64,000 bases of DNA from Bacteroidota bacterium. Its GTDB lineage: Bacteria > Bacteroidota > Bacteroidia > Chitinophagales > Chitinophagaceae. Both the position numbers and the translations under genes were made by a program. Position 1 is the first letter of the stretch, and every line of letters starts with the position of its first letter. The stretch covers positions 124,001-188,000 of the forward strand of contig VGFT01000004.1 of the NCBI GenBank assembly GCA_016868775.1. The letters run 5' to 3'. Of this stretch, positions 1-64,000 are shown in pieces. The notes beneath the pieces are model-generated. The model saw only the letters and a program-made list of their open reading frames with translations, was not told where the DNA came from and made no database searches.

Positions 1-1028
1 CGGTTCGATCGGCCAAGCGTTCGGGCAGTTTCGGATTCCAGGGGCTCTATCAACAAAATGTATGGTCCGGCAGCCGGTTCTTCATTCCAAATTTTTCTCT
101 TTGGAATCTTGGCATCTATGTGACCGAAAAATGGGGAACCGACAAGTGGTCGCTGGAAGCAGCCCTCCGCGCCGATTACCGCCGCTTGCAGGTGTATCGG
201 AACCGCAACGGTGCCGCGACCTCCCGGCAACATCAATTCTTCAATTCCTCCGGTACCCTAAGTGCCAGCCGCCAGCTGTCAAAGCATATGTTGGTGCGCT
301 GGAACGCCAGCTATGCCTGGCGGGCACCGCATGTGAATGAACTGTATGTGAACGGACTCCATCATGGTACGGCCAGTTTGGAGATCGGGGACTCCAGTTT
401 TCGTGCAGAGAAGTCCTTCAAAAATCTGTTACAGGGACAATTGCAGCTGGATAGTTCCAGCACGGTGGACCTGACGATGCATGTGAACCGCCTGGATGGT
501 TTTATCAACCTCGTCCCCAGCACACCTCCCACGCTTACCCTCCGAGGGGCTTATCCGACCTTTCGATATATCCAAACCCAGGCGTTGATCAGTGGTGTAG
601 ACATTCGCTTCGATCATAGCTTCAATGCGCATTGGAGTGCCGGTGCAAAAGCAGCCCTGCTATGGGCCCGCGACCTCCGGGCCAACGACTGGTTGGTACA
701 GATGCCCGCCAATCGGTTTGAGGGACAGCTCACCTACGCCTTCTCGACCCGACGATTTCAAAAAAGTTATGTGAGTCCCTCCGTTCTCCATGTGATGCGT
801 CAAGTGCGGGTACCCGTCACACCTGACTATCTCCCCCCACCGGATGCTTATACCTTGCTGGGTATTCAATTTGCCAGTTCCGTCCAGTTCGGTTCCAAAT
901 CAATCTATTTTCAGCTGGGGGTACATAACCTGCTCAACACCCGGTACCGTGATTACATGAATCGGTTTCGCTATTTCAATGACGAAGTGGGCCGGAACTT
1001 CATCTTTCAACTTAAATACACGTTATGA
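1..1028 (+). CDS. TonB-dependent outer-membrane receptor, C-terminal part (5' end outside window)
   Basis: The reading frame is open from base 3, with no start visible, and stops with TGA at 1026-1028, so about 340 C-terminal residues are present. They form alternating amphipathic beta strands with aromatic belts and end in a strand closing on Phe and Leu, as in the 22-strand barrel of TonB-dependent receptors. The stretch with HNLLNTRYRDYMNRFRYF near the end is typical of the last strands in this family. The plug domain, TonB box and any signal peptide lie outside the window, so the substrate cannot be told. The gene overlaps the following lipoprotein gene by 4 nt (ATGA), so the two are translationally coupled and probably work together in uptake at the outer membrane. 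Confidence 0.9.
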   Translation, partial: VRSAKRSGSFGFQGLYQQNVWSGSRFFIPNFSLWNLGIYVTEKWGTDKWSLEAALRADYRRLQVYRNRNGAATSRQHQFFNSSGTLSASRQLSKHMLVRWNASYAWRAPHVNELYVNGLHHGTASLEIGDSSFRAEKSFKNLLQGQLQLDSSSTVDLTMHVNRLDGFINLVPSTPPTLTLRGAYPTFRYIQTQALISGVDIRFDHSFNAHWSAGAKAALLWARDLRANDWLVQMPANRFEGQLTYAFSTRRFQKSYVSPSVLHVMRQVRVPVTPDYLPPPDAYTLLGIQFASSVQFGSKSIYFQLGVHNLLNTRYRDYMNRFRYFNDEVGRNFIFQLKYTL

Positions 1029-1576
1029 AATCAGCCTCAGTGACACTCCTGCTCTTCCTTGCCGGAATGATCCTTCTGCCGAGTTGCAAAAAGCCCTCCG
1101 ATGCCAACGATGAAAATGAACATGAGGCAATCAACAAACTGGAGCTTACCTTCCGCCAAGCCAACCAGCCCGATCGCGTGTTCATCGCCGAAGATCCGGA
1201 TGGCGATGGAGGATTGCCGCCCACGCGTATCGATACGATCCGCTTGTCGGTCGGGCAAAACTACTCCGTCTCCTTTCGAGCATTGAACATCGTGAGCGGG
1301 GTCGAACGAGACATCACCCCCACCATTCAAGCGCAAGCGAACGCACACGAGATCTTCTATGTTGTGACCGGACTGGGCCTGCAGGTCGTCAAACTCGATA
1401 CCGATTCACGTGGGTACCCGCTGGGGATCCTCTCGGCCTGGACCACCCCTTCCAATATGGGCACCGGATCAGTATTGATCAAACTCATGCACAAAACAGG
1501 CATAAAAGGCCCGAACGACCCCCCCAACATCGGGCACAGTGACCTGGAGCTGCCAATGCGGATTGAAATATTTTAA
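1025..1576 (+). CDS. Lipoprotein paired with TonB receptor (Bacteroidota family often named type 1 periplasmic binding fold protein)
   Basis: The 183-residue product has a lipoprotein signal peptide ending LLPSC, with lipidation expected on Cys21, followed by KK and an acidic linker. Motifs DPDGDGG, AHEIFYVVTG and a late GSVLIKLMHK-like strand match, as I recall them, a family of small Bacteroidota lipoproteins encoded directly after TonB receptors. The Asp-rich loop could bind a metal, but that is inference. The start ATG overlaps the receptor stop (ATGA), so co-translation is clear. The molecular role is unknown; a surface or periplasmic accessory of the receptor is the simplest reading. 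Confidence 0.82.
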   Translation: MKSASVTLLLFLAGMILLPSCKKPSDANDENEHEAINKLELTFRQANQPDRVFIAEDPDGDGGLPPTRIDTIRLSVGQNYSVSFRALNIVSGVERDITPTIQAQANAHEIFYVVTGLGLQVVKLDTDSRGYPLGILSAWTTPSNMGTGSVLIKLMHKTGIKGPNDPPNIGHSDLELPMRIEIF

Positions 1577-1627
1577 TTTTTTATTTGCAACAATGTTTCA
1601 ATAAATTTACGGCCTAAATCAACCTTC

Positions 1628-2233
1628 ATGAAAAAAGTAATTCTGTTCTCCCTCCTATCGCTGGCCGTATTCGGCCTCTCTGCTCAAACGAAAATTGGGG
1701 TAACCACGGGGCTGGTCCTAGCCTCCGTTTCCACCAATGATGCCGACCTGAAATCCGAAAAATCGATGTTGTTGGCTCCTCAGTTTGGCCTGACGGTCGA
1801 TCATGCCCTTTCAAAAAGCCTCTCTCTGCAGTCGCAGCTCTTATTTATTGGTAAGGGTACTTCCATCAAGCACTTGGATCACAAGGATAAGGTCCGTTTT
1901 TCGGCATTGGATATCCCCATCCAGTTGGTGTATCGCACCAAAGGGGGTTGGTTCATCGGGGGTGGGCCGAACCTCGGGTTCAATCTCTCCGTCAAGTCTA
2001 TCGATGAGGATGGTTCCGAACCCATTGACATCGGTTCTGCCGTAGGAGAAGTAAAGGGTTTTGATATGGGCTTGAATTTTCGCACGGGCGTAGAGCTCAA
2101 AGGAGGACTCGTTCTTAGCGTGAACAAATTATTCGGTTTGACCAACTTGCAAAATGTTTCCGGTTTTCGCTGGAATAACAATGCCATTGGGTTGAACGTA
2201 GGCTACTTCCTGCCGAAAAAGGCAAAAAAATAA
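1628..2233 (+). CDS. Outer-membrane beta-barrel protein, PorT/OmpW-like fold family
   Basis: The 201-residue protein starts with a clean signal peptide (MKKVILFSLLSLAVFGLSAQ) and continues as short alternating strands with Gly-rich turns, ending KKAKK. This is the outer-membrane beta-barrel domain (PF13568-like) that is very common in Bacteroidota; the eight-strand size is typical. It has its own intergenic leader (1577-1627, AT-rich) and is followed by a strong terminator, so it is probably monocistronic. No specific function can be assigned, and it should not be equated with the secretion protein PorT, which is encoded at 12615-13334. Confidence 0.82.
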   Translation: MKKVILFSLLSLAVFGLSAQTKIGVTTGLVLASVSTNDADLKSEKSMLLAPQFGLTVDHALSKSLSLQSQLLFIGKGTSIKHLDHKDKVRFSALDIPIQLVYRTKGGWFIGGGPNLGFNLSVKSIDEDGSEPIDIGSAVGEVKGFDMGLNFRTGVELKGGLVLSVNKLFGLTNLQNVSGFRWNNNAIGLNVGYFLPKKAKK

Positions 2234-2271
2234 GTTCATCAATCTGCCCATTGCAATCGTCAATACCCTAC

Positions 2272-2300
2272 CCCCCGGCTATGCTGGGGGATTTTGTTTT
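2272..2300 (+). terminator. Rho-independent terminator after the barrel gene
   Basis: An 8-bp stem of C5-GGC against GCT-G5 (one G-U pair) closes a TAT loop and is followed by ATTTTGTTTT. It sits 38 nt after the stop of the barrel gene and just before the ATG of the DUF2721 gene, which must therefore have its own promoter or be read through. Confidence 0.75.
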
Positions 2301-2310
2301 ATATTGTTGT

Positions 2311-2760
2311 ATGGACATCAACCTCAATACCCCCGCGTTGCTTTTTCCCGGCATCACCCTGTTGATGCTGGCTTATACCAATCGGTTTTTGGCATTGGCT
2401 AATTTGGTTCGACGCCTGCACGAAGAGTATAAAAAGGGTAAACCACATCCTACGCTCCTTGCTCAAATTGCCAGCCTGCGCCGGCGGATCAACATCATTC
2501 GCTATATGCAGGCTCTGGGTGTTATTAGTTTTTTAGGATGCGTGGCCTGTATGTATGCATTGTATAGGGGCTCGTTGCAATCGGCAGAGTGGATCTTTGC
2601 CTTGAGTTTATTGTCGCTGATCGCCTCTTTGATCCTCTCGCTGGTGGAAATCACACAAAGCACCAAAGCCATTGAATTGGAATTGAGTGATATTGAGGAG
2701 TTGGAAAGGTCCAATATCTTTTATGATATGGTGACCGACCGATCGGAGAAAAAAGAGTAG
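2311..2760 (+). CDS. DUF2721 family membrane protein
   Basis: The 149-residue protein has one hydrophobic segment near residues 6-24, a basic stretch with EEYKKGKPHPTLLAQIASLRRRI, then two adjacent transmembrane segments (about 70-90 and 98-118) and a charged C-terminal tail. This layout and the 'ALANLVRRLHEEY' region fit DUF2721. I chose ATG 2311 because the frame-open extension upstream to 2251 would run through the terminator hairpin. The stop TAG at 2758-2760 is 1 nt from the end of the convergent rhodanese gene. The family has no established function. Confidence 0.72.
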   Translation: MDINLNTPALLFPGITLLMLAYTNRFLALANLVRRLHEEYKKGKPHPTLLAQIASLRRRINIIRYMQALGVISFLGCVACMYALYRGSLQSAEWIFALSLLSLIASLILSLVEITQSTKAIELELSDIEELERSNIFYDMVTDRSEKKE

Positions 2761-2761
2761 A

Positions 2762-3067
2762 CTATAATTTTTTCAGCAGCGATTGCCAGTTCCCTCCGTT
2801 GTATACCTCTTTGATGCCGGCTTTTTTTAAGATGGTTTTGGCCATTCCCGAACGCATGCCGGAGGCACAACAGACAACGATGGGGCGGTCCATGGTTTTT
2901 AATCGGTCTAGTTGACTGGAAATTCTGTTGACCGGAATGTTGATGGATCCCGGAATCTTTCCCTGATCGAATTCTTGCGGTGTGCGCACATCTACGATCG
3001 CGGCCCCTGCGTCCAATGCTTTTTGGAGTCCGCTATTGCCCAGTCCGAGCCAGGAGAATAGTCCCAT
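2762..3067 (-). CDS. Single-domain rhodanese-like sulfurtransferase
   Basis: The 101-residue protein is one rhodanese domain: VDVRTPQEF near residues 25-33, a GSINIP motif, and the active-site loop CCASGMRSG around residue 68, which keeps the catalytic Cys and the CxxGxRS pattern. It probably carries persulfide sulfur in the cytoplasm; no signal peptide is evident. Its ATG overlaps the stop of the upstream ABC exporter gene by one base, so it is the last gene of a minus-strand operon. What its sulfur acceptor is cannot be told. Confidence 0.88.
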   Translation of the reverse strand: MGLFSWLGLGNSGLQKALDAGAAIVDVRTPQEFDQGKIPGSINIPVNRISSQLDRLKTMDRPIVVCCASGMRSGMAKTILKKAGIKEVYNGGNWQSLLKKL

Positions 3068-4860
3068 TATGAATTGTTTTGCTCATTTTTCCGTTCGCCG
3101 ATCTGCTGACGCCACATCGCATAATACAATCCTTTTTCGCCTAGTAATTGTTCGTGCGTACCGGTTTCCACAATATCGCCCTTCTCCAAAACATAGATGC
3201 GATCGGCATGCAAAATGGTCGATAACCGGTGGGCGATCAGAATGGTAATCTGTTCGCCTCGAAGCGAGACATCTCTGATGGTTTTATTAATCTCCTCTTC
3301 GGTAATGGAATCCAGTGCGGAAGTGGCTTCGTCGAATAAAAGAAGCCGTGGCCGACGCAGTAGGGCGCGGGCAATGGAGAGACGCTGTTTCTCCCCACCG
3401 GAAAGTTTGAGTCCGCCTTCCCCGATCAGCGCATCCAACCCTTGCTCAGAACGATTCAACAGATTCAGACAAGCGGCCCGGTTGATTACGTCGATCAGTT
3501 CTGTTTCGGTGGCATCCGGGCGCACGAACAGAAGGTTTTCTCTTATCGTACCGGAGAATAGTTGGGTGTCTTGTGTTACAAACCCGATCTGGTCGCGGAT
3601 CTCCTGAAAATGAATTTCGGATTCCGGAAGGCCATTAAAACAGATCGTTCCTTCTTGCGGACGATACAGTCCCACCAACAATTTCATCAGGGTGGTCTTT
3701 CCCGACCCGGAGGGGCCCACAAAGGCGATCGTTTCACCTCGATTGGCTTCGAAACTGATCCCGTTTACGGCGGGTTGTCCGCCTTCCCGGTTCCGGAACA
3801 AGATCCGGTCAAACGCTAATTTTTCAATGGGTCCCAGTTGTTTAGGGGTAGGAGGGGAGGGTTCCTGCTTTTTCTCCATCAGATTGCCGAAGTTCTCCAA
3901 CGAGGCTTGTGCTTCCCGATAAGTAAGGATGATGTTGCCGATCTCTTGCAGGGGACCAAAAACGAAGAAGGAGAAGATCTGCATGGTTACCAACTGGCCT
4001 GCGTTCATCTTTTCTCGGAATATCAACCACATCAGCATAAAGAGGATCACTTGGCGCAGAGTATTTACGAACGTGCCTTGTACAAAACTGATGCTGCGCA
4101 CTCGTTTCACTTTGGTCATCTCTAAGCCAAGGATCTTGAAGGTATTCTGGTTCAGTCGTTTTACTTCTTGGTTGGTCAGTCCTAAACTCTTCACCAATTC
4201 AATGTTCCGAAGCGACTCGGTCGTAGCGCCGGCCAGCGCGGTGGTTTGTCCGACGATCTGCTTTTGGATCCGCTTCACCTTTTTGCTTAGCAAATTCGAG
4301 ATCAACGTCAGCAAGAAGATCCCCCCGAAATAAATAAGCGGCAAACTCCAGTGGATGGCAGCGGCATAGACCGCCACAAAAAAGATGCCGACAATGACCG
4401 GGAAAAGAATATTGATAAAGGAAGCGACGAATTTTTCCGTATCGGTACGAACTTTTTGCAAGACGCTCAGGGTTTCTCCGCTGCGGGCATCTTCAAACTC
4501 TTGGTAGGGGAGACGCATCGCGTGTTGCAATCCTTCCGTAAATACGGTAGCGCCGAATTGCTGGATGATCCGCGTCAGCAAATAATCCTGAAAGGCCTTG
4601 GCGATGCGGCTAACCATGGCTACCCCGATCGAGGTCAGCAGCAAGGCCATCACGCCGTAGTGCGGATTTTCTTCAAACGATAAGAAGAATTTTTGGAAGT
4701 CGTACTCGGCGGGGTTAGTGGAATAATGACCGGCCAAGTTGACCAATTTCCCCAGCAAGATTGGGTCGATCAGGGAAAAGCCGATGTTGATTCCGGACAA
4801 TAACAACAGCAAGGCTACCCAGCCCCGGTGGGGGCGCAAATAATGGAACAGGATTTTCAT
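3067..4860 (-). CDS. ABC exporter, fused permease and ATPase (MsbA-like type IV exporter)
   Basis: The 597-residue protein joins a six-helix ABC transmembrane domain (about residues 1-320) to an ATPase domain. The ATPase has a Walker A GPSGSGKTT near 380, the Q-loop FVTQDTQ, the signature LSGGE near 485, Walker B LLLFDEATS near 505 and the H-loop AHRLST near 540, so it should be active as a homodimer or heterodimer. The substrate is not evident; lipid-linked saccharide or lipid export would fit the GT25 gene 17 nt upstream. It overlaps the rhodanese start by one base. Confidence 0.93.
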   Translation of the reverse strand: MKILFHYLRPHRGWVALLLLLSGINIGFSLIDPILLGKLVNLAGHYSTNPAEYDFQKFFLSFEENPHYGVMALLLTSIGVAMVSRIAKAFQDYLLTRIIQQFGATVFTEGLQHAMRLPYQEFEDARSGETLSVLQKVRTDTEKFVASFINILFPVIVGIFFVAVYAAAIHWSLPLIYFGGIFLLTLISNLLSKKVKRIQKQIVGQTTALAGATTESLRNIELVKSLGLTNQEVKRLNQNTFKILGLEMTKVKRVRSISFVQGTFVNTLRQVILFMLMWLIFREKMNAGQLVTMQIFSFFVFGPLQEIGNIILTYREAQASLENFGNLMEKKQEPSPPTPKQLGPIEKLAFDRILFRNREGGQPAVNGISFEANRGETIAFVGPSGSGKTTLMKLLVGLYRPQEGTICFNGLPESEIHFQEIRDQIGFVTQDTQLFSGTIRENLLFVRPDATETELIDVINRAACLNLLNRSEQGLDALIGEGGLKLSGGEKQRLSIARALLRRPRLLLFDEATSALDSITEEEINKTIRDVSLRGEQITILIAHRLSTILHADRIYVLEKGDIVETGTHEQLLGEKGLYYAMWRQQIGERKNEQNNS

Positions 4861-4877
4861 GGAAGGGATAAAATCAA

Positions 4878-5648
4878 TCAGCGAATATACGAAGGGTTCG
4901 ACTCTCCTGCCGACCCCTCGTCGTGCAGAAACATTTTTGGCCAGGCCGTAAAGGCGTTTAGTCTTTCTTCTGTGACAGCATGTGCTAACAGGTTATCGGC
5001 GATGTATTGAATCGGTGTCTGCATCTCAATGAGTTTAGCAGCCGCAGCTGATGAAATCGCATAGGCATAGGTAAAATCGTGAAAGCCGGCTTTTTTAAGG
5101 TGCCGGCTAAAGGGTCTGGCATAGAGATTGCGGATGATTTGGTGATCCCATTTCAAAAGACCCAGTGCATATAGTACGTGGTAGAGCTGTTGTTTGCACC
5201 AGCCCTTCCACCCCCGCGATCCGTTCTTCCCCCATCCCCAGAAGACCAGTTCTGCATCCGCGGGCAATTCGTTCAGTGCCGCTTCCAGCTGCACGAGTGC
5301 CCCTCTATCTGGAACCGCATCATCCTCCAGGATCAGAGCGCGTACATATCCTTTCCGGAGCAAGTCTTCATAGATCATTCGATGGCTCCAGGAGCAGGCG
5401 ATCTCGCCGGGACGGAGTGTTTTTCCAAAGCGGTGTCGCTCTCGTGCATTTTTTTCGCTGAAGACATTTTGTGTTTCCAGTTGGGGGATGGTTAATCGAT
5501 CTTTATCGGCCCCATAAAAATATTCATACCGCAATCCGGCAAACCGCTGATCGAATCGCAACCTGCGTTCGCTGGCTGCGGTCACGCTGAGTACGTAGAC
5601 GTGATCGTAGTAACGATTGAGTTGCTCGAATGCCGGGTGTGGGTTCAC
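4878..5648 (-). CDS. Glycosyltransferase family 25 (LPS-type) protein
   Basis: The protein has the GT25 pattern: a VYVLSV strand followed by ERRLRF, a YFYGADK element, PGEIACSWSH, and the catalytic LEDDA motif. It likely adds a sugar, typically galactose in this family, to LPS or another surface glycan. The frame is open to an ATG at 5732, but that start would overlap comM by 68 nt and adds residues unrelated to GT25. The GTG at 5646-5648 gives 256 residues and lies 4 nt after a perfect TAnnTTTG box (TATCTTTG, minus strand, 5660-5653), so I prefer it. The next gene downstream is the ABC exporter. Confidence 0.8.
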   Translation of the reverse strand: MNPHPAFEQLNRYYDHVYVLSVTAASERRLRFDQRFAGLRYEYFYGADKDRLTIPQLETQNVFSEKNARERHRFGKTLRPGEIACSWSHRMIYEDLLRKGYVRALILEDDAVPDRGALVQLEAALNELPADAELVFWGWGKNGSRGWKGWCKQQLYHVLYALGLLKWDHQIIRNLYARPFSRHLKKAGFHDFTYAYAISSAAAAKLIEMQTPIQYIADNLLAHAVTEERLNAFTAWPKMFLHDEGSAGESNPSYIR

Positions 5649-5652
5649 CGGG

Positions 5653-5660
5653 CAAAGATA
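5653..5660 (-). promoter_or_regulatory. Candidate -7 promoter element for the GT25 gene
   Basis: The minus strand reads TATCTTTG, an exact match to the Bacteroidota -7 consensus TAnnTTTG, ending 4 nt before a GTG codon. If used, the mRNA would begin at or next to the start codon. No convincing -33 TTG is visible upstream. Confidence 0.4.
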
Positions 5661-5664
5661 CTCG

Positions 5665-7211
5665 CTAGCGGCTCCAATTCTCCCGGTCCAAACTTCGGTA
5701 TTGGATGGCTTCGGCCACATGCTGCGTTTCAATGTTTTGCTTCTCCTCCAGGTCTGCGATCGTTCTGGCTACTTTTCGGATTCGGTCATAGGCGCGCGCG
5801 GAAAGATTCAATTTGTCCATGGCTACCTGCAGCAGTTTGGTGCTGGCTTCATTCAGCCGGCAATGCTGTTGGATCGTTTTGCCTTGCATGGTGGCGTTGG
5901 CATTTTTTTGTGGGTGGCGATGGAAGCGTTCCTGTTGTATTTGTCGCGCGCGCATTACGCGCTCGCGGATGGTGGTGGAGGTCTCCCCCGTTTGTGTGGA
6001 TGACAGATCCGAATAGGTTACGGATGTAACCTCTACGTGCAGATCGATCCGGTCGAGTAGCGGTCCCGATACCCGATTCAAGTATTGTTGTACTTGTCCC
6101 GGTGCACAATGACAACTCCGTTCGGGGTGATTGTAGTAACCACAGGGACAAGGATTCATCGAAGCCACCAACATGAACGAAGCTGGAAAATCAACTGCTA
6201 CCCGGGGACGGGAGATGCTCACTTTTCGTTCCTCCATCGGTTGTCGCATGACGTCGAGCACCGTGCGTTTGAATTCAGGCAATTCATCCAGGAACAAAAC
6301 ACCGTGGTGTGCCAGGGAGATCTCTCCGGGTTGTGGCTGACTGCCCCCGCCCACGAGGGCGATGTCAGAAATCGTATGATGGGGTGCACGAAAGGGTCGG
6401 TCTCTGACCAGCGCGGTTTTGCCGGAGAGTTTTCCGCAGACGGAATGGATCTTGGTGGTCTCCAGGGCCTCCTCCATTGAAAGGGGGGGAGGATCGTGGA
6501 GAGTCGTTTGGCCAGCATGGTTTTTCCGGAGCCGGGGGGACCGATCAAAATGGCGTTATGCCCGCCGGCGGCAGCGATCTCCAGTGCACGTTTTACGTGG
6601 TCTTGTCCCCGTACATCTGAAAAATCGATCATTTCCTGCATCGAGTCACCGGTCGATCTATCCATAAAATCACTGACCACGCGGGTTATTTTGGGTTCCT
6701 CTTTTGTGAAAAATTCAATTACTTCTGTCAGGCAAGCCACGCCGTACACTTCCAATCCGGTTACCAGTGCTGCTTCTGCTGCGTTGTCGGTTGGAATCAG
6801 AAGTCCTTTGAAGCCATCGCGCTTTGCTTGCCAAGCAATGGGAAGGGCTCCTTTAATGGGACGGATGGCACCATCCAGTGCTAGTTCACCCATGATCACA
6901 TATTGCTGCATGCGTTCGGAATCGTCCAGCTGTTCCGATGCCGCCAGAATGCCAATGGCCATGGGAAGATCAAAGGCCGTGCCGCTTTTACGAATATCGG
7001 CCGGAGCGAGGTTGATCACTACTTTGGTGCGGGGCATGTCATACCCGTTTGTCTTTAGCGCACTTTCGATCCGCTGCATGCTTTCCCAGATGGCGTGGTC
7101 GGGTAGTCCCACGATCAACGGATCTTTCGTGCTGCTCATGCCGTTCACTTTGAGGGTAATGGTAATGGCATCAACCCCTTGTACGGCACTGCCATAGGTT
7201 TTGATCAACAT
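5665..7211 (-). pseudogene. comM: ComM/YifB Mg-chelatase-like AAA+ protein, interrupted by a frameshift
   Basis: Two frames make one ComM. Bases 7211 to about 6485 encode the N-terminal Lon-protease-like domain ([19 protein letters not shown]) and the Walker [11 protein letters not shown] near residue 222; about 6485 to 5665 encode the rest, with [28 protein letters not shown] and the C-terminal Mg_chelatase_C domain ending RENWSR. They meet at a run of seven Gs at 6483-6489 (Cs in the coding strand). Adding one C restores [14 protein letters not shown], the family sequence. ComM is a branch-migration helicase acting in natural transformation. Both halves look otherwise intact, so this is either a consensus error in a homopolymer or a very recent mutation. 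Confidence 0.85.
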
Positions 7212-7262
7212 GCAGCGAATCTAGCGGTGCTGCGGGGCTACGTCAATACCGCAAAGCGTGTA

Positions 7263-7847
7263 CTACTGAATGTGAAGGGAAATGTCTTGCGGAGCGGTTT
7301 CATCTCCGCCAAAATAAGGGAAGAGCTGATAGCCGTTGGCTTGGGGGGTGTTTAGACCACGAGGCATTGTAACCGTCATTCCGTTTTCCGAGATCAGGTA
7401 GGTGTCACCACTTAGTTTGATGCTGCAGGGGATGTTGGTGTTAAGGGATACCGGGGTAATTTCCTGATGGGAGCGAACACCTTTGTCGTATACATATGCG
7501 TAAAGACGAAGTGCCCCGTTGTGATAGGCCCAGCCGATGCGGGCGCTGTTGAACTGGTGGTCGTTTCCTTCCGAAAATCCCCAAAGCTTATTGATGTCGG
7601 CTTGGTTGGCGGGGTCGAGTGTGGTGTAGATCGCAGAGGCATTAAACCTGACCGTAAAATCCATCTGCGAAGTAGTGACGGCTTTAACCCGGCTCTGGTC
7701 ACAAAAATGATTTCCTTTTTTGATTGTAAACAACGTGGTGTCGGTTGTATTGCCTGCCACCGGATCGATCTGGATTTCTTTTTGGCAGGCGGTCAGCAGG
7801 ATCAGGCCGATGGAGGGGATCATCCAAAAAATGCGCTGAAGGAGCAT
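7263..7847 (-). CDS. Putative lipoprotein of unknown function
   Basis: From ATG 7847 the product has 194 residues; a frame-open ATG at 7862 adds five. A lipoprotein signal ends LILLTAC followed by QKE, so the protein should be lipid-anchored. The mature part is predicted as mostly beta, with repeated WGF, GWAYHNGALRLYAYVYDKG and SGDTYLIS elements that suggest a beta sandwich. I recall similar hypothetical proteins in Chitinophagaceae but no function. It lies 35 nt after the M1 peptidase gene and 50 nt before comM, in the same direction. Confidence 0.7.
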   Translation of the reverse strand: MLLQRIFWMIPSIGLILLTACQKEIQIDPVAGNTTDTTLFTIKKGNHFCDQSRVKAVTTSQMDFTVRFNASAIYTTLDPANQADINKLWGFSEGNDHQFNSARIGWAYHNGALRLYAYVYDKGVRSHQEITPVSLNTNIPCSIKLSGDTYLISENGMTVTMPRGLNTPQANGYQLFPYFGGDETAPQDISLHIQ

Positions 7848-7882
7848 GAAATAAAGATACAATTAAACTCCGAGGAAGATCT

Positions 7883-9508
7883 TCATTCTTGCTGGGTGAC
7901 AATCAATTTGTCGATCAGCAGTTCTGTATCCGGATCTACTACAATGCTTTCAATGGAACTGCCGGTGGGGATGGAAAAAAGTTGTTGGGATTTATGGACT
8001 TCAATTTTTATTCTCTTTTTTGTTCCGTTTTTCTGGATCAGATCCAGCGCAAGGTTCAATTGAAAAGGAAGGGTTTGTTGAAGTTGTGTGACATTCAGGC
8101 TAATGGATTTTTCGTCGGAATTGTTTTGCCATTGGATCTGCAACGAAGGGTTTACTTTCAAGGTGAGCCATTGACTGAAGAAAGCCGACCAATCTTGTTG
8201 GGTGATCAACGCTACGATCTTGCGGAAGTCATCCGTGTCGGCATTCTTTCCTTCGTAGGTTTCGTAATAGGCCCGGAGGATCCGTCTGAAATTGGCATCG
8301 CCCACTTGCCGGCGGATCATGTGCAGGATCCACCCACCTTTCTCGTAGCTGTTGGCATTGAGTAAGCTCATGTAATTTGCGGCGGAATCGATCACCGAAC
8401 GGGGAGTGCTGCTCAGGAATTCATTGATCTTTTCCCGATCGGCCTGTAACCGAGCCTTGAGTAGGGATTCGCCGTATTTGGATTCCAGGTACAGATGCGT
8501 CAGATACGTGGCGAAACCCTCGCTGAGCCAGAGGTGATGAAAACTTTTTTCGGTTGCCATGTTTCCAAACCATTGGTGGGCGATCTCGTGGGCGATCAGG
8601 GCTTCTTCCTCTCCTTTTCCTTTGGCTGAATTTTCGAAGTAAAAGATGGCACTTGCATTTTCCATGCCGCCGAAGATGGTTTTGGATTGTACATTGGCCA
8701 GTTTATCATAAGCATAGGGGCCGATGTATTGTTGCATCCATTCCAGGATGGGAAATGCTTGTGCATAGGTTTTGAATCCGCTGGTCGAGTCTTGTGGAAA
8801 GACCCAGCTGGTGACCGGCTTTGTGTTCCAAAGGAATCCAACCGTATCCACGGCAAAGCGAGCCACACCGATCACCATTACTTTGGTTGGCAATGGCTTT
8901 TTCTCCATCCAGTGTGAGAGGCGGTTTCCATCGGGCAGCACCTGATCGGAATTGCCAATGGGCACTCCATTAGACACCACCTGGTACTTATATGGAGCCT
9001 GAACGATGAAATCAACGGAGGCCTTATCGGCTGGATCATCTACACAGGGAATCCATTGGTGCGCGCGGTTGGGCCAGTTGTCGGCAAAGAAGGTGCGTTC
9101 GCCGTATTGATTTTTGGAGATGATCAGTCCGTCGCGCGGGATCCCATGGTATTCGATCCAAATTCGGGCTTCCTGGTCTTTTGCAAGGGGTTTGTCCAGA
9201 TCGATCCGAATGCGGTCGTTCGACAGCCATTCAAAGCTTAGCCGCGGGGCAAGGGTATCCTGTCGATGGTCATAGCGACCTACTTGGGACACCTGCATTC
9301 CCTTTCCATTTTTGTCATATTTGGCCAGGTCAATCTCAATCTGCTGTAAAGGTTGCTGGGCACGGAATTCAATGTCTGCTTTTCCGTAGATTCGGTTGGA
9401 GCTGTCAGACAGGTTGATTGCGAATCGGTAATTCAATACGTCGATCGTCCGCTGCGCGCACAGAGAGAAGCTCAGGAAGCATGTTGCGATCAGCAGAAAT
9501 TTTCTCAT
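7883..9508 (-). CDS. Secreted M1 family zinc aminopeptidase
   Basis: The 541-residue protein has a signal peptide (MRKFLLIATCFLSFSLCAQ), an N-terminal beta domain, the exopeptidase motif GGMENA near residue 280, and the zinc site HEIAHQWFG near 304 with the third ligand Glu in LSEGFATYL 18 residues later. It should trim N-terminal residues from peptides in the periplasm or outside the cell. It is shorter than ERAP-type M1 enzymes and lacks their large C-terminal helical domain, like many Bacteroidota homologues. Its start overlaps the stop of the MutS-like gene (ATGA), a coupling with no obvious functional logic. Confidence 0.92.
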   Translation of the reverse strand: MRKFLLIATCFLSFSLCAQRTIDVLNYRFAINLSDSSNRIYGKADIEFRAQQPLQQIEIDLAKYDKNGKGMQVSQVGRYDHRQDTLAPRLSFEWLSNDRIRIDLDKPLAKDQEARIWIEYHGIPRDGLIISKNQYGERTFFADNWPNRAHQWIPCVDDPADKASVDFIVQAPYKYQVVSNGVPIGNSDQVLPDGNRLSHWMEKKPLPTKVMVIGVARFAVDTVGFLWNTKPVTSWVFPQDSTSGFKTYAQAFPILEWMQQYIGPYAYDKLANVQSKTIFGGMENASAIFYFENSAKGKGEEEALIAHEIAHQWFGNMATEKSFHHLWLSEGFATYLTHLYLESKYGESLLKARLQADREKINEFLSSTPRSVIDSAANYMSLLNANSYEKGGWILHMIRRQVGDANFRRILRAYYETYEGKNADTDDFRKIVALITQQDWSAFFSQWLTLKVNPSLQIQWQNNSDEKSISLNVTQLQQTLPFQLNLALDLIQKNGTKKRIKIEVHKSQQLFSIPTGSSIESIVVDPDTELLIDKLIVTQQE

Positions 9509-10839
9509 TTTTCAATATTACGTTGAATTTGCCGTAGTAGGTCTGTTACCCCCTCCCGTTCCAGGATGCGGTAGCCGATGCGGTCTGCGCTGACACCTTC
9601 TTTCATCTGATAGGAAAAATGGAGGGAATCAGGTCTGACCTCTGTTTCAAAGTACCGAAATAAGATTGCGGATTCCGAATGAAGGGATTCGCCAATCTCA
9701 TAGAGGTGTGTGGAAAGCAGCGTAAGGGCGTTGGGCAGATGAATGATGCCTTGTATAACGGCCAGGGAGCAACGCCGGGCATCTTCTACATTGGTTCCCT
9801 TGAAAAGTTCATCGATCAGTACCAACCATTTTCGCCCGTCCATCATGTGCTCCAGGGTTTTTTTGATGCGTTGCACTTCGTTAAAAAAATAACTTTCCCC
9901 TTTTTCAACATTGTCCGTAATGGTAACGTTGCTCAGCAGTCCTTCGAAAAAACTCAATTCCATTCGACGAGCCGGAACGCCCATGCCGAGGTGGGCCAGG
10001 TAAACAGCAATGCCAACGGATTTGATCAGGGTGCTTTTGCCCGCCATATTTGCTCCTGTCAGAAAAAGCAATCGGTTGGAAACACCCAGCTCCAAGTCGT
10101 ACCCAACCGGATTTTCCAATTGAATATGGGTCAACTGTTCCGTTAGAAGAAAAGGTATTTCCGAATCCCGAAACACCGGGAAGGTCAAGTTCAACGCGTG
10201 GGTGGCTTTGGCCATCGCATACCAGGCATCCAACTGATAGTATAGGTTCACGAGCTCAATCAGTTCGTTTCTATTCTCCGTTCGCGTGAGGCGGGCTAAT
10301 TGAAGACCGAGCAGGTAGGTGTCCATTGCTTTCTCCTTACCGCAAGCCAGACGGTTCAAGTTGCTTCGTTGCAGCAGGTGGTGCAATCGGGTGCGTTCTT
10401 GTTGAAGGGGACTATCCGTTCCAACGGCCATCAGTAATTCCAGAATCTGTTGGCAACCCTCATACAGATCAATCAAGTGGGGCAGGCTGTAGCATATCAT
10501 AGAATGATCGGCGGGGTGAAGCCAGCGGTAGAGTAGATTTCCGAGAGAGGCGTAAGATTCTCCAATAGGATCAAGGGGGTACTCCAGCCATTTTTCCACG
10601 GCATGCAAGGTGCCGTTGGTAACTCGGTTGGGCCATTTTTCTAGTTGCTGCGCAATCTGTTGCAGCAGGTGTTGACGGGCTTCAATGTGTTGTCGGTTGG
10701 ACAAAGGATTTTCAAATAAGCGTCGCAGTTCCTCTCTTCCACCATCGGTACAGGCAAAATTCAGTCGATGAAAAATGGAAAATCGCTCTTCGGGGTGGAA
10801 AAGATTCAAATCGGCTCGGGTGATGGGATCAACGTGCAT
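9505..10839 (-). CDS. MutS-like ATPase lacking the mismatch-recognition domain
   Basis: The 444-residue protein keeps only the core and ATPase parts of MutS: helical core residues from about 1-230, then Walker A TGANMAGKST near 262 and Walker B LVLIDELFKGTN near 345, with the LSTHLYEI switch after it. The N-terminal mismatch-binding domain (FxE motif) and connector are absent, and no Smr nuclease is attached, so it is neither MutS1 nor MutS2. Short MutS homologues of this kind are widespread in Bacteroidota; their role in DNA metabolism is not settled. It is the first gene of the minus-strand run. Confidence 0.85.
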   Translation of the reverse strand: MHVDPITRADLNLFHPEERFSIFHRLNFACTDGGREELRRLFENPLSNRQHIEARQHLLQQIAQQLEKWPNRVTNGTLHAVEKWLEYPLDPIGESYASLGNLLYRWLHPADHSMICYSLPHLIDLYEGCQQILELLMAVGTDSPLQQERTRLHHLLQRSNLNRLACGKEKAMDTYLLGLQLARLTRTENRNELIELVNLYYQLDAWYAMAKATHALNLTFPVFRDSEIPFLLTEQLTHIQLENPVGYDLELGVSNRLLFLTGANMAGKSTLIKSVGIAVYLAHLGMGVPARRMELSFFEGLLSNVTITDNVEKGESYFFNEVQRIKKTLEHMMDGRKWLVLIDELFKGTNVEDARRCSLAVIQGIIHLPNALTLLSTHLYEIGESLHSESAILFRYFETEVRPDSLHFSYQMKEGVSADRIGYRILEREGVTDLLRQIQRNIEK

Positions 10840-10858
10840 GGGTTCTTGGTCTTAGTGC

Positions 10859-10866
10859 TACCTTCG
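10859..10866 (+). promoter_or_regulatory. Possible -7 element (TACCTTCG) upstream of the RemB-like gene
   Basis: TACCTTCG differs from TAnnTTTG at one base and lies 66 nt before ATG 10932. The same octamer occurs 4 nt before the small ORF at 14794. This is weak evidence taken alone. Confidence 0.25.
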
Positions 10867-10902
10867 ATGGGTCTCTGGCTTAGCTGTTTTCATGGGATGT
10901 CA

Positions 10903-10921
10903 TATGCAATAAAAATGCATA
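10903..10921. repeat. Inverted repeat TATGCA-N7-TGCATA in the mutS-like/remB-like spacer
   Basis: Two perfect 6-bp arms flank an A-rich 7-nt centre, 11 nt before the RemB-like start and 63 nt from the divergent MutS-like start. The size and symmetry fit a dimeric regulator site, but no cognate regulator is nearby and short AT-rich palindromes also occur by chance. Confidence 0.4.
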
Positions 10922-10931
10922 GTATTACTGT

Positions 10932-12614
10932 ATGAATCTACGTCAATATAGAAAATCTTTATTGGGGATCGGTGGTTGGTTGATCTTTGTTTCTGCCGGG
11001 GCCCAGCAAACCTATTGGATGCCGGGTGATGCGGTCAACCACACCCTCCGGCGAATTGAGATTCTCTCCGGTTCCACCAGCGGAAATCCCGTGTTTACCA
11101 AATGCTGGCCGTCCCCCCGTACGGCCGAGTGGATCAAGCCCATTCCAAATGCCTCGGCGGCCGATCGCTGGAATTGGGAGGCCATTCGCGCGGGACAACT
11201 CTCTATTTCCGAGATTCCGGCCGATTCGACCTCTGTTATTCCGGTATCTCGACCTCGAAATTGGGGTCCGTTTTTTAAGCGGGCGGCTAATTTTTACGAC
11301 GTACATGTGCCCGATTTTGACCTGATCGTGAATCCGGTATTGGGAATCGGTCGCAGCATCGAGCCCGGAGGAGAAAGTCGCTTATTCCAAAACACACGCG
11401 GCGTTGTGGTTGATGGACGTATCGCGGGTAAGATCGGATTTCACTCCTATCTCACCGAAAATCAGGAGCGGTTGCAGTTGTATGCACAGCAGTGGGAGCG
11501 TACCCGTATGGCCCTTCCCAATCAAGGCTTTTACAAATCGTTCAAAGGATCCGGGTATGATTTTTTTGATGCCCGCGGATACATCACCTTTCCCGCCACC
11601 AAATACGTGGAAGTGGCATTCGGATACGATCGGCATTTCATTGGGAATGGTCACCGCTCATTGTTCCTGAGTGATTGGGGAAACAGTGCCATGTTCCTTC
11701 GTTTGAATACCCGCATCTGGAAATTCAATTACCGGAATTTATTCTTGGAATTGGATCAGGCCGACAATCGTTCGAGCGATCGCTTGCTGGCAAAGAAATA
11801 CGCCGCGATGCATCACCTCGATTTGCAGGTCAATCGTTGGCTTCAGCTCGGCTTGTTTGAAGGAGTGATCTTCAGTCGACCCAACGGGATCGACCTTTCC
11901 TATTTGAATCCGATTATTTTTTACCGATCGATTGAACACCAACACGGAAGCCGCGACAATGCAGTGGCGGGATTGGATTGGAAGATCAAACCATTCAAAC
12001 TTGCGCAATTCTACGGACAGTTTTTGTTGGATGAGTTCTATTTATCCGAGTTAAGGGCCGGCAACCAGTGGTGGGCAAACAAGTGGGGTTATCAGGCCGG
12101 GCTTCATTACATGAATGTGGGTGGAGTTCAAAATTTAGACCTGCAGTTGGAATACAACCGAGTTCGTCCCTTTACGTACTCGCACCGCGATTCCATTACC
12201 AATTACACGCATTACAATCAACCGCTGGCGCATCCGCTGGGTGCCAATTTTTCGGAGTTTATAGGGATTGTTCGTTGCCAGCCCTTGCCCCGCATGCGGA
12301 TGGAGGCGAAGGTGGTCTCGTATCGGCAGGGGCGCGACAGTACGGCGCGCAGTTTTGGCTCCAATATTTTTCTTCCGTATAACCCGCCTTTTCGGGTTGG
12401 CGATTACGGCTATGCAGTTGGAAGTGGTCGCGACACCCGTGTATTGCTGGCCAATCTTTTTGTATCCTACGAATGGATCCGAAATCTGTTCGTGGAAGCG
12501 CAGGCCGGTTATCGCCGCGAGCGTTCGCTTACCAAGCCGCTCTCCGACATCCGCACAAAATGGTACAGTTTAGGACTCCGGTGGAATTGGATGCGTCGGG
12601 AGATCGATTATTGA
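10932..12614 (+). CDS. Outer-membrane beta-barrel protein, RemB/Wzi capsule-assembly-like
   Basis: The 560-residue protein has a signal peptide ending in AGAQ and a long run of amphipathic strands. The central segment (FFDARGYITF, then FGYDRHFIGNGHRSLFLSD) matches the Wzi-like barrel family, to which the Flavobacterium gliding-motility protein RemB also belongs. Wzi anchors capsule polysaccharide at the outer membrane; RemB affects motility on surfaces. I cannot decide between these roles from sequence. The next gene is porT, though on the opposite strand, which agrees with an envelope and secretion theme. Confidence 0.72.
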   Translation: MNLRQYRKSLLGIGGWLIFVSAGAQQTYWMPGDAVNHTLRRIEILSGSTSGNPVFTKCWPSPRTAEWIKPIPNASAADRWNWEAIRAGQLSISEIPADSTSVIPVSRPRNWGPFFKRAANFYDVHVPDFDLIVNPVLGIGRSIEPGGESRLFQNTRGVVVDGRIAGKIGFHSYLTENQERLQLYAQQWERTRMALPNQGFYKSFKGSGYDFFDARGYITFPATKYVEVAFGYDRHFIGNGHRSLFLSDWGNSAMFLRLNTRIWKFNYRNLFLELDQADNRSSDRLLAKKYAAMHHLDLQVNRWLQLGLFEGVIFSRPNGIDLSYLNPIIFYRSIEHQHGSRDNAVAGLDWKIKPFKLAQFYGQFLLDEFYLSELRAGNQWWANKWGYQAGLHYMNVGGVQNLDLQLEYNRVRPFTYSHRDSITNYTHYNQPLAHPLGANFSEFIGIVRCQPLPRMRMEAKVVSYRQGRDSTARSFGSNIFLPYNPPFRVGDYGYAVGSGRDTRVLLANLFVSYEWIRNLFVEAQAGYRRERSLTKPLSDIRTKWYSLGLRWNWMRREIDY

Positions 12615-13334
12615 TCAGCCTTCCAGGTGAATGCTGAAGATGATCATGCGGGATTGGATCCGGTCGAATACATTGGAGAATTTCAGGTTTTCATCGCGGG
12701 CGTGAATGTTCCGTAGGCCGTTGCTGATCTTGATCTCCGGAGAGAAGATGAAACTTTCGAAGAAGAAGTTGAAGCCGATCCCGAACTCGGGACCAAAATC
12801 ATGTTTTTCGATCTTAACCAATTCTTCGGCGCGTTTGGCTCGTGCATTGCTGGCCATATCGATGTCGGCCTTCATGCCGGCCAGGGTATAGACGCGAAAA
12901 TTTCCGATGCGGTCGCTTTGAAATTTGATCTGTAGGGGGAAGGACATTGTCACGGACTCCACCGTTTTCTTGATGTCTGTTTCCCCATTGAAATCCGGGT
13001 ACTTTAGTTTGTAAAAGATGTTCCGTTCAATGAACATCAATTGGGGGTTGAAGCGTAGTTGAAATCGATCCGACAGCCGGGCCGTGGCGGAAAGGCCGAG
13101 TGACAGCCCGCCGCTGTTGATGGGTTCAGCGACCAGCACGCTGTCGTCATCTAAAAATTGCGGATGCAGCGAGGTATGAAAGCGGGCCAGGTTGCCGCCC
13201 AAGGTTATCCCAAAGTAGTAAGGCTTGCTGTCGTGGTCGAACAGGTTGAGTTCAACGCGTCCGAACTGCGCCTTTGCCCTAACCGGGTGGATCAAGGCAA
13301 TGGAAAGGGACAGAAGAAGTAAGGTCCGATTCAT
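12615..13334 (-). CDS. porT: Type IX secretion system protein PorT (SprT)
   Basis: The 239-residue protein has a signal peptide (MNRTLLLLSLSIALIHPVRAKAQ) followed by an eight-strand barrel with YYFGITLGGNLARF, a long charged loop and the C-terminal strand MIIFSIHLEG. Length and features fit PorT/SprT, an outer-membrane barrel needed for type IX secretion and gliding. The gene overlaps ubiE by 4 nt (ATGA); the ubiE-porT pair is conserved in Bacteroidota as far as I know, and this supports the call. It ends next to the RemB-like gene, tail to tail. Confidence 0.82.
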   Translation of the reverse strand: MNRTLLLLSLSIALIHPVRAKAQFGRVELNLFDHDSKPYYFGITLGGNLARFHTSLHPQFLDDDSVLVAEPINSGGLSLGLSATARLSDRFQLRFNPQLMFIERNIFYKLKYPDFNGETDIKKTVESVTMSFPLQIKFQSDRIGNFRVYTLAGMKADIDMASNARAKRAEELVKIEKHDFGPEFGIGFNFFFESFIFSPEIKISNGLRNIHARDENLKFSNVFDRIQSRMIIFSIHLEG

Positions 13335-14083
13335 AAGGGGCGTGTAGCGAGATAGCGGGAGCAGATGCCTCCGGTGTAAGTTTTATATTCCCCTTCGGTA
13401 TAGCCGATGGATTTTAAGATGTTCAAAAGCTCGTCCCGTTCAGGAAACAAGCGGGCGGATTCGTCCAAATAAGCGTACGCTTTTTTATCCTGTCCCATCC
13501 AGCCGGCCAAGGTTGGAGCGAATCGCTTCATATAAAATTGGTAGATCGCTCGCCAGATCGGGTTTTGGGGGCGGGAGAATTCCAGGATCAGCAGTTTACC
13601 ACCCGGACGGAGTACTCGAAACATTTCATTGAGTCCGGCGGTCAAGTTCTGAAAATTTCGGATTCCGTAGGCTACCATAACCAAGTCAAACGATTGGTCG
13701 GGTTGCTTTATTGCCTCCGCGTCGCCCGATTCCAGTCGGATTCGAGTGTGCTTGTTTGCCTTCTCGATCTTTTGTTGGCCAACTCCTAGCATTTGGGTAG
13801 AAATGTCGATTCCAACGATTGAATCGGGATGCAGGATCCGTTCGGCGAGCAGGGCCAGATCGGCGGTTCCGGTGGCCACATCCAAGATCTTTTTCGGCGC
13901 AAAGGGGATCAGGTGCCGTAGGGAATCTTTTCTCCAGTGAAGGTCTATCCGGGCAGAGAGAAATCGGTTTAGCAGGTCGTATCGAGGTGCGAGGCGATCA
14001 AACATCCGGGCCACTTGTTCCTTTTTGCTGGAACCCGAATCCGGTTCGGGAACAACGGCATCGTGTGGCAGGGGGTTATTCAT
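13331..14083 (-). CDS. ubiE: Demethylmenaquinone methyltransferase
   Basis: From ATG 14083 the product has 250 residues, the normal size. It carries the SAM-binding motif LDVATGTADLAL near residue 68, the UbiE signature YGIRNF, and LRPGGKLLILEFSRP. It methylates demethylmenaquinone to menaquinone in the respiratory quinone pathway. The frame stays open to 14251, but that extension would run across the divergent engB start. A perfect TACCTTTG element ends 6 nt before ATG 14083. It is co-transcribed with porT. Confidence 0.95.
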   Translation of the reverse strand: MNNPLPHDAVVPEPDSGSSKKEQVARMFDRLAPRYDLLNRFLSARIDLHWRKDSLRHLIPFAPKKILDVATGTADLALLAERILHPDSIVGIDISTQMLGVGQQKIEKANKHTRIRLESGDAEAIKQPDQSFDLVMVAYGIRNFQNLTAGLNEMFRVLRPGGKLLILEFSRPQNPIWRAIYQFYMKRFAPTLAGWMGQDKKAYAYLDESARLFPERDELLNILKSIGYTEGEYKTYTGGICSRYLATRPL

Positions 14084-14120
14084 GCGACGCAAAGGTAACA
14101 TTTGCCGACCTTTGCCTTTC
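14084..14120. promoter_or_regulatory. 37-bp divergent promoter region, ubiE/engB
   Basis: On the minus strand TACCTTTG (14097-14090) ends 6 nt before the ubiE ATG. On the plus strand GACCTTTG (14107-14114), one base off TAnnTTTG, ends 6 nt before the engB ATG. Both transcripts would then start at or very near the start codon. No Shine-Dalgarno sequence is present on either side. Confidence 0.5.
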
Positions 14121-14738
14121 ATGGAAATCATTCGCGCCCAGTACCTGATCAGCAGTGCCACGCACAAGCAATGCCCGGCGGCGGACCGCCCGGAGTTCGC
14201 TTTTATCGGAAGAAGCAATGTGGGCAAGTCATCGCTGATCAATATGCTCACCCGTCAGCAAGGGTTGGCCAAGACTTCGGCTCGACCGGGTAAAACCCAA
14301 CTCATCAACCATTTTACCGTAACCTCCGCTGACAAAAAGAATTGGTATTTGGTCGACCTGCCCGGATACGGATACGCCACCGTCTCACAAAAAGCTCGTC
14401 GCAATTGGGGCAATATGATTGAATCCTATATACGAAAACGCGAAAACCTGCTTTGTTTATTCGTGCTGATCGACAGCCGCCACTCGCCACAAACCATCGA
14501 CATCAATTTTATAAATGCACTGGGGAATTGGAAAATTCCTTTTGTATTGGTCTTTACCAAGGCCGATAAGAATAAGCCGGGTGCCACGCTTCGTCACCGC
14601 GATGAATTTCTATCTGTCCTCTCTCAAACCTGGGAAATGCCACCCCCTCACGTGATCACCTCGGCCGTCAGCCGAGCAGGTCGGGAAGAATTGCTGGCGC
14701 ACCTGGAGGCGTTCCTTCAGGAATATGTAGCACGCTGA
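14121..14738 (+). CDS. engB: Ribosome biogenesis GTPase EngB (YihA/YsxC)
   Basis: From ATG 14121 the 205-residue protein has the G1 motif GRSNVGKSS near residue 30, the G2 threonine in the ARPGKTQ region, G3 DLPGYG near 79, G4 TKAD near 148 and G5 TSAVS. It is a circularly ordinary TRAFAC GTPase needed for 50S subunit assembly. The upstream frame is open to 14025, but that extension lies inside ubiE on the other strand and has no homology to the family. Confidence 0.95.
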   Translation: MEIIRAQYLISSATHKQCPAADRPEFAFIGRSNVGKSSLINMLTRQQGLAKTSARPGKTQLINHFTVTSADKKNWYLVDLPGYGYATVSQKARRNWGNMIESYIRKRENLLCLFVLIDSRHSPQTIDINFINALGNWKIPFVLVFTKADKNKPGATLRHRDEFLSVLSQTWEMPPPHVITSAVSRAGREELLAHLEAFLQEYVAR

Positions 14739-14793
14739 TCGGCCTCCTGTTATATTCCATAAAAGTAGAACCCGGCTGCAGTACCTTCGTGGG

Positions 14794-14949
14794 ATGCGGG
14801 GTCAGTTCTCGAATCGTAAAATTTTATTGATTGCCTATATAGTATTGATCCTGATTTACTGGAGAGCCCAGTTGGTAGCAGGACCCTATGAGCAGTCCAT
14901 TCGATCGCGCCTTACGCCGCCTTCCAATCAACTCGCAACAAACCCCTGA
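14794..14949 (+). CDS. Small single-pass membrane protein, 51 residues
   Basis: ATG 14794 opens a 51-codon frame ending at TGA 14947-14949. The product begins MRGQFSNRK and then has a transmembrane helix (ILLIAYIVLILIYW, residues about 10-23), followed by a polar tail. A TACCTTCG element, one base off the -7 consensus, ends 3-4 nt before the ATG, the same geometry seen at other starts in this window. The next ORF begins 7 nt after its stop. I do not recognise it; coding status rests on the promoter position and the membrane helix alone. Confidence 0.45.
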   Translation: MRGQFSNRKILLIAYIVLILIYWRAQLVAGPYEQSIRSRLTPPSNQLATNP

Positions 14950-14956
14950 TCATCCT

Positions 14957-15253
14957 ATGACACGTATCCTTTTTCTAGTGGTTTACTGTTTGACTTTGTC
15001 CTACTTCTCTTTGGCTCAACCGGGACTAAAAGGGAAGCGATTGGATACCTCAGTAGTTATTTTGGGCAAGGATACTACATTGACCAAGTTGGTAAAATTC
15101 AAAGACAGCGTAGCTCGACTGGAGCCCAAGCGGCAAGATCTCCGCGAGCCGAAAGAAGCCGATGATGGATTTTATGCCCTTTTGATTGCCGGAGCCGTTG
15201 TGGTCATTGTTTGGGCTGGCCGACGGGCCTGGCTTCGCAGCCGAAAACAATAA
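14957..15253 (+). CDS. Small secreted/membrane protein of unknown function
   Basis: From ATG 14957 the product has 98 residues: a signal peptide (MTRILFLVVYCLTLSYFSLAQ), a polar segment rich in Lys, Asp and Thr, and a C-terminal transmembrane helix (about residues 71-88) ending in a basic WLRSRKQ tail. The mature middle would therefore be periplasmic with the C-terminus in the cytoplasm. An in-frame ATG at 14888 would extend it across the end of the 51-residue ORF and hide the signal peptide, so I reject it. No family recognised. It ends 12 nt from the convergent YkuK gene. Confidence 0.6.
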   Translation: MTRILFLVVYCLTLSYFSLAQPGLKGKRLDTSVVILGKDTTLTKLVKFKDSVARLEPKRQDLREPKEADDGFYALLIAGAVVVIVWAGRRAWLRSRKQ

Positions 15254-15265
15254 TCTTTCTGATTA

Positions 15266-15739
15266 TCAGTTTACGGCTTTGTTGGCACAGCTGCTGCTGG
15301 CAAAAGCCTCGGGTTTTGCCTTGAAAGCAAATCCCATTCCGAGGATATATCCCATGGCTTCCCGAAGTGCGTCGTTGCTTTTGAATTGCGGATTGGTGTT
15401 GATATCGGCATGCACTTCCATGTCCACTTGGTATGTGTTGAACAGCGGACACAGTTGATACGCAATGTCGATACTTTTTGCAACTTCCGTTAGCATCCGT
15501 TCCTTGATACCCAATGATTGCTGGGTTCTTTCGTTGTGGATGTACATAAATCCACCGCGTCCGGAACGCAAGAAGACGATCACGGTTGCATATTCTGTTT
15601 CACTGCCTTTCACTTGCGAATCGGTGCCGATGCAAACTTTTAGTTTGTGTCCGGCTTCCGTCTCGCGGCGCAAGGTATTTTCTACTGCGTCGTAGATGGG
15701 TTGATCGAGGGGTTCGCCGTTGAAGGTTCTCCAGAGCAT
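15266..15739 (-). CDS. YkuK family RNase H-fold protein (DUF458)
   Basis: The 157-residue protein has the family hallmarks: CIGTDSQVKGSETEYATVIVF with the Asp expected for an RNase H-like metal site, then VDMEVHADIN in the middle and the C-terminal AFASSSCANKAVN. DUF458/YkuK proteins have an RNase H-like fold; the B. subtilis member is linked to sporulation or stress, but the activity is not defined. The ATG sits directly after the T-run of a strong hairpin on the same strand, an unusual start context. Confidence 0.85.
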   Translation of the reverse strand: MLWRTFNGEPLDQPIYDAVENTLRRETEAGHKLKVCIGTDSQVKGSETEYATVIVFLRSGRGGFMYIHNERTQQSLGIKERMLTEVAKSIDIAYQLCPLFNTYQVDMEVHADINTNPQFKSNDALREAMGYILGMGFAFKAKPEAFASSSCANKAVN

Positions 15740-15773
15740 AAAAAAGAGGTTCCCCTAAGTTAGGGAAACCTCT
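15739..15773 (-). terminator. Hairpin and T6 run abutting the ykuK-like start codon
   Basis: Two 14-nt arms (15745-15758 and 15760-15773) pair with one mismatch. On the minus strand the stem is followed by TTTTTT and then at once by the ATG of the YkuK gene. It lies 50 nt past the end of the interrupted protease gene and should terminate that operon. The DNA for the U-tract thus also forms the 5' end of the next gene. Confidence 0.7.
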
Positions 15774-15795
15774 GGAAGAAAAGGGCACAAACCAT

Positions 15796-15811
15796 CGCTC
15801 CTTAGGGAGCG
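15796..15811 (-). repeat. Second small hairpin downstream of the protease gene
   Basis: CGCTCC and GGAGCG arms pair around a 4-nt loop, 13 nt past the protease stop. There is no T-run on the minus strand, so it is not a terminator alone; it may protect the mRNA 3' end. Confidence 0.35.
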
Positions 15812-15823
15812 GAGAGAAAATTG

Positions 15824-17413
15824 TTATGCGCGGATCAGCTTTTCAGTCCATTGATTCCCGCCCTGCGTAAACCGGATCAAATACATGCCGCTCCCCAGGT
15901 TCATCGCCGACAGGTGATTCAGGCCCGTTTGAAGCTGACCGCGCAGCAGGATCTTTCCGTTTAGGTCAAACAGCGTGTAGTCGAACAAACCCGGACTGTT
16001 TACGACGATCACATTTCCGGTCAGCAGGGTGGCCAGTACCCGGGGTTGGTCCTAATTGAGGTCATTGCGCAACGCCACTAATTTGGAGTAATGTGTTCTA
16101 CCATCGTCGAAACCGACTTTCATTCGGTAGCGCAGAACGCCTTGGGAAAGGGGTTTGTATTGGTACGTGCGACTATCGGTGGGTGTGCCGGATACCGGGA
16201 TAAAGTTTCTGCCGTCGACAGAAACTTCCAGTACTTGCTCGGTCACGGTCTCATCGGCATCGATCAGCCAATTGAAATGATGGCGATCCCCTTTGACCGC
16301 TCCCTTCAACAGAAGCTGACGCAGGGGCAAAACATTTCCGGGGGTATAGCGACCACTGAGCGAGTAAGAGCCTAAGCTGGCATAATCGGGGGCGAAACTG
16401 TTTTCTTTTCCTTCCACCATTAAATACCAGGTGTTGTTCGAGAGATTGGTGTCGATCACCGAATTCAATAATGTACCGGGATTATAAACTTTCACCAGGT
16501 TGAGCTGATTGTCGTACAGGGAAACTTGCAAGTCAACATTTGAACCGGCGTTTCCGGTGCCTACGTTGTAGGGGATTGCATCCAGTTGAAATCGAGCGGC
16601 CACCGGCAGGGTAAAACGTATATAATCTACATCGTCGCTTTTTTCCACCACCCCGTTAATCACAAATTGGCCGTTGGTGAACGACGTTTGTGTTGCTTGC
16701 GAAAGGGTGTTCGGGTAGTCATCCATGCGCAGGCCAAATCCATTATTGGATGTGATGATGGCCAAATCATTTTGCAGGTTGCTGCAGCCATAGGAATTGG
16801 GTCCGTTGTGCCAGAGGGTCATATTCTTGTAATATCCTACACCCATGATCGGGGCCTAGGCGATTTCTCCGGTTCCGGTGCCCCCATTGTACTCGGAGGT
16901 CTTGGAACAGTTGTTGTCGTATGCGGCCTGGTGATAGAGTCCGAGAGTATGACCCGCTTCGTGAGTGGTGGCCTCCGCAACAAACTTTTCATTGTAACCC
17001 AGCAGGGCCGAGAAAACAAAGCAGGGGGTATCGTCTCCCCATTTAAAAGATCCAACAAATGCCACACCACCCGAGTTGCCATACCAGCTGGAGGTGATGG
17101 TCAGGATTACCCGCATGCGTTTATTGAGCGGTGCCGCCAGAAATTTGGTCGAGTCGGTTGTAACGTTCACGTTAAAGGGCCGATAATCCTCTGCCACCCG
17201 GTTGAAGATCGTGGTGATTTTGGTATTGTCCAGTCCCGATGGCGCACAGTAGATCGGTCCGTTGTAATTCCACCCGGTACCGTCCACGGTATGTCCGTCA
17301 AAATCCAGAAAAATAACAGCGCTTGCCGAAGGAAGACTGCTCATGAATGGAACCTGGGTCCGACCGGCTAGTCCCGTCAACAACAACAGCAAGAAGAGGA
17401 TCGTCTTTTTCAT
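15824..17413 (-). pseudogene. Secreted metzincin-type zinc protease with T9SS sorting domain, split by two in-frame TAG codons
   Basis: One continuous frame of 530 codons runs from ATG 17413 to TAA 15824-15826. It encodes a signal peptide (ending GRTQ), a protease domain with the zinc motif HEAGHTLGLYH near residue 151, a bacterial pre-peptidase C-terminal (PPC-like) beta domain at about 215-330, and a C-terminal type A sorting domain (YTLFDLNGKILLRG ... GMYLIRFTQGG) for type IX secretion. Codon 186 is TAG (16856-16858) where GEIA*APIMG suggests a lost Trp, and codon 454 is TAG (16052-16054) just before the sorting domain. No frameshift exists and the domains look intact, so inactivation is recent, or the codons are misread or read through. 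It lies 7 nt after its small secreted neighbour. Confidence 0.8.
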
Positions 17414-17420
17414 GACAGCA

Positions 17421-17903
17421 TTATTCGTTGACCAAGTCGTAGAAATTTCTTTTTACCAGAACCCATCCGGAATCCGCTTGATGGAGTTGATACAGATCGC
17501 CGTGTTGAAAGCTGATGATGCGACCGCTGTACTGAATCGTGCCATCGGGTAGCGTGATCTTACTTATGGTCAGCCGGGCTCCGTCAAACCTGGTACAGCG
17601 AATCACGACGCTTTGAACGGTTTGATTGTACTTGCTCACGTTGCTGATCACCGTTCCATCGATCTCGCTGGACTGACCGTTGTCAAAGGCGATCTTGGTC
17701 GCCTCCCCGAAAGGCGTCGCGATCAATTGTTGGAGTTTCTCCGAACCGATCACGATGCGCTCGGGCAGGTTGTCGAACAGCCGAGGTTTGTTGTAGTTTG
17801 GCTCGTTAAGGGGCGGGGTTGGTGCTTGAGCATTTGCCCCGAGAGCCGCGAACAACATAAGCAGGCTGACGACGAATAGTGACTGGTTTTTCTGCATTAA
17901 CAT
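17421..17903 (-). CDS. Small secreted protein encoded upstream of the metzincin protease
   Basis: The 160-residue product (start at 17903, or ATG 17897 giving MQKNQ) has a signal peptide ending in GANAQ, a Pro- and Asn-rich linker, and a mature domain of about 110 residues that looks all-beta. I do not recognise the family. It is 7 nt from the protease gene and must share its mRNA, so a chaperone, inhibitor or partner of the protease is a reasonable but untested idea. Confidence 0.68.
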   Translation of the reverse strand: MLMQKNQSLFVVSLLMLFAALGANAQAPTPPLNEPNYNKPRLFDNLPERIVIGSEKLQQLIATPFGEATKIAFDNGQSSEIDGTVISNVSKYNQTVQSVVIRCTRFDGARLTISKITLPDGTIQYSGRIISFQHGDLYQLHQADSGWVLVKRNFYDLVNE

Positions 17904-18024
17904 CTTGCTGTTAATTGATATTGGATGGTAAGGTGCCTGGCATGGCAGCCCGGCGGGTTTTTCTAAAAGGACTTCTCAAAATTGATTCGTGTGATCGTCT
18001 GTTGCCAAGGAAAACGACAAGAAT

Positions 18025-18043
18025 ATGCCCTCCGCGAGGGCAT
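18025..18043 (-). terminator. Rho-independent terminator after the CoA-binding protein gene
   Basis: ATGCCCTC and GAGGGCAT form a perfect 8-bp stem with a CGC loop. It lies about 50 nt past the stop of the minus-strand CoA-binding gene, with ATTCTTGTCGTTTTCC after it on that strand; the plus side is also T-rich. The remaining spacer (17904-18024) has no recognisable gene. Confidence 0.65.
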
Positions 18044-18093
18044 TTTCATTTTTTAAATCGTAAAACTTCGATGGGACATCGGAGAACTCCGCA

Positions 18094-18471
18094 TCAATAC
18101 TGGTTTGTGCGTAACATCACCAGGGTGCAGGCATTTAAGGGTTGAATGCCTTTTTCTATGGCTAATTGTTCGAGTTGAGCATTTTCGGTGCCGGGGTTGA
18201 AAATGATCCGTCGTGGCGTGGCTGCCAGAATCTTATCGTATAGCTCGGGCTGTCTGTCCGGTCCAATATATAATGTAATGGTGTCAATAGGAATCTCATT
18301 CAATTCCTCCCAGTCGGTAAGGATGACCACATCCTTTACTTGCCCGGCTCTGCTGCCCAAGGCCACCACCGGGTAATCGGCTGCGCGCAACCGCTCGATG
18401 GCCAGGTAGCTGTAACGTGCCGGGTTAGAGGATGCACCTAGTACAAGCGTATGGCCGCCAGATGGATTCAT
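18094..18471 (-). CDS. CoA-binding domain protein (YccU-like)
   Basis: From ATG 18471 the product has 125 residues and is a single CoA_binding_2 Rossmann domain: LVLGASSNPARYSYLA near residues 9-24, then TLYIGPDRQPELYDKIL and RRIIFNPGTEN. Such proteins bind CoA; the physiological role is not known. The frame is open to 18492, but the shorter start is favoured because a TACCTTGT box lies 4 nt upstream of it. It is divergent from the phosphoesterase-propeller gene. Confidence 0.85.
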   Translation of the reverse strand: MNPSGGHTLVLGASSNPARYSYLAIERLRAADYPVVALGSRAGQVKDVVILTDWEELNEIPIDTITLYIGPDRQPELYDKILAATPRRIIFNPGTENAQLEQLAIEKGIQPLNACTLVMLRTNQY

Positions 18472-18508
18472 GTGCACAAGGTAACATTCCATGTCCTAAC
18501 TTGTGTGC
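18472..18508. promoter_or_regulatory. 37-bp divergent promoter region, CoA-binding gene / phosphoesterase gene
   Basis: The minus strand has TACCTTGT (18483-18476) and the plus strand TAACTTGT (18497-18504); each ends 4 nt before its start codon and both are variants of the -7 element. The spacer has the same length as the ubiE/engB spacer and shares the 11-mer AAGGTAACATT with it. Confidence 0.42.
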
Positions 18509-20368
18509 ATGTATCGACAGCTTCTTATGCTGGGGATCGGTTGCGCGATGGGTTCCCTGCACGCTCAATCATCCTCTTTCCGCTTTGCGTTCATCAGTGA
18601 TACCCACATTGCTGCGCCGAACGGTACACCGGAAGAAGACCTCCGAAGAACGGTCAATGACATCAATCGGCAGACCGATCTCGATTTTGTATTGGTGACC
18701 GGCGACATTACCGAAATGGGAACCGATGCGGAGATCCGGCTGGCTAAATCGATCCTGGAACTACTCCGCATCCCCTGGTATCCGATCCCCGGCAACCACG
18801 ATACGGGTTGGAGTGAGTCGGGCGGACAATCCTTCATCCGTCTGTTTGGCAGCGATAAATTTTATTTCGTTCACAAGGGGGTTCATTTTGTTGGATGTGC
18901 GTCGGGTCCGTATGTACGCATGAGCGATGGGCACATTCCCCGCGATGCGGTGAATTGGTTAGACAACCTGCTTGATTCCATTCCCGCTTCCGAACCGCTG
19001 GTATTTGTGAACCATTATCCGATCGACAGCAGCCTCGACAACTGGTACGAAGCCATGGATCGGTTGCGCACCCGCAATACGCTGTTGGCCCTTTGTGGTC
19101 ACGGACATGCCAACAAGCAATTTGAGGTGGAAGGGATTCCCGCCGTGATGGGAAGGTCGAATCTGCGGGCAAAAGCTCCGGGTGGTGGATACAACTGGGT
19201 AGAAATGCGGGCCGACAGCATTTTTTTTACGGAACGAAAGCCGCTGGAAGGCACTACACGTTTATGGGCTTCGGTAAAAACAGGAATACGTCAGACCTCA
19301 ACTGAATTTCGTCGCCCTGACTTCTCCATCAATCAACAATATTCCCAGGTAAAACCTCAGTGGGTGGTTCAGTCCACGGCCAATATACTGGCGGCTCCGT
19401 TGGTCGTAGGCAAGTTGGTCGTTGTAGGCAATCACATCGGGGACTTTGCCGCTTATCAGTTGAAGACGGGGAAACATCTGTGGACATACCATGCTGCGGG
19501 TGCGATCTACTCGGCACCGGCTGCTGCGGGGGATCGCCTTGTTTTTGGATCGGCTGACGGCTTCGTGCATTGCATCAACAGCCGAACCGGAAAAGGGGTT
19601 TGGAGGGTGGAAATGCCCGGACCCGTTTTGGGTTGTCCGTTGATCCGCGACAACATCATTTATATTGGCGGCAGTGCCGGAGAGGTCTATGCAATGCGTT
19701 TGGAGGATGGCAGTCGGGTTTGGACCTATCGCGGATTGGAAGGGCCTGTTGTAAGCACCCCTGTGATTGCCGATGAGAAATTGATCTTAGGTGCATGGGA
19801 CTGCCACCTTTATGCGTTGGATCTTCGTTCGGGCGAATTGATTTGGAAATGGAACAACGGCACTTCGGTGCGAAATTTCTCGCCCGCTTCTTGTACGCCT
19901 TTGGTCCGCGACTCGGTTGTGTATATCGTGGCACCGGACCTATATCTCTCAGCGATTCACGTGAGGGACGGAAAAACCTTGTGGCGCACGCGGGAAGGCG
20001 GATTGCGTGAGTCGATCGGTCTGTCGGCGGATGGACAAGTAATCTACGGCAAAAGCATGCAAGATACGGTAGTGGCCTATGCAGCCCGGGCGGATCAACC
20101 GATGGTATTATGGAAAATGCCGGTTGGATATGGATACGACCATGTGCCATCCATGCTGGTAGAGAAGGATGGGTCGGTTTATTTTGGTACCCGAAACGGA
20201 GTGATCTATGCGATCGATCCGAAAAGACAAGTGATTCAGTGGGCGCACAAGATCGATCATTCGATGGTCAACACCGTTCGCGTCACAAGCAAGAAGGAAT
20301 TGTTTGCAACGACTATGGATGGTCGGTTGGTACGGTTGCGAATTGAGGGGACAGCCGGATTTAAATAA
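18509..20368 (+). CDS. Secreted metallophosphoesterase fused to a PQQ-type beta-propeller
   Basis: The 619-residue protein has a signal peptide (ending SLHAQ), then a calcineurin-like phosphoesterase domain (about 24-235) with DTH, GDITE, GNHD, NHYP and the final GHGH metal-ligand motifs, followed by a propeller (about 280-615) of repeated blades such as GKHLWTY, GKGVWRV, GSRVWTY, GELIWKW and GKTLWRT, each a PQQ-like repeat. The catalytic ligands look complete. Function is probably hydrolysis of a phosphoester outside the cytoplasm, with the propeller for binding; a substrate cannot be named. I chose ATG 18509 over a GTG two codons earlier. It converges with pdhC, overlapping by 8 nt. Confidence 0.85.
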   Translation: MYRQLLMLGIGCAMGSLHAQSSSFRFAFISDTHIAAPNGTPEEDLRRTVNDINRQTDLDFVLVTGDITEMGTDAEIRLAKSILELLRIPWYPIPGNHDTGWSESGGQSFIRLFGSDKFYFVHKGVHFVGCASGPYVRMSDGHIPRDAVNWLDNLLDSIPASEPLVFVNHYPIDSSLDNWYEAMDRLRTRNTLLALCGHGHANKQFEVEGIPAVMGRSNLRAKAPGGGYNWVEMRADSIFFTERKPLEGTTRLWASVKTGIRQTSTEFRRPDFSINQQYSQVKPQWVVQSTANILAAPLVVGKLVVVGNHIGDFAAYQLKTGKHLWTYHAAGAIYSAPAAAGDRLVFGSADGFVHCINSRTGKGVWRVEMPGPVLGCPLIRDNIIYIGGSAGEVYAMRLEDGSRVWTYRGLEGPVVSTPVIADEKLILGAWDCHLYALDLRSGELIWKWNNGTSVRNFSPASCTPLVRDSVVYIVAPDLYLSAIHVRDGKTLWRTREGGLRESIGLSADGQVIYGKSMQDTVVAYAARADQPMVLWKMPVGYGYDHVPSMLVEKDGSVYFGTRNGVIYAIDPKRQVIQWAHKIDHSMVNTVRVTSKKELFATTMDGRLVRLRIEGTAGFK

Positions 20369-21953
20369 ACATCTGGAGCGGGTTTTCCAGGTATTTCTTC
20401 ACTGTTTGCAGGAAGGCAGCACCACTGGCTCCATCAACGCTACGGTGATCGCAACTCAAGGTCACTTTCATAACATTGGTAACGCCAAATCCGTTATCTG
20501 TACGGATTACGGCCTCTTTGATCCGTCCGACTGCTAGAATACAACTGTCGGGCGGATTGATGATGGCGGTGAATTCCTCAATGTCCATCATACCTAAGTT
20601 GGAGATCGTAAATGTATTTCCGGTGAATTCTTGCGGCTGCAATTTCTTGCTTTTGGCTTTGCTGGCCAATTCTTTGGATTCGGCGGCGATCTGGGGAAGT
20701 GTTTTTTGATCAGCAAATCGGATCACGGGTACGATGAGACCATCTTCAATGGCCACGGCCACCCCGATGTGCACATGTGCGTAGCGACGAATCTTGTCGC
20801 CCATCCAAGAGGCATTGATGGCCGGATGTTTTTTTAGGGAGAGGGCCACGGCTTTCACGATCAGGTCGTTGAAACTTACTTTCACCTGACTCACCTCATT
20901 CAACTGTGTGCGGGCGGAGATGGCCTGGTCCATCCCAATTTCCATGGTCAGATAAAAATGCGGCGCGCTGAATTTGCTTTCACCCAAACGCTTTGCGATC
21001 ACATTGCGCATCTGCGAATTGGGTATATCCGTAAATCCTTCCGTGAATTGGGCTGTCGGAGCAGAGACGAAGGGCGTGACGCCGGTACCGGGCTGGTAAT
21101 TATCAATATCGGCTTTAATGATTCGACCGCCATCGCCGGAACCGTGCAAGGCGCGTAGGTCTACCCCTTTTCCCTGAGCAATTTTTTTCGCGAGCGGAGA
21201 AGCTTTGATGCGTTCATCGCCTGCGGTGGGGGTAGAGATCGTTGTAGCCGGAGCAGCAGCGGGGGCAGCAGCAGGCGGAGCGGAGGGGGTGGAAGCGGCA
21301 GGGGTAGCGGGACCTATGCTGGCGGCCTTTACCAAGGAATTCACGTCTACTTTTCCGGATTCGCCGATGATGCAGAGAAGTGCGTTTACGGCAATCTTTT
21401 CGCCGGTCTGCGCACCGATGTGGAGCAGGGTTCCGGTTTTGTAACTTTCTAGGTCCATCGTGGCCTTGTCGGTTTCGATGTCGGCCAGGATTTCTCCTTT
21501 TTTTACAAGATCGCCTACGTTCTTATGCCAGGCGGAAATTATGCCCGATTCCATTGTATCACTTAGTCGGGGCATGAGCACCACTTCTTCCACTTTGGAT
21601 AAATCGATCGAGGCCGCAGCGGCGGTAGGGATGGGTGCAGTTGGGTGCGATTGGACTTCTGGGACTGGGGAGGGGCTGGGGGTGTTATTGATCAGCAGCG
21701 AGCTGATGTCTTCACCAGCTTGTCCGATGATGGCGAGCAGATCATTGACCTGCAGCTTGCCACCTTTTTCAATACCGATGTGTAGGAGGGTGCCATCCTT
21801 ATTGCTTTCCAATTCCATCGTGGCCTTGTCGGTTTCCACTTCCGCCAGCAACTCTCCTTTGCGGACGGGATCGCCCACGTTCTTGTGCCAGGCGGCAATT
21901 ACGCCTTCGGTCATCGTATCGCTCAGTCGGGGCATCAAGATCACCTCAGCCAT
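20361..21953 (-). CDS. pdhC: Pyruvate dehydrogenase E2, dihydrolipoyllysine acetyltransferase
   Basis: The 530-residue protein has two N-terminal lipoyl domains, each with the ETDKAT lipoylation motif (lysines near residues 44 and 165), Pro/Ala-rich linkers, a peripheral subunit-binding domain (KASPLAKKIAQGKGVDL near 255) and a catalytic domain with the DHRSVDG active-site motif near 500. It transfers acetyl groups to CoA in the pyruvate dehydrogenase complex. The domain order and two lipoyl domains favour PDH over the one-lipoyl 2-oxoglutarate or branched-chain E2. No E1 or E3 gene is adjacent. It begins 60 nt after dnaX. Confidence 0.92.
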   Translation of the reverse strand: MAEVILMPRLSDTMTEGVIAAWHKNVGDPVRKGELLAEVETDKATMELESNKDGTLLHIGIEKGGKLQVNDLLAIIGQAGEDISSLLINNTPSPSPVPEVQSHPTAPIPTAAAASIDLSKVEEVVLMPRLSDTMESGIISAWHKNVGDLVKKGEILADIETDKATMDLESYKTGTLLHIGAQTGEKIAVNALLCIIGESGKVDVNSLVKAASIGPATPAASTPSAPPAAAPAAAPATTISTPTAGDERIKASPLAKKIAQGKGVDLRALHGSGDGGRIIKADIDNYQPGTGVTPFVSAPTAQFTEGFTDIPNSQMRNVIAKRLGESKFSAPHFYLTMEIGMDQAISARTQLNEVSQVKVSFNDLIVKAVALSLKKHPAINASWMGDKIRRYAHVHIGVAVAIEDGLIVPVIRFADQKTLPQIAAESKELASKAKSKKLQPQEFTGNTFTISNLGMMDIEEFTAIINPPDSCILAVGRIKEAVIRTDNGFGVTNVMKVTLSCDHRSVDGASGAAFLQTVKKYLENPLQMFI

Positions 21954-22013
21954 CAGTCAAAAAAATTTGCCCGAAATTAAGGCAAAACATCAGAATATAG
22001 GAAGGTGGGGCGC

Positions 22014-23810
22014 TCAATAGTCTAAGTCCAACCCCAATTTATCCTTCAGCGTTTCCACCAGGGGGTATTGAGCAACCATGGCCAGGTATTGATCCCGGCT
22101 GGAGAGCGTTGTCACATCGGTGGGAGCGGAGGAGGGGTCGGGCGCTTCCGCGACTACCTGAAATTGCAGCCCGGCTACGGGCATGTGACGTGTCAGAAAA
22201 TCGTACAGGGGATTTCGTTCCTGTTCAATGAATCGTTGTTCGATGTTGTTGTGAACGATCACCTTGAATTCGGTGGGGGCCACCACCTCCAGTCGTGCCC
22301 GTTCGAAGGAGGGTAAGGCCGGATCTTTTTTCAGGCGCAGCTTTTCGGTGTACTGCTGCCAGCAGGTTGAAAGTTCCGTTTCCTCCAGCGAATTTTTTTT
22401 ATTCTCTGTATCCTTTTTTTCCTGCTGCGCATACTGGTCTCGGATCTTACTTAGCGCACTGATCTTGGGGGAGGCTGGTATGGTTTTGGGATTGGGGGTG
22501 GGGGGTGGTTGGATGGACTGAGGTTCTTTGAGGGGTTCCGATGAAACTTTTTTTGCCGGGGTTTCCAGGATGAGCTTCGCTTCAATTTTTGGATCGGTTG
22601 GCTTGGTGGTTGAGCGGGTGCGAGCCGTTGCTATTCGAATGGGTCGGATGCGGAAGGCCAGGGGACTATCCGTCATTTTTTTTTTATCGCCTTCCGGGAG
22701 GCTGCTTAAATCCAAGGCTTGCTGGAGGTAGGCCAGTTTGATCAGGGCCATTTCCACTTGCAGGCGTTTATTTCGGGCGGAGCGAAAATGTATTTCAGAT
22801 TGGTTGATCAAATTCAGGGCACTGACCAGATAGCTGGCGTTGTATTGAGGGGCGGCTTTTCGGTATCGTTCTTTGAATCCTTCTGCTACGTCAAGTAGGG
22901 GGGCGGCTTTTTCATCCTGACTCACCAACAGGTTTCGGATAAATTCGGCCAGACCGGATAGAAATTGGTCACCTTCAAAGCCTTTTTGATGTATGCCATC
23001 ATAGAGCAAGAGTGCATCGCTGAGTTGTTGTTGGTATAAGCGTTCCATCAACTGGAAGTATAGGTCGGCATCCAGCACATTCAGGTGCTCCAGTGTTTGG
23101 GCATAGCTCAATTTACCGCCGCTGAAGCTGACGAGTTTGTCGAGCAAGCTAAGGGCATCTCGCATGCACCCCTCACTTTTTTGAGCGATGAGTTGAAGTG
23201 TATTCTCGTCGGCCTGAATTTTTTCTTTTTGGCAAATCGAGGCCAGGTGGTCGATGGTATCGCGAAGCGTGATGCGTTTGAAATCGAAGATCTGGCAGCG
23301 GCTTAAGATGGTGGGAAGGATCTTGTGTTTTTCCGTAGTGGCCAGAATGAAGATGGCGTAGGGGGGGGGTTCTTCCAAGGTTTTCAAAAAGGCATTGAAA
23401 GCCGAGGCGCTGAGCATGTGTACCTCGTCGATCACATAAACTTTGTGCGTACCGCTTTGTGGCATAAACCGAACCTGCTCGGTGAGGTCGCGTATTTGGT
23501 CGACCGAATTATTGGAAGCGGCATCGAGTTCAAAATAATTCAACGAAGCCCCTTCATTGAAAGAACGGCAATTGGTGCATTGATCACAGGCCTCTCCCTC
23601 GGGCGTGCGGTTGGTACAGTTGATGGTTTTGGCCAGAATGCGGGCGCAGGTCGTTTTCCCAACCCCGCGGGGGCCACAAAATAGAAAGGCGTGCGCCAGC
23701 TGCTGCTGGCGGATGGCGTTCAACAGGGTGGTGGAAATATGCGATTGACCCACGACCGATTCAAAGGTCTGGGGGCGGTACTTACGGGCGGAAACAATGA
23801 ATTTATCCAT
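22014..23810 (-). CDS. dnaX: DNA polymerase III subunit gamma/tau
   Basis: From ATG 23810 the product has 598 residues. The clamp-loader AAA+ domain shows the Walker A CGPRGVGKTTCARIL near residue 42, a zinc-binding Cys group (CDQCTNC), Walker B VIDEVHMLS and sensor LATTEKHKIL. Domain III follows, then a Pro/Lys-rich linker and a C-terminal domain as in tau. It loads the sliding clamp at the replication fork. No frameshift site (A-rich slippery run) for a gamma form was evident. Start choice: the extension to 23843 lacks family sequence. Confidence 0.95.
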   Translation of the reverse strand: MDKFIVSARKYRPQTFESVVGQSHISTTLLNAIRQQQLAHAFLFCGPRGVGKTTCARILAKTINCTNRTPEGEACDQCTNCRSFNEGASLNYFELDAASNNSVDQIRDLTEQVRFMPQSGTHKVYVIDEVHMLSASAFNAFLKTLEEPPPYAIFILATTEKHKILPTILSRCQIFDFKRITLRDTIDHLASICQKEKIQADENTLQLIAQKSEGCMRDALSLLDKLVSFSGGKLSYAQTLEHLNVLDADLYFQLMERLYQQQLSDALLLYDGIHQKGFEGDQFLSGLAEFIRNLLVSQDEKAAPLLDVAEGFKERYRKAAPQYNASYLVSALNLINQSEIHFRSARNKRLQVEMALIKLAYLQQALDLSSLPEGDKKKMTDSPLAFRIRPIRIATARTRSTTKPTDPKIEAKLILETPAKKVSSEPLKEPQSIQPPPTPNPKTIPASPKISALSKIRDQYAQQEKKDTENKKNSLEETELSTCWQQYTEKLRLKKDPALPSFERARLEVVAPTEFKVIVHNNIEQRFIEQERNPLYDFLTRHMPVAGLQFQVVAEAPDPSSAPTDVTTLSSRDQYLAMVAQYPLVETLKDKLGLDLDY

Positions 23811-23867
23811 GCGGACGGTAGGGATTGCAAGATAACGAACCAAGACGGATTGAGCAGCTGTCTTTCT

Positions 23868-26669
<2,802 letters not shown>

Positions 26670-26687
26670 ATTGTCAAAATCTTCGAC

Positions 26688-26942
26688 ATGAATCTTGAGA
26701 TCCTAACACCTGAAAAAAAACTCTTCAGCGGAGAGGTCTACGGCATTCAAATGCCCGGTATCAGTGGAAGTTTTGAGGTACTGGACCGCCATGCACCCCT
26801 CATCAGTGCCCTAAAGGCGGGAAAGGTAAAGGTGCTCAGTGCCCTGAATCAGGAACTGGCTACCTATCAGGTGCAAGGAGGATTTGTAGAAGTGCTCAAT
26901 AACCGCGTAACCGTTTTGCTCGAAGGCGCACAGGAGGACTGA
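26688..26942 (+). CDS. atpC: F1 ATP synthase subunit epsilon, short form
   Basis: The 84-residue protein is only the N-terminal beta sandwich of epsilon (MNLEILTPEKKLFSGEVYGI ... GFVEVLNNRVTVL). The C-terminal two-helix domain that inhibits ATP hydrolysis in other bacteria is missing, as in other Bacteroidota. It connects the rotor to the F1 head; regulation by the helical arm cannot occur here. A terminator follows at once. Confidence 0.93.
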   Translation: MNLEILTPEKKLFSGEVYGIQMPGISGSFEVLDRHAPLISALKAGKVKVLSALNQELATYQVQGGFVEVLNNRVTVLLEGAQED

Positions 26943-26964
26943 CGGTATATCCCAATTATTTGTG

Positions 26965-26990
26965 AACCGCCCCAATCAGGGCGGTTTCTC
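26965..26990 (+). terminator. Rho-independent terminator of atpDC
   Basis: AACCGCCC and GGGCGGTT make a perfect 8-bp stem with a 6-nt loop, followed by TCTCCTTTTG, 22 nt after the atpC stop. Confidence 0.85.
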
Positions 26991-27105
26991 CTTTTGTACC
27001 TCTCGGAGGTTGCCTGCCACAAGCGGCATACGAACTGCAAATTGTTTTAACATGGAATAAACGAAGCCATCCGCCGATCCCGATACAAGGGATGCGCGGC
27101 TTACG

Positions 27106-27113
27106 TATTTTTG
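27106..27113 (+). promoter_or_regulatory. -7 promoter element of the histidine kinase gene
   Basis: TATTTTTG matches TAnnTTTG exactly and ends 6 nt before GTG 27120, predicting a leaderless mRNA with a GTG start. Confidence 0.45.
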
Positions 27114-27119
27114 ACCTCT

Positions 27120-28448
27120 GTGAAACGCATTCTTCCCTGGATTATATTATTGATTGGCCTATCGTTGGTGGGCATTATTGGTATTCAGGTTTCCTGGATC
27201 AACAACATGATTTTGCTTCGCCAAGAGCAAATCAAACACAGTGTGGAGGAAGCGACTATATGGGTTGGGAATGATTTAGTAGCCCTCAAAAGTTCCTCAA
27301 CCGGTGCCCGCCCTTTCTGGGAAGACGATTTTCTTTCTCGGATCTTGCGTCCGCCAACCATCGGCAAGCAAGTCACCGCTGAAGAGGTAGAAAAAAAATT
27401 TCAACAGGCCTTTCGCAAATATCACTTACCGGAGCGGATGCGGTTTGAGTTTGGGATTGCCTCGCTCGAGGCAGCCGATGAAAATGCATTTGAAAAGATT
27501 TCCCCCAATTTTATCCAGACCTACATGGATACGACCCACAATTTCACGTTCAATTGGGTCTTGCAGTCTGGCAGCAGCACTTTGGGAGGGACGGGAATCG
27601 AAGAGGTTTTATTCGTGGTCATTCCTGATCTGCGCTCTTTGGTTTTGCAATCGTTGTGGTGGCGGATCACCATTTCCGTAATTTTTACATTGGTGATCAT
27701 GACGGCATTTTATGTAACCGTACGCACCATGGTTCGTCAAAAAAAATTAGTTGAGATCAAAAATGATTTCATCAACAATATGACGCACGAATTCAAAACG
27801 CCCATTGCTACCATTTCATTGGCGGTCGATGCCCTGCGCAATGAGAAAGTGAAGTCCGACCCCGAGCGTATGAATTATTTCAACTCTATCATTAAGGAGG
27901 AGAACCTGCGTATGAATCGCCAGGTGGAGACCATTCTTCGCGCCTCCCAACTGGAGCGACAGGATTTCGAGGTAGCATTTACTCCTGTTCATGTTCATCC
28001 ACTCATTCAACGGGTTGCCGATACCTTTTCGCTGCAGATCGATTCGCGTGCAGGCAGCCTGGTCCTTCGGCTTGACGCTGCTCAAGACCTCCTGCAAGCC
28101 GATGAGTCGCACTTGTCCAATCTCCTCAGCAACCTGATTGACAATGCACTGAAATATTGTAAAGAGGACGTTCCGCCTTCTGTGGAAATCGTCACCAAAA
28201 ACGAATCCGGTCAGTGGGTCATGTCGATCCGCGACAATGGCATTGGCATGTCGCGCGATACCTTGAAACGCATCTACGAGAAATTCTATCGGGCACATAC
28301 GGGAAATGTTCATAACGTCAAGGGCTTTGGGCTCGGACTGAGTTATGTCAAAACATTAGTCGATGCCCATCGAGGCTCCATCGAAGCAGAGAGCACCCTC
28401 GGCAAGGGCAGTTGTTTTACACTTCGGTTTCCGTTGGCGAAGGCCTAA
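27120..28448 (+). CDS. Membrane sensor histidine kinase, orphan
   Basis: From GTG 27120 the product has 442 residues. Two membrane segments (about 5-25 and 180-205) enclose a periplasmic sensor domain. The HisKA helix has NNMTHEFKTPIATISLAVDAL with the phosphorylated His near residue 223, and the ATPase domain has NLLSNLIDNALKYC, DNGIGMS and KGFGLGLSYVK. It should phosphorylate a response regulator in answer to an envelope signal, but no regulator gene is adjacent. Its TAA overlaps the end of convergent queA by 3 nt. Confidence 0.92.
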   Translation: MKRILPWIILLIGLSLVGIIGIQVSWINNMILLRQEQIKHSVEEATIWVGNDLVALKSSSTGARPFWEDDFLSRILRPPTIGKQVTAEEVEKKFQQAFRKYHLPERMRFEFGIASLEAADENAFEKISPNFIQTYMDTTHNFTFNWVLQSGSSTLGGTGIEEVLFVVIPDLRSLVLQSLWWRITISVIFTLVIMTAFYVTVRTMVRQKKLVEIKNDFINNMTHEFKTPIATISLAVDALRNEKVKSDPERMNYFNSIIKEENLRMNRQVETILRASQLERQDFEVAFTPVHVHPLIQRVADTFSLQIDSRAGSLVLRLDAAQDLLQADESHLSNLLSNLIDNALKYCKEDVPPSVEIVTKNESGQWVMSIRDNGIGMSRDTLKRIYEKFYRAHTGNVHNVKGFGLGLSYVKTLVDAHRGSIEAESTLGKGSCFTLRFPLAKA

Positions 28449-29677
28449 TCAGCTGCCAACGGATCGCGCCACAGCAGGCAGGCGTCCCCATAACTCAAAA
28501 ATCGAAAATCATTTTCCATCGCGTAGGAATAGATCCGGCGCCAGTTGTCGCCCACCAACGCAGCAATCAAGAGCAGTAGGGTTGATTTGGGTTGATGAAA
28601 ATTCGTGATCAAGCCATCGGCCATCCGAATCCGATAGCCCGGGGCGATTAGCAATTCGGTGCGCGTCCACAGCGAATCGCTTCCCTGCACATCCATTCGT
28701 TCCAAGACCGCCTCCAGTGCCACCTTGACCGGTATGGCAACCTTCGATTCATACGGCTCCCACTGCGTCAGTTTTTCCAAAGAGGCATTCCTGTTTTCCA
28801 CCAAGCGGGCCCCCAACCAATAAATCGATTCCAAGGTTCTGAGTACGGTGGTGCCCACTGCCACCCGCTTGCCGCGATGGGCCAGCAGCCGCTCAAGGGT
28901 AGGTCGGTGTAAGTGAATCCACTCTCCGTGCATGGGGTGATCGGCGAGTTGGTTAGCCGTGACCGGCTTAAACGTACCCGCTCCCACATGGAGGGTCAGA
29001 TCTAACCGCTCTACGCCCTTTCTGTGAAGCGTACCCAATAATTCATCCGTAAAGTGTAAGCCCGCTGTAGGTGCGGCAACCGATCCGTCTGCTGCCGCAT
29101 ACGTGGTTTGATAATCCGTTTGATCCTGCGCCTCCACCGAACGTTTCAGGTAAGGCGGAAGGGGTATGCGACCCGCCCGTTCCAACACTTCTCCAAAACT
29201 TCCGACCAATTCGGGCCATTCAAACTCGATCCGAAAATCCGTTTCCCCTTTCTCTAAAAAATGTGCCCGAAGCCAGGCCGCGGTCGATCCGCCGGATAAC
29301 TCTAGCAACAACACCTGCCCCTTCTTCCACTTGGAAGCCCCCCCAATCAGGCAGCGCCAAATTACCCGGCCCCGACAAGCCAATGCCGTAGAAACTTCCG
29401 GATACGAAGCGTCGGGCTCCAAACAAAAAATTTCGATCCGCCCACCGGAAGGTTTTTCAAAAACCAATCGCGCCGGAATGACCCGAGAATCGTTTACGCA
29501 TAATTGTACCGATTCGTCCAACTCCTCCGGAAGAAACACGAAACGAGACGGCCGAATCGCACCCGCACGATAGATCACGAGACGCGACTGGTCACGCGGC
29601 TGAACCGGATGGAGCGCAATGCGCTCCGGAGGCAATAAATAATCGTACTGAGCGATGTCAATCGAACGAGGATTCAT
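28445..29677 (-). CDS. queA: S-adenosylmethionine:tRNA ribosyltransferase-isomerase
   Basis: From ATG 29677 the product has 410 residues, longer than the 340-360 usual for QueA, as is common in Bacteroidota. Family signatures are DYLLPPERIALHP at the N-terminus, LCVNDSRVIPARL, TYAAADGSVAAPTAGLHFT and LLIAPGYRIRMADGLITNFHQPKSTLL. It makes epoxyqueuosine in the tRNA wobble base pathway. It is divergent from mraZ across 261 bp. Its own likely -7 element is CATTTTTG on the minus strand (29708-29701), one base off consensus. Confidence 0.95.
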   Translation of the reverse strand: MNPRSIDIAQYDYLLPPERIALHPVQPRDQSRLVIYRAGAIRPSRFVFLPEELDESVQLCVNDSRVIPARLVFEKPSGGRIEIFCLEPDASYPEVSTALACRGRVIWRCLIGGASKWKKGQVLLLELSGGSTAAWLRAHFLEKGETDFRIEFEWPELVGSFGEVLERAGRIPLPPYLKRSVEAQDQTDYQTTYAAADGSVAAPTAGLHFTDELLGTLHRKGVERLDLTLHVGAGTFKPVTANQLADHPMHGEWIHLHRPTLERLLAHRGKRVAVGTTVLRTLESIYWLGARLVENRNASLEKLTQWEPYESKVAIPVKVALEAVLERMDVQGSDSLWTRTELLIAPGYRIRMADGLITNFHQPKSTLLLLIAALVGDNWRRIYSYAMENDFRFLSYGDACLLWRDPLAAD

Positions 29678-29731
29678 ACGCAACCAACTGTTGTGTGCCG
29701 CAAAAATGCAGAAACCTCCCGGGTTTTCACA

Positions 29732-29761
29732 CTATCCACAGATTATCCACAGCTATTCACA
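29732..29761 (+). promoter_or_regulatory. Three tandem DnaA-box-like 9-mers between queA and mraZ
   Basis: CTATCCACA (29732-29740), TTATCCACA (29743-29751) and CTATTCACA (29753-29761) follow each other on the same strand at 11- and 10-bp steps. The middle one is the ideal DnaA box; the others differ from TTWTNCACA by one base. The next 41 bp (29765-29805) are strongly AT-rich. This arrangement fits a replication origin or a DnaA-controlled promoter. Confidence 0.6.
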
Positions 29762-29804
29762 TCCCAAACAAATATTTTTTCAAAAATCAACCATCAAATT
29801 GAAT

Positions 29805-29829
29805 GAAACGCCTTACGGTAAGGCGTTTC
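29805..29829. repeat. Perfect 12-bp inverted repeat in the mraZ leader region
   Basis: Arms GAAACGCCTTAC and GTAAGGCGTTTC flank a single G. It lies upstream of the mraZ promoter and far from any 3' end, since queA and mraZ both point away, so it is not a simple terminator. It may bind a dimeric protein or form a cruciform. Confidence 0.65.
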
Positions 29830-29869
29830 GTTGATTTTCGTCATGGGGATAAATTAAGGGGCCTCAAAA

Positions 29870-29905
29870 TTTGGTCACAAAGTGGTAAAAAGTGTTATTT
29901 TGTGT
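29870..29905 (+). promoter_or_regulatory. mraZ/dcw promoter with 10-bp-phased MraZ boxes
   Basis: AAAGTGG (29879), AAAGTGT (29889) and a weaker TTTGTGT (29899) repeat at exactly 10-bp steps. AAAGTG[GT] is the MraZ box reported in mollicutes, and E. coli MraZ also binds 10-bp-phased direct repeats. A TTG at 29871-29873 and TATTTTG at 29896-29902 are candidate -33 and -7 elements 22 nt apart, so the boxes lie over the promoter. Autorepression of the whole dcw cluster by MraZ is expected. Confidence 0.65.
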
Positions 29906-29938
29906 CAGCACGAACAAATTCTTGTTAATCTACTGAAA

Positions 29939-30406
29939 ATGACAGGCTTTATTGGAGAATACGAAGCAACGTTGGACGCCAAAGGGCGTTTTCTGCTTCC
30001 GGCTGGCTTCAAGCGTCAGTTGCCGGAGGGGGAGGGGTTGCAGTTTGTCATGAACCGGGGTTTTGAGAAGAGTCTGGCTTTATATCCGATCCAGAATTGG
30101 GAGCCGCTTTTTACTGACATCAGCCAGTTGAATGATTTCGATCCCAAGGTGCGGGAGTTTCGTCGCTATTTCTTGAATGGGGCGACGTTGGTGGAGCCGG
30201 ATACGGCGGGGCGGTTATTGGTGCCACCGAATTTGAAAGTGCATGCGCAGTTGCAGCGAGACATCGTGCTCGTCGCTGCGGTAAACAAGATTGAGATCTG
30301 GGATAGTAATACGTACAAGCAGTTCTTTGATTCGTTCTCTCCGGAGGCGTTCAGCAAGCTGGCGCAGGAGGTGATGGTTCCGAAACCCCCTTCATCTGGC
30401 CAATAA
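29939..30406 (+). CDS. mraZ: Transcriptional regulator MraZ
   Basis: From ATG 29939 the 155-residue product has two SpoVT/AbrB-like halves, each with its DxxGR motif: ATLDAKGRFLLPA near residue 12 and EPDTAGRLLVPP near 90. MraZ represses the dcw cluster by binding direct repeats in its own promoter. The frame is open back to 29882, inside the MraZ boxes, so the longer form is rejected. rsmH follows after 6 nt. Confidence 0.96.
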   Translation: MTGFIGEYEATLDAKGRFLLPAGFKRQLPEGEGLQFVMNRGFEKSLALYPIQNWEPLFTDISQLNDFDPKVREFRRYFLNGATLVEPDTAGRLLVPPNLKVHAQLQRDIVLVAAVNKIEIWDSNTYKQFFDSFSPEAFSKLAQEVMVPKPPSSGQ

Positions 30407-30412
30407 GTTCTG

Positions 30413-31345
30413 ATGGAAAGGAAGAGTACCGCTGATGCTTCCGATCCGTCCTACCACGTACCTGTACTCTTGCGCGAGGTGGTGGAGGGATTGAACATAA
30501 AGCCGGATGGGATTTATGTTGATTGCACGTTGGGGGGTGGGGGTCATGGCCGGGCGATTTTAGAAAGATTGGGTCCGCAGGGCCGGTTGATTGCATTCGA
30601 TCAGGATGCGGATGCGGTCAAGAATCTTCCGGTCGATTCGCGGGTAGCGTTTTGGCCGCAGAATTTTCGGCATCTCCGTCGGTTTCTTCGGTTGCAGGGT
30701 ATTGAACAGGTGGACGGAGTGCTTGCCGATTTGGGGGTAAGCAGTCACCAATTCGATGAAGCGGGTCGTGGGTTTTCCATTCGGTTTGAGGGGCCGTTGG
30801 ATATGCGAATGGACCAGCGGGAATCACGTACGGCGGCTGAGGTGATCGCGCGGTATTCGGAAGCCGACTTGCATCGAATGTTTGAGCAGTATGGGGAAGT
30901 GACCAATGCCCGAACCCTGGCGCGTCTTTTGGTTCAGCAGCGCACGCATGTGTCCATCGAAACCACACAAACGCTTAAGGATGTCATCCGGGAGATCGTA
31001 AAGGGGAATCCCAGCAAGTATTTCGCCCAGGTCTTTCAGGCCTTGCGCATGGAGGTCAATCAAGAAGTGTTGGTGTTGAAGGAATGGCTTGAGCAGTTGC
31101 CGGCCGTGCTTTCTCCCGGCGCGCGTGCAGCCGTAATCACATTTCATTCGATCGAAGACCGGTTGGTGAAACAATTTTTTCGCAGGGGTTCTTTTCAGGA
31201 TCCCGATCCCAATCCCTTTACCCGTACGGAGGATTGCTCTCCTTTTAATGTGATTACCAAAAAGCCGATCGAACCCACCGAAGAAGAGAAACAAATCAAT
31301 CCTCGTTCTCGCAGTGCCAAGCTGCGGATCGCGGAGCGGCGATGA
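30413..31345 (+). CDS. rsmH: 16S rRNA (cytosine-1402 N4) methyltransferase
   Basis: The 310-residue protein has YHVPVLLREVVEGL near the start, the SAM-binding VDCTLGGGGHGRAIL near 36, LADLGVSSHQFD, FSIRFEGPLDMRMD and VITFHSIEDRLVK. It methylates C1402 in the ribosomal P site. It is the second dcw gene, between mraZ and ftsL, the standard position. Confidence 0.97.
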   Translation: MERKSTADASDPSYHVPVLLREVVEGLNIKPDGIYVDCTLGGGGHGRAILERLGPQGRLIAFDQDADAVKNLPVDSRVAFWPQNFRHLRRFLRLQGIEQVDGVLADLGVSSHQFDEAGRGFSIRFEGPLDMRMDQRESRTAAEVIARYSEADLHRMFEQYGEVTNARTLARLLVQQRTHVSIETTQTLKDVIREIVKGNPSKYFAQVFQALRMEVNQEVLVLKEWLEQLPAVLSPGARAAVITFHSIEDRLVKQFFRRGSFQDPDPNPFTRTEDCSPFNVITKKPIEPTEEEKQINPRSRSAKLRIAERR

Positions 31346-31395
31346 AACTGCTTGACTTAAAAACAAAAACATAAAACCGAATCCATCCGAATAAC

Positions 31396-31731
31396 ATGTC
31401 CGCCCCCGAAACAAAAATGAATTGGAAACAGTGGTTGAATTATCCCTCGCTGGTACGTCAGCTTCCCTTCATTTTATATCTCACGTTGCTTGGAGTGGTT
31501 TACATCTACAATGGTCATTGGGCAAACAAGACAATACGCAACATACAATTGGCGGAGAAAGAGATCCGTGAACTGAACTATGAATATGTGACGGCTAAGG
31601 GAGAGTTGTTGGCTAAGAGCAAACCCAGTGAGGTTTCTCAGGCCGTGGCCCCATTGGGATTGAAGGAGCTAAAAGGATCCCCTTGGGTATTATCGGATTC
31701 CTTGATTGTTCAAAAAAGAAAAACGGACTGA
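31396..31731 (+). CDS. ftsL: Cell division protein FtsL (Bacteroidota type)
   Basis: The 111-residue protein has a short cytoplasmic tail, one transmembrane helix (about 24-42) and a coiled-coil stretch (KTIRNIQLAEKEIRELNYEYVTAKGEL), the plan of FtsL. Sequence similarity to proteobacterial FtsL is low, so the call rests on layout and on its place between rsmH and the PBP gene. Its TGA overlaps the PBP start by one base. An alternative start is ATG 31417. Confidence 0.85.
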   Translation: MSAPETKMNWKQWLNYPSLVRQLPFILYLTLLGVVYIYNGHWANKTIRNIQLAEKEIRELNYEYVTAKGELLAKSKPSEVSQAVAPLGLKELKGSPWVLSDSLIVQKRKTD

Positions 31732-33875
31732 TGGATACCAAGCGCGACATATTGGGGCGGGTGTATCTGAGTTTCATCGGAATTGTACTGATGGGTTCGT
31801 TGGTACTGGGCAGGGCTGTATACATACAACGTGTAGAGGGAAATTACTGGCGGGCCTTGAGTGATAGCATGCGGCAGCGGTTTGTTCCGCTGGATGCCCA
31901 GCGGGGTACAATCTATACCGAGAAGGGGGAGATGCTCAGCGCGTCCGTTCCCACGTTTGATCTGTATTTCGATTTTCAAGCAGATGGATTGCGCGAGGGA
32001 AACGGGAAAGTATTCTTTGCGAAGATTGATTCGTTTGCCCGTTCGATGTCGGCCTACTTCGGCGACCGGTCGGCTGCTGAATATGCCAGCGACTTCAAAG
32101 CCGGGTATAAAAAAGGGGATCGGTATTACCCGCTGAAGAAAAAGTTGAGTTTCGAGCAATACAAGGCCTTTCGCTCTTTTCCGTTGGCCAACTTGGGGCG
32201 CAACAAAAGCGGATTGATTGTGGAGGTGCACAACAAACGTCTGGTTCCCTACGGATTATTGGCCAGTCGCACCATCGGGCTGTCTCGTGAGTACATTCTC
32301 TCCGACGGAAAAATTAAGAAAATGAACGTTGGGTTGGAGCAGAGTTACGACTCGTTGCTCAGTGGACGGGATGGTCAGCGTATGGTGCGTTTTATTGCGC
32401 CCGGCACGGCCATCCCCATTGATGGTACGGAGTTGGAGCCGATAAATGGAAAAGACATCTATACAACGCTTGATTTGTCTATACAGGATATCACCGAGCA
32501 GGCCTTGTTGCAGCAACTGGAAAAATTTGAGGCGTTGTATGGCACCGCCATTGTAATCGAAACGGCCACGGGCAAGATCAAAGCGATCGCGAACCTGGGT
32601 CGGCGTTCCGATGGCAGTTACTGGGAGGACGATAATTACGCGCTGCGTTATACCGAACCGGGCTCCACGATTAAGTTGGTGACGCTGATGGCGGTGTTGG
32701 AAAAGGGTACCAGCCGGGCAACGGATTCGGTTTTTATCGGAACGGCTCAGACGGCACAGGTCGGTCCTAAATCGGTTACGGATGCCGAGCGTTCCATCCA
32801 TCCTGTGTTGACGGTACCGGAGTGTTTCGCGCACAGCTCCAACATTGGAATGAGTCGGTTGGCCTTAAAGGCCTTTGGGGAGCGCCCCGGTGAGCTTCGC
32901 GAGTACATGCATCGATTTCGTATGGACGAGCCCTTGCAAGTGGGCCTTTCAACCAGCGGAAAGCCAACGTTTGTTGATCTGGAAAAGAAGGGAAGTGGTC
33001 TGTCGGATATGCTATCAATGAGTTTTGGGTATGCCTCAACGGTTAGTCCGCTAAACACCCTCACGCTCTACAACGCAGTGGCGAATGGCGGAAAAATGAT
33101 GAAGCCCTATTTGGTGCATTCCATTCGGCAGGGGGGTGTATTGTATCGACAATTTGAGCCCACGGTTTTGTTGTCGGCGGTGGCCAGACCCGAGGTCATT
33201 CAAGCGGCTCGAAAGGCAATGGAACTGGTAACCACGGAGGGTACGGCCAAATATGTATTCAAGGGAATGCCGTTCTCGGTAGCGGGTAAGACGGGTACAA
33301 ATAAAATATGGGATGGACCATACACCTATGACGATGGTGTTTATCAAGCCTCTTTTGTAGGGTTTTTCCCTGCTGATCAGCCAAAATATTCTTGCATTGT
33401 TCTGATCCGGACCAAGCCGCACGCCGCTAACATATTTGGAGGAACACTGGCGGCACCCGTTTTCCGGGAGATCGCCACCAAGCTCTATGCGATGTATGTG
33501 GATCGTCCCGAACCACATGGTGTTGTAGCACGTGCCGACAGCTCACTTTCCTTGTACGCTGGCTACCGGGCCTCCTTGCAACGAGTGTATTCACGGCTGG
33601 GACTTTCGTTTGTTGACTCGACTCAACGAGGCGATTTAATTCAAGTACGTGCTCAAAATGCTCAGAATGTTTGGCGACCGCAGCAAGTGCCTGCCAACAC
33701 CTTGCCGGATTTGCGGGGAATGAGTTTGCGCGATGCCATCGGGCAGGTGGATCGGATGCGGCTGGGCATACAGGTCGAAGTGATCGGAAAAGGGAAGATC
33801 ATTAAACAATCCATACCGGCAGGTACCACTCCAACGCGGGGCAGTAAACTAACGCTTGAATTGGGCGGATCATGA
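31731..33875 (+). CDS. ftsI: Division-specific penicillin-binding protein 2/3 with PASTA domain (FtsI)
   Basis: The 714-residue protein has an N-terminal membrane helix, a dimerisation domain and a transpeptidase with SxxK GSTIKL near residue 312, SSN near 370 and KTG near 520. A single PASTA domain ends the protein (LPDLRGMSLRDAIGQV, about 655-714). It crosslinks septal peptidoglycan with FtsW. The PASTA domain is typical of Bacteroidota and Firmicutes forms rather than of E. coli FtsI. Start ATG 31731 overlaps ftsL by one base; its TGA overlaps murE (ATGA). Confidence 0.95.
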   Translation: MDTKRDILGRVYLSFIGIVLMGSLVLGRAVYIQRVEGNYWRALSDSMRQRFVPLDAQRGTIYTEKGEMLSASVPTFDLYFDFQADGLREGNGKVFFAKIDSFARSMSAYFGDRSAAEYASDFKAGYKKGDRYYPLKKKLSFEQYKAFRSFPLANLGRNKSGLIVEVHNKRLVPYGLLASRTIGLSREYILSDGKIKKMNVGLEQSYDSLLSGRDGQRMVRFIAPGTAIPIDGTELEPINGKDIYTTLDLSIQDITEQALLQQLEKFEALYGTAIVIETATGKIKAIANLGRRSDGSYWEDDNYALRYTEPGSTIKLVTLMAVLEKGTSRATDSVFIGTAQTAQVGPKSVTDAERSIHPVLTVPECFAHSSNIGMSRLALKAFGERPGELREYMHRFRMDEPLQVGLSTSGKPTFVDLEKKGSGLSDMLSMSFGYASTVSPLNTLTLYNAVANGGKMMKPYLVHSIRQGGVLYRQFEPTVLLSAVARPEVIQAARKAMELVTTEGTAKYVFKGMPFSVAGKTGTNKIWDGPYTYDDGVYQASFVGFFPADQPKYSCIVLIRTKPHAANIFGGTLAAPVFREIATKLYAMYVDRPEPHGVVARADSSLSLYAGYRASLQRVYSRLGLSFVDSTQRGDLIQVRAQNAQNVWRPQQVPANTLPDLRGMSLRDAIGQVDRMRLGIQVEVIGKGKIIKQSIPAGTTPTRGSKLTLELGGS

Positions 33876-35335
33876 TTATAAAAGACCTACTATATCAAAT
33901 CTCCGTTCGCTCGGTTCGAGGCAACCAAGAGGAAGAGGTCAATTTCCTGCATACCGACTCTCGAACCGTTCTACCTGGATCGGCTTTTGTGGCGCTACGG
34001 GGTACACAGGTCGACGGCCATACGTATATCGAACAAGCTTTGGCGCAAGGAGCCTCTTTGATCGTGGCGGAAACGGAACCACCCATCGACGGCCGGAACA
34101 CGCCGTGGATCGTTGTATCCAACTCCGCCGTGGCGTTGGCTGAAATGGCTGCAAATTTTTATGGCCACCCGGCCCGGCAATTAACCATCGTAGGAGTAAC
34201 CGGTACGAACGGAAAAACAACCGTTGCCACCCTGTTGTATAAATTGTTTGATTCCCTGGGCTACCGCTGCGGGTTACTCAGCACCGTCGAAAATCAAATA
34301 GCCGGTCAGGTTTTCGAAGCGACGCATACCACCCCCGATGCCATACAACTCCACGGGTTGTTGCGGCGGATGGTAGATGCCAGATGCACGCACGTATTTA
34401 TGGAGGTCAGTTCCCATGCCCTTCACCAGCATCGGGTTCATGGCCTATCCTTCCGGGGAGGCATCTTCACCAATATCACCCACGACCACCTCGATTACCA
34501 TCAAACCTTTGAGGAATACATCCGGGTGAAAAAATCCCTTTTTGATGGGTTGTCTGGCTCCTCCTTTGCCCTGAGTAATGCCGATGACAAGCGGGGAGGG
34601 GTGATGTTGCAGAACACATCGGCACATGCATCTTACTATGCCTTTCGCACGGTGGCCGACTTCAAAGGAAAGGTTTTGGAAAATGGGTTGGATGGCTTGC
34701 TCCTTTCTATTGATCAGGTCGATGTGCATTTTCGGCTTGTCGGTGAATTCAATGCCTATAACCTATTGGCGGTTTATGGGGCGGCGTGTTTACTCGGGGT
34801 AGATAAGCAGGAAGTACTTACCCGGCTTAGTCAACTCACCGGAGCAACCGGCCGGTTCGACTGCTACCGCTCCCCAAAAACCGGTGTTTTGGGCATCATC
34901 GATTATGCACATACCCCCGATGCCTTACAAAATGTGTTGAGTACGATTGGTCGGCTGCGTCAAGGATCTCAACGGGTAATTACGGTTGTAGGGTGCGGAG
35001 GCAATCGAGATGCTTCAAAGCGCCCCATTATGGCTGCAGTTGCTTGTGCCCTGAGTGATCAGGCCATTTTCACGAGCGATAATCCTCGCTTTGAGGATCC
35101 TAAGCAGATTCTCGCGGATATGGAACGGGAACTGACACCCACCGATCGCCGTAAATGTCTGTCAATTCTTGACCGCCGGGAGGCGATCAAAGCCGCGGTG
35201 CAACTCACAGCGCCCAACGATATTATGCTGGTGGCTGGAAAAGGGCATGAGCCGTATCAAGAAGTCGCGGGTCGACGGGAGCCCTTTGACGATAAAAAAA
35301 TGATGCTTGAATTTTTTGAATTGCTCGAAAAATAA
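33872..35335 (+). CDS. murE: UDP-MurNAc-L-Ala-D-Glu:meso-diaminopimelate ligase
   Basis: The 487-residue Mur ligase has the ATP motif GVTGTNGKTT near residue 110, the carbamylated-Lys region and the C-terminal TSDNPRFEDP. The DNPR motif (near 404) selects meso-diaminopimelate, so the peptidoglycan is of the DAP type. It adds the third residue of the stem peptide in the cytoplasm. Confidence 0.97.
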   Translation: MIIKDLLYQISVRSVRGNQEEEVNFLHTDSRTVLPGSAFVALRGTQVDGHTYIEQALAQGASLIVAETEPPIDGRNTPWIVVSNSAVALAEMAANFYGHPARQLTIVGVTGTNGKTTVATLLYKLFDSLGYRCGLLSTVENQIAGQVFEATHTTPDAIQLHGLLRRMVDARCTHVFMEVSSHALHQHRVHGLSFRGGIFTNITHDHLDYHQTFEEYIRVKKSLFDGLSGSSFALSNADDKRGGVMLQNTSAHASYYAFRTVADFKGKVLENGLDGLLLSIDQVDVHFRLVGEFNAYNLLAVYGAACLLGVDKQEVLTRLSQLTGATGRFDCYRSPKTGVLGIIDYAHTPDALQNVLSTIGRLRQGSQRVITVVGCGGNRDASKRPIMAAVACALSDQAIFTSDNPRFEDPKQILADMERELTPTDRRKCLSILDRREAIKAAVQLTAPNDIMLVAGKGHEPYQEVAGRREPFDDKKMMLEFFELLEK

Positions 35336-35343
35336 AAAACAAC

Positions 35344-36627
35344 ATGCTCTATCATCTTTTTGATTGGCTGAGAGAAGAAGGTTTCCGGTTTCCCGGAATT
35401 GAGCTGTTTCGTTTTATTACGTTTCGTACCCTGATGGCTGTGTTGCTGTCGTTGTTCATTACGCTGATCTATGGAAAAAAGCTGATCCGTTTTCTGCAAG
35501 CCCGTCAGTTCAGTGAGGGGGTACGCGGACTGGGATTGGCCGGAGAAAACCTGAAGCGGGATACACCCACCATGGGGGGGATTATTATTCTGTTGGCGAT
35601 CCTGATCCCCACGCTGCTGTTGGCCAACTTATCAAAGATTTATGTGCAACTCATGCTCATCAGTACCGTATGGTTGGGTGCGATCGGTTTCATCGATGAC
35701 TCACTCAAGCTGCGCGGGAAACGTCGGGCGAAGACATTGGGATTAGATTATAAGAAGACGGCGGAAGACGGACTGGCCGGTCGATTTAAGATTTTAGGAC
35801 AGGTGGGACTAGGCATTTTAGTCGGAGCGACACTCTATTTCAACAGCGAGGTAAAGATCTGGCGCGAGTACATCGGTGCGCCCGCCTCGGCCCAGGCCGA
35901 TTCAGCGGTGTTCGTGAAGAACGTGAACGGACAGCCCAAATACTTCGTAGAAACCAAGACGCCCATCACCACCATTCCATTCGTAAAAAATCATGAATTC
36001 AATTACTCCAAGTTGCTGCCGGCTTCCCTTCGTTCTTACGACTGGTTGCTGTACATATTGGTGGTCATCTTCATCATCACGGCTGTTTCGAATGGAGCGA
36101 ATCTGTCGGACGGGCTGGATGGACTAACGACCGGTACTTCCGCCCTGATCGGCGTGTTGTTGGGCATATTCGCCTATGCCAGCGGGAACCTCGTCTTTGC
36201 CGATTACCTGAACATCATGTACATCCCCAACCTGGGGGAGCTGTCTGTTTTCATCGCCGCCATGATCGGGGCCTGTATCGGTTTTCTCTGGTACAATTCT
36301 TATCCGGCACAGATGTTCATGGGCGATACCGGAAGTCTTACGCTGGGCGGGATCATTGCTGCGCTGGCCATCATTGTGCATAAAGAATTACTGATTCCCA
36401 TCTTCTGCGGGGTGTTTCTGGTTGAGGCCCTAAGTGTTGTGATCCAGGTGGGATATTTCAAATACACCAAACGAAAATATGGGGCCGGTCGTCGGATTTT
36501 CCTAATGGCTCCGCTACATCATCATTTTCAGAAAAAAGGTTATCACGAAGTGAAAATCGTGAACCGGTTCTGGATCGTAACCGTGTTGTTGGTCGTCTTC
36601 AGCATCGTCACCCTTAAGCTCCGTTAA
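35344..36627 (+). CDS. mraY: Phospho-MurNAc-pentapeptide transferase
   Basis: The 427-residue, roughly ten-helix protein has the catalytic IGFIDDSLK, NLSDGLDGL and the HHHFQKKGYHE loop. It transfers phospho-MurNAc-pentapeptide to undecaprenyl phosphate, forming lipid I. It is about 65 residues longer than E. coli MraY; the extra part is a polar insertion around residues 175-220 (from IWREYIGAPASAQADS to KNHEFNY), which is common in Bacteroidota. It starts 8 nt after murE. Confidence 0.97.
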   Translation: MLYHLFDWLREEGFRFPGIELFRFITFRTLMAVLLSLFITLIYGKKLIRFLQARQFSEGVRGLGLAGENLKRDTPTMGGIIILLAILIPTLLLANLSKIYVQLMLISTVWLGAIGFIDDSLKLRGKRRAKTLGLDYKKTAEDGLAGRFKILGQVGLGILVGATLYFNSEVKIWREYIGAPASAQADSAVFVKNVNGQPKYFVETKTPITTIPFVKNHEFNYSKLLPASLRSYDWLLYILVVIFIITAVSNGANLSDGLDGLTTGTSALIGVLLGIFAYASGNLVFADYLNIMYIPNLGELSVFIAAMIGACIGFLWYNSYPAQMFMGDTGSLTLGGIIAALAIIVHKELLIPIFCGVFLVEALSVVIQVGYFKYTKRKYGAGRRIFLMAPLHHHFQKKGYHEVKIVNRFWIVTVLLVVFSIVTLKLR

Positions 36628-36697
36628 ATCCAATATATCCAATCCATTCAACCCATCGAATCCTAATGAACCCCCCCCGCCCAACGGAAATCCAATC

Positions 36698-38038
36698 ATG
36701 AAGAGAAAGCTGATCATATTAGGCGGTGGCGAAAGCGGTGTCGGGGCTGCCTTGCTCGGTAAGCAGAAAGGCTATGAGGTTTTTCTGACCGATCAGGGCA
36801 CCCTGAAACCGACTTATCGCTCAACGCTCACGGCTGCAGGCATTGAGTTTGAGGAGGGACAAACCTCGATGGATCGGGTATCGGCAGCAGATGAGGTAGT
36901 GAAAAGTCCGGGTATTCCCGAAACCAACGCCACCGTGATCGCCCTTCGCCAATTGGGTATCCCCATGATCAGCGAGATAGAGCTGGCCTATCGATTTATC
37001 GGAGACAGCCGGGTGTTGGCCATCACGGGAACAAACGGGAAAAGTACCACCACCACACTGCTTTGGCATATTTGTCAAAAGGCCGGACTCGACGCTGCCC
37101 TGGTTGGGAACATCGGACGCTCCTTTGCTTGGCAAGTGGCCGAGGCGCCCAAGCCCTTCTACGTGGTGGAGGTCAGCAGTTTTCAACTGGATGACATCGT
37201 CACCTTTCGTCCCCACGTGGCCATCCTTACCAACATTACAGAAGACCATTTGGATCGGTATGCCTACCGAATGGAAAATTATGTGCGCAGCAAGTTTCGC
37301 ATTACCCTGAATCAGACCGCCAGCGATGTATTTATCTACAACCTCGATGACGAGGTGATCCAACAAGCCCTTTCATCCATATCCATTAAAGCCACCGAAC
37401 GACCCATTACTATGAAAAGAGAACTACCCCACGGCGCCTTCATTAAAGATGGCGACCTGTACGTCCGCACCAGCCAAGACTATATGATCATGAGTGTATT
37501 TGATTTTGCCCTGAAGGGGAAGCACAATCAATACAACACCATGGCTGCTTGTGTGGCTGCGGCTACCATTGACATTCGAAAAGAAAAAATCCGCGAGGCG
37601 GTCATGGATTTTCAGGGCGTCGAGCATCGATTGGAACCCGTAGCCACCGTGGGGGGCGTGCTGTTTATCAATGACAGTAAAGCAACGAACGTCAATTCCG
37701 TCTGGTATGCATTAGAAAGCATGACGCGGCCCACCATTCTGATTCTGGGCGGAGTGGATAAGGGGAATGATTATGAGTTGATCCGGGAGTTGGTGCAGGA
37801 AAAAGTGAAGGCCATTGTATGCTTGGGTACCGATAATGATAAGATACACCAGGCCTTTGGGGAGGTCGTTCCCTCAGTGGTTGATACGCACTCAGCCGAG
37901 GAGGCAGTACAAACAGCCTTCCGTTTGGCCCAAAAGGGCGATGCCGTGTTGCTGAGCCCGGCTTGTGCCAGCTTTGATCTGTTCAACGACTATGAGGACC
38001 GAGGTAAACAATTCAAACAAGCTGTTCGAAACCTTTGA
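36698..38038 (+). CDS. murD: UDP-MurNAc-L-Ala:D-Glu ligase
   Basis: The 446-residue protein has the Rossmann start LIILGGGESGVGAALLG, the P-loop ITGTNGKSTTTTLL near 110, NITEDHLDRY and LLSPACASFDLFNDYEDRG. It adds D-Glu to UDP-MurNAc-L-Ala. A 70-bp gap before it, with an eight-C run, is the largest within the dcw cluster and holds no gene. Confidence 0.97.
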   Translation: MKRKLIILGGGESGVGAALLGKQKGYEVFLTDQGTLKPTYRSTLTAAGIEFEEGQTSMDRVSAADEVVKSPGIPETNATVIALRQLGIPMISEIELAYRFIGDSRVLAITGTNGKSTTTTLLWHICQKAGLDAALVGNIGRSFAWQVAEAPKPFYVVEVSSFQLDDIVTFRPHVAILTNITEDHLDRYAYRMENYVRSKFRITLNQTASDVFIYNLDDEVIQQALSSISIKATERPITMKRELPHGAFIKDGDLYVRTSQDYMIMSVFDFALKGKHNQYNTMAACVAAATIDIRKEKIREAVMDFQGVEHRLEPVATVGGVLFINDSKATNVNSVWYALESMTRPTILILGGVDKGNDYELIRELVQEKVKAIVCLGTDNDKIHQAFGEVVPSVVDTHSAEEAVQTAFRLAQKGDAVLLSPACASFDLFNDYEDRGKQFKQAVRNL

Positions 38039-38046
38039 TCGCAGAA

Positions 38047-39333
38047 ATGGAAAACCAAGAACTCATAACACCCTCGGGGGAGCGTCGCTCGATGTTCGAT
38101 ACCAGCCACATCGTGCAAAGCACGAAGGGTGATAAAGTTATTTGGGGCCTGGTGGTCTTGCTCACGCTTGTGTCCTTATTGGCCGTATACAGCTCCACGG
38201 GACTCTTGGCCTATAAAAAATACCAGGGGAATACGGAGGCCTACTTAATAAAGCAAGTTGGCTTCATCATCTTCGGAATTGCCATGGTTTACTTTGCCCA
38301 CCGGGTTAATTATAAATACTATTCTCGCATCGCACAAATCGCTTTTCTTGTTTCCATTCCCTTGCTTATTTACACCTTATTCTTTGGCGTGAAAATGAAT
38401 GAAGGCAGTCGCTGGATTAAGCTGCCCATTATCAACATGACCCTCCAGACCTCCGATTTTGCCAAGCTGGCTTTGTTTATGTACCTCTCACGCGGAATTA
38501 GTAAGCGACAAGATCAGATCAAGCAATTACGGTCCGGCTACTTGCCACTCATTTTGCCCGTCCTTCTCATTTGCGGATTGATCGCGCCGGCGAATCTGTC
38601 GACGGCCTTGCTGCTGGGAGCCAGCTGCCTGCTGTTGTTATTTATTGGAAGAGCCAGCATCAAGCATTTATTGGCCACCGTAGGCATTGCGTTGATACCA
38701 TTGGTCTTTTTGATATTGGCAGCCATCTCCCAACACGATCGAAAAGGGACCAGCTCGCCGGAGGCGGAGCGTGTCGCGGGTTCCTCTTCAGCGCTTACGG
38801 GACGGGTAAGCACTTGGGTCAATCGGGTCGAACAATTTTTGTACGGCAGCGATGACATTAATGATGATGCCTACCAAGTTAATCAAGCTAAGATTGCAAT
38901 TTCAAAGGGGGGATTGCTGGGGGTGGGACCCGGTAGAAGTACAACACGCGATTTTTTGCCCCAGGCGTACAATGATTTTATATACGCTATCATCATCGAG
39001 GAATATGGAATCGCCGGTGGTGCTTTCATTCTGTTTGTGTATTTGGTATTTCTGTTTCGGTGTATCCGCATTTTTAAGCGATGCCCCTATGCGTTCGGTG
39101 CTTTTCTTGCGTTGGGACTAAGTTTCACACTCGCCATACAGGCTATGGTAAACATGGCGGTAACCGTAAACCTATTTCCGGTGACCGGCGTTACGCTCCC
39201 CCTGGTGAGTATGGGCGGCACCAGTTTTCTATTTACCTGCCTCTCCATCGGAATCATATTAAGTGTGGCACGTCACGTTGAACAGCAACAAGGAACCCAT
39301 TCCTCCACTCCTGAACCAATTACGAATGAATAG
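38047..39333 (+). CDS. ftsW: Lipid II polymerase FtsW (SEDS family)
   Basis: From ATG 38047 the product has 428 residues; a TTG at 38035 that overlaps murD would add four. About ten membrane helices are visible, with SEDS motifs NEGSRWIKLP, SKGGLLGVGPGRS and FIYAIIIEEYGIAGG. It polymerises septal glycan strands together with the PBP at 31731. A long loop with EAERVAGSSSALTGRVSTW lies between helices, as in FtsW and RodA. Its TAG overlaps murG by 8 nt. Confidence 0.96.
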   Translation: MENQELITPSGERRSMFDTSHIVQSTKGDKVIWGLVVLLTLVSLLAVYSSTGLLAYKKYQGNTEAYLIKQVGFIIFGIAMVYFAHRVNYKYYSRIAQIAFLVSIPLLIYTLFFGVKMNEGSRWIKLPIINMTLQTSDFAKLALFMYLSRGISKRQDQIKQLRSGYLPLILPVLLICGLIAPANLSTALLLGASCLLLLFIGRASIKHLLATVGIALIPLVFLILAAISQHDRKGTSSPEAERVAGSSSALTGRVSTWVNRVEQFLYGSDDINDDAYQVNQAKIAISKGGLLGVGPGRSTTRDFLPQAYNDFIYAIIIEEYGIAGGAFILFVYLVFLFRCIRIFKRCPYAFGAFLALGLSFTLAIQAMVNMAVTVNLFPVTGVTLPLVSMGGTSFLFTCLSIGIILSVARHVEQQQGTHSSTPEPITNE

Positions 39334-40456
39334 TCTTCGTTTTATTATAGCGGGCGGAGGTACAGGGGGACATATTTTCCCCGCCCTCTCTATTGCGGAG
39401 GCCATTCGGAAGCTGGAGCCAACGGCCCGGTTTCAGTTCGTGGGAGCGAGAGGAAAAATGGAAATGGAGAAAGTACCTCAGGCGGGATTTGACATCGAGG
39501 GACTTGATATCGTTGGGTTCGATCGACACAATCCGATTAAGAATTTTTCGCTTCCGATCAAATTGTTGCGGAGCTTTTTTCACGTACGCTCAATCTTCCG
39601 CAGATTTCGTCCCACTGCCGTGGTTGGCGTTGGCGGATACTCCAGCTATCCGGTCTTACGCTATGCGCAGGCACATCGAATCCCCACTTTCTTGCACGAG
39701 GCCAACTCGTATGCAGGTAAAAGCAATCAGTGGCTCGCCAAACATGCCACCCAGATTTTTGTGGGCATGCGAGGCATGGAAAAGTTTTTTCCGGCCGATA
39801 AGATGGTCATCACCGGAAATCCGGTCCGAATCAACATCCTACAATCGTCTGTTGATCGAACGGATGCGTTGCTGGCTTTCGGATTGGATCCGGCCAAACC
39901 AACCGTATTGGTGGTTGGCGGTAGCCTCGGTGCCCGCTCGATCAACGAGGCACTTCAAGCCGGTTGGGAGAAATTGATCGGGGCGGGGATTCAGCTCATC
40001 TGGCAAACCGGACAATCGGGTGCCTCCCTGCCTCCGATTCCGAGTACGGCGGTAGGCATGATCCATCGAACACCTTTTATCAAGGAAATGGATAAGGGGT
40101 ATGCGGCTGCAGACTTGGTGGTGAGTCGATCTGGTGCCATGAGCATTGCTGAATTGGAAGTGGTCGGCAAGCCCGCCATTCTGGTTCCCTATCCGCTGGC
40201 GGCAGAGGATCACCAAACCTCCAATGCGCGGCAATTGGTAGAGGCCGGTGCTGCCCTGCTGGTGCGCGATTCAGACGTGGCAAACGAATTGATCGATCGG
40301 GTATTGGAATTGATGCGCGATGAATCGCGTCGCTGGCAGATGGGCGCGCAAAGTCATCAGCTGGGCGTCCGGGATGCCGATCGGCGCATCGCCACCTGGA
40401 TCTTGAAAAACATAAAAACTAACGAGTCGGAACCTACGTTGAAAACCGCTTTGTGA
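39326..40456 (+). CDS. murG: UDP-GlcNAc:lipid I GlcNAc transferase
   Basis: From ATG 39326 the 376-residue protein begins LRFIIAGGGTGGHIFPALSIAEA, the first MurG G-loop, then has VVGVGGYSSYP, VVGGSLGARSINEAL and the acceptor/donor-binding GAMSIAELEVVGKPAILVPYPLAAEDHQ. It makes lipid II at the inner membrane. The upstream extension to 39263 is inside ftsW. Confidence 0.97.
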   Translation: MNSLRFIIAGGGTGGHIFPALSIAEAIRKLEPTARFQFVGARGKMEMEKVPQAGFDIEGLDIVGFDRHNPIKNFSLPIKLLRSFFHVRSIFRRFRPTAVVGVGGYSSYPVLRYAQAHRIPTFLHEANSYAGKSNQWLAKHATQIFVGMRGMEKFFPADKMVITGNPVRINILQSSVDRTDALLAFGLDPAKPTVLVVGGSLGARSINEALQAGWEKLIGAGIQLIWQTGQSGASLPPIPSTAVGMIHRTPFIKEMDKGYAAADLVVSRSGAMSIAELEVVGKPAILVPYPLAAEDHQTSNARQLVEAGAALLVRDSDVANELIDRVLELMRDESRRWQMGAQSHQLGVRDADRRIATWILKNIKTNESEPTLKTAL

Positions 40457-40458
40457 AA

Positions 40459-41877
40459 ATGAGACATACGCCTAACCCAAATCAACCTTTTCAGTTTCCC
40501 CTAGCCGCGAAAGAGGCCGGGTTTATTTATTTCCTCGGGATCGGAGGGATCGGGATGAGTGCGCTGGCTCGTTACCTACAGATGGCGGGGTACTCGGTTT
40601 GCGGCTATGATAAGACAGAGACCGATCTTACGCGCTCCCTGCAGGAAATCGGTATCGAAGTACATTATACCGACGATGTCCTTCGCATTCCGACGGATCT
40701 GCAATTGGTGATTTACACCCCCGCGGTACCGACCGACCTGCACCTATATCAGTATTGCCTGCAATCGGGCAAGCCGATGAAAAAGCGCAGCGAGGTTTTG
40801 CAAGCACTCACATTCGGAACATATAATATTTGTGTGGCCGGGACGCACGGGAAAACAACTACCTCAACGCTGATCGCTCATATTCTGCGCCACAGCGGGT
40901 ATGGCTGTCAGGCCTACCTAGGAGGCATCTCGGTGAATTATCAAACCAATACCTGGTCATCTACCCGAAACGTCTCCGTGATCGAAGCAGATGAATACGA
41001 TCGCAGTTTCCTTCGTCTGCATCCCGACCTGGCACTGATCACCGCCATGGATCCCGATCACTTGGACATTTATGGAACGGTACAGGCTATGGAAGAGGCT
41101 TATATCGATTTCACACGGCTGCTCTCTGACCAAGGCGTTTTGATCTATCACCATTCCCTCAAGCAAGCAGCGGCCCTGGAGGCACCCACGCGCTTCAGTT
41201 ATGCGCTGCAGGTAGAAACAGCCGACTATTATGTATGCTCTTTGGCTGCAGCAGCCGACGGATATCAATTTGATCTGAAAATACCCGGTGGGATCATTGC
41301 AGGCTGTTCGCTTCCCATCGGCGGACTGCATAATGTCGAGAATGCCGTTGGTGCTGCGGCCGTCTGCCATCGGCTGGGAATAGGTTCCGAGGCGATTCGT
41401 TCCGCTCTGGCCTGTTTCCAAGGTGTCAAGAGAAGATTTGAAACCCTCTATCGAACACATGGGCGCCGATGGATCGATGATTATGCCCACCACCCGGAGG
41501 AGTTGCGTGCCTTGCTGCTTGGAATACGCGATCTATACCCCACTCATTATTTGACCTTGGTGTTTCAACCTCACCTCTATACCCGCACGCGCGATCTTGC
41601 GGCTGATTTTGCTGAGGTGCTCTCCCTTGCCGATCAGTCCTATTTGTTGCCCATCTATCCCGCCCGAGAGTTGCCGATTGAAGGCGTTTCCTCCGAAATG
41701 ATACGCTCGGAAAAACATCCCGAGGGGTATCCAGTTTGGGACAAACAAACATTTGCCAACTGGGTGTCAAATCAATGGAGTTACTCCACGCCCCAACCCG
41801 GGATTTTGGTTACGGCCGGCGCGGGCGACATCGACCAGCTTTATTCATCCATCCTAAAGCAATTACCTACTCCATGA
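40459..41877 (+). CDS. murC: UDP-MurNAc:L-alanine ligase
   Basis: The 472-residue protein (ATG 40459; a GTG at 40453 adds two residues) has the Rossmann motif FLGIGGIGMSALARYL, the P-loop GTHGKTTTSTL near 131, EADEYDRSFL and DDYAHHPEEL. It adds the first amino acid to UDP-MurNAc. Its TGA overlaps ftsQ (ATGA). Confidence 0.96.
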   Translation: MRHTPNPNQPFQFPLAAKEAGFIYFLGIGGIGMSALARYLQMAGYSVCGYDKTETDLTRSLQEIGIEVHYTDDVLRIPTDLQLVIYTPAVPTDLHLYQYCLQSGKPMKKRSEVLQALTFGTYNICVAGTHGKTTTSTLIAHILRHSGYGCQAYLGGISVNYQTNTWSSTRNVSVIEADEYDRSFLRLHPDLALITAMDPDHLDIYGTVQAMEEAYIDFTRLLSDQGVLIYHHSLKQAAALEAPTRFSYALQVETADYYVCSLAAAADGYQFDLKIPGGIIAGCSLPIGGLHNVENAVGAAAVCHRLGIGSEAIRSALACFQGVKRRFETLYRTHGRRWIDDYAHHPEELRALLLGIRDLYPTHYLTLVFQPHLYTRTRDLAADFAEVLSLADQSYLLPIYPARELPIEGVSSEMIRSEKHPEGYPVWDKQTFANWVSNQWSYSTPQPGILVTAGAGDIDQLYSSILKQLPTP

Positions 41878-42758
41878 TGCGATCCATCACTATACAGCGC
41901 GTCTTATTCGTCCTGCTGTGGGTAGGCATCGCTGCCGCAATGGGATATTTATTAAAGACAGCTTGGAGTGAAAAAAAGGGTAGTCGTTGCCAAGGATTTA
42001 GCCTTTCCCGAAAGGACAAGGATTCCTTCGTATTTATTCAGGCTACCCAAGTCGAAAAGCTGATTCGCTTACGGGCGGGGGGGGAAATCGTGGGGCAGCT
42101 TACCAGCCGAATCCCGTTACAAGCCATCGAGGATACACTGAAAATGCTTCCCGGTGTCTCGGATGCCCAAGCCTATTTCGATAATGCCTCCTTTTTGCAA
42201 ATACGTATTCAAGAGCGGTTGCCGGTTGCCCGGATCTTTATAAGGGGAGGAGCCAGTTATTATTTAGACAGTGCCGCACAATTACTGCCCCTCTCTGATC
42301 AAGTAGTCATCGATTGTCCGGTTTTTAATGGAGTCCGGTGGGAGGGGAAACACCCGGATAGTTTACAAGCAGTTCGCATTGTATCCCTGGCTCGTTGCAT
42401 TCAATCCGATTCGTTTTGGTTTGCTCAAGTGGGTCATTTTGAGATCGATGATAAAGGTCAGTTTGAAATGATACCAGTAGCCGGAAACCACCGCGTACAA
42501 TTTGGTGGGGCAGAAGATCCCACGGCTTCTTTTCGCCGGCTCTGGTTGTTCTACCAACAAGTGCTTCGGACACAGGGATTGGATCGCTACGCCCGTATCG
42601 ATGTTCGTTATCAAGGGCAAGTGGTGGCCAGTCGAAATCGCTATTCGGCTCAACCCGATTCCATCCAACTGCGCAAGCAGGTTGATAAATTAATCGAGGC
42701 GGGCTTGAGATCCGACTCTTCATATCAAGTTATTAAACCCATTAAACGCGCTACATAA
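41874..42758 (+). CDS. ftsQ: Cell division protein FtsQ
   Basis: From ATG 41874 the 294-residue protein has one membrane helix (about 10-28) and then a divergent POTRA-like and beta domain (IPLQAIEDTLKMLPGVSDAQAY, then LQIRIQERLPVARIFIRGGASYYLDSAAQLLPL), the FtsQ plan. It scaffolds FtsL and the divisome in the periplasm. The call also rests on position between murC and ftsA. The frame is open back to 41736 but that part overlaps murC. Confidence 0.88.
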   Translation: MMRSITIQRVLFVLLWVGIAAAMGYLLKTAWSEKKGSRCQGFSLSRKDKDSFVFIQATQVEKLIRLRAGGEIVGQLTSRIPLQAIEDTLKMLPGVSDAQAYFDNASFLQIRIQERLPVARIFIRGGASYYLDSAAQLLPLSDQVVIDCPVFNGVRWEGKHPDSLQAVRIVSLARCIQSDSFWFAQVGHFEIDDKGQFEMIPVAGNHRVQFGGAEDPTASFRRLWLFYQQVLRTQGLDRYARIDVRYQGQVVASRNRYSAQPDSIQLRKQVDKLIEAGLRSDSSYQVIKPIKRAT

Positions 42759-42780
42759 ACCCCAACTAAAAACAACGATC

Positions 42781-44160
42781 ATGAAACAAAAAAGACCCGT
42801 CATTGTCGGCCTCGACATCGGTACCACAAAGATTGCGGTAATCGCCGGACGCAGAAGCGAGTATGGAAAACTCGAAATTCTCGGATTTGGCCGCGCCAAC
42901 TCCAACGGCGTAAAACATGGACAAGTGCTCAACATTGATGAAACCATCAAGGCCATTCGTACGGCAATGGACAATTGCCTGGCTTCCAACCCCAATCTCC
43001 GCGTAGAGGAGGTCTATGTGGGTGTGGCCGGTCATCACATCAAAAGCCTGCAAACCCGGGGCGACATCGTTCGCCAGCGCACGGAAGAAGAGATCGTTCA
43101 AGCGGAAATTGATCAATTGATCCGGGACCAATACAAAACCTATATCCCGGCCGGCGACCAGATCATCGATGTGATTCCGCAGGAATTTACCGTCGACAAC
43201 CATCCCAACATCGCCAACCCAATCGGCTATGGCGGCGTCAAGATTGGTGCCAACTTTCACATCATTACCGGCGATAAGAACGCCATTCGGAACATCAACC
43301 GAAGTGTGGAGAAGGCTAGTCTTCAAACCAAAGACCTGGTCCTTCAACCCCTGGCCTCGGCCGCGGCCGTCATGGGACAAGAAGACCTGGAAGCAGGCGT
43401 TGCCATCGTCGACATTGGTGGCGGTACCACCGACCTGGCTGTTTTTTACGAAGGTATTCTCAAGCATACGGCGGTCATTCCCTTTGCCGGAGAGAACATC
43501 ACCAATGATATCAAAACCGGTTTGGGCGTATTGAAATCTCAAGCCGAGCTCTTGAAAGTAAAGTTTGGTTGCGCTCTTGCCAATGAAGCCAAGTCAAACG
43601 CGTTCATCACCATCCCCGGATTGAGGGGCATGCCGGCCAAGGAGATTAGTGTCAAGAACCTGGCCAACATCATTCAAGCACGCATGAGTGAAATCCTGGA
43701 TTTTGTGAACTATCACCTGAAACAAGTAGGGTTAGATAACAAAGCACTCAATGGAGGCGTGGTGCTGACGGGTGGAGGATCGCAGTTGGAGCACCTCATT
43801 CAACTGACGGAATACGTAACCGGCCTGAATGCTCGAATCGGATTGCCCAATGAACACCTGGCCGCCGGTCATGCCGACGATCTTTCCAAACCAACTTACG
43901 CGACCTGCATTGGGTTGATCCTAAAAGGACTTGATGATTTCGAAAATAACCGTCAAGAATTTTCTGCTAATTATCTTCTGTTGGAGCCCGAGTTGGTAGA
44001 AGAAGTGAAAATCGATACGGAGACTGACACCATTGAAACAGGTACACCGGGCGCAGTAGGTGAGGGCCGACAGGGACTGGCCGGTTTCTGGGATAAGTTC
44101 CGCGATAAGATCATTGAACTGTTCCGAGAAGAAGAGGATGCCAAATTCAACGGACGCTAA
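42781..44160 (+). CDS. ftsA: Cell division actin-like protein FtsA
   Basis: The 459-residue protein has the phosphate-1 motif VGLDIGTTKIAVIAG, the FtsA-specific 1C subdomain, VDIGGGTTDLAVF and VVLTGGGSQL. It tethers FtsZ to the membrane; a C-terminal amphipathic helix (FWDKFRDKIIELFREEEDA) is visible as the membrane-targeting sequence. Confidence 0.97.
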   Translation: MKQKRPVIVGLDIGTTKIAVIAGRRSEYGKLEILGFGRANSNGVKHGQVLNIDETIKAIRTAMDNCLASNPNLRVEEVYVGVAGHHIKSLQTRGDIVRQRTEEEIVQAEIDQLIRDQYKTYIPAGDQIIDVIPQEFTVDNHPNIANPIGYGGVKIGANFHIITGDKNAIRNINRSVEKASLQTKDLVLQPLASAAAVMGQEDLEAGVAIVDIGGGTTDLAVFYEGILKHTAVIPFAGENITNDIKTGLGVLKSQAELLKVKFGCALANEAKSNAFITIPGLRGMPAKEISVKNLANIIQARMSEILDFVNYHLKQVGLDNKALNGGVVLTGGGSQLEHLIQLTEYVTGLNARIGLPNEHLAAGHADDLSKPTYATCIGLILKGLDDFENNRQEFSANYLLLEPELVEEVKIDTETDTIETGTPGAVGEGRQGLAGFWDKFRDKIIELFREEEDAKFNGR

Positions 44161-44210
44161 TTCGTAACCATTCCTAACCCATGGGGTCTGTTCCCCACAA
44201 AACCACGTAT

Positions 44211-46076
44211 ATGATCCATTTTGACCTTCCTAAAGAAAAATCATCGATCCTGAAAGTCATCGGCGTCGGTGGCGGCGGCGGCAACGCCGCAAACTACATG
44301 TTTAACCAACAGGTAGAGGGTGCCAATTTCATCATCTGCAATACCGATGCACAGGCATTGAGTGAAAGCCCAATCCCGAATCGGATCCAACTCGGCCCAC
44401 ACCTCACGCAAGGACTAGGAGCCGGTGCGAATCCTGATATTGGACGCCAAGCCACGGAGGAGTCACTCGAGGAAATCAAGCGCATTCTTGAAGTCAACAC
44501 CAAGATGGCATTTATCACCGCCGGTATGGGCGGAGGTACTGGAACCGGTGGAGCGCCCATCATTGCTAAGATCTGTAAGGATCTGGGAATTTTGACCGTT
44601 GGCATTGTTACGACTCCGTTCTCGTACGAGGGGAAGAAACGATTGCAGCAAGCGGAGGAAGGCATCAAAAATTTACAGGAGCATGTTGATACGCTGATCG
44701 TGATCAACAACGACAAACTCCGTCACCAATACGGAAACCTGAAAATGCGGGAGGCCTTTGAGCGAGCGGATAACGTACTGGCCACAGCCGCTCGTTGCAT
44801 AACCGATGTGATCAGTAGCACCGGACAGATCAACGTTGATTTTGCTGATGTCTGCACCGTGATGCGCAACGGACGCCGGGCGATCCTGGGCCACGCAGAA
44901 GTTGCCGGAGAAGACCGCGCCCTGCACGCCATCGAACAGGCTCTGAATTCGCCGCTGCTGAATGACAACAATATCCATGGAGCCAAATGGTTATTGATCA
45001 ACATCACTTCAGCGCCCGGTCAGCATGAACATACGGTAGATGAAGTTGAAACCATTCAACAATATCTGGCACAACAAGCCGGCGACGAAACGGATGTGAT
45101 CATGGGACTGGGCTTCGATGCCCGGTTGGGGGATAAGCTGGGTGTGACCGTGATCGCCTCCGGCATCGATCATCCGGCCTCTTTCATTCAACCGGTGGCA
45201 CAAGCAAACAAAGCCAAAGAGGAAAAGATCGTGATGGTGCTTGGCCAATCGGAAGAGGAAGTTAAGCCCACTCCGGTATCCGTTGCGGTTTTGCCCGAAC
45301 CGGTGCCATCGATAATCGAAACACCCTTACCCGTGGTAGCTGAATTACCGGTTACACCACCCGAACATTTGATGCCCGTGTTGGTGTCAGAAGAAGAGAC
45401 ACCTGCCACTGAGCCGGTTTCAGAGGAGCCAACAGTTATTCATTGGCAATTGGAGCAGGAACCGGTAATGGAAATTCCTCCTTCTTTGCAGACGGTTGCT
45501 CCCACCGATGCTGTATTTATGCAGGCGTACGCTGAGCCCCCTGCTACCGGTAGTGTGCATTCAGGCGGTTACCTGTCGAGGCCTTCCAATATTTATGCCT
45601 CACAGCCCCCACAAACACCTTCGTCGCCGGTCGATATACCCACCCCGGCTGTTGAACCTCCCCAGCTGGAAACACCGGAAATATCCCTGGTGCGGGAGGA
45701 AGATGAATTATTGGGTTTACAAATGCACCTGGTAGAACGCACCGTGGATCAAACTCCAGAGCCCTTGCCCGTCCTTGAAAACAAACCGGCCGCCCCACTG
45801 GCGACCACGCCGGAGTGGGACGAAGAAATTGAACAGCAACGCCGTGCCGCCGAGCGTTTGCAAAAGCTTCGCAGCCTGTCGTTCAATTTCAATGCCGCCG
45901 ATTCGAACAATGAATTTGAAACCGTTCCGGCATATATCCGCCGAAACATGGAATTGTATAACAGCTCCAATACGGTAGAAAATTTTTACAGCAATTACGA
46001 GGTTCGTTCGGACGATAAAAATCAAGTCCAGCTCAGTACCATCAATACGTTCTTGGACGGAAAACGACCCGACTGA
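44211..46076 (+). CDS. ftsZ: Cell division tubulin FtsZ, with long C-terminal linker
   Basis: From ATG 44211 the product has 621 residues. The GTPase domain (about 1-320) has VGVGGGGGNAA and the tubulin signature GGGTGTGGAP near 108. A Pro/Glu-rich linker of about 250 residues follows, then the conserved tail motif ETVPAYIRRNMEL near 573 and about 40 more residues ending NTFLDGKRPD. The VPAYIRRN segment is the FtsA-binding peptide, so the extra tail after it is distinctive. The frame-open start at 44181 lacks family sequence. Confidence 0.96.
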   Translation: MIHFDLPKEKSSILKVIGVGGGGGNAANYMFNQQVEGANFIICNTDAQALSESPIPNRIQLGPHLTQGLGAGANPDIGRQATEESLEEIKRILEVNTKMAFITAGMGGGTGTGGAPIIAKICKDLGILTVGIVTTPFSYEGKKRLQQAEEGIKNLQEHVDTLIVINNDKLRHQYGNLKMREAFERADNVLATAARCITDVISSTGQINVDFADVCTVMRNGRRAILGHAEVAGEDRALHAIEQALNSPLLNDNNIHGAKWLLINITSAPGQHEHTVDEVETIQQYLAQQAGDETDVIMGLGFDARLGDKLGVTVIASGIDHPASFIQPVAQANKAKEEKIVMVLGQSEEEVKPTPVSVAVLPEPVPSIIETPLPVVAELPVTPPEHLMPVLVSEEETPATEPVSEEPTVIHWQLEQEPVMEIPPSLQTVAPTDAVFMQAYAEPPATGSVHSGGYLSRPSNIYASQPPQTPSSPVDIPTPAVEPPQLETPEISLVREEDELLGLQMHLVERTVDQTPEPLPVLENKPAAPLATTPEWDEEIEQQRRAAERLQKLRSLSFNFNAADSNNEFETVPAYIRRNMELYNSSNTVENFYSNYEVRSDDKNQVQLSTINTFLDGKRPD

Positions 46077-46077
46077 T

Positions 46078-46116
46078 CAGGGTTTGTGTAGCAAGCCCGA
46101 TGGGCACCCTGTTTTT
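46078..46116 (+). terminator. First terminator after ftsZ (nested hairpin)
   Basis: An outer stem CAGGGT/ACCCTG encloses an inner GCCC/GGGC hairpin and is followed by GTTTTT. It starts 2 nt after the ftsZ stop. Confidence 0.6.
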
Positions 46117-46122
46117 AGTTGT

Positions 46123-46151
46123 TCCTCCCGCCTTTGCGGGAGGATTTTTTT
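46123..46151. terminator. Second, bidirectional terminator between ftsZ and the ABC-2 permease gene
   Basis: TCCTCCCGC and GCGGGAGGA make a perfect 9-bp stem with a CTTT loop followed by T7 on the plus strand. The convergent permease gene ends at its edge, so it serves both transcripts. Confidence 0.85.
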
Positions 46152-46983
46152 AGGTGAGGTCTTTCCGACGCAACCACCAAAAACAAAATAGCCACAACAG
46201 GCAGGTGTATGCCGCCGATACCAGTATGTGCTTGGGAATGGCATCAACCAAGGATTGGTAATCAGTAGAATCAGAAATTTTGGCTAAATAGGGTGGCGGT
46301 GGAAGCATCCGATCGGATGCTTCCATTGGTAAATAGTGATACCAATTTCCCGTCTTCCAGCGCCAGCTAGACAGCTGGATGAGTACATTCTCGGGTATGA
46401 GGTAATAGAATAAGAATAGTCCCAAGGCTAATAAGGCACGCTTTAGCAGGAAACCAATTAGAAAAGCGATCGATAATTGATTAAAAGTGATGAGTGCGAA
46501 CAGGCCCATGTATTGCAGGTTTACGTGTAACCCGGCGGTGGCACTATCCGGATTTGCCCACCCGATTACCAAAGTAACCAGTATGATCACGCTGGTCAGC
46601 AACAAAGTTAGGGCTGCAATGCCCAAAAGCTTGCTCCATAAAAATTGATCTCGACTCCAACCGTCTAAAATATTTTGCCGTTGGGTTCGATATTGATATT
46701 CGTTTGTGATTAACATAATCACCAAAACGCTGGGGATGAAAACTAAAAACGAGGAAATGTAGGCAAGGGTATGCCAGATCTCAGGAAAATCAAATGGAGA
46801 TCCAATGGCTAATTTCAGAACCGCATCTACCTGCTGATTGCTCTCTCGAACGTCCTCATAGCCTGTATAAAAGAGATATGCAATACCCGGGTAAGCAATT
46901 AATACCAGTGCCAGCACAAGCCAAAATGCCCAGTAGCGACGGAGTTTCAGCCATTCGGTGTATAGTAGATTAGTAATCTTCAT
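46150..46983 (-). CDS. ABC-2 type transporter permease
   Basis: The 277-residue protein starts MKITNLLYTEWLKLRRYWAF, the usual N-terminus of this family, and has six predicted membrane segments. It forms the channel for the ATPase encoded 2 nt upstream. The cargo is unknown; small GldA/bacitracin-type exporters of this pattern move lipids, peptides or drugs. Confidence 0.86.
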   Translation of the reverse strand: MKITNLLYTEWLKLRRYWAFWLVLALVLIAYPGIAYLFYTGYEDVRESNQQVDAVLKLAIGSPFDFPEIWHTLAYISSFLVFIPSVLVIMLITNEYQYRTQRQNILDGWSRDQFLWSKLLGIAALTLLLTSVIILVTLVIGWANPDSATAGLHVNLQYMGLFALITFNQLSIAFLIGFLLKRALLALGLFLFYYLIPENVLIQLSSWRWKTGNWYHYLPMEASDRMLPPPPYLAKISDSTDYQSLVDAIPKHILVSAAYTCLLWLFCFWWLRRKDLT

Positions 46984-46985
46984 GT

Positions 46986-47921
46986 TCAATCATTGGTCAA
47001 CTCCAAAAATCGGGTTTCGAGTTTTTTTCTACGCAGGGAAAGATGGGTTAAAATGATTCCGCTCTCCATACAAGTTCTGTTCAGATACTCCAGGTTGGCA
47101 AGCCCTTTTGGAAAATAGGTGTTCACCAATCCCGACTCTTTATTTGTATCCGTCGTTATGCCGCGATCGGATAAAACGGCCGTCAGTAGCTGACGGTTCG
47201 CGGCATCCATTTCTACTACATCTTCATCCATGAGAACTTCTGAAACCGGCCCATCTGCCAGTAAGTTCCCTCTTTTTAGAATAGCAACATGCGTGCATAT
47301 TTTTTCTACTTCATCCAACAAATGACTGGCTATGATAATGCTGTGCCCCGCTTGGCTGAGCGCTCGGATTAGTTCCCGTATTTCAGCGATTCCCACTGGA
47401 TCAAGTCCGTTGGTTGGTTCGTCGAGTACCAGTACGCCCGGGTTCCCAAGCAGGGCTGCTCCGATGGCTAACCGTTGCTTCATTCCCAGGCTATACGTAC
47501 TGAACCGATGTTTACGGCGTTCGTAGAGGCCTACTAATTTTAAAACCCGGGTGATGTCCGTCTCGTCCCCGCGTCCGCTGATCGATACTGTTATCCGAAG
47601 GTTCTCCTCGCCCGATAGGTATTGATAAAAATTGGGCGTTTCCAGCATGCAGCCGATCTTCTTTCGATAAGAATCACCAAATTGACCGTCAAACCACTTA
47701 AAATTTCCTTTCTGAGGCCGAAGCACCGACATCAAAATACCCAGTAAGGTTGTTTTGCCGCTGCCGTTTGGGCCCAATATGCCGTAAACGGAACCCTCCG
47801 GTACCTCCAGGCTCACGTCATTCAGAGCCCGTACCGATCCGTACGATTTTTGAATGTTGTTAATTTGCAGAACGGAAAACACGGCTACTAAGGTAATTGA
47901 ATTACCCCTGAACCATTGCAT
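46986..47921 (-). CDS. ABC transporter ATP-binding protein
   Basis: The protein has Walker A GPNGSGKTTLLG near residue 50, the Q-loop MLETPNFYQYLS, a slightly divergent signature YSLGMKQRL, Walker B VLVLDEPTNGLDP and the H-loop ASHLLDEVEK, plus a C-terminal regulatory part. Two starts are possible: ATG 47921 (311 residues), with GGAGGAAAG just upstream as a rare good Shine-Dalgarno, and GTG 47882 (298 residues), where family homology begins and a TACCTTAG box precedes it by 6-7 nt. It pairs with the permease at 46150. Confidence 0.9.
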   Translation of the reverse strand: MQWFRGNSITLVAVFSVLQINNIQKSYGSVRALNDVSLEVPEGSVYGILGPNGSGKTTLLGILMSVLRPQKGNFKWFDGQFGDSYRKKIGCMLETPNFYQYLSGEENLRITVSISGRGDETDITRVLKLVGLYERRKHRFSTYSLGMKQRLAIGAALLGNPGVLVLDEPTNGLDPVGIAEIRELIRALSQAGHSIIIASHLLDEVEKICTHVAILKRGNLLADGPVSEVLMDEDVVEMDAANRQLLTAVLSDRGITTDTNKESGLVNTYFPKGLANLEYLNRTCMESGIILTHLSLRRKKLETRFLELTND

Positions 47922-47941
47922 CTTTCCTCCGTTTTAACGTC

Positions 47942-48868
47942 ATGGCAACATACTTAATAACAGGTGGCACAGGCTTGGTTGGCGAAGCGCTTTGCGAGCT
48001 ACTGATCCGCACCGGACAACACGTGATTATCTTAACCCGTAATCCCGATTCCTTCTCCCCCAACACTCCGCTGCTCTCGTATCGACACTGGGACCCAGTC
48101 AAAGAACAAATCGACGAGCTCGCCATTCAACAGGCCGATTATATCATTCATTTGGCCGGGGCCAATGTGGCTGAAAAAAGATGGACCACCCAGCGAAAAA
48201 AAGAAATCGTCGACAGCCGCGTTCGATCCGGACGATTTTTATCCAACACGCTTGCCCGCATTCCCAACTCAGTTCAGGCAGTGATCGGAGCCTCAGCACA
48301 AGGATGGTATGGTCCGGATCCATCGGTCCCCAACCCAAACCCCTTTCAAGAAACTGCCCCCGCCTTCCGCGATTTTCTGGGATCTACTTGCCAGCTCTGG
48401 GAAGAAAGCTTGCATCCCATTAAAGAGCTGGGCATTCGTCTGATCACCTTGCGAATTGGAATTGTACTGAGCCTAAAAGCCGGCGCTTTGGCGGAGTTTC
48501 GTAAGCCTTTACGGTGGGGAATCTCTCCGGTATTGGGAAACGGCAATCAAATGATTAGTTGGATTCACATCCAAGATCTCGTTTCTCTAATCGATTGGTC
48601 GCTGAAACAGGAAAAGATCTCAGGTGTATACAATGCCGCGGCCCCCCATCCGGTATCGAACCGCACCCTGATGCGTACATTGGCTCGGGCAAGCCGTCTG
48701 CCCTTTGTTCCGATTCCGGTGCCCACCTTTTTTCTAAAACTGATCTTGGGTGAAATGAGCATTGAGATCTTGAAAAGCACGACGATCAGTGTTGAAAAAG
48801 TTCAAGCGGCCGGATTCCATTTTTCTTTTCCGGAAATCGAAGACGCACTCCGCGATCTGTTGAATTGA
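47942..48868 (+). CDS. TIGR01777 family sugar-nucleotide epimerase-like protein
   Basis: The 308-residue SDR protein has the NAD(P)-binding motif LITGGTGLVGEALCELL, IIHLAGANVAEKRWT, a SAQGWYGP region and a C-terminal domain ending in IEDALRDLL, the pattern of the TIGR01777/YfcH family. Substrate not known. It is divergent from the ABC genes and ends 3 nt from the convergent FadN-like gene. Confidence 0.9.
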   Translation: MATYLITGGTGLVGEALCELLIRTGQHVIILTRNPDSFSPNTPLLSYRHWDPVKEQIDELAIQQADYIIHLAGANVAEKRWTTQRKKEIVDSRVRSGRFLSNTLARIPNSVQAVIGASAQGWYGPDPSVPNPNPFQETAPAFRDFLGSTCQLWEESLHPIKELGIRLITLRIGIVLSLKAGALAEFRKPLRWGISPVLGNGNQMISWIHIQDLVSLIDWSLKQEKISGVYNAAAPHPVSNRTLMRTLARASRLPFVPIPVPTFFLKLILGEMSIEILKSTTISVEKVQAAGFHFSFPEIEDALRDLLN

Positions 48869-48871
48869 TCG

Positions 48872-51253
48872 TCAGTTGCGCACCGGCTTGCCACCTTTCA
48901 TGACGCTTTGAATGCGTTCCAGGGTTTTGCGTTCGCCACAAAGAGAAAGAAAGGCTTCGCGTTCCAGATCGAGCAAATACTGTTCGCTCACCTGTGTGGG
49001 TTCGCTGAGGTCGCCTCCACACATCACATACGCCAATTTTTGGGCGATCAACGCATCGTGTTCTGTTGCATAGCCCGCCGTGCGCATGCCATGTATACCG
49101 GCAAAGAGTGCTCCTAAGCCCGAGCGGCCCAATACCTTCACATCGGTTCGGGGGATTGGGGCCACATATCCTTGCTCCAACATCTTTATTGCCTTGTTTT
49201 TTGCCTCGGATATCCGGCGGCTTTGATTCATGACGATTTGATCCAATCCTTTTCGAAAAACGCCCAGGTTAAATCCTTCATGCGCTGACGTAGCCACCTT
49301 GGCGGTGGCGATTGAAAGGAAACGATTCTTCAAAGTGATCGTCTCCGGTTCATCCGGATGCATTTCATCGGAAGCGCGCAGCACGAATTCTTTTGTACCG
49401 CCCCCGCCGGGAATCACACCCACCCCCAATTCAACCAGTCCGATATAGGTTTCGGCAGCCGGGCAACAGGCGTCCGCATGCAAATTCATTTCACAAGCAC
49501 CTCCCAGCGTCATCCCATGGGGGGCAACGATCACCGGTATCCCCGAATACCGCACCCGCATCATGGTATTCTGAAAATAGCGGATGGCCAGATCCAATTC
49601 ATCGAATTCCTGCTCGATGGCCAGCAAAAAGATCATACCCACGTTGGCTCCAACGGAGAAGTTCAATCCCTCGTTGGCAATCACCAATCCCTTTCCCGAT
49701 TGCTCGGCCAGATCGATCGACGTTTGAATACCGGTGAGCACATCGCCGGCAATGCTGCCCATCTTTGTATTCCATTGAAGCGCCAAGACTGAATCGCCGA
49801 GATCTACCAGGCGACAACTATTGTTTTTCCAAATCGTTTGCTCGCTGCGGTGGCTCGGCATGATGTAAGCCTCGCCCCCGGGTAAGGGTCGGTGTGTTTT
49901 GGTAGCCGGATCATAGCAAAAACGTTTTCCCCCCTCAATCTTATAAAAACTTTTGATGCCACCGGCGATCATCTCTTTGACCCAATGGGCGACGGCATAT
50001 CCATTTTTTTCCATTGCCTCTACCGACCGGGCCACTCCCAATGTATCCCAACTCTCAAACGCCCCGATCTCCCAGCCAAATCCGGCCATTAATGCATCGT
50101 CTACCCGGTAAAGCTCATCGCTGATCTCCGGAATGCGTTGCGAGATGTAGGAGAACAGACCATAATGAAAATGTCGGTAGAATTCTCCTGCTTTGTCGGG
50201 TGCGGCAACCAGCATCTTTAGCCGATCGGTTAACGTATCCACTTGCTTGGCTGCTTCCACACTGGCGAACTTGGGCTTTTGTCGGGTCTTGTATTCCATC
50301 GTTTGCAGATCCAGCGTGAGGATCTCTTTTTCTTCGGAGGGACCTTTGACCTTCTTGAAAAAGCCCTGTCCCGTTTTATCCCCCAGCCAATTGCTGTCAA
50401 CCATTTGTTGCAGCCAGTTCGGGATATTGAATTTATCCCGGGCTTCGTCGCTCGGACAATTATCCGCCACGCCTTTTGCCACGCGTACCAACGTATCGAG
50501 TCCCACTACATCGGCGGTTCGAAAGGTGGCGGAGCGCGGGCGACCAATGATGGGTCCGGTGAGCGCATCGATCTCATCCACGGTGAGTCCCATTTTGGCC
50601 TGCACATGCATAATGGCCATCATGCCAAACACCCCGATCCGGTTGGCAATGAATGCAGGTGTGTCTTTACAGAGCACGGTTGTTTTGCCGAGGAAGCGAT
50701 CCCCGAATTCCATCAAAAAGGCAACGACCGCAGGATCGGTCTCCGGGGTGGGAATGATCTCCAACAGACGCAGGTATCGAGGGGGATTGAAAAAATGCGT
50801 TCCGCAAAAATGTTTTCGAAAATCCTCACTCCGGCCCTCCGCCATTTGATGTATGGGAATCCCCGAGGTATTGGAGCTGATGAGGGTTCCGGGTTTTCGG
50901 TGTTTTTCAACTTCAGTAAAAAGCTGTTGCTTGATGTCCAGTCGCTCCACCACCACCTCGATCACCCAGTCGCACGTGCAGATGCGGGAAAGATCATCGG
51001 TAAAATTTCCTACCGCGATCCGGTTTACTACGGAGCTGTCGAGTACGGGAGAAGGGTTGGATTTGATCGCTGCCAGCAAGGCCTCGCGGGCAATGCGATC
51101 GCGTTGATCTTTACGCGCGTTTTCCGGTAATTCTTTTGGAAGTAGATCGAGCAGGATTATCGGAAATCCAGCGCCGGCCAGGTGGCAGGCAATGCGTGAA
51201 CCCATAACGCCGCTACCGAGAACAGCAACTTGTTTGATACGGCGGGTGGACAT
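48872..51253 (-). CDS. 3-hydroxyacyl-CoA dehydrogenase/enoyl-CoA hydratase fusion (FadN type)
   Basis: The 793-residue protein starts with the dehydrogenase Rossmann motif VAVLGSGVMGSRIACHLAGAG, has ISSNTSGIPI and the GTHFFNPPRYLRLLEIIP core, and ends with a crotonase domain (from about residue 480) containing GACEMNLHADACC and VIPGGGGTKEF. Domain order is the reverse of FadB and matches B. subtilis FadN. It would carry out two steps of fatty-acid beta oxidation; the thiolase and acyl-CoA dehydrogenase usually found next to it are absent here. A TATCTTCG box lies 28 nt upstream of the ATG. Confidence 0.9.
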   Translation of the reverse strand: MSTRRIKQVAVLGSGVMGSRIACHLAGAGFPIILLDLLPKELPENARKDQRDRIAREALLAAIKSNPSPVLDSSVVNRIAVGNFTDDLSRICTCDWVIEVVVERLDIKQQLFTEVEKHRKPGTLISSNTSGIPIHQMAEGRSEDFRKHFCGTHFFNPPRYLRLLEIIPTPETDPAVVAFLMEFGDRFLGKTTVLCKDTPAFIANRIGVFGMMAIMHVQAKMGLTVDEIDALTGPIIGRPRSATFRTADVVGLDTLVRVAKGVADNCPSDEARDKFNIPNWLQQMVDSNWLGDKTGQGFFKKVKGPSEEKEILTLDLQTMEYKTRQKPKFASVEAAKQVDTLTDRLKMLVAAPDKAGEFYRHFHYGLFSYISQRIPEISDELYRVDDALMAGFGWEIGAFESWDTLGVARSVEAMEKNGYAVAHWVKEMIAGGIKSFYKIEGGKRFCYDPATKTHRPLPGGEAYIMPSHRSEQTIWKNNSCRLVDLGDSVLALQWNTKMGSIAGDVLTGIQTSIDLAEQSGKGLVIANEGLNFSVGANVGMIFLLAIEQEFDELDLAIRYFQNTMMRVRYSGIPVIVAPHGMTLGGACEMNLHADACCPAAETYIGLVELGVGVIPGGGGTKEFVLRASDEMHPDEPETITLKNRFLSIATAKVATSAHEGFNLGVFRKGLDQIVMNQSRRISEAKNKAIKMLEQGYVAPIPRTDVKVLGRSGLGALFAGIHGMRTAGYATEHDALIAQKLAYVMCGGDLSEPTQVSEQYLLDLEREAFLSLCGERKTLERIQSVMKGGKPVRN

Positions 51254-51305
51254 GGCTGGTAACGATTGAGCGATCGCTTACGAAGATACGCCAACGAAGT
51301 CAGTC

Positions 51306-53405
51306 TCAACTGATGCCCGATCCGGGCTCAACCGAAGAATCCGGATGTACAAAATGGAGTTTCCCGGATCGGTCCTCGGCCATCAAGATCATTCCATTGC
51401 TCTCAATGCCCCGCATTTTTCGGGGAGCCAGATTGGTAACGACCGTTACTTGTTTTCCTAAGATGTCCTGCGGCGCATAATGCATCGCAATGCCGCTGAC
51501 AATGGTGCGGGTTTCGCTGCCCAGGTCAACCGATAATTTCAATAATTTATCTGCCTTCTCCACTTTTTCGGCAGCTACGATCGTGCCCACTTTCAACTCC
51601 ACTTTCGCAAAATCATCAAATTGAATCGTGGGCTTTGCGGCAGGTTGTTCGGCAGGGGCGGGTGTTTCGGTCGACATAAGATTCGCTTTAAGCTTCTCCA
51701 ATTGGGTTTCGATTTCTGTGTCCTCGATCTTTCGGAAGAGCAGTTGAGGTTCGCGCAGGGAATAGCCGACTTTCAACAAGTCGATCCGTCCGGCATTTTT
51801 CCATTCTAGCATCCGATCCACCACTTTCATCAGGTGACAAAGTGTTTTGGTGGTATTCGGAAGAAAGGGATTTCCCAAAATGGCGAGGTTGGCAGACAAC
51901 TGCAAACAGAGGTGCAAACAATTATCGATCGCTTGTTGTGCCTCGGGTTCCTGCTCCAGGCGCTTGGCCACGATCCAGGGTTCTTTTCGCTGCATGTATT
52001 GATTGCCATGACGTGCCAGGTCGATCACGGCGAACAAGGCCTCCCGAAATTGATACCGCTCGAGGTGCTGGGTTACCGTCTCGGTGGTCGATCGGATCTG
52101 TTCGGTCAAGGCACGATCGTACTCATCAGCCCGCGCCGGGTGAAAAGGAGGAACTTTTCCTTTGCAGAGTTTGTGCATCAGCACCCAGGTACGATTCACA
52201 AAATTTCCGAGCACGGCCACCAGCTCGCTGTTTACGGCATCCTGAAATCCTTTCCAGGTAAACTCACTGTCTTTGGTCTCCGGCGCAATCTGTGTTAAAT
52301 AATACCGGAGCATGTCTACGACTTGTCCGCCGCCATTTTCTTTTTTGACAAAGTCGTCAATATAATCGCGCATGTCGAGTTTCCAGTTGCGGCTGGTACT
52401 CATCTTATCTCCCTCCAGATTCAGGAATTCATTCGAGGGTACATTGTCCGGAAGAATATATCCGCCTAGTTTAAGCATCACCGGGAAAATGATGCAATGA
52501 AAAACGATGTTATCCTTTCCAATGAAATGAACCAGTTTGGTTTCGGCATCTTTCCAATAAGGATCCCAATCCTTTCCGTGTTCCTTGGCCCATTGCTTGG
52601 TGGCGCTGATATACCCAATGGGCGCATCGAACCAAACATAAAGCACTTTTCCATTGGCTTGAGGAAGCGGAACCTGTACGCCCCAGTCGAGATCGCGGGT
52701 GACGGCGCGGGATTGTAATCCGCCGTCGATCCAGCCCTTGCATTGCCCTACGACAGCCGGTCGCCAATCGGTTTCATGGGTTTCCAAGATCCATTTTCGA
52801 AGGAAGTCCTCGTGCTTGCCCAGTGGCAAATACCAATGCGTGGTTTTTTTCTTGATGGGGGTGGCCCCGCTGAGGGTGCTGACCGGACGAAGGAGTTCTT
52901 CCGGACTCAATGAGCGGCCACAACTTTCGCATTGATCGCCATAGGCCCGGTCGCTTTGGCAAGCGGGACAAATTCCCTTTATGTACCGATCGGCCAAAAA
53001 ACTCTGCGCTTCCGGATCATAAAATTGTTCTGTTTCTTTTGTTTCAAGTTCACCGGCTTTTTCCAATTGGGTAAAAAATGCGGAGGCTGTTTCATGGTGA
53101 AGCGGGGCGCTGGTGCGGTGATAGATATCGAATTGAATGGCGAGATCGGCAAAATCCTGTTGCATGGCCTCGTGGTACTTATCGATAATGGCTTGTGCGG
53201 TGGTGCCTTCTTTTCGGGCTTGAATCGGAATGGCGGTGCCGTGTTCATCGCTGCCGCAGACAAAAACCACGTCGCGCTCCTGGGCGCGCAGGTAACGGGC
53301 ATAGATATCGGCCGGGATATAGGCGCCGGCCAGGTGACCGACATGTTTCAGTCCGTTGGCATAGGGCAGGGCCGCGGTGATCAGGTATCGCTTCGGGTTT
53401 TGCAT
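51306..53405 (-). CDS. metG: Methionyl-tRNA synthetase
   Basis: From ATG 53405 the 699-residue enzyme has the HIGH-type motif LKHVGHLAG, the zinc knuckle CPACQSDRAYGDQCESC, the KMSTS motif near 332, and a C-terminal tRNA-binding OB domain (about 590-699, VELKVGTIVAAEKVEKADKLL). A perfect TATTTTTG element (minus strand, 53422-53415) precedes the ATG by 9 nt. Confidence 0.97.
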   Translation of the reverse strand: MQNPKRYLITAALPYANGLKHVGHLAGAYIPADIYARYLRAQERDVVFVCGSDEHGTAIPIQARKEGTTAQAIIDKYHEAMQQDFADLAIQFDIYHRTSAPLHHETASAFFTQLEKAGELETKETEQFYDPEAQSFLADRYIKGICPACQSDRAYGDQCESCGRSLSPEELLRPVSTLSGATPIKKKTTHWYLPLGKHEDFLRKWILETHETDWRPAVVGQCKGWIDGGLQSRAVTRDLDWGVQVPLPQANGKVLYVWFDAPIGYISATKQWAKEHGKDWDPYWKDAETKLVHFIGKDNIVFHCIIFPVMLKLGGYILPDNVPSNEFLNLEGDKMSTSRNWKLDMRDYIDDFVKKENGGGQVVDMLRYYLTQIAPETKDSEFTWKGFQDAVNSELVAVLGNFVNRTWVLMHKLCKGKVPPFHPARADEYDRALTEQIRSTTETVTQHLERYQFREALFAVIDLARHGNQYMQRKEPWIVAKRLEQEPEAQQAIDNCLHLCLQLSANLAILGNPFLPNTTKTLCHLMKVVDRMLEWKNAGRIDLLKVGYSLREPQLLFRKIEDTEIETQLEKLKANLMSTETPAPAEQPAAKPTIQFDDFAKVELKVGTIVAAEKVEKADKLLKLSVDLGSETRTIVSGIAMHYAPQDILGKQVTVVTNLAPRKMRGIESNGMILMAEDRSGKLHFVHPDSSVEPGSGIS

Positions 53406-53446
53406 GCTCGGGTGCAAAAATACCTGAATTCGGATACCTTTAATGC
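53406..53446. promoter_or_regulatory. 41-bp divergent promoter region, metG/ldcA
   Basis: TATTTTTG on the minus strand faces metG at 9 nt; TACCTTTA on the plus strand (53435-53442), one base off consensus, ends 4 nt before the ldcA ATG. It is the third short divergent spacer in the window with a -7 box on each strand. Confidence 0.45.
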
Positions 53447-54361
53447 ATGGTAATTCAACCTTCTCCCCTTAAACCCGGTGAAACGGTGGGCATTATGTGT
53501 CCGGCCGGTTACATGCCCAAAGAGCGAACCGATGCCTGTGTGGACCGGTTACGTGAGTGGGACTATGCATCCGTGTTGGGACAGACCCTGTACAGTGCTT
53601 CCATAAATTATTTTTCCGGAACCGATGAACAGCGGGCATCCGATCTTCAACAGATGCTGGATGATGATTCGATCCGGACCATTTTATTTGGAAGAGGTGG
53701 TTATGGCATGTCGCGCATCATTGATCAGCTCGACTTCACTCGATTTATGAAAAATCCGAAGTGGATCGCGGGGTACAGCGACATCACGGTTTTGTTGGCG
53801 CATCTCTATTCTTGTTACGGCATTTCTTCCTTGCATTCGCCTATGGCCGGCGCCTTTGCCGATTTTCCGGAAGATCAAATCTATTTACCCTCGGTTCGCA
53901 ATCTGATCAGTGGAGGGGTGATGGATTATTCGGTGTTGGCCGATTCCCGAAATAAAATCGGAGTGGCAGTGGGACCTTTATTGGGAGGCAACTTGGCACT
54001 GTTCACTCATTTGATCGGAACGCCTTCGTTTCCTGAAACGGCCGGTGCCATTCTTTTTTTAGAGGATGTAGGTGAGCAATTATATAACATTGATCGGATG
54101 TTGCGGCAATTGAAGCGAAGCGGAAAATTGGAGCAGCTCGGGGGATTGATCTTTGGCGGATTTACCGAGTGTAAGGATACCGATCGCCCTTTTGGTCAGG
54201 ATGTATCCGATATTTTGCAAACCATTGCGTCGTCATATGATTTTCCGGTTTGTTACGATTTTCCGGTTAGTCATACCGGTCGAAATTATCCCTTGAAATA
54301 CGGCGTGAACGTACGGCTGCAGGTAGGTGTGGAGGGGGTTCGTCTGCAGGAGTTAGTCTGA
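53447..54361 (+). CDS. ldcA: Peptidase S66, LD-carboxypeptidase
   Basis: The 304-residue protein has GRGGYGMSRI near 83, the nucleophile Ser in AGYSDIT near 110, the Glu in FGGFTECKD near 238 and the His in SHTGRNYP near 275, so the S66 Ser-Glu-His triad is complete. It removes the terminal D-Ala from tetrapeptides in murein recycling, in the cytoplasm; no signal peptide is seen. Confidence 0.93.
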   Translation: MVIQPSPLKPGETVGIMCPAGYMPKERTDACVDRLREWDYASVLGQTLYSASINYFSGTDEQRASDLQQMLDDDSIRTILFGRGGYGMSRIIDQLDFTRFMKNPKWIAGYSDITVLLAHLYSCYGISSLHSPMAGAFADFPEDQIYLPSVRNLISGGVMDYSVLADSRNKIGVAVGPLLGGNLALFTHLIGTPSFPETAGAILFLEDVGEQLYNIDRMLRQLKRSGKLEQLGGLIFGGFTECKDTDRPFGQDVSDILQTIASSYDFPVCYDFPVSHTGRNYPLKYGVNVRLQVGVEGVRLQELV

Positions 54362-54370
54362 AAGAAGTCG

Positions 54371-55183
54371 CTAGCGTGCCCAGACGGAGTCTAGTGCCCT
54401 TCGAACCATCGGATCTTGTACCAAGCCATTGTGTGTTCCGCCGGGTACCATCAATAGTTGATCTGTTTTCTTCAGTGCTGGTTGGAGTCGCTTTGCTTGT
54501 TTGATGCCGATCACTTCATCGTTGGTGCCATGAAAAATGAAAACCGGTGCGCTCACATTTTTTAGATACTCATGGAGCGGAAACGAGTAGCGCATCATCC
54601 AGCTCGTAGGATAAATCGGCAAGAAGCGGGCAGCTACGCTCGGCAGATCGTAGTAGGGTGTTTCCAGGATCAGGGTTTTGCAGCCGCGCCGGGAGGCGAG
54701 TTGGGCGGCCACCCCGGTGCCCAAGCTCTTTCCATGTATTATTATGCTGTCGGCTGCGACTTGTTTGTGTGCGATCCGATAAACAATCTCCGACCATTCG
54801 TACAGTTTTTGCTCCGTGAATTGTCCGCTGCTTTTTCCATACCCCGGATAATCGATCATCAGCACGCGGTAACCGTCTTTTGTCATGGGCGGGGTTTGGT
54901 CGGCATAATACCCTATGTGCTTGCGGTTGCCGTGAAAATAGAGGATGATCCCTTTTGCGGCTTGTTGAGAATCCGGCAGAAACTCGACTAAATGAAGCGT
55001 ATCGCTGGAGTTGATGGGGATGGCCAGGTCGTGGTGTCGGTAGGGGATTTCGTAATTATTATTGGGATGAACACGTTCGGGATGAAAGATGAGTTCCTCC
55101 TGAAAAAAATAAAATAAAAAACCGATCCCAATGTAGATGGAGACGATCCATCGCAGCCAGCGCAGCAAGCGGTTGTTGACCAT
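54371..55183 (-). CDS. Membrane-anchored alpha/beta hydrolase, copy 1
   Basis: From ATG 55183 the 270-residue protein has an N-terminal membrane helix (about 10-28), YFHGNRKHIGYY, DYPGYGKSSG, the nucleophile GKSLGTG near 152 and a HGTNDE/GGTHNGL end with the acid and His. It is a paralogue of the next gene upstream (55194-55979), with the same layout and similar motifs. The substrate is unknown. Confidence 0.88.
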   Translation of the reverse strand: MVNNRLLRWLRWIVSIYIGIGFLFYFFQEELIFHPERVHPNNNYEIPYRHHDLAIPINSSDTLHLVEFLPDSQQAAKGIILYFHGNRKHIGYYADQTPPMTKDGYRVLMIDYPGYGKSSGQFTEQKLYEWSEIVYRIAHKQVAADSIIIHGKSLGTGVAAQLASRRGCKTLILETPYYDLPSVAARFLPIYPTSWMMRYSFPLHEYLKNVSAPVFIFHGTNDEVIGIKQAKRLQPALKKTDQLLMVPGGTHNGLVQDPMVRRALDSVWAR

Positions 55184-55193
55184 GGAACGAAGT

Positions 55194-55979
55194 TCAGTAT
55201 TTGAGGATATCGCGGATGAAATTGTGGTATTTGTCGAACCGGGGCAGGTTGTTGTGTCCGCCGCCTTCAATTCGGATTAGGGTGATCCGGTCTGGGTTGA
55301 TCCGTTGCAGGGCTTCGCTATGTTCAAGGGGAATGAGTCGGTCTTTTGTTCCGTGTATAAGATAGGTGTGGCAACGAACCGCTCGCAGCCATTTTTCGGT
55401 TCGCAGGTGAAATCGAAGCACCCAGCGGACGGGCAGGATGGGGAGAAATCGTTCGATGACTTTGATGAAGTTCAGATAGGGTGCATCCAGGATCAGGTAG
55501 CGCGGTTTGTTGTCGGCCGCCAGCTTGGCGGCAAAGCCGCTGCCCAGGCTGCGTCCATATACGATCAGGTGGTCTTCTCCGTATTTTTCTTTGAGACGGT
55601 CGTACACAAACTGCATGTCGCTCAGCATGTCCGCTTCGCTTCGTTTGCCGGTGCTTTTGCCAAAGCCGCGGTAGTCGACCAGTACCACATCGTAATCGAA
55701 TCGATAAAAGTCACGGGCATATTTGGCCCAGCCTTTAATGCTTCGGGAGTTGCCGTGAAAATAGAGGACCAGTCCTTTTGGATGCTCCCGAAAAAAATGA
55801 AGTCCATTGATCCGAACACCCGGTGCTACATCAAAAAAGTACTCCTGAAAGGGTGCGTCGTATTTAAAGACGAAGTCGGCGCTGAGTTTCTCGGGTTTGA
55901 ATAGGAATTTTTCCTGTAGCAGGTAGGCCAGTAAGGAGAGCACCACGATGCCGATCAGGATGTATAACAGGATCTCCAC
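55194..55979 (-). CDS. Membrane-anchored alpha/beta hydrolase, copy 2
   Basis: The 261-residue protein starts at GTG 55979 with a membrane helix (about 4-22), then YFHGNSRSIKGW, DYRGFGKSTG, the nucleophile GRSLGSG near 143, IHGTKDRLI and GGGHNNL. It lies 10 nt from its paralogue, so the pair is a tandem duplication. A TAATTTTC box ends 4 nt before the GTG, again predicting a leaderless start. Confidence 0.88.
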   Translation of the reverse strand: MEILLYILIGIVVLSLLAYLLQEKFLFKPEKLSADFVFKYDAPFQEYFFDVAPGVRINGLHFFREHPKGLVLYFHGNSRSIKGWAKYARDFYRFDYDVVLVDYRGFGKSTGKRSEADMLSDMQFVYDRLKEKYGEDHLIVYGRSLGSGFAAKLAADNKPRYLILDAPYLNFIKVIERFLPILPVRWVLRFHLRTEKWLRAVRCHTYLIHGTKDRLIPLEHSEALQRINPDRITLIRIEGGGHNNLPRFDKYHNFIRDILKY

Positions 55980-56014
55980 GGTGGAAAATTACGCAAATGC
56001 CCCCGGTAGACCGA

Positions 56015-57988
56015 TTAATTGATCCGTGTAAGCTTGAGGTTGGTGACGGGGGCCACGACCAGGGGGAATTTTTCGACCGTTACGTTGGCCAGGTCAAGCC
56101 CAAATCCTTTTTCCTCCGAGAGCGAGCGGTCTTTCAGCCAAAAGTGGAATTTCATGATCAGTTGTTCCAGGAAGGGGAGTTCATTGTCTTGGCTTAGGTA
56201 TTTTTCCAGCACAATGAATTGAAAATCGCCGACTACTTGGTTATTGGCTAAGCTCTCGTAGCGGCTTATGATATTCACTTCCTTGTTGGCCACCAGGTCT
56301 TCGACTACTTTTCGGAACATCAGGTTGATGCGGGGTTGCATTCGAAAGCCAAGCCGGAAATCGATTCGGATGATGTCGTTGGGAATGATGTGTTCGACAT
56401 GGTATTCGCAGGTGTATGGATTATCAACCGTATCGATGTGTACCAGCCAATAGATATCGGCCCGTTTGGGTTTTTTATTGAGGATGGAGTAGATGACTTT
56501 GTGCTCAATTTCCTTGGGGTTGTTGGCGCTGGTCATATACACCAAGTGGGTGGCATACTTGGGGACCGTCCGATCGCTGCTCAGCTCCTGGATCTTGGTG
56601 ATGTAGTCTTCCAATCGTACGAATTCAATGTATCGGTTTTTGATCTTGCGGGCTCGGTACCAGACGTACATCACAGCAAAGACGATCAATCCGATGATCA
56701 GGGTAATGTAGCCGCCGTGCATGAATTTTACCATGAGGGCGATCAGGTAACCGATTTCTACAAAAAGATAACCCACCAGAAAAATATAGATCCAAAGCGA
56801 TTTCACGCGGTGTAAAACCAAGTAGTTGGCGAAGAGGATGGTGGTGGCCAGCATGGTAACGATGATCGCCAGTCCGTAAGCCGCTTCCATGTCAGATGAT
56901 TTTCGGAAATACAGCACAACCGAAACGCATCCGATAAACATCAACATGTTGATGGTGGGGATGAAGAGTTGTCCTCTGGCTTCAGACGGGTATTGAATCC
57001 GAAGTTTCGGCCAAAGGTTCAGCCGCATGGCCTCACTGATCAGGGTAAAGGCGCCCGATACCATTGCCTGGCTGGCGATGATGGCAGCGCTGGTCGCAAT
57101 TACAACACCGGGGATGATGAACCACTGGGGCATCATGTCGTAGAAGGCATTGATGGCCAAGGTGCTTTTTACTTCCGGGGTGATGGTCAGGCCCGCTCGA
57201 TTGGTCAGCAGGTTGGCACCCTGTCCGAAATAATGGATCAGCAGACAGGTTTTGACGTATAACCAGGAGTTGCGGATGTTTCCTCTTCCGCAATGGCCCA
57301 GGTCGCTGTAGAGCGCCTCGGCTCCCGTGGTACAAAGAAAGACGGCTCCCAGTAACCAAAAACCTCCGGGATAGGTTCGCAGGAATTCGATGGCGTAGTA
57401 GGGACTGACCGCTCGGAAGATGGACAGGTCATCAAACACATGAACCAACCCCAGGATCAGCAGCATGGTGAACCAGAGAAACATAATGGGACCGAACAAG
57501 CTGCCGATGGAGGCCGTGCCAAACTGTTGCATGAAAAAGAAGGCCGTGAGGATAGAAAGCACGATGATCACAACGGTGTTGCTGCCGTCCGTAATCCCCA
57601 GGTTGGGTAATTCTTTAAGTCCCTCTACCGCGGAGGTAATGGAGATGGGTGGCGTGATGATCCCATCAGCCAAGAGGGAGGCGCCGCCCACCATGGCGGG
57701 GATGACCAGCCATTTTTTTCGGCGCCGCACCAGTGCATAAAGCGCAAAGGTTCCGCCTTCCCCCCGGTTGTCGGCCCGAAGCACCAAAATCACGTATTTA
57801 AGGGTGGTTTGAAGGGTGAGGGTCCAGATGATACAGGACAGGGTTCCCAAGATGAGTTCCTCGCTGATGACCCGGTCGGAGATAATGGCGTTGAATACGT
57901 AGAGGGGAGAGGTGCCGATGTCACCATAGATGATCCCCAGGGCGATTAGAAGTCCGGCAGCCGAAACTTTTTGCGTGGTGGTTTTCAC
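56015..57988 (-). CDS. kup: KUP family potassium uptake protein
   Basis: From GTG 57988 the 657-residue protein has twelve predicted helices and the KUP motifs GIIYGDIGTSPLYV, RADNRGEGGTFALYAL, GGASLLADGIITPPIS and the TTGAEALYSDLGH selectivity region, followed by a cytoplasmic C-terminal domain. It imports K+ with protons. The frame is open to 58027, but the extension has no homology and overlaps the divergent leader. Confidence 0.95.
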   Translation of the reverse strand: MKTTTQKVSAAGLLIALGIIYGDIGTSPLYVFNAIISDRVISEELILGTLSCIIWTLTLQTTLKYVILVLRADNRGEGGTFALYALVRRRKKWLVIPAMVGGASLLADGIITPPISITSAVEGLKELPNLGITDGSNTVVIIVLSILTAFFFMQQFGTASIGSLFGPIMFLWFTMLLILGLVHVFDDLSIFRAVSPYYAIEFLRTYPGGFWLLGAVFLCTTGAEALYSDLGHCGRGNIRNSWLYVKTCLLIHYFGQGANLLTNRAGLTITPEVKSTLAINAFYDMMPQWFIIPGVVIATSAAIIASQAMVSGAFTLISEAMRLNLWPKLRIQYPSEARGQLFIPTINMLMFIGCVSVVLYFRKSSDMEAAYGLAIIVTMLATTILFANYLVLHRVKSLWIYIFLVGYLFVEIGYLIALMVKFMHGGYITLIIGLIVFAVMYVWYRARKIKNRYIEFVRLEDYITKIQELSSDRTVPKYATHLVYMTSANNPKEIEHKVIYSILNKKPKRADIYWLVHIDTVDNPYTCEYHVEHIIPNDIIRIDFRLGFRMQPRINLMFRKVVEDLVANKEVNIISRYESLANNQVVGDFQFIVLEKYLSQDNELPFLEQLIMKFHFWLKDRSLSEEKGFGLDLANVTVEKFPLVVAPVTNLKLTRIN

Positions 57989-58162
57989 AAAAGATAGTTG
58001 GAGAGATGCCTGCTTCTGCCAAAACAAAAGTGGATCCTTGTCATGAACATTAAATTGGGAACAAAGTTATATACAAAACCAGGATACCCGCCAACACAGG
58101 TTTCCCGGGTTTTAACCCACCCTTCACAATCGGGCATTTGGGTTTGTCTAATTTTGTCTTTG
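57989..58162. promoter_or_regulatory. Divergent kup / 58163 intergenic region
   Basis: On the plus strand TAATTTTG (58149-58156), an exact -7 match, ends 6 nt before ATG 58163. GGGTTTTAACCC (58107-58118) is a small palindrome. No gene is visible in the rest. Confidence 0.42.
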
Positions 58163-59707
58163 ATGAAACGAGTATGCTACAGTTGTATGGTGATGTTTTG
58201 GGTGGGACTGCTGTCTTTACTCCAACCGGTATTTGCCCAAAAATTGGTTTATGCCGAGCCCGACAGGTCTGACAGCCGAAGAATGAATTTTGAGATCATC
58301 GGGAAAGTGGGGCCGCACTTTTTGATCTATAAAAATGTCCGAAATCAGCACTGGGTATCGGTGTTGGACAACTACATGGTACAGGTGGAGAAAGTGGATC
58401 AGGACCACCTGCCCACGAACGACCAGCTGATCAACATCGATTTTGTGACCTATCCGCAAAGTGCCTGGATGATTTATCAGCATCAAAAGAAGAATGTCGT
58501 TTACTGTTTTGCGGCACAGATTGATGCCAATGGCCGCCGGGTAGGGGAGCCCGTGGAGCTGGACACGAGCATGGTTCGTTCGGCATCTCCCCAGACCGTG
58601 TATACTACTTTGGTTAGCGAAGACCGAAAACGAATCATGGTTTTCAAGGTCAATAGCCGCAACAGACAGTTATTTCGAGTCACCACCCTTTTATACAACG
58701 ACCAATTGCAGCTGCTTGGTCGAACGGAGATGGCCATTCCCATCGAGGAGCGCGAGGAGACATTGGGGAATTTTACAATCGATAATGCAGGAAATCTCGC
58801 TTTTTTGAAATTGCACCGTTCAGCCAATGAGTACGTCGACCAGGTTGTGTTTTATTACAAAGCCATCGATACCGATTCGCCGGTCACCACCCCCCTGATC
58901 CTAAATCAAGTTTGGTTAGATGACCCCCACTTGAGGGTGGATAATGCCAATGGCCGATTCCTGCTTGCTTCCCTTTCCTACAGTGAACGCAGAAGCCATG
59001 TGGATGGGCTATTTTTTTGTTTATGGAATAAAGAATCGTTGACCGAGCCCCAAACATCCACCTATAGTTTCCCCAACTCACTTCGGCAGGAGGTTAAAGG
59101 CGATGCGGGTTTAAAAGCTGCGTTTAACGATCATTTTATCCGGCAGATCTCGGTTCGAAAAGATGGTGGGTGGGTAATTGGTACGGAGCGGTATTACACA
59201 ACCTCTCGGTTCAATAACTGGAACCGATGGGATTATCTTTATGGCTCACCCTATTTTTTCCCGGGGGTCTCGGATTTCTACTACTACAATCCCTATTTCA
59301 ACCGATACTTTTTTAACAACCGGACCGTTGGTCAAAATCAGGTGCGGTACCACGCCGATAACATTGCTGTTTTATCGTTTAGCCGCGATGCCCAACACGA
59401 GTGGAGTTCCGTGATCACAAAAAGTCAATTCAACGACGAATCCGATGACTTGCTTTCTTTCCACGCTTTTATTGTAACGGGTCAGTTGCACCTGATCATG
59501 AACCTGCCGGAGCGTCGTTTAAATCTAATGCAGGACTTTACGTTGGGGACCGGCGGAATGTTCAGCCGGAATCCCACGATGCGAAACTTAGACAGGGGCT
59601 ATGAATTGATGCCCCGGTTTGCGAAACAGGTCAGCGCCCGTCAAATCATACTTCCGTGTATCTATCGGAACTATCTTTGTTTCGCCAAGATCGACTATAC
59701 GCCTTAA
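58163..59707 (+). CDS. Secreted protein of unknown function, possibly beta-propeller-like
   Basis: From ATG 58163 the 514-residue product has a signal peptide ending in QPVFAQ and then a mature region rich in strands with repeated aromatic and Asp/Gly turns (HWVSVLDNYM, VVYCFAAQID, GGWVIGTERYYTT), and a Tyr/Asn/Phe-rich loop near 365-395 (YYYNPYFNRYFFNN). I do not recognise the family. The gene precedes a DUF6427 membrane protein by 16 nt, so the two are likely co-transcribed. The frame-open extension to 57998 crosses the promoter. Confidence 0.72.
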   Translation: MKRVCYSCMVMFWVGLLSLLQPVFAQKLVYAEPDRSDSRRMNFEIIGKVGPHFLIYKNVRNQHWVSVLDNYMVQVEKVDQDHLPTNDQLINIDFVTYPQSAWMIYQHQKKNVVYCFAAQIDANGRRVGEPVELDTSMVRSASPQTVYTTLVSEDRKRIMVFKVNSRNRQLFRVTTLLYNDQLQLLGRTEMAIPIEEREETLGNFTIDNAGNLAFLKLHRSANEYVDQVVFYYKAIDTDSPVTTPLILNQVWLDDPHLRVDNANGRFLLASLSYSERRSHVDGLFFCLWNKESLTEPQTSTYSFPNSLRQEVKGDAGLKAAFNDHFIRQISVRKDGGWVIGTERYYTTSRFNNWNRWDYLYGSPYFFPGVSDFYYYNPYFNRYFFNNRTVGQNQVRYHADNIAVLSFSRDAQHEWSSVITKSQFNDESDDLLSFHAFIVTGQLHLIMNLPERRLNLMQDFTLGTGGMFSRNPTMRNLDRGYELMPRFAKQVSARQIILPCIYRNYLCFAKIDYTP

Positions 59708-59723
59708 GCGATCGGCTCCATCC

Positions 59724-60710
59724 TTGATCGGTTTATTTAAACAACGCAATCCAATTCTGTGGCTGGCCCTGTTGCTGTATGCCGTGGCCGTCAAGTGGAT
59801 TTATTTTACCTGGCCCCAATCCGTAGCTGCTACACCTACTGGCGGACATCTCTTTAAGCCCATCTTGGAATTTTTCGCTGGCGAAAAAGACTCCTCTCTT
59901 CAATTACGGTTCATCGGTTTGCTATTGAACCTGGTGCAGGCCTTTCAGCTAAATGGACTGATCAACCGAAATAAGATGATGGGTGCGGCTACCTATTTAC
60001 CGGCGCTGTCTTACTTAACACTCAGCTCCTTTTTCTCACAGTGGAATGATTTTACATCTTGGTCGCTGGTGCTCTGTCTTTTATTGTGGATTTTTCAAGG
60101 TCAATTCAAGCTTTATCAAACCCCTCAGTCAAGAGGGGCTGTTTATAACAGGTGTTTGATTTGGGGCCTGCTTCCGCTGTTGGAGCCTGCCGCGTTGCCC
60201 TTTGTGCTTTGGGGATTAATCGGAATTTGGGTGATGCGTCCTTTTCGCTGGCCCGAGTTTTGGATTGTGCTAATGGGACTGATTACACCCTACTATTTTA
60301 TGATGATCTGGAATTATTGGAATGGGGTAGGTGAGTGGTACCGGGTAGTTCCCTCGTTGCGCCTCTATTATCCACACATTGGAGAGGCTCGTTGGTTCGT
60401 GGCCATGGGTATGCTACTGGCCATTCCCACATTGGTTGGGATGGGGCAGGTACAATCCAACCTGCGTAAAATGTTGATACCCGTACGAAAGGGCTGGATG
60501 CACTGGACCATTTGGCTTCTCCTTTCCCTGCTACTGCCCTTTCTCTTACCGCAGCAATATGGTCCCGGCTACACGGCCATCCTGCTGCCCACGGCAGCTT
60601 TTCAGGCCTGTTTCTACTATTATACTGGCTTGCGCATTGTGCCGCTTTTGTTTTTTTGGCTAGAGCTGGGCGCTGTGCTCTGGCTTCAATATGGCAGCCG
60701 CATCAGCTGA
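59724..60710 (+). CDS. DUF6427 family integral membrane protein
   Basis: The product has about nine hydrophobic segments with many Trp and Tyr residues (LIGLFKQRNPILWLALLLYAV at the start, FRWPEFWIVLMGLITPYYFM in the middle), which fits DUF6427 of Bacteroidota. From TTG 59724 it has 328 residues; the frame is open to 59619 but this overlaps the preceding gene by 89 nt. Function unknown. Confidence 0.72.
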   Translation: MIGLFKQRNPILWLALLLYAVAVKWIYFTWPQSVAATPTGGHLFKPILEFFAGEKDSSLQLRFIGLLLNLVQAFQLNGLINRNKMMGAATYLPALSYLTLSSFFSQWNDFTSWSLVLCLLLWIFQGQFKLYQTPQSRGAVYNRCLIWGLLPLLEPAALPFVLWGLIGIWVMRPFRWPEFWIVLMGLITPYYFMMIWNYWNGVGEWYRVVPSLRLYYPHIGEARWFVAMGMLLAIPTLVGMGQVQSNLRKMLIPVRKGWMHWTIWLLLSLLLPFLLPQQYGPGYTAILLPTAAFQACFYYYTGLRIVPLLFFWLELGAVLWLQYGSRIS

Positions 60711-60721
60711 CCCGGAACGGT

Positions 60722-60729
60722 TATATTTG
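60722..60729 (+). promoter_or_regulatory. -7 promoter element upstream of purQ
   Basis: TATATTTG matches TAnnTTTG exactly, 17 nt before the purQ ATG, in the 36-bp gap after the DUF6427 gene. Confidence 0.45.
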
Positions 60730-60746
60730 TGCTTTAATTTACCAGC

Positions 60747-61427
60747 ATGAAATTTGGTGTGGTCGTTTTCCCCGGCTCGAATTGCGATCGGGATATGTTC
60801 GACGCGTTGTTGGTTGATCTGAAACAAGAAGTTCAATGGCTTTGGCACAAGGATGATCAGTTGACCCATTTCACGACCGAAGATTGTCTGGTTCTCCCCG
60901 GAGGATTTTCCTACGGCGACTATTTACGATGCGGCGCCATCGCCCGGTTCAGTCCCATGATGCAACGAGTCATCGATCATGCCGAAGCCGGTGGAAAAGT
61001 ATTGGGTGTTTGCAACGGTTTCCAGATTCTTTGTGAATCCAAACTATTGCCCGGGGCTCTTCTGCGCAACGCAAACCAACAGTTCGTCTGTCGTAACGTC
61101 TATATCAGCGATTCCGAAAGAGCGGTTTATCAAATTCCGGTGGCTCATGGGGAGGGACGTTATTATGCAGACGACCGAACGCTTGACCAGCTGGAGGCAA
61201 ACGGTCAAGTCCTTTTCCGCTACTGTACCCGGGAAGGGGCCATTACGCAAACAGCCAATCCCAACGGTGCTTGCCGAAACATCGCTGGCATCCGAAACGC
61301 CCAAGGAAACGTCATTGGCATGATGCCGCATCCCGAACGGGCCAGTTCACCCTCCCTTGGAAACCTAGATGGCCGAACCCTCCTCCGGAAATGGATCTTG
61401 GAACAGGAGCCGGAGCCGGTCGGATGA
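60747..61427 (+). CDS. purQ: Phosphoribosylformylglycinamidine synthase, glutaminase subunit
   Basis: The 226-residue class I glutamine amidotransferase begins KFGVVVFPGSNCDRD and has the nucleophile Cys89 in GVCNGFQIL, with the His and Glu in MMPHPERAS. It supplies ammonia to PurL in purine synthesis. PurL and PurS are not in the window. Confidence 0.96.
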   Translation: MKFGVVVFPGSNCDRDMFDALLVDLKQEVQWLWHKDDQLTHFTTEDCLVLPGGFSYGDYLRCGAIARFSPMMQRVIDHAEAGGKVLGVCNGFQILCESKLLPGALLRNANQQFVCRNVYISDSERAVYQIPVAHGEGRYYADDRTLDQLEANGQVLFRYCTREGAITQTANPNGACRNIAGIRNAQGNVIGMMPHPERASSPSLGNLDGRTLLRKWILEQEPEPVG

Positions 61428-61477
61428 TTTTAACATACCCATTAGCTTTCAAATACGAAATTTGCAAAAAAAGGGAA

Positions 61478-61927
61478 ATGCGCACCTTGATCACTTCTTT
61501 GCTGCTTATTGGAACTCAATTTCTTTTTGCTCAAAATCCGATCACCTGGCAATTTCAAGCCGTGAAAACCGGTGAGTTGCAATACGACATCGTCCTCAAA
61601 GCCAGCATTCAGCCTGGCTGGCATCTTTACTCCCAGCAACAACCCGAAGATGCCATCGCAATCCCCACTTCCATACAATTCAACGCAAACCCCCTGCTGG
61701 TGCGGGAAAAAGGAATTCGGGAGGAGGGAAAACTGGAGAAATACAAGGACAAAACCCTGGGGGTTACTTCCTTGCAGTTCTCCAACCAAGTTAATTTCAT
61801 CCAGTCCATCAAGCTAAAAGCAAAAGTCAAGACCGCTATCACCGGTGAGATCGAGTACCAGGTATGTGATGATGAGAAATGCCTGCCGCCCAAAAAGCTT
61901 CCCTTCACCATCCCCCTGAACGGATGA
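61478..61927 (+). CDS. Free-standing DsbD alpha-domain-like protein
   Basis: From ATG 61478 the 149-residue protein has a signal peptide (ending FLFAQ) and one DsbD N-terminal immunoglobulin-like domain with YQVCDDEKCLPP, in which Cys130 and Cys135 form the redox pair. The next gene is a full DsbD that overlaps it by 4 nt (ATGA), so the two form one electron-transfer unit that brings reducing power to the periplasm. Confidence 0.88.
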   Translation: MRTLITSLLLIGTQFLFAQNPITWQFQAVKTGELQYDIVLKASIQPGWHLYSQQQPEDAIAIPTSIQFNANPLLVREKGIREEGKLEKYKDKTLGVTSLQFSNQVNFIQSIKLKAKVKTAITGEIEYQVCDDEKCLPPKKLPFTIPLNG

Positions 61928-63879
61928 TCCGTTGCGCTCGTCTTTTACTGCCTTGGATCTTGGTCGCCGGTATCACCTGGCCAAGTCCAACCCTGCATGC
62001 ACAATCAACCCCTTCCTCACTTCCCTGGCAAGTAAGTGCAAAAAAAACTTCGGAACAGGTATTTGAACTTCAGTTTGCCGTGGAGGTGCCTACCGGCTGG
62101 CAACTCTATGCACCCGGTCAATCAATTTTAGATATTCCCACCACGGAGATCAAATTTCCGGATAGCACCCTCCGCATCGGAAAAAAAATTAAGGTTGATC
62201 CCTCGCCCAATACCGAGAACAGTGAACTATTTGCTCAAAAGTTGTTGCTGTCAACCGGAAAAATAAGTTGGACCGTTTCCATTGAACTTCCCGGAGAATT
62301 ACCGGCTCAATTATCCGGTGAACTGCTGTACACCTTCGGCAATGGCGAAGCGTTCTATCCCTCTACGGTATTTCCATTTACGGTTCATCTGGCCGGTGGA
62401 AAATCGGTGGCCTCCGTAAAATGGAATGCCATCGACATGCAGCATCCCGTTCGCGATTGCGGAGATCAAACCAACACCGATCAATCGCTGTGGACAATCT
62501 TTCTGTTGGGCATTCTGGGTGGTTTGATCGCTTTTCTGACCCCCTGCGTGTTTCCGATGGTGCCCGTAACCGTTACATTCTTTACCAATCGTTCTTCCAC
62601 GCGTCAACAAGGAATTCTCAACGCAATCTGGTATGGCCTGTTCATCTTTTTGATCTACGTATCGATTTCCATACCCTTTCACTTGGCAGGCAGCGGAGTC
62701 GATGAAAACATCTTCAACAACCTGTCCACCAACGTCTGGCTCAACCTGCTGTTCTTTGGAATCTTTATTGTCTTTGCCCTTTCCTTCTTCGGACTCTTTG
62801 AGATCGGATTGCCTGCCGGATTGGCCAACCGAATGGATGCTCGCTCCGGGTTGGGGAATTTAGGCGGAATCTTTTTCATGGCCCTTACGCTGGCTATTGT
62901 ATCCTTTTCCTGCACCGGACCCATTCTCGGAACCTTGTTGGTAGGAGTTGCCGATCAGGGTGCATGGCCGCTGACTTACGGTGCCGCAGGATTTGGTCTG
63001 GCCCTCGGCTTACCCTTTGCCCTTTTTGCGCTGTTCCCGGGCTGGCTGCAGCGATTGCCCCGCTCGGGTACGTGGATGACCGATGTAAAAGTGGTACTCG
63101 GATTCATTGAACTGGCACTTGCGGTGAAGTTTTTTTCCAATGCCGATCTGGTAGAGCAATGGGGACTCATGAAGCGGGAATTATTCTTGAGCATCTGGGT
63201 CCTGCTGGGTGCAGGGATCGTTTTGTATCTGCTGGGCTGGCTCCGGTTTGGTCAACCGCCCGTTCGAAACTGGTCGATCACCCGAATCGCTTTTATCGGA
63301 TTTTTCGTTGGCATCACCGGGTATTTGGCAAGCGGACTTGGCTGTTCCCCTCGCTCGGAATTGGACTGGATCAGCGGTTTTCCGCCTCCAGGGGCATATA
63401 GTTTTTGTCCCGCTGAAAAAATTACCAAAGACCGACTGGAACCCATTAAAAATAACCTCGACTCGGCACGTTCGCTGGCCCAAGCGCGGAACAAACCCAT
63501 CCTGATCGATTTCACCGGCTGGGCCTGCGTCAATTGCCGAAGAATGGAAGAAAAGGTTTGGATCGACCCAGCGGTAAGCCGCTTGATGCGCGATTCCTTT
63601 GTAGTGGTATCGCTGTATGTTGACGATCGCAGAAAGCTTCCCCTTTCCGAACAGCGCGTGGAAAAAATGAAAGATGGACACGAGAAAAAGATCCTCACGG
63701 TGGGTGATCAATGGGCGGCTTTTCAAATTGCCAATTTTGGGGCAACGGCACAGCCGCAATACGCCATAATTGATGCCACAGGCAAAGCACTCACCCGAAC
63801 AAAATTCTATACCCCCGATGCACAGGAATTCCGAAGCTGGCTCGAATGTGGCATCGAGGCATTTGCGGAAAGAAAATAG
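61924..63879 (+). CDS. dsbD: Thiol:disulfide interchange protein DsbD with degenerate N-terminal domain
   Basis: The 651-residue protein has a signal peptide (ending TLHAQ), an N-terminal DsbD alpha domain, eight membrane helices with the redox cysteines in FLTPCVFPMVPVT and FSCTGPILG, and a C-terminal thioredoxin domain with WACVNC (Cys535, Cys538). In its alpha domain the Cys pair is lost: YTFGNGEAFYPS (near residue 136) replaces the YxxCxxxxCxPP of the small protein before it. The reduced cysteines are therefore supplied by the separate protein. Confidence 0.94.
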   Translation: MIRCARLLLPWILVAGITWPSPTLHAQSTPSSLPWQVSAKKTSEQVFELQFAVEVPTGWQLYAPGQSILDIPTTEIKFPDSTLRIGKKIKVDPSPNTENSELFAQKLLLSTGKISWTVSIELPGELPAQLSGELLYTFGNGEAFYPSTVFPFTVHLAGGKSVASVKWNAIDMQHPVRDCGDQTNTDQSLWTIFLLGILGGLIAFLTPCVFPMVPVTVTFFTNRSSTRQQGILNAIWYGLFIFLIYVSISIPFHLAGSGVDENIFNNLSTNVWLNLLFFGIFIVFALSFFGLFEIGLPAGLANRMDARSGLGNLGGIFFMALTLAIVSFSCTGPILGTLLVGVADQGAWPLTYGAAGFGLALGLPFALFALFPGWLQRLPRSGTWMTDVKVVLGFIELALAVKFFSNADLVEQWGLMKRELFLSIWVLLGAGIVLYLLGWLRFGQPPVRNWSITRIAFIGFFVGITGYLASGLGCSPRSELDWISGFPPPGAYSFCPAEKITKDRLEPIKNNLDSARSLAQARNKPILIDFTGWACVNCRRMEEKVWIDPAVSRLMRDSFVVVSLYVDDRRKLPLSEQRVEKMKDGHEKKILTVGDQWAAFQIANFGATAQPQYAIIDATGKALTRTKFYTPDAQEFRSWLECGIEAFAERK

Positions 63880-63885
63880 GTAGAC

Positions 63886-64000
63886 CTACAGCGAGATCTG
63901 ACGCTGCGTCATCATCTTACGCAGGTTGATCAGCCCGTAGCGCATCCGGCCCAGTGCCGTATTGATGCTGCAATTGGTAAGCTCCGCGATCTGCTTGAAA
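63886..64000 (-). CDS. Sigma-70 family RNA polymerase sigma factor, C-terminal end (gene continues past window)
   Basis: The last 38 codons on the minus strand read FKQIAELTNCSINTALGRMRYGLINLRKMM and end ISL before TAG. This is the helix-turn-helix of sigma region 4 with the pattern common in Bacteroidota ECF-like sigma factors. The rest is outside the window, so class and target genes are unknown. Confidence 0.85.
   Translation of the reverse strand, partial: FKQIAELTNCSINTALGRMRYGLINLRKMMTQRQISL

Follow-up and report, generated by a model that had tools for sequence, protein, structure and literature searches.

A phased DnaA-box-like array upstream of mraZ in Chitinophagaceae as a probable regulatory element of the dcw operon

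The coupling of replication initiation to cell division is a long-standing open question, and the locus described here raises it in a concrete form: do the DnaA-box-like sites in the divergent spacer between queA and mraZ mark a replication origin, or do they serve the division genes? The sites lie in a stretch of 64,000 nucleotides from a member of the Chitinophagaceae, a family found in soil and water (contig VGFT01000004.1, assembly GCA_016868775.1), referred to here as the window. An earlier note on this DNA had offered both readings, a minimal oriC or a DnaA-regulated promoter linking replication to the division and murein genes. Comparison with relatives leads us to favour, with moderate confidence, the view that the boxes represent, in this genome, a regulatory element which Chitinophagaceae conserve ahead of the mraZ/dcw operon and to which DnaA binds. 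The array may tie the division genes to the replication cycle, and a conserved array of DnaA type in front of the dcw operon of a whole family would be a clean, mutable candidate for the coupling.

The local arrangement is exactly as it had been described, with three boxes head to tail at start-to-start distances of 11 bp (boxes 1-2) and 10 bp (boxes 2-3), about 40 bp of AT-rich DNA behind them, and queA and mraZ, both confirmed by Pfam matches, diverging on either side (Table 1). The start of queA is an ATG at 29677, for which the list of open reading frames gives an in-frame TTG at 29683. Taken singly, boxes show no enrichment in the window, which contains 15 matches to TTATCCACA with at most one mismatch compared to 13.9 expected. 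Their clustering is beyond chance: the pattern TATYCACA-N0-6-TATYCACA is present in the 2.03 Mb assembly at the array alone (two overlapping places; backward control 0), and same-strand neighbour boxes 10-11 bp apart, searched with one mismatch allowed and position 5 free, occurred at the array alone in 1,015,580 sampled bases of the window's genome. Rfam gave two sub-threshold matches, neither of them credible.

Table 1. Features of the queA-mraZ spacer and of the flanking genes (positions in the window).
Feature	Position	Strand	Basis or remark
queA, left divergent neighbour	28445-29677	-	ORF; Pfam PF02547, E 3.7e-94
DnaA-box-like site 1, CTATCCACA	29732-29740	+	at..cACa kept in at least 60% of aligned same-genus rows
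DnaA-box-like site 2, TTATCCACA	29743-29751	+	perfect consensus; best conserved unit in genus (TTaTCCAC)
DnaA-box-like site 3, CTATTCACA	29753-29761	+	genus consensus gcaATnCACA
AT-rich tract, 41 bp, 24% GC	29762-29802		base composition
Place of a fourth phased unit	29764-29772	+	genus alignment; about yAtYCACg in relatives, eroded in the window's genome
Near-perfect palindrome GAAACGCCTTACGGTAAGGCGTTTC, 25 bp	29805-29829		sequence
Reverse-facing box-like element TTATCCCCA	29844-29852	-	95 bp before mraZ start; TTWTCCMCA in relatives
Putative mraZ promoter, TTTG and TATTTTGT, 26 bp apart	29870-29873 and 29896-29903	+	near-invariant in genus alignment
MraZ-box-like array GTG-N7-GTG-N7-GTG	29882-29904	+	strict 10-bp period, inside the putative promoter
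mraZ, first gene of the dcw cluster	29939-30406	+	ORF; PF02381
rsmH	30413-31345	+	ORF and Pfam
FtsL-like	31396-31731	+	ORF and Pfam
Penicillin-binding transpeptidase with PASTA	ends 33875	+	ORF and Pfam
Mur ligase	33872-35335	+	ORF and Pfam

MraZ loci for comparison came from 58 searched genomes, 55 of which had a match, and from named records, of which the best 80 were kept out of at least 573 relatives; their titles are mostly Chitinophagaceae or broader Bacteroidota. One record (L118) is titled Williamsia sp., an actinobacterium, and carries an mraZ 71% identical to that of the window; its title or bin is probably wrong. The 114 upstream regions were reduced to 113 by removal of G002, which is cut by a contig end, and to 102 spacers by removal of 11 near-identical regions. 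Boxes were counted with one mismatch allowed and position 5 free, against 30 shuffle runs and a reversed-letter control. The 102 spacers hold 231 forward boxes, compared to a shuffle mean of 20.4 (maximum 29) and 34 in the reversed control. Two or more forward boxes are present in 80 spacers (1.6 on average in shuffles, 5 in the reversed control), three or more in 42 (0.13 and 0) and a phased forward pair in 62 (0.03 and 1); a phased reverse pair occurs in none of the 102, four spacers are without any forward box and 22 have fewer than two. Distances between forward boxes of up to 45 bp fall on a helical grid (10-11, 20-22, 31-32 and 41-44 bp) in 178 of 182 cases, and adjacent units are 11 bp apart in 50 pairs and 10 bp apart in 34.

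An array of this kind precedes mraZ in nearly all of the Chitinophagaceae spacers studied. Units were also chained by nothing other than 'AC' dinucleotides 10 or 11 bp apart within -235 to -150. This yields 446 units in the 102 spacers, of which 93 hold at least three (none in 2 spacers, two in 7, three in 17, four in 44, five in 15, more in 17). The units read T/C, T/A, A (74%), T (78%), Y, C (71%; A 21%), A, C, A (67%), so that phased 'AC' alone recovers the DnaA consensus, TTATYCACA. In the genus alignment of 33 usable regions, four phased units stand at about -207, -196, -186 and -175 from the mraZ start. Such arrays recur in the best 80 named loci, where Chitinophaga units are often TTATAAACA or TTATTAACA. 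A close TATYCACA pair is found in 12 same-genus genomes, in 8 of the 12 at the place of the mraZ array; seven of these eight pairs lie beside mraZ and one at a contig end beside queA only.

Among the same 80 named loci (the best of at least 573), queA is divergently upstream in 38, its start being 191-790 bp away from mraZ. Within -230, the range to which this comparison was confined, the first box stands at -171 to -225 whether queA is 191-790 bp away or was not found. Since the distance to mraZ is stable while that to queA varies, the array goes with mraZ, and it is also present in most loci that have no queA. The outward-pointing queA/dcw pair, which had been taken as a sign of an origin, is thereby no signature of one. 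The alignment across relatives that the earlier note had proposed as a check thus finds an array kept at a nearly fixed distance from mraZ. Conserved boxes at a fixed distance upstream of the same gene are one mark of a DnaA-regulated promoter, and as far as comparison can tell they lend support to the promoter reading.

The other reading, that the array is the chromosomal oriC or a minimal origin, draws on the joint occurrence of boxes, AT-rich tract and divergent genes. GC skew in 2-kb windows also turns from -0.095 to +0.165 across the boxes, although divergent genes alone would do likewise. At the 10-kb scale, however, contig C4, which carries the window, shows no turn from negative to positive at the boxes (153.7 kb): skew is positive in the stretch that leads up to them from 130 kb, and zero to positive beyond them as far as the contig end. 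Two Chitinophaga genomes turn upstream of nadA, about 1 Mb from mraZ. In C. polysaccharea, 10 of 11 sampled stretches between 0.1 and 2.395 Mb have negative skew and all four sampled from 2.402 Mb onward have positive skew, with the turn at nadA (2.401 Mb) and mraZ at 1.361 Mb; a stretch just right of mraZ that is slightly positive (+0.018) between negative ones would suit an origin there. For C. pinensis, skew was obtained from 20-kb samples of record LR632930, a sequence interrupted by some runs of N. Between 4.1 Mb and, across the end of the record, 0.65 Mb the samples are negative, including those on both sides of mraZ (6.22 Mb); between 0.95 and 3.8 Mb they are positive. Within 650-965 kb, where sampling was dense, the minimum is at 877,942. 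The largest box cluster of this region (881.8-882.1 kb) lies 4 kb away from it, between a gene of SurA/PpiD type (ppiD) and nadA.

Boxes are enriched upstream of nadA in both sets into which the 25 loci were divided, with 85 against 16 expected in 16 same-genus genomes and 77 against 8.4 in nine other Chitinophagaceae, single loci holding 2 to 11 boxes. We also propose this spacer as a candidate oriC of Chitinophagaceae (C. pinensis L265, about 881.7-882.4 kb; L258-L282). Its boxes belong to the same family as those at mraZ, but they extend over several hundred bp in both orientations at a skew turn, whereas the mraZ array is compact, one-directional and without a large-scale turn. At mraZ, then, a DnaA-box cluster is present, a large-scale skew minimum is absent, and the cluster at the skew turn of relatives lies elsewhere, which makes it very unlikely that the mraZ array is oriC. 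A skew minimum elsewhere, together with a lack both of conservation and of DnaA binding, had been named in advance as what would refute the proposal; a skew minimum elsewhere was found in relatives, and the boxes proved to be conserved.

What speaks for an origin at mraZ in the window's genome itself is that nadA was not detected there, that the spacer upstream of its ppiD is not significantly rich in boxes, and that its own origin was not located. The gene nadA is present in 25 of 29 genomes and was not found in the window's genome, G007, G014 and G023. At the loci inspected, ppiD adjoins nadA in C. pinensis, G025 and G029 and is about 3 kb away in G022. In the sampled half of the window's genome, the 600 bp of lowest GC (26.5%) fall in the ppiD-upstream spacer, and in three genomes this spacer has 7 boxes compared to 2.9 expected (shuffle maximum 8), which is not above chance. 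A few weak box-like sites occur there (L287, about 3650-4320, corresponding to contig C1 at about 451.0-451.7 kb), at places partly shared with G007 and G014, and it is possible that this spacer is the genome's own origin. Also rejected as an origin was the point of lowest skew in the contiguous sample of C1 (373,053), where the only boxes are weak ones within a coding frame.

Returning to the regulatory element that we favour, it takes the form of a head-to-tail phased row, in most cases of 3-5 units, of which two or three come close to the consensus. The row lies about 155-225 bp upstream of mraZ and faces a single reverse box, placed near -100 and beside the putative mraZ promoter. In the box count over the 102 spacers, 88 of 106 reverse matches fall in the -100 to -91 bin. 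The form of the reverse element, taken from the best match per spacer in a 40-bp stretch, is TTWTCC(A/C)CA. The window's TTATCCCCA is off the DnaA core and a poor DnaA box, and the same C is found in about a quarter of the 102 spacers. Outside the family, the comparison covered 18 of the 21 genomes of the order beyond the genus that have a MraZ match (G035, G051 and G057 were left out), some of the 18 start codons being approximate. A reverse box at -125 to -75 is present in 6 of these 18 spacers (shuffles 0.9, maximum 4), in 4 of the 6 perfect apart from the free position (shuffles 0.03, maximum 2). A forward box occurs in 2 of the 18 (shuffles 0.6) and a phased forward array in none. Because some of these 18 spacers have the reverse box and all lack the phased array, the reverse box may be older and the forward array may have been added in Chitinophagaceae.

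Within the putative promoter, we take TTTG at 29870-29873 to be the -33 element. The downstream part, TATTTTGT, is closer to TAnnTTGY than to the sigma-A form TAnnTTTG (both forms as given in the accessible part of PMC9723704). The three GTG repeats with a 10-bp period in this promoter resemble the MraZ boxes of autoregulation in E. coli and Mollicutes, where the accessible part of PMC8475190 gives AAAGTG[T/G] as the Mollicute repeat. GTG-N7-GTG-N7-KTG was found in 111 of 114 upstream regions, duplicates included, and the promoter-proximal boxes read GTGGGAAAAA or GTGTTATTTT. When 395 genomes of the phylum were scanned for a composite pattern of a perfect-type reverse box and the MraZ triple, 10 of 13 genomes of the family and 5 of 382 others matched, compared to 1 of 395 for the backward control, the matches being places of the pattern not individually tied to mraZ. 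The window's genome is missed by this pattern, its reverse element being TGGGGATAA.

Given the MraZ boxes nearby, the upstream array might itself be a second, distal set of MraZ sites. Read on the minus strand, its units are GTGRATAA with a GTG core and a period of about 10 bp, and MraZ is a named alternative because E. coli MraZ is said, in the accessible part of PMC4446571, to bind a site overlapping a DnaA box of the mioC promoter. However, the strict 10-bp GTG repetition of an MraZ operator is found at 29882-29904 and not in the array, which mixes 11- and 10-bp steps, is separate and upstream, and has another consensus, TTATYCACA. We consider this explanation unlikely. As for DnaA, the protein of the window's genome has the usual domains, its HTH motif GGRDHTTVIH aligns with DnaA chain 8btg, and its gene is 46 kb away on the same contig. 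No consistent box array was found in the dnaA upstream regions of 11 genomes.

Some other regulator with DnaA-like sites could also occupy the array, most plausibly in Chitinophaga with its AACA-rich units. There, position 6 is A in 26 of 50 array units compared to 3 of 42 oriC boxes (TTATAAACA, TTATTAACA), in a comparison of 23 array spacers, not dereplicated, with 7 oriC loci. This difference also counts against DnaA as the binder of the array. In the window's genus, by contrast, array and oriC boxes agree at position 2, where T:A is 28:29 and 23:22, respectively, the other positions being fixed by the pattern. Chitinophaga uses less A at this position in the array (p 0.008); the same tendency at oriC is not significant (p 0.075). 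Moreover, the clusters of L180, L181 and L183 have TTATTAACA between TTATCCACA and GTATCCACA with a 10-bp phase, for which reason the AACA units are perhaps weak DnaA sites. A different regulator appears improbable.

If the array is a regulatory element bound by DnaA, the most likely course is that a short, ordered DnaA oligomer occupies it along one helical face and also contacts the reverse box. The level or nucleotide state of DnaA would tune transcription of mraZ-rsmH-ftsL-ftsI-mur, the genes under control reaching from mraZ through rsmH, the FtsL-like gene and the transpeptidase with PASTA to the Mur ligase (to 35335), and MraZ would act from its own GTG boxes inside the promoter, apart from the DnaA array. 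From the sequence we infer DnaA as the binder and an action on transcription, and the sign of the effect would be a matter of inference as well. More tentatively, the whole family might use a dedicated orisome-like array, in which phased forward boxes face a reverse box near the promoter, to sense the state of replication and, together with MraZ, to set the output of the whole dcw operon. Against regulation, the array lies about 145-175 bp upstream of the presumed start site, which is far for simple activation. The spacers with no or fewer than two forward boxes, the poor reverse element of the window and the lack of a phased array in the 18 spacers from other families also weigh against the reading that we favour. 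A study of replication arrest in B. subtilis, in its accessible part, reports RsmH and PbpB, the measurable products encoded in the same operon as ftsL, to be unchanged (PMC11019786), a result that, by analogy, would count against DnaA control of the mraZ operon.

DnaA boxes in front of division genes are described for B. subtilis ftsL, C. crescentus ftsZ/mipZ and E. coli ftsZ/mioC in the accessible portion of the review PMC8203912, and binding of DnaA to the B. subtilis ftsL promoter in those of PMC8203912 and PMC11019786. The likeness to our locus lies in boxes before such genes, in ftsL belonging to the same dcw cluster, and in the proposed link between replication and division. Unlike these cases (as far as PMC8203912 presents them), the sites here are putative and form a phased array with a reverse box, 155-225 bp upstream of mraZ, that is conserved throughout a family from a different phylum. 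In principle, regulation of division genes by DnaA is known (PMC8203912, as far as accessible). The words mraZ and Bacteroid- are absent from the main text of that review, and titles and abstract beginnings of the open-licence literature showed no paper that describes such an array ahead of mraZ in Bacteroidota.

Box clusters may also serve DnaA without regulating a neighbouring gene. The datA and DARS loci of E. coli are non-origin DnaA-box clusters that act on the nucleotide state of DnaA and have IHF/Fis sites. The mraZ array shares with them the position of a box cluster outside the origin and differs in being tied to a promoter. A titration or nucleotide-exchange locus (datA-, DARS- or DDAH-like) placed before mraZ without regulating it would also fit the scarcity of TTATYCACA in the window's genome, with 12 sites in the whole assembly against 25 for the backward control. 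Judging from this halved frequency, stray boxes look as if they were avoided. Nine of the 11 other sites were inspected as sequence, and a near partner was seen in only two places: the inverted pair on contig C1 (194180/194202), 22 bp apart, and the site at 96155 on contig C2, with TTTTCCACA in reverse 13 bp on. A second cluster away from nadA in three Chitinophaga genomes would be in line with titration as well. The near-fixed distance to mraZ, with a varying other neighbour, and the reverse box adjoining the putative promoter argue against it, and we regard a pure titration locus as rather unlikely.

Some smaller observations concern individual sites. A perfect reverse TTATCCACA lies at 113966-113974 of contig C4, just upstream of a frame that by eye resembles dnaB, the replicative helicase. 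The palindrome at 29805-29829, which lies between the two promoters, is followed by no T-run as would be typical of a terminator. Nine of 113 regions have an inverted repeat of the type GAAA...TTTC with a score of at least 9 (7 distinct sequences, against a shuffle maximum of 8). The arms of the palindrome change together in some relatives (L101, G007, G003), which suggests a dimer site or hairpin. The second Chitinophaga cluster comprises 7-8 DnaA boxes (L181 1471-1647, also L180 and L183), is alike in the three genomes, and adjoins a frame that by eye is of TetR type; it is possibly a locus like datA or DARS. Beside it lies GAAACCCTTT, which is similar to the palindrome.
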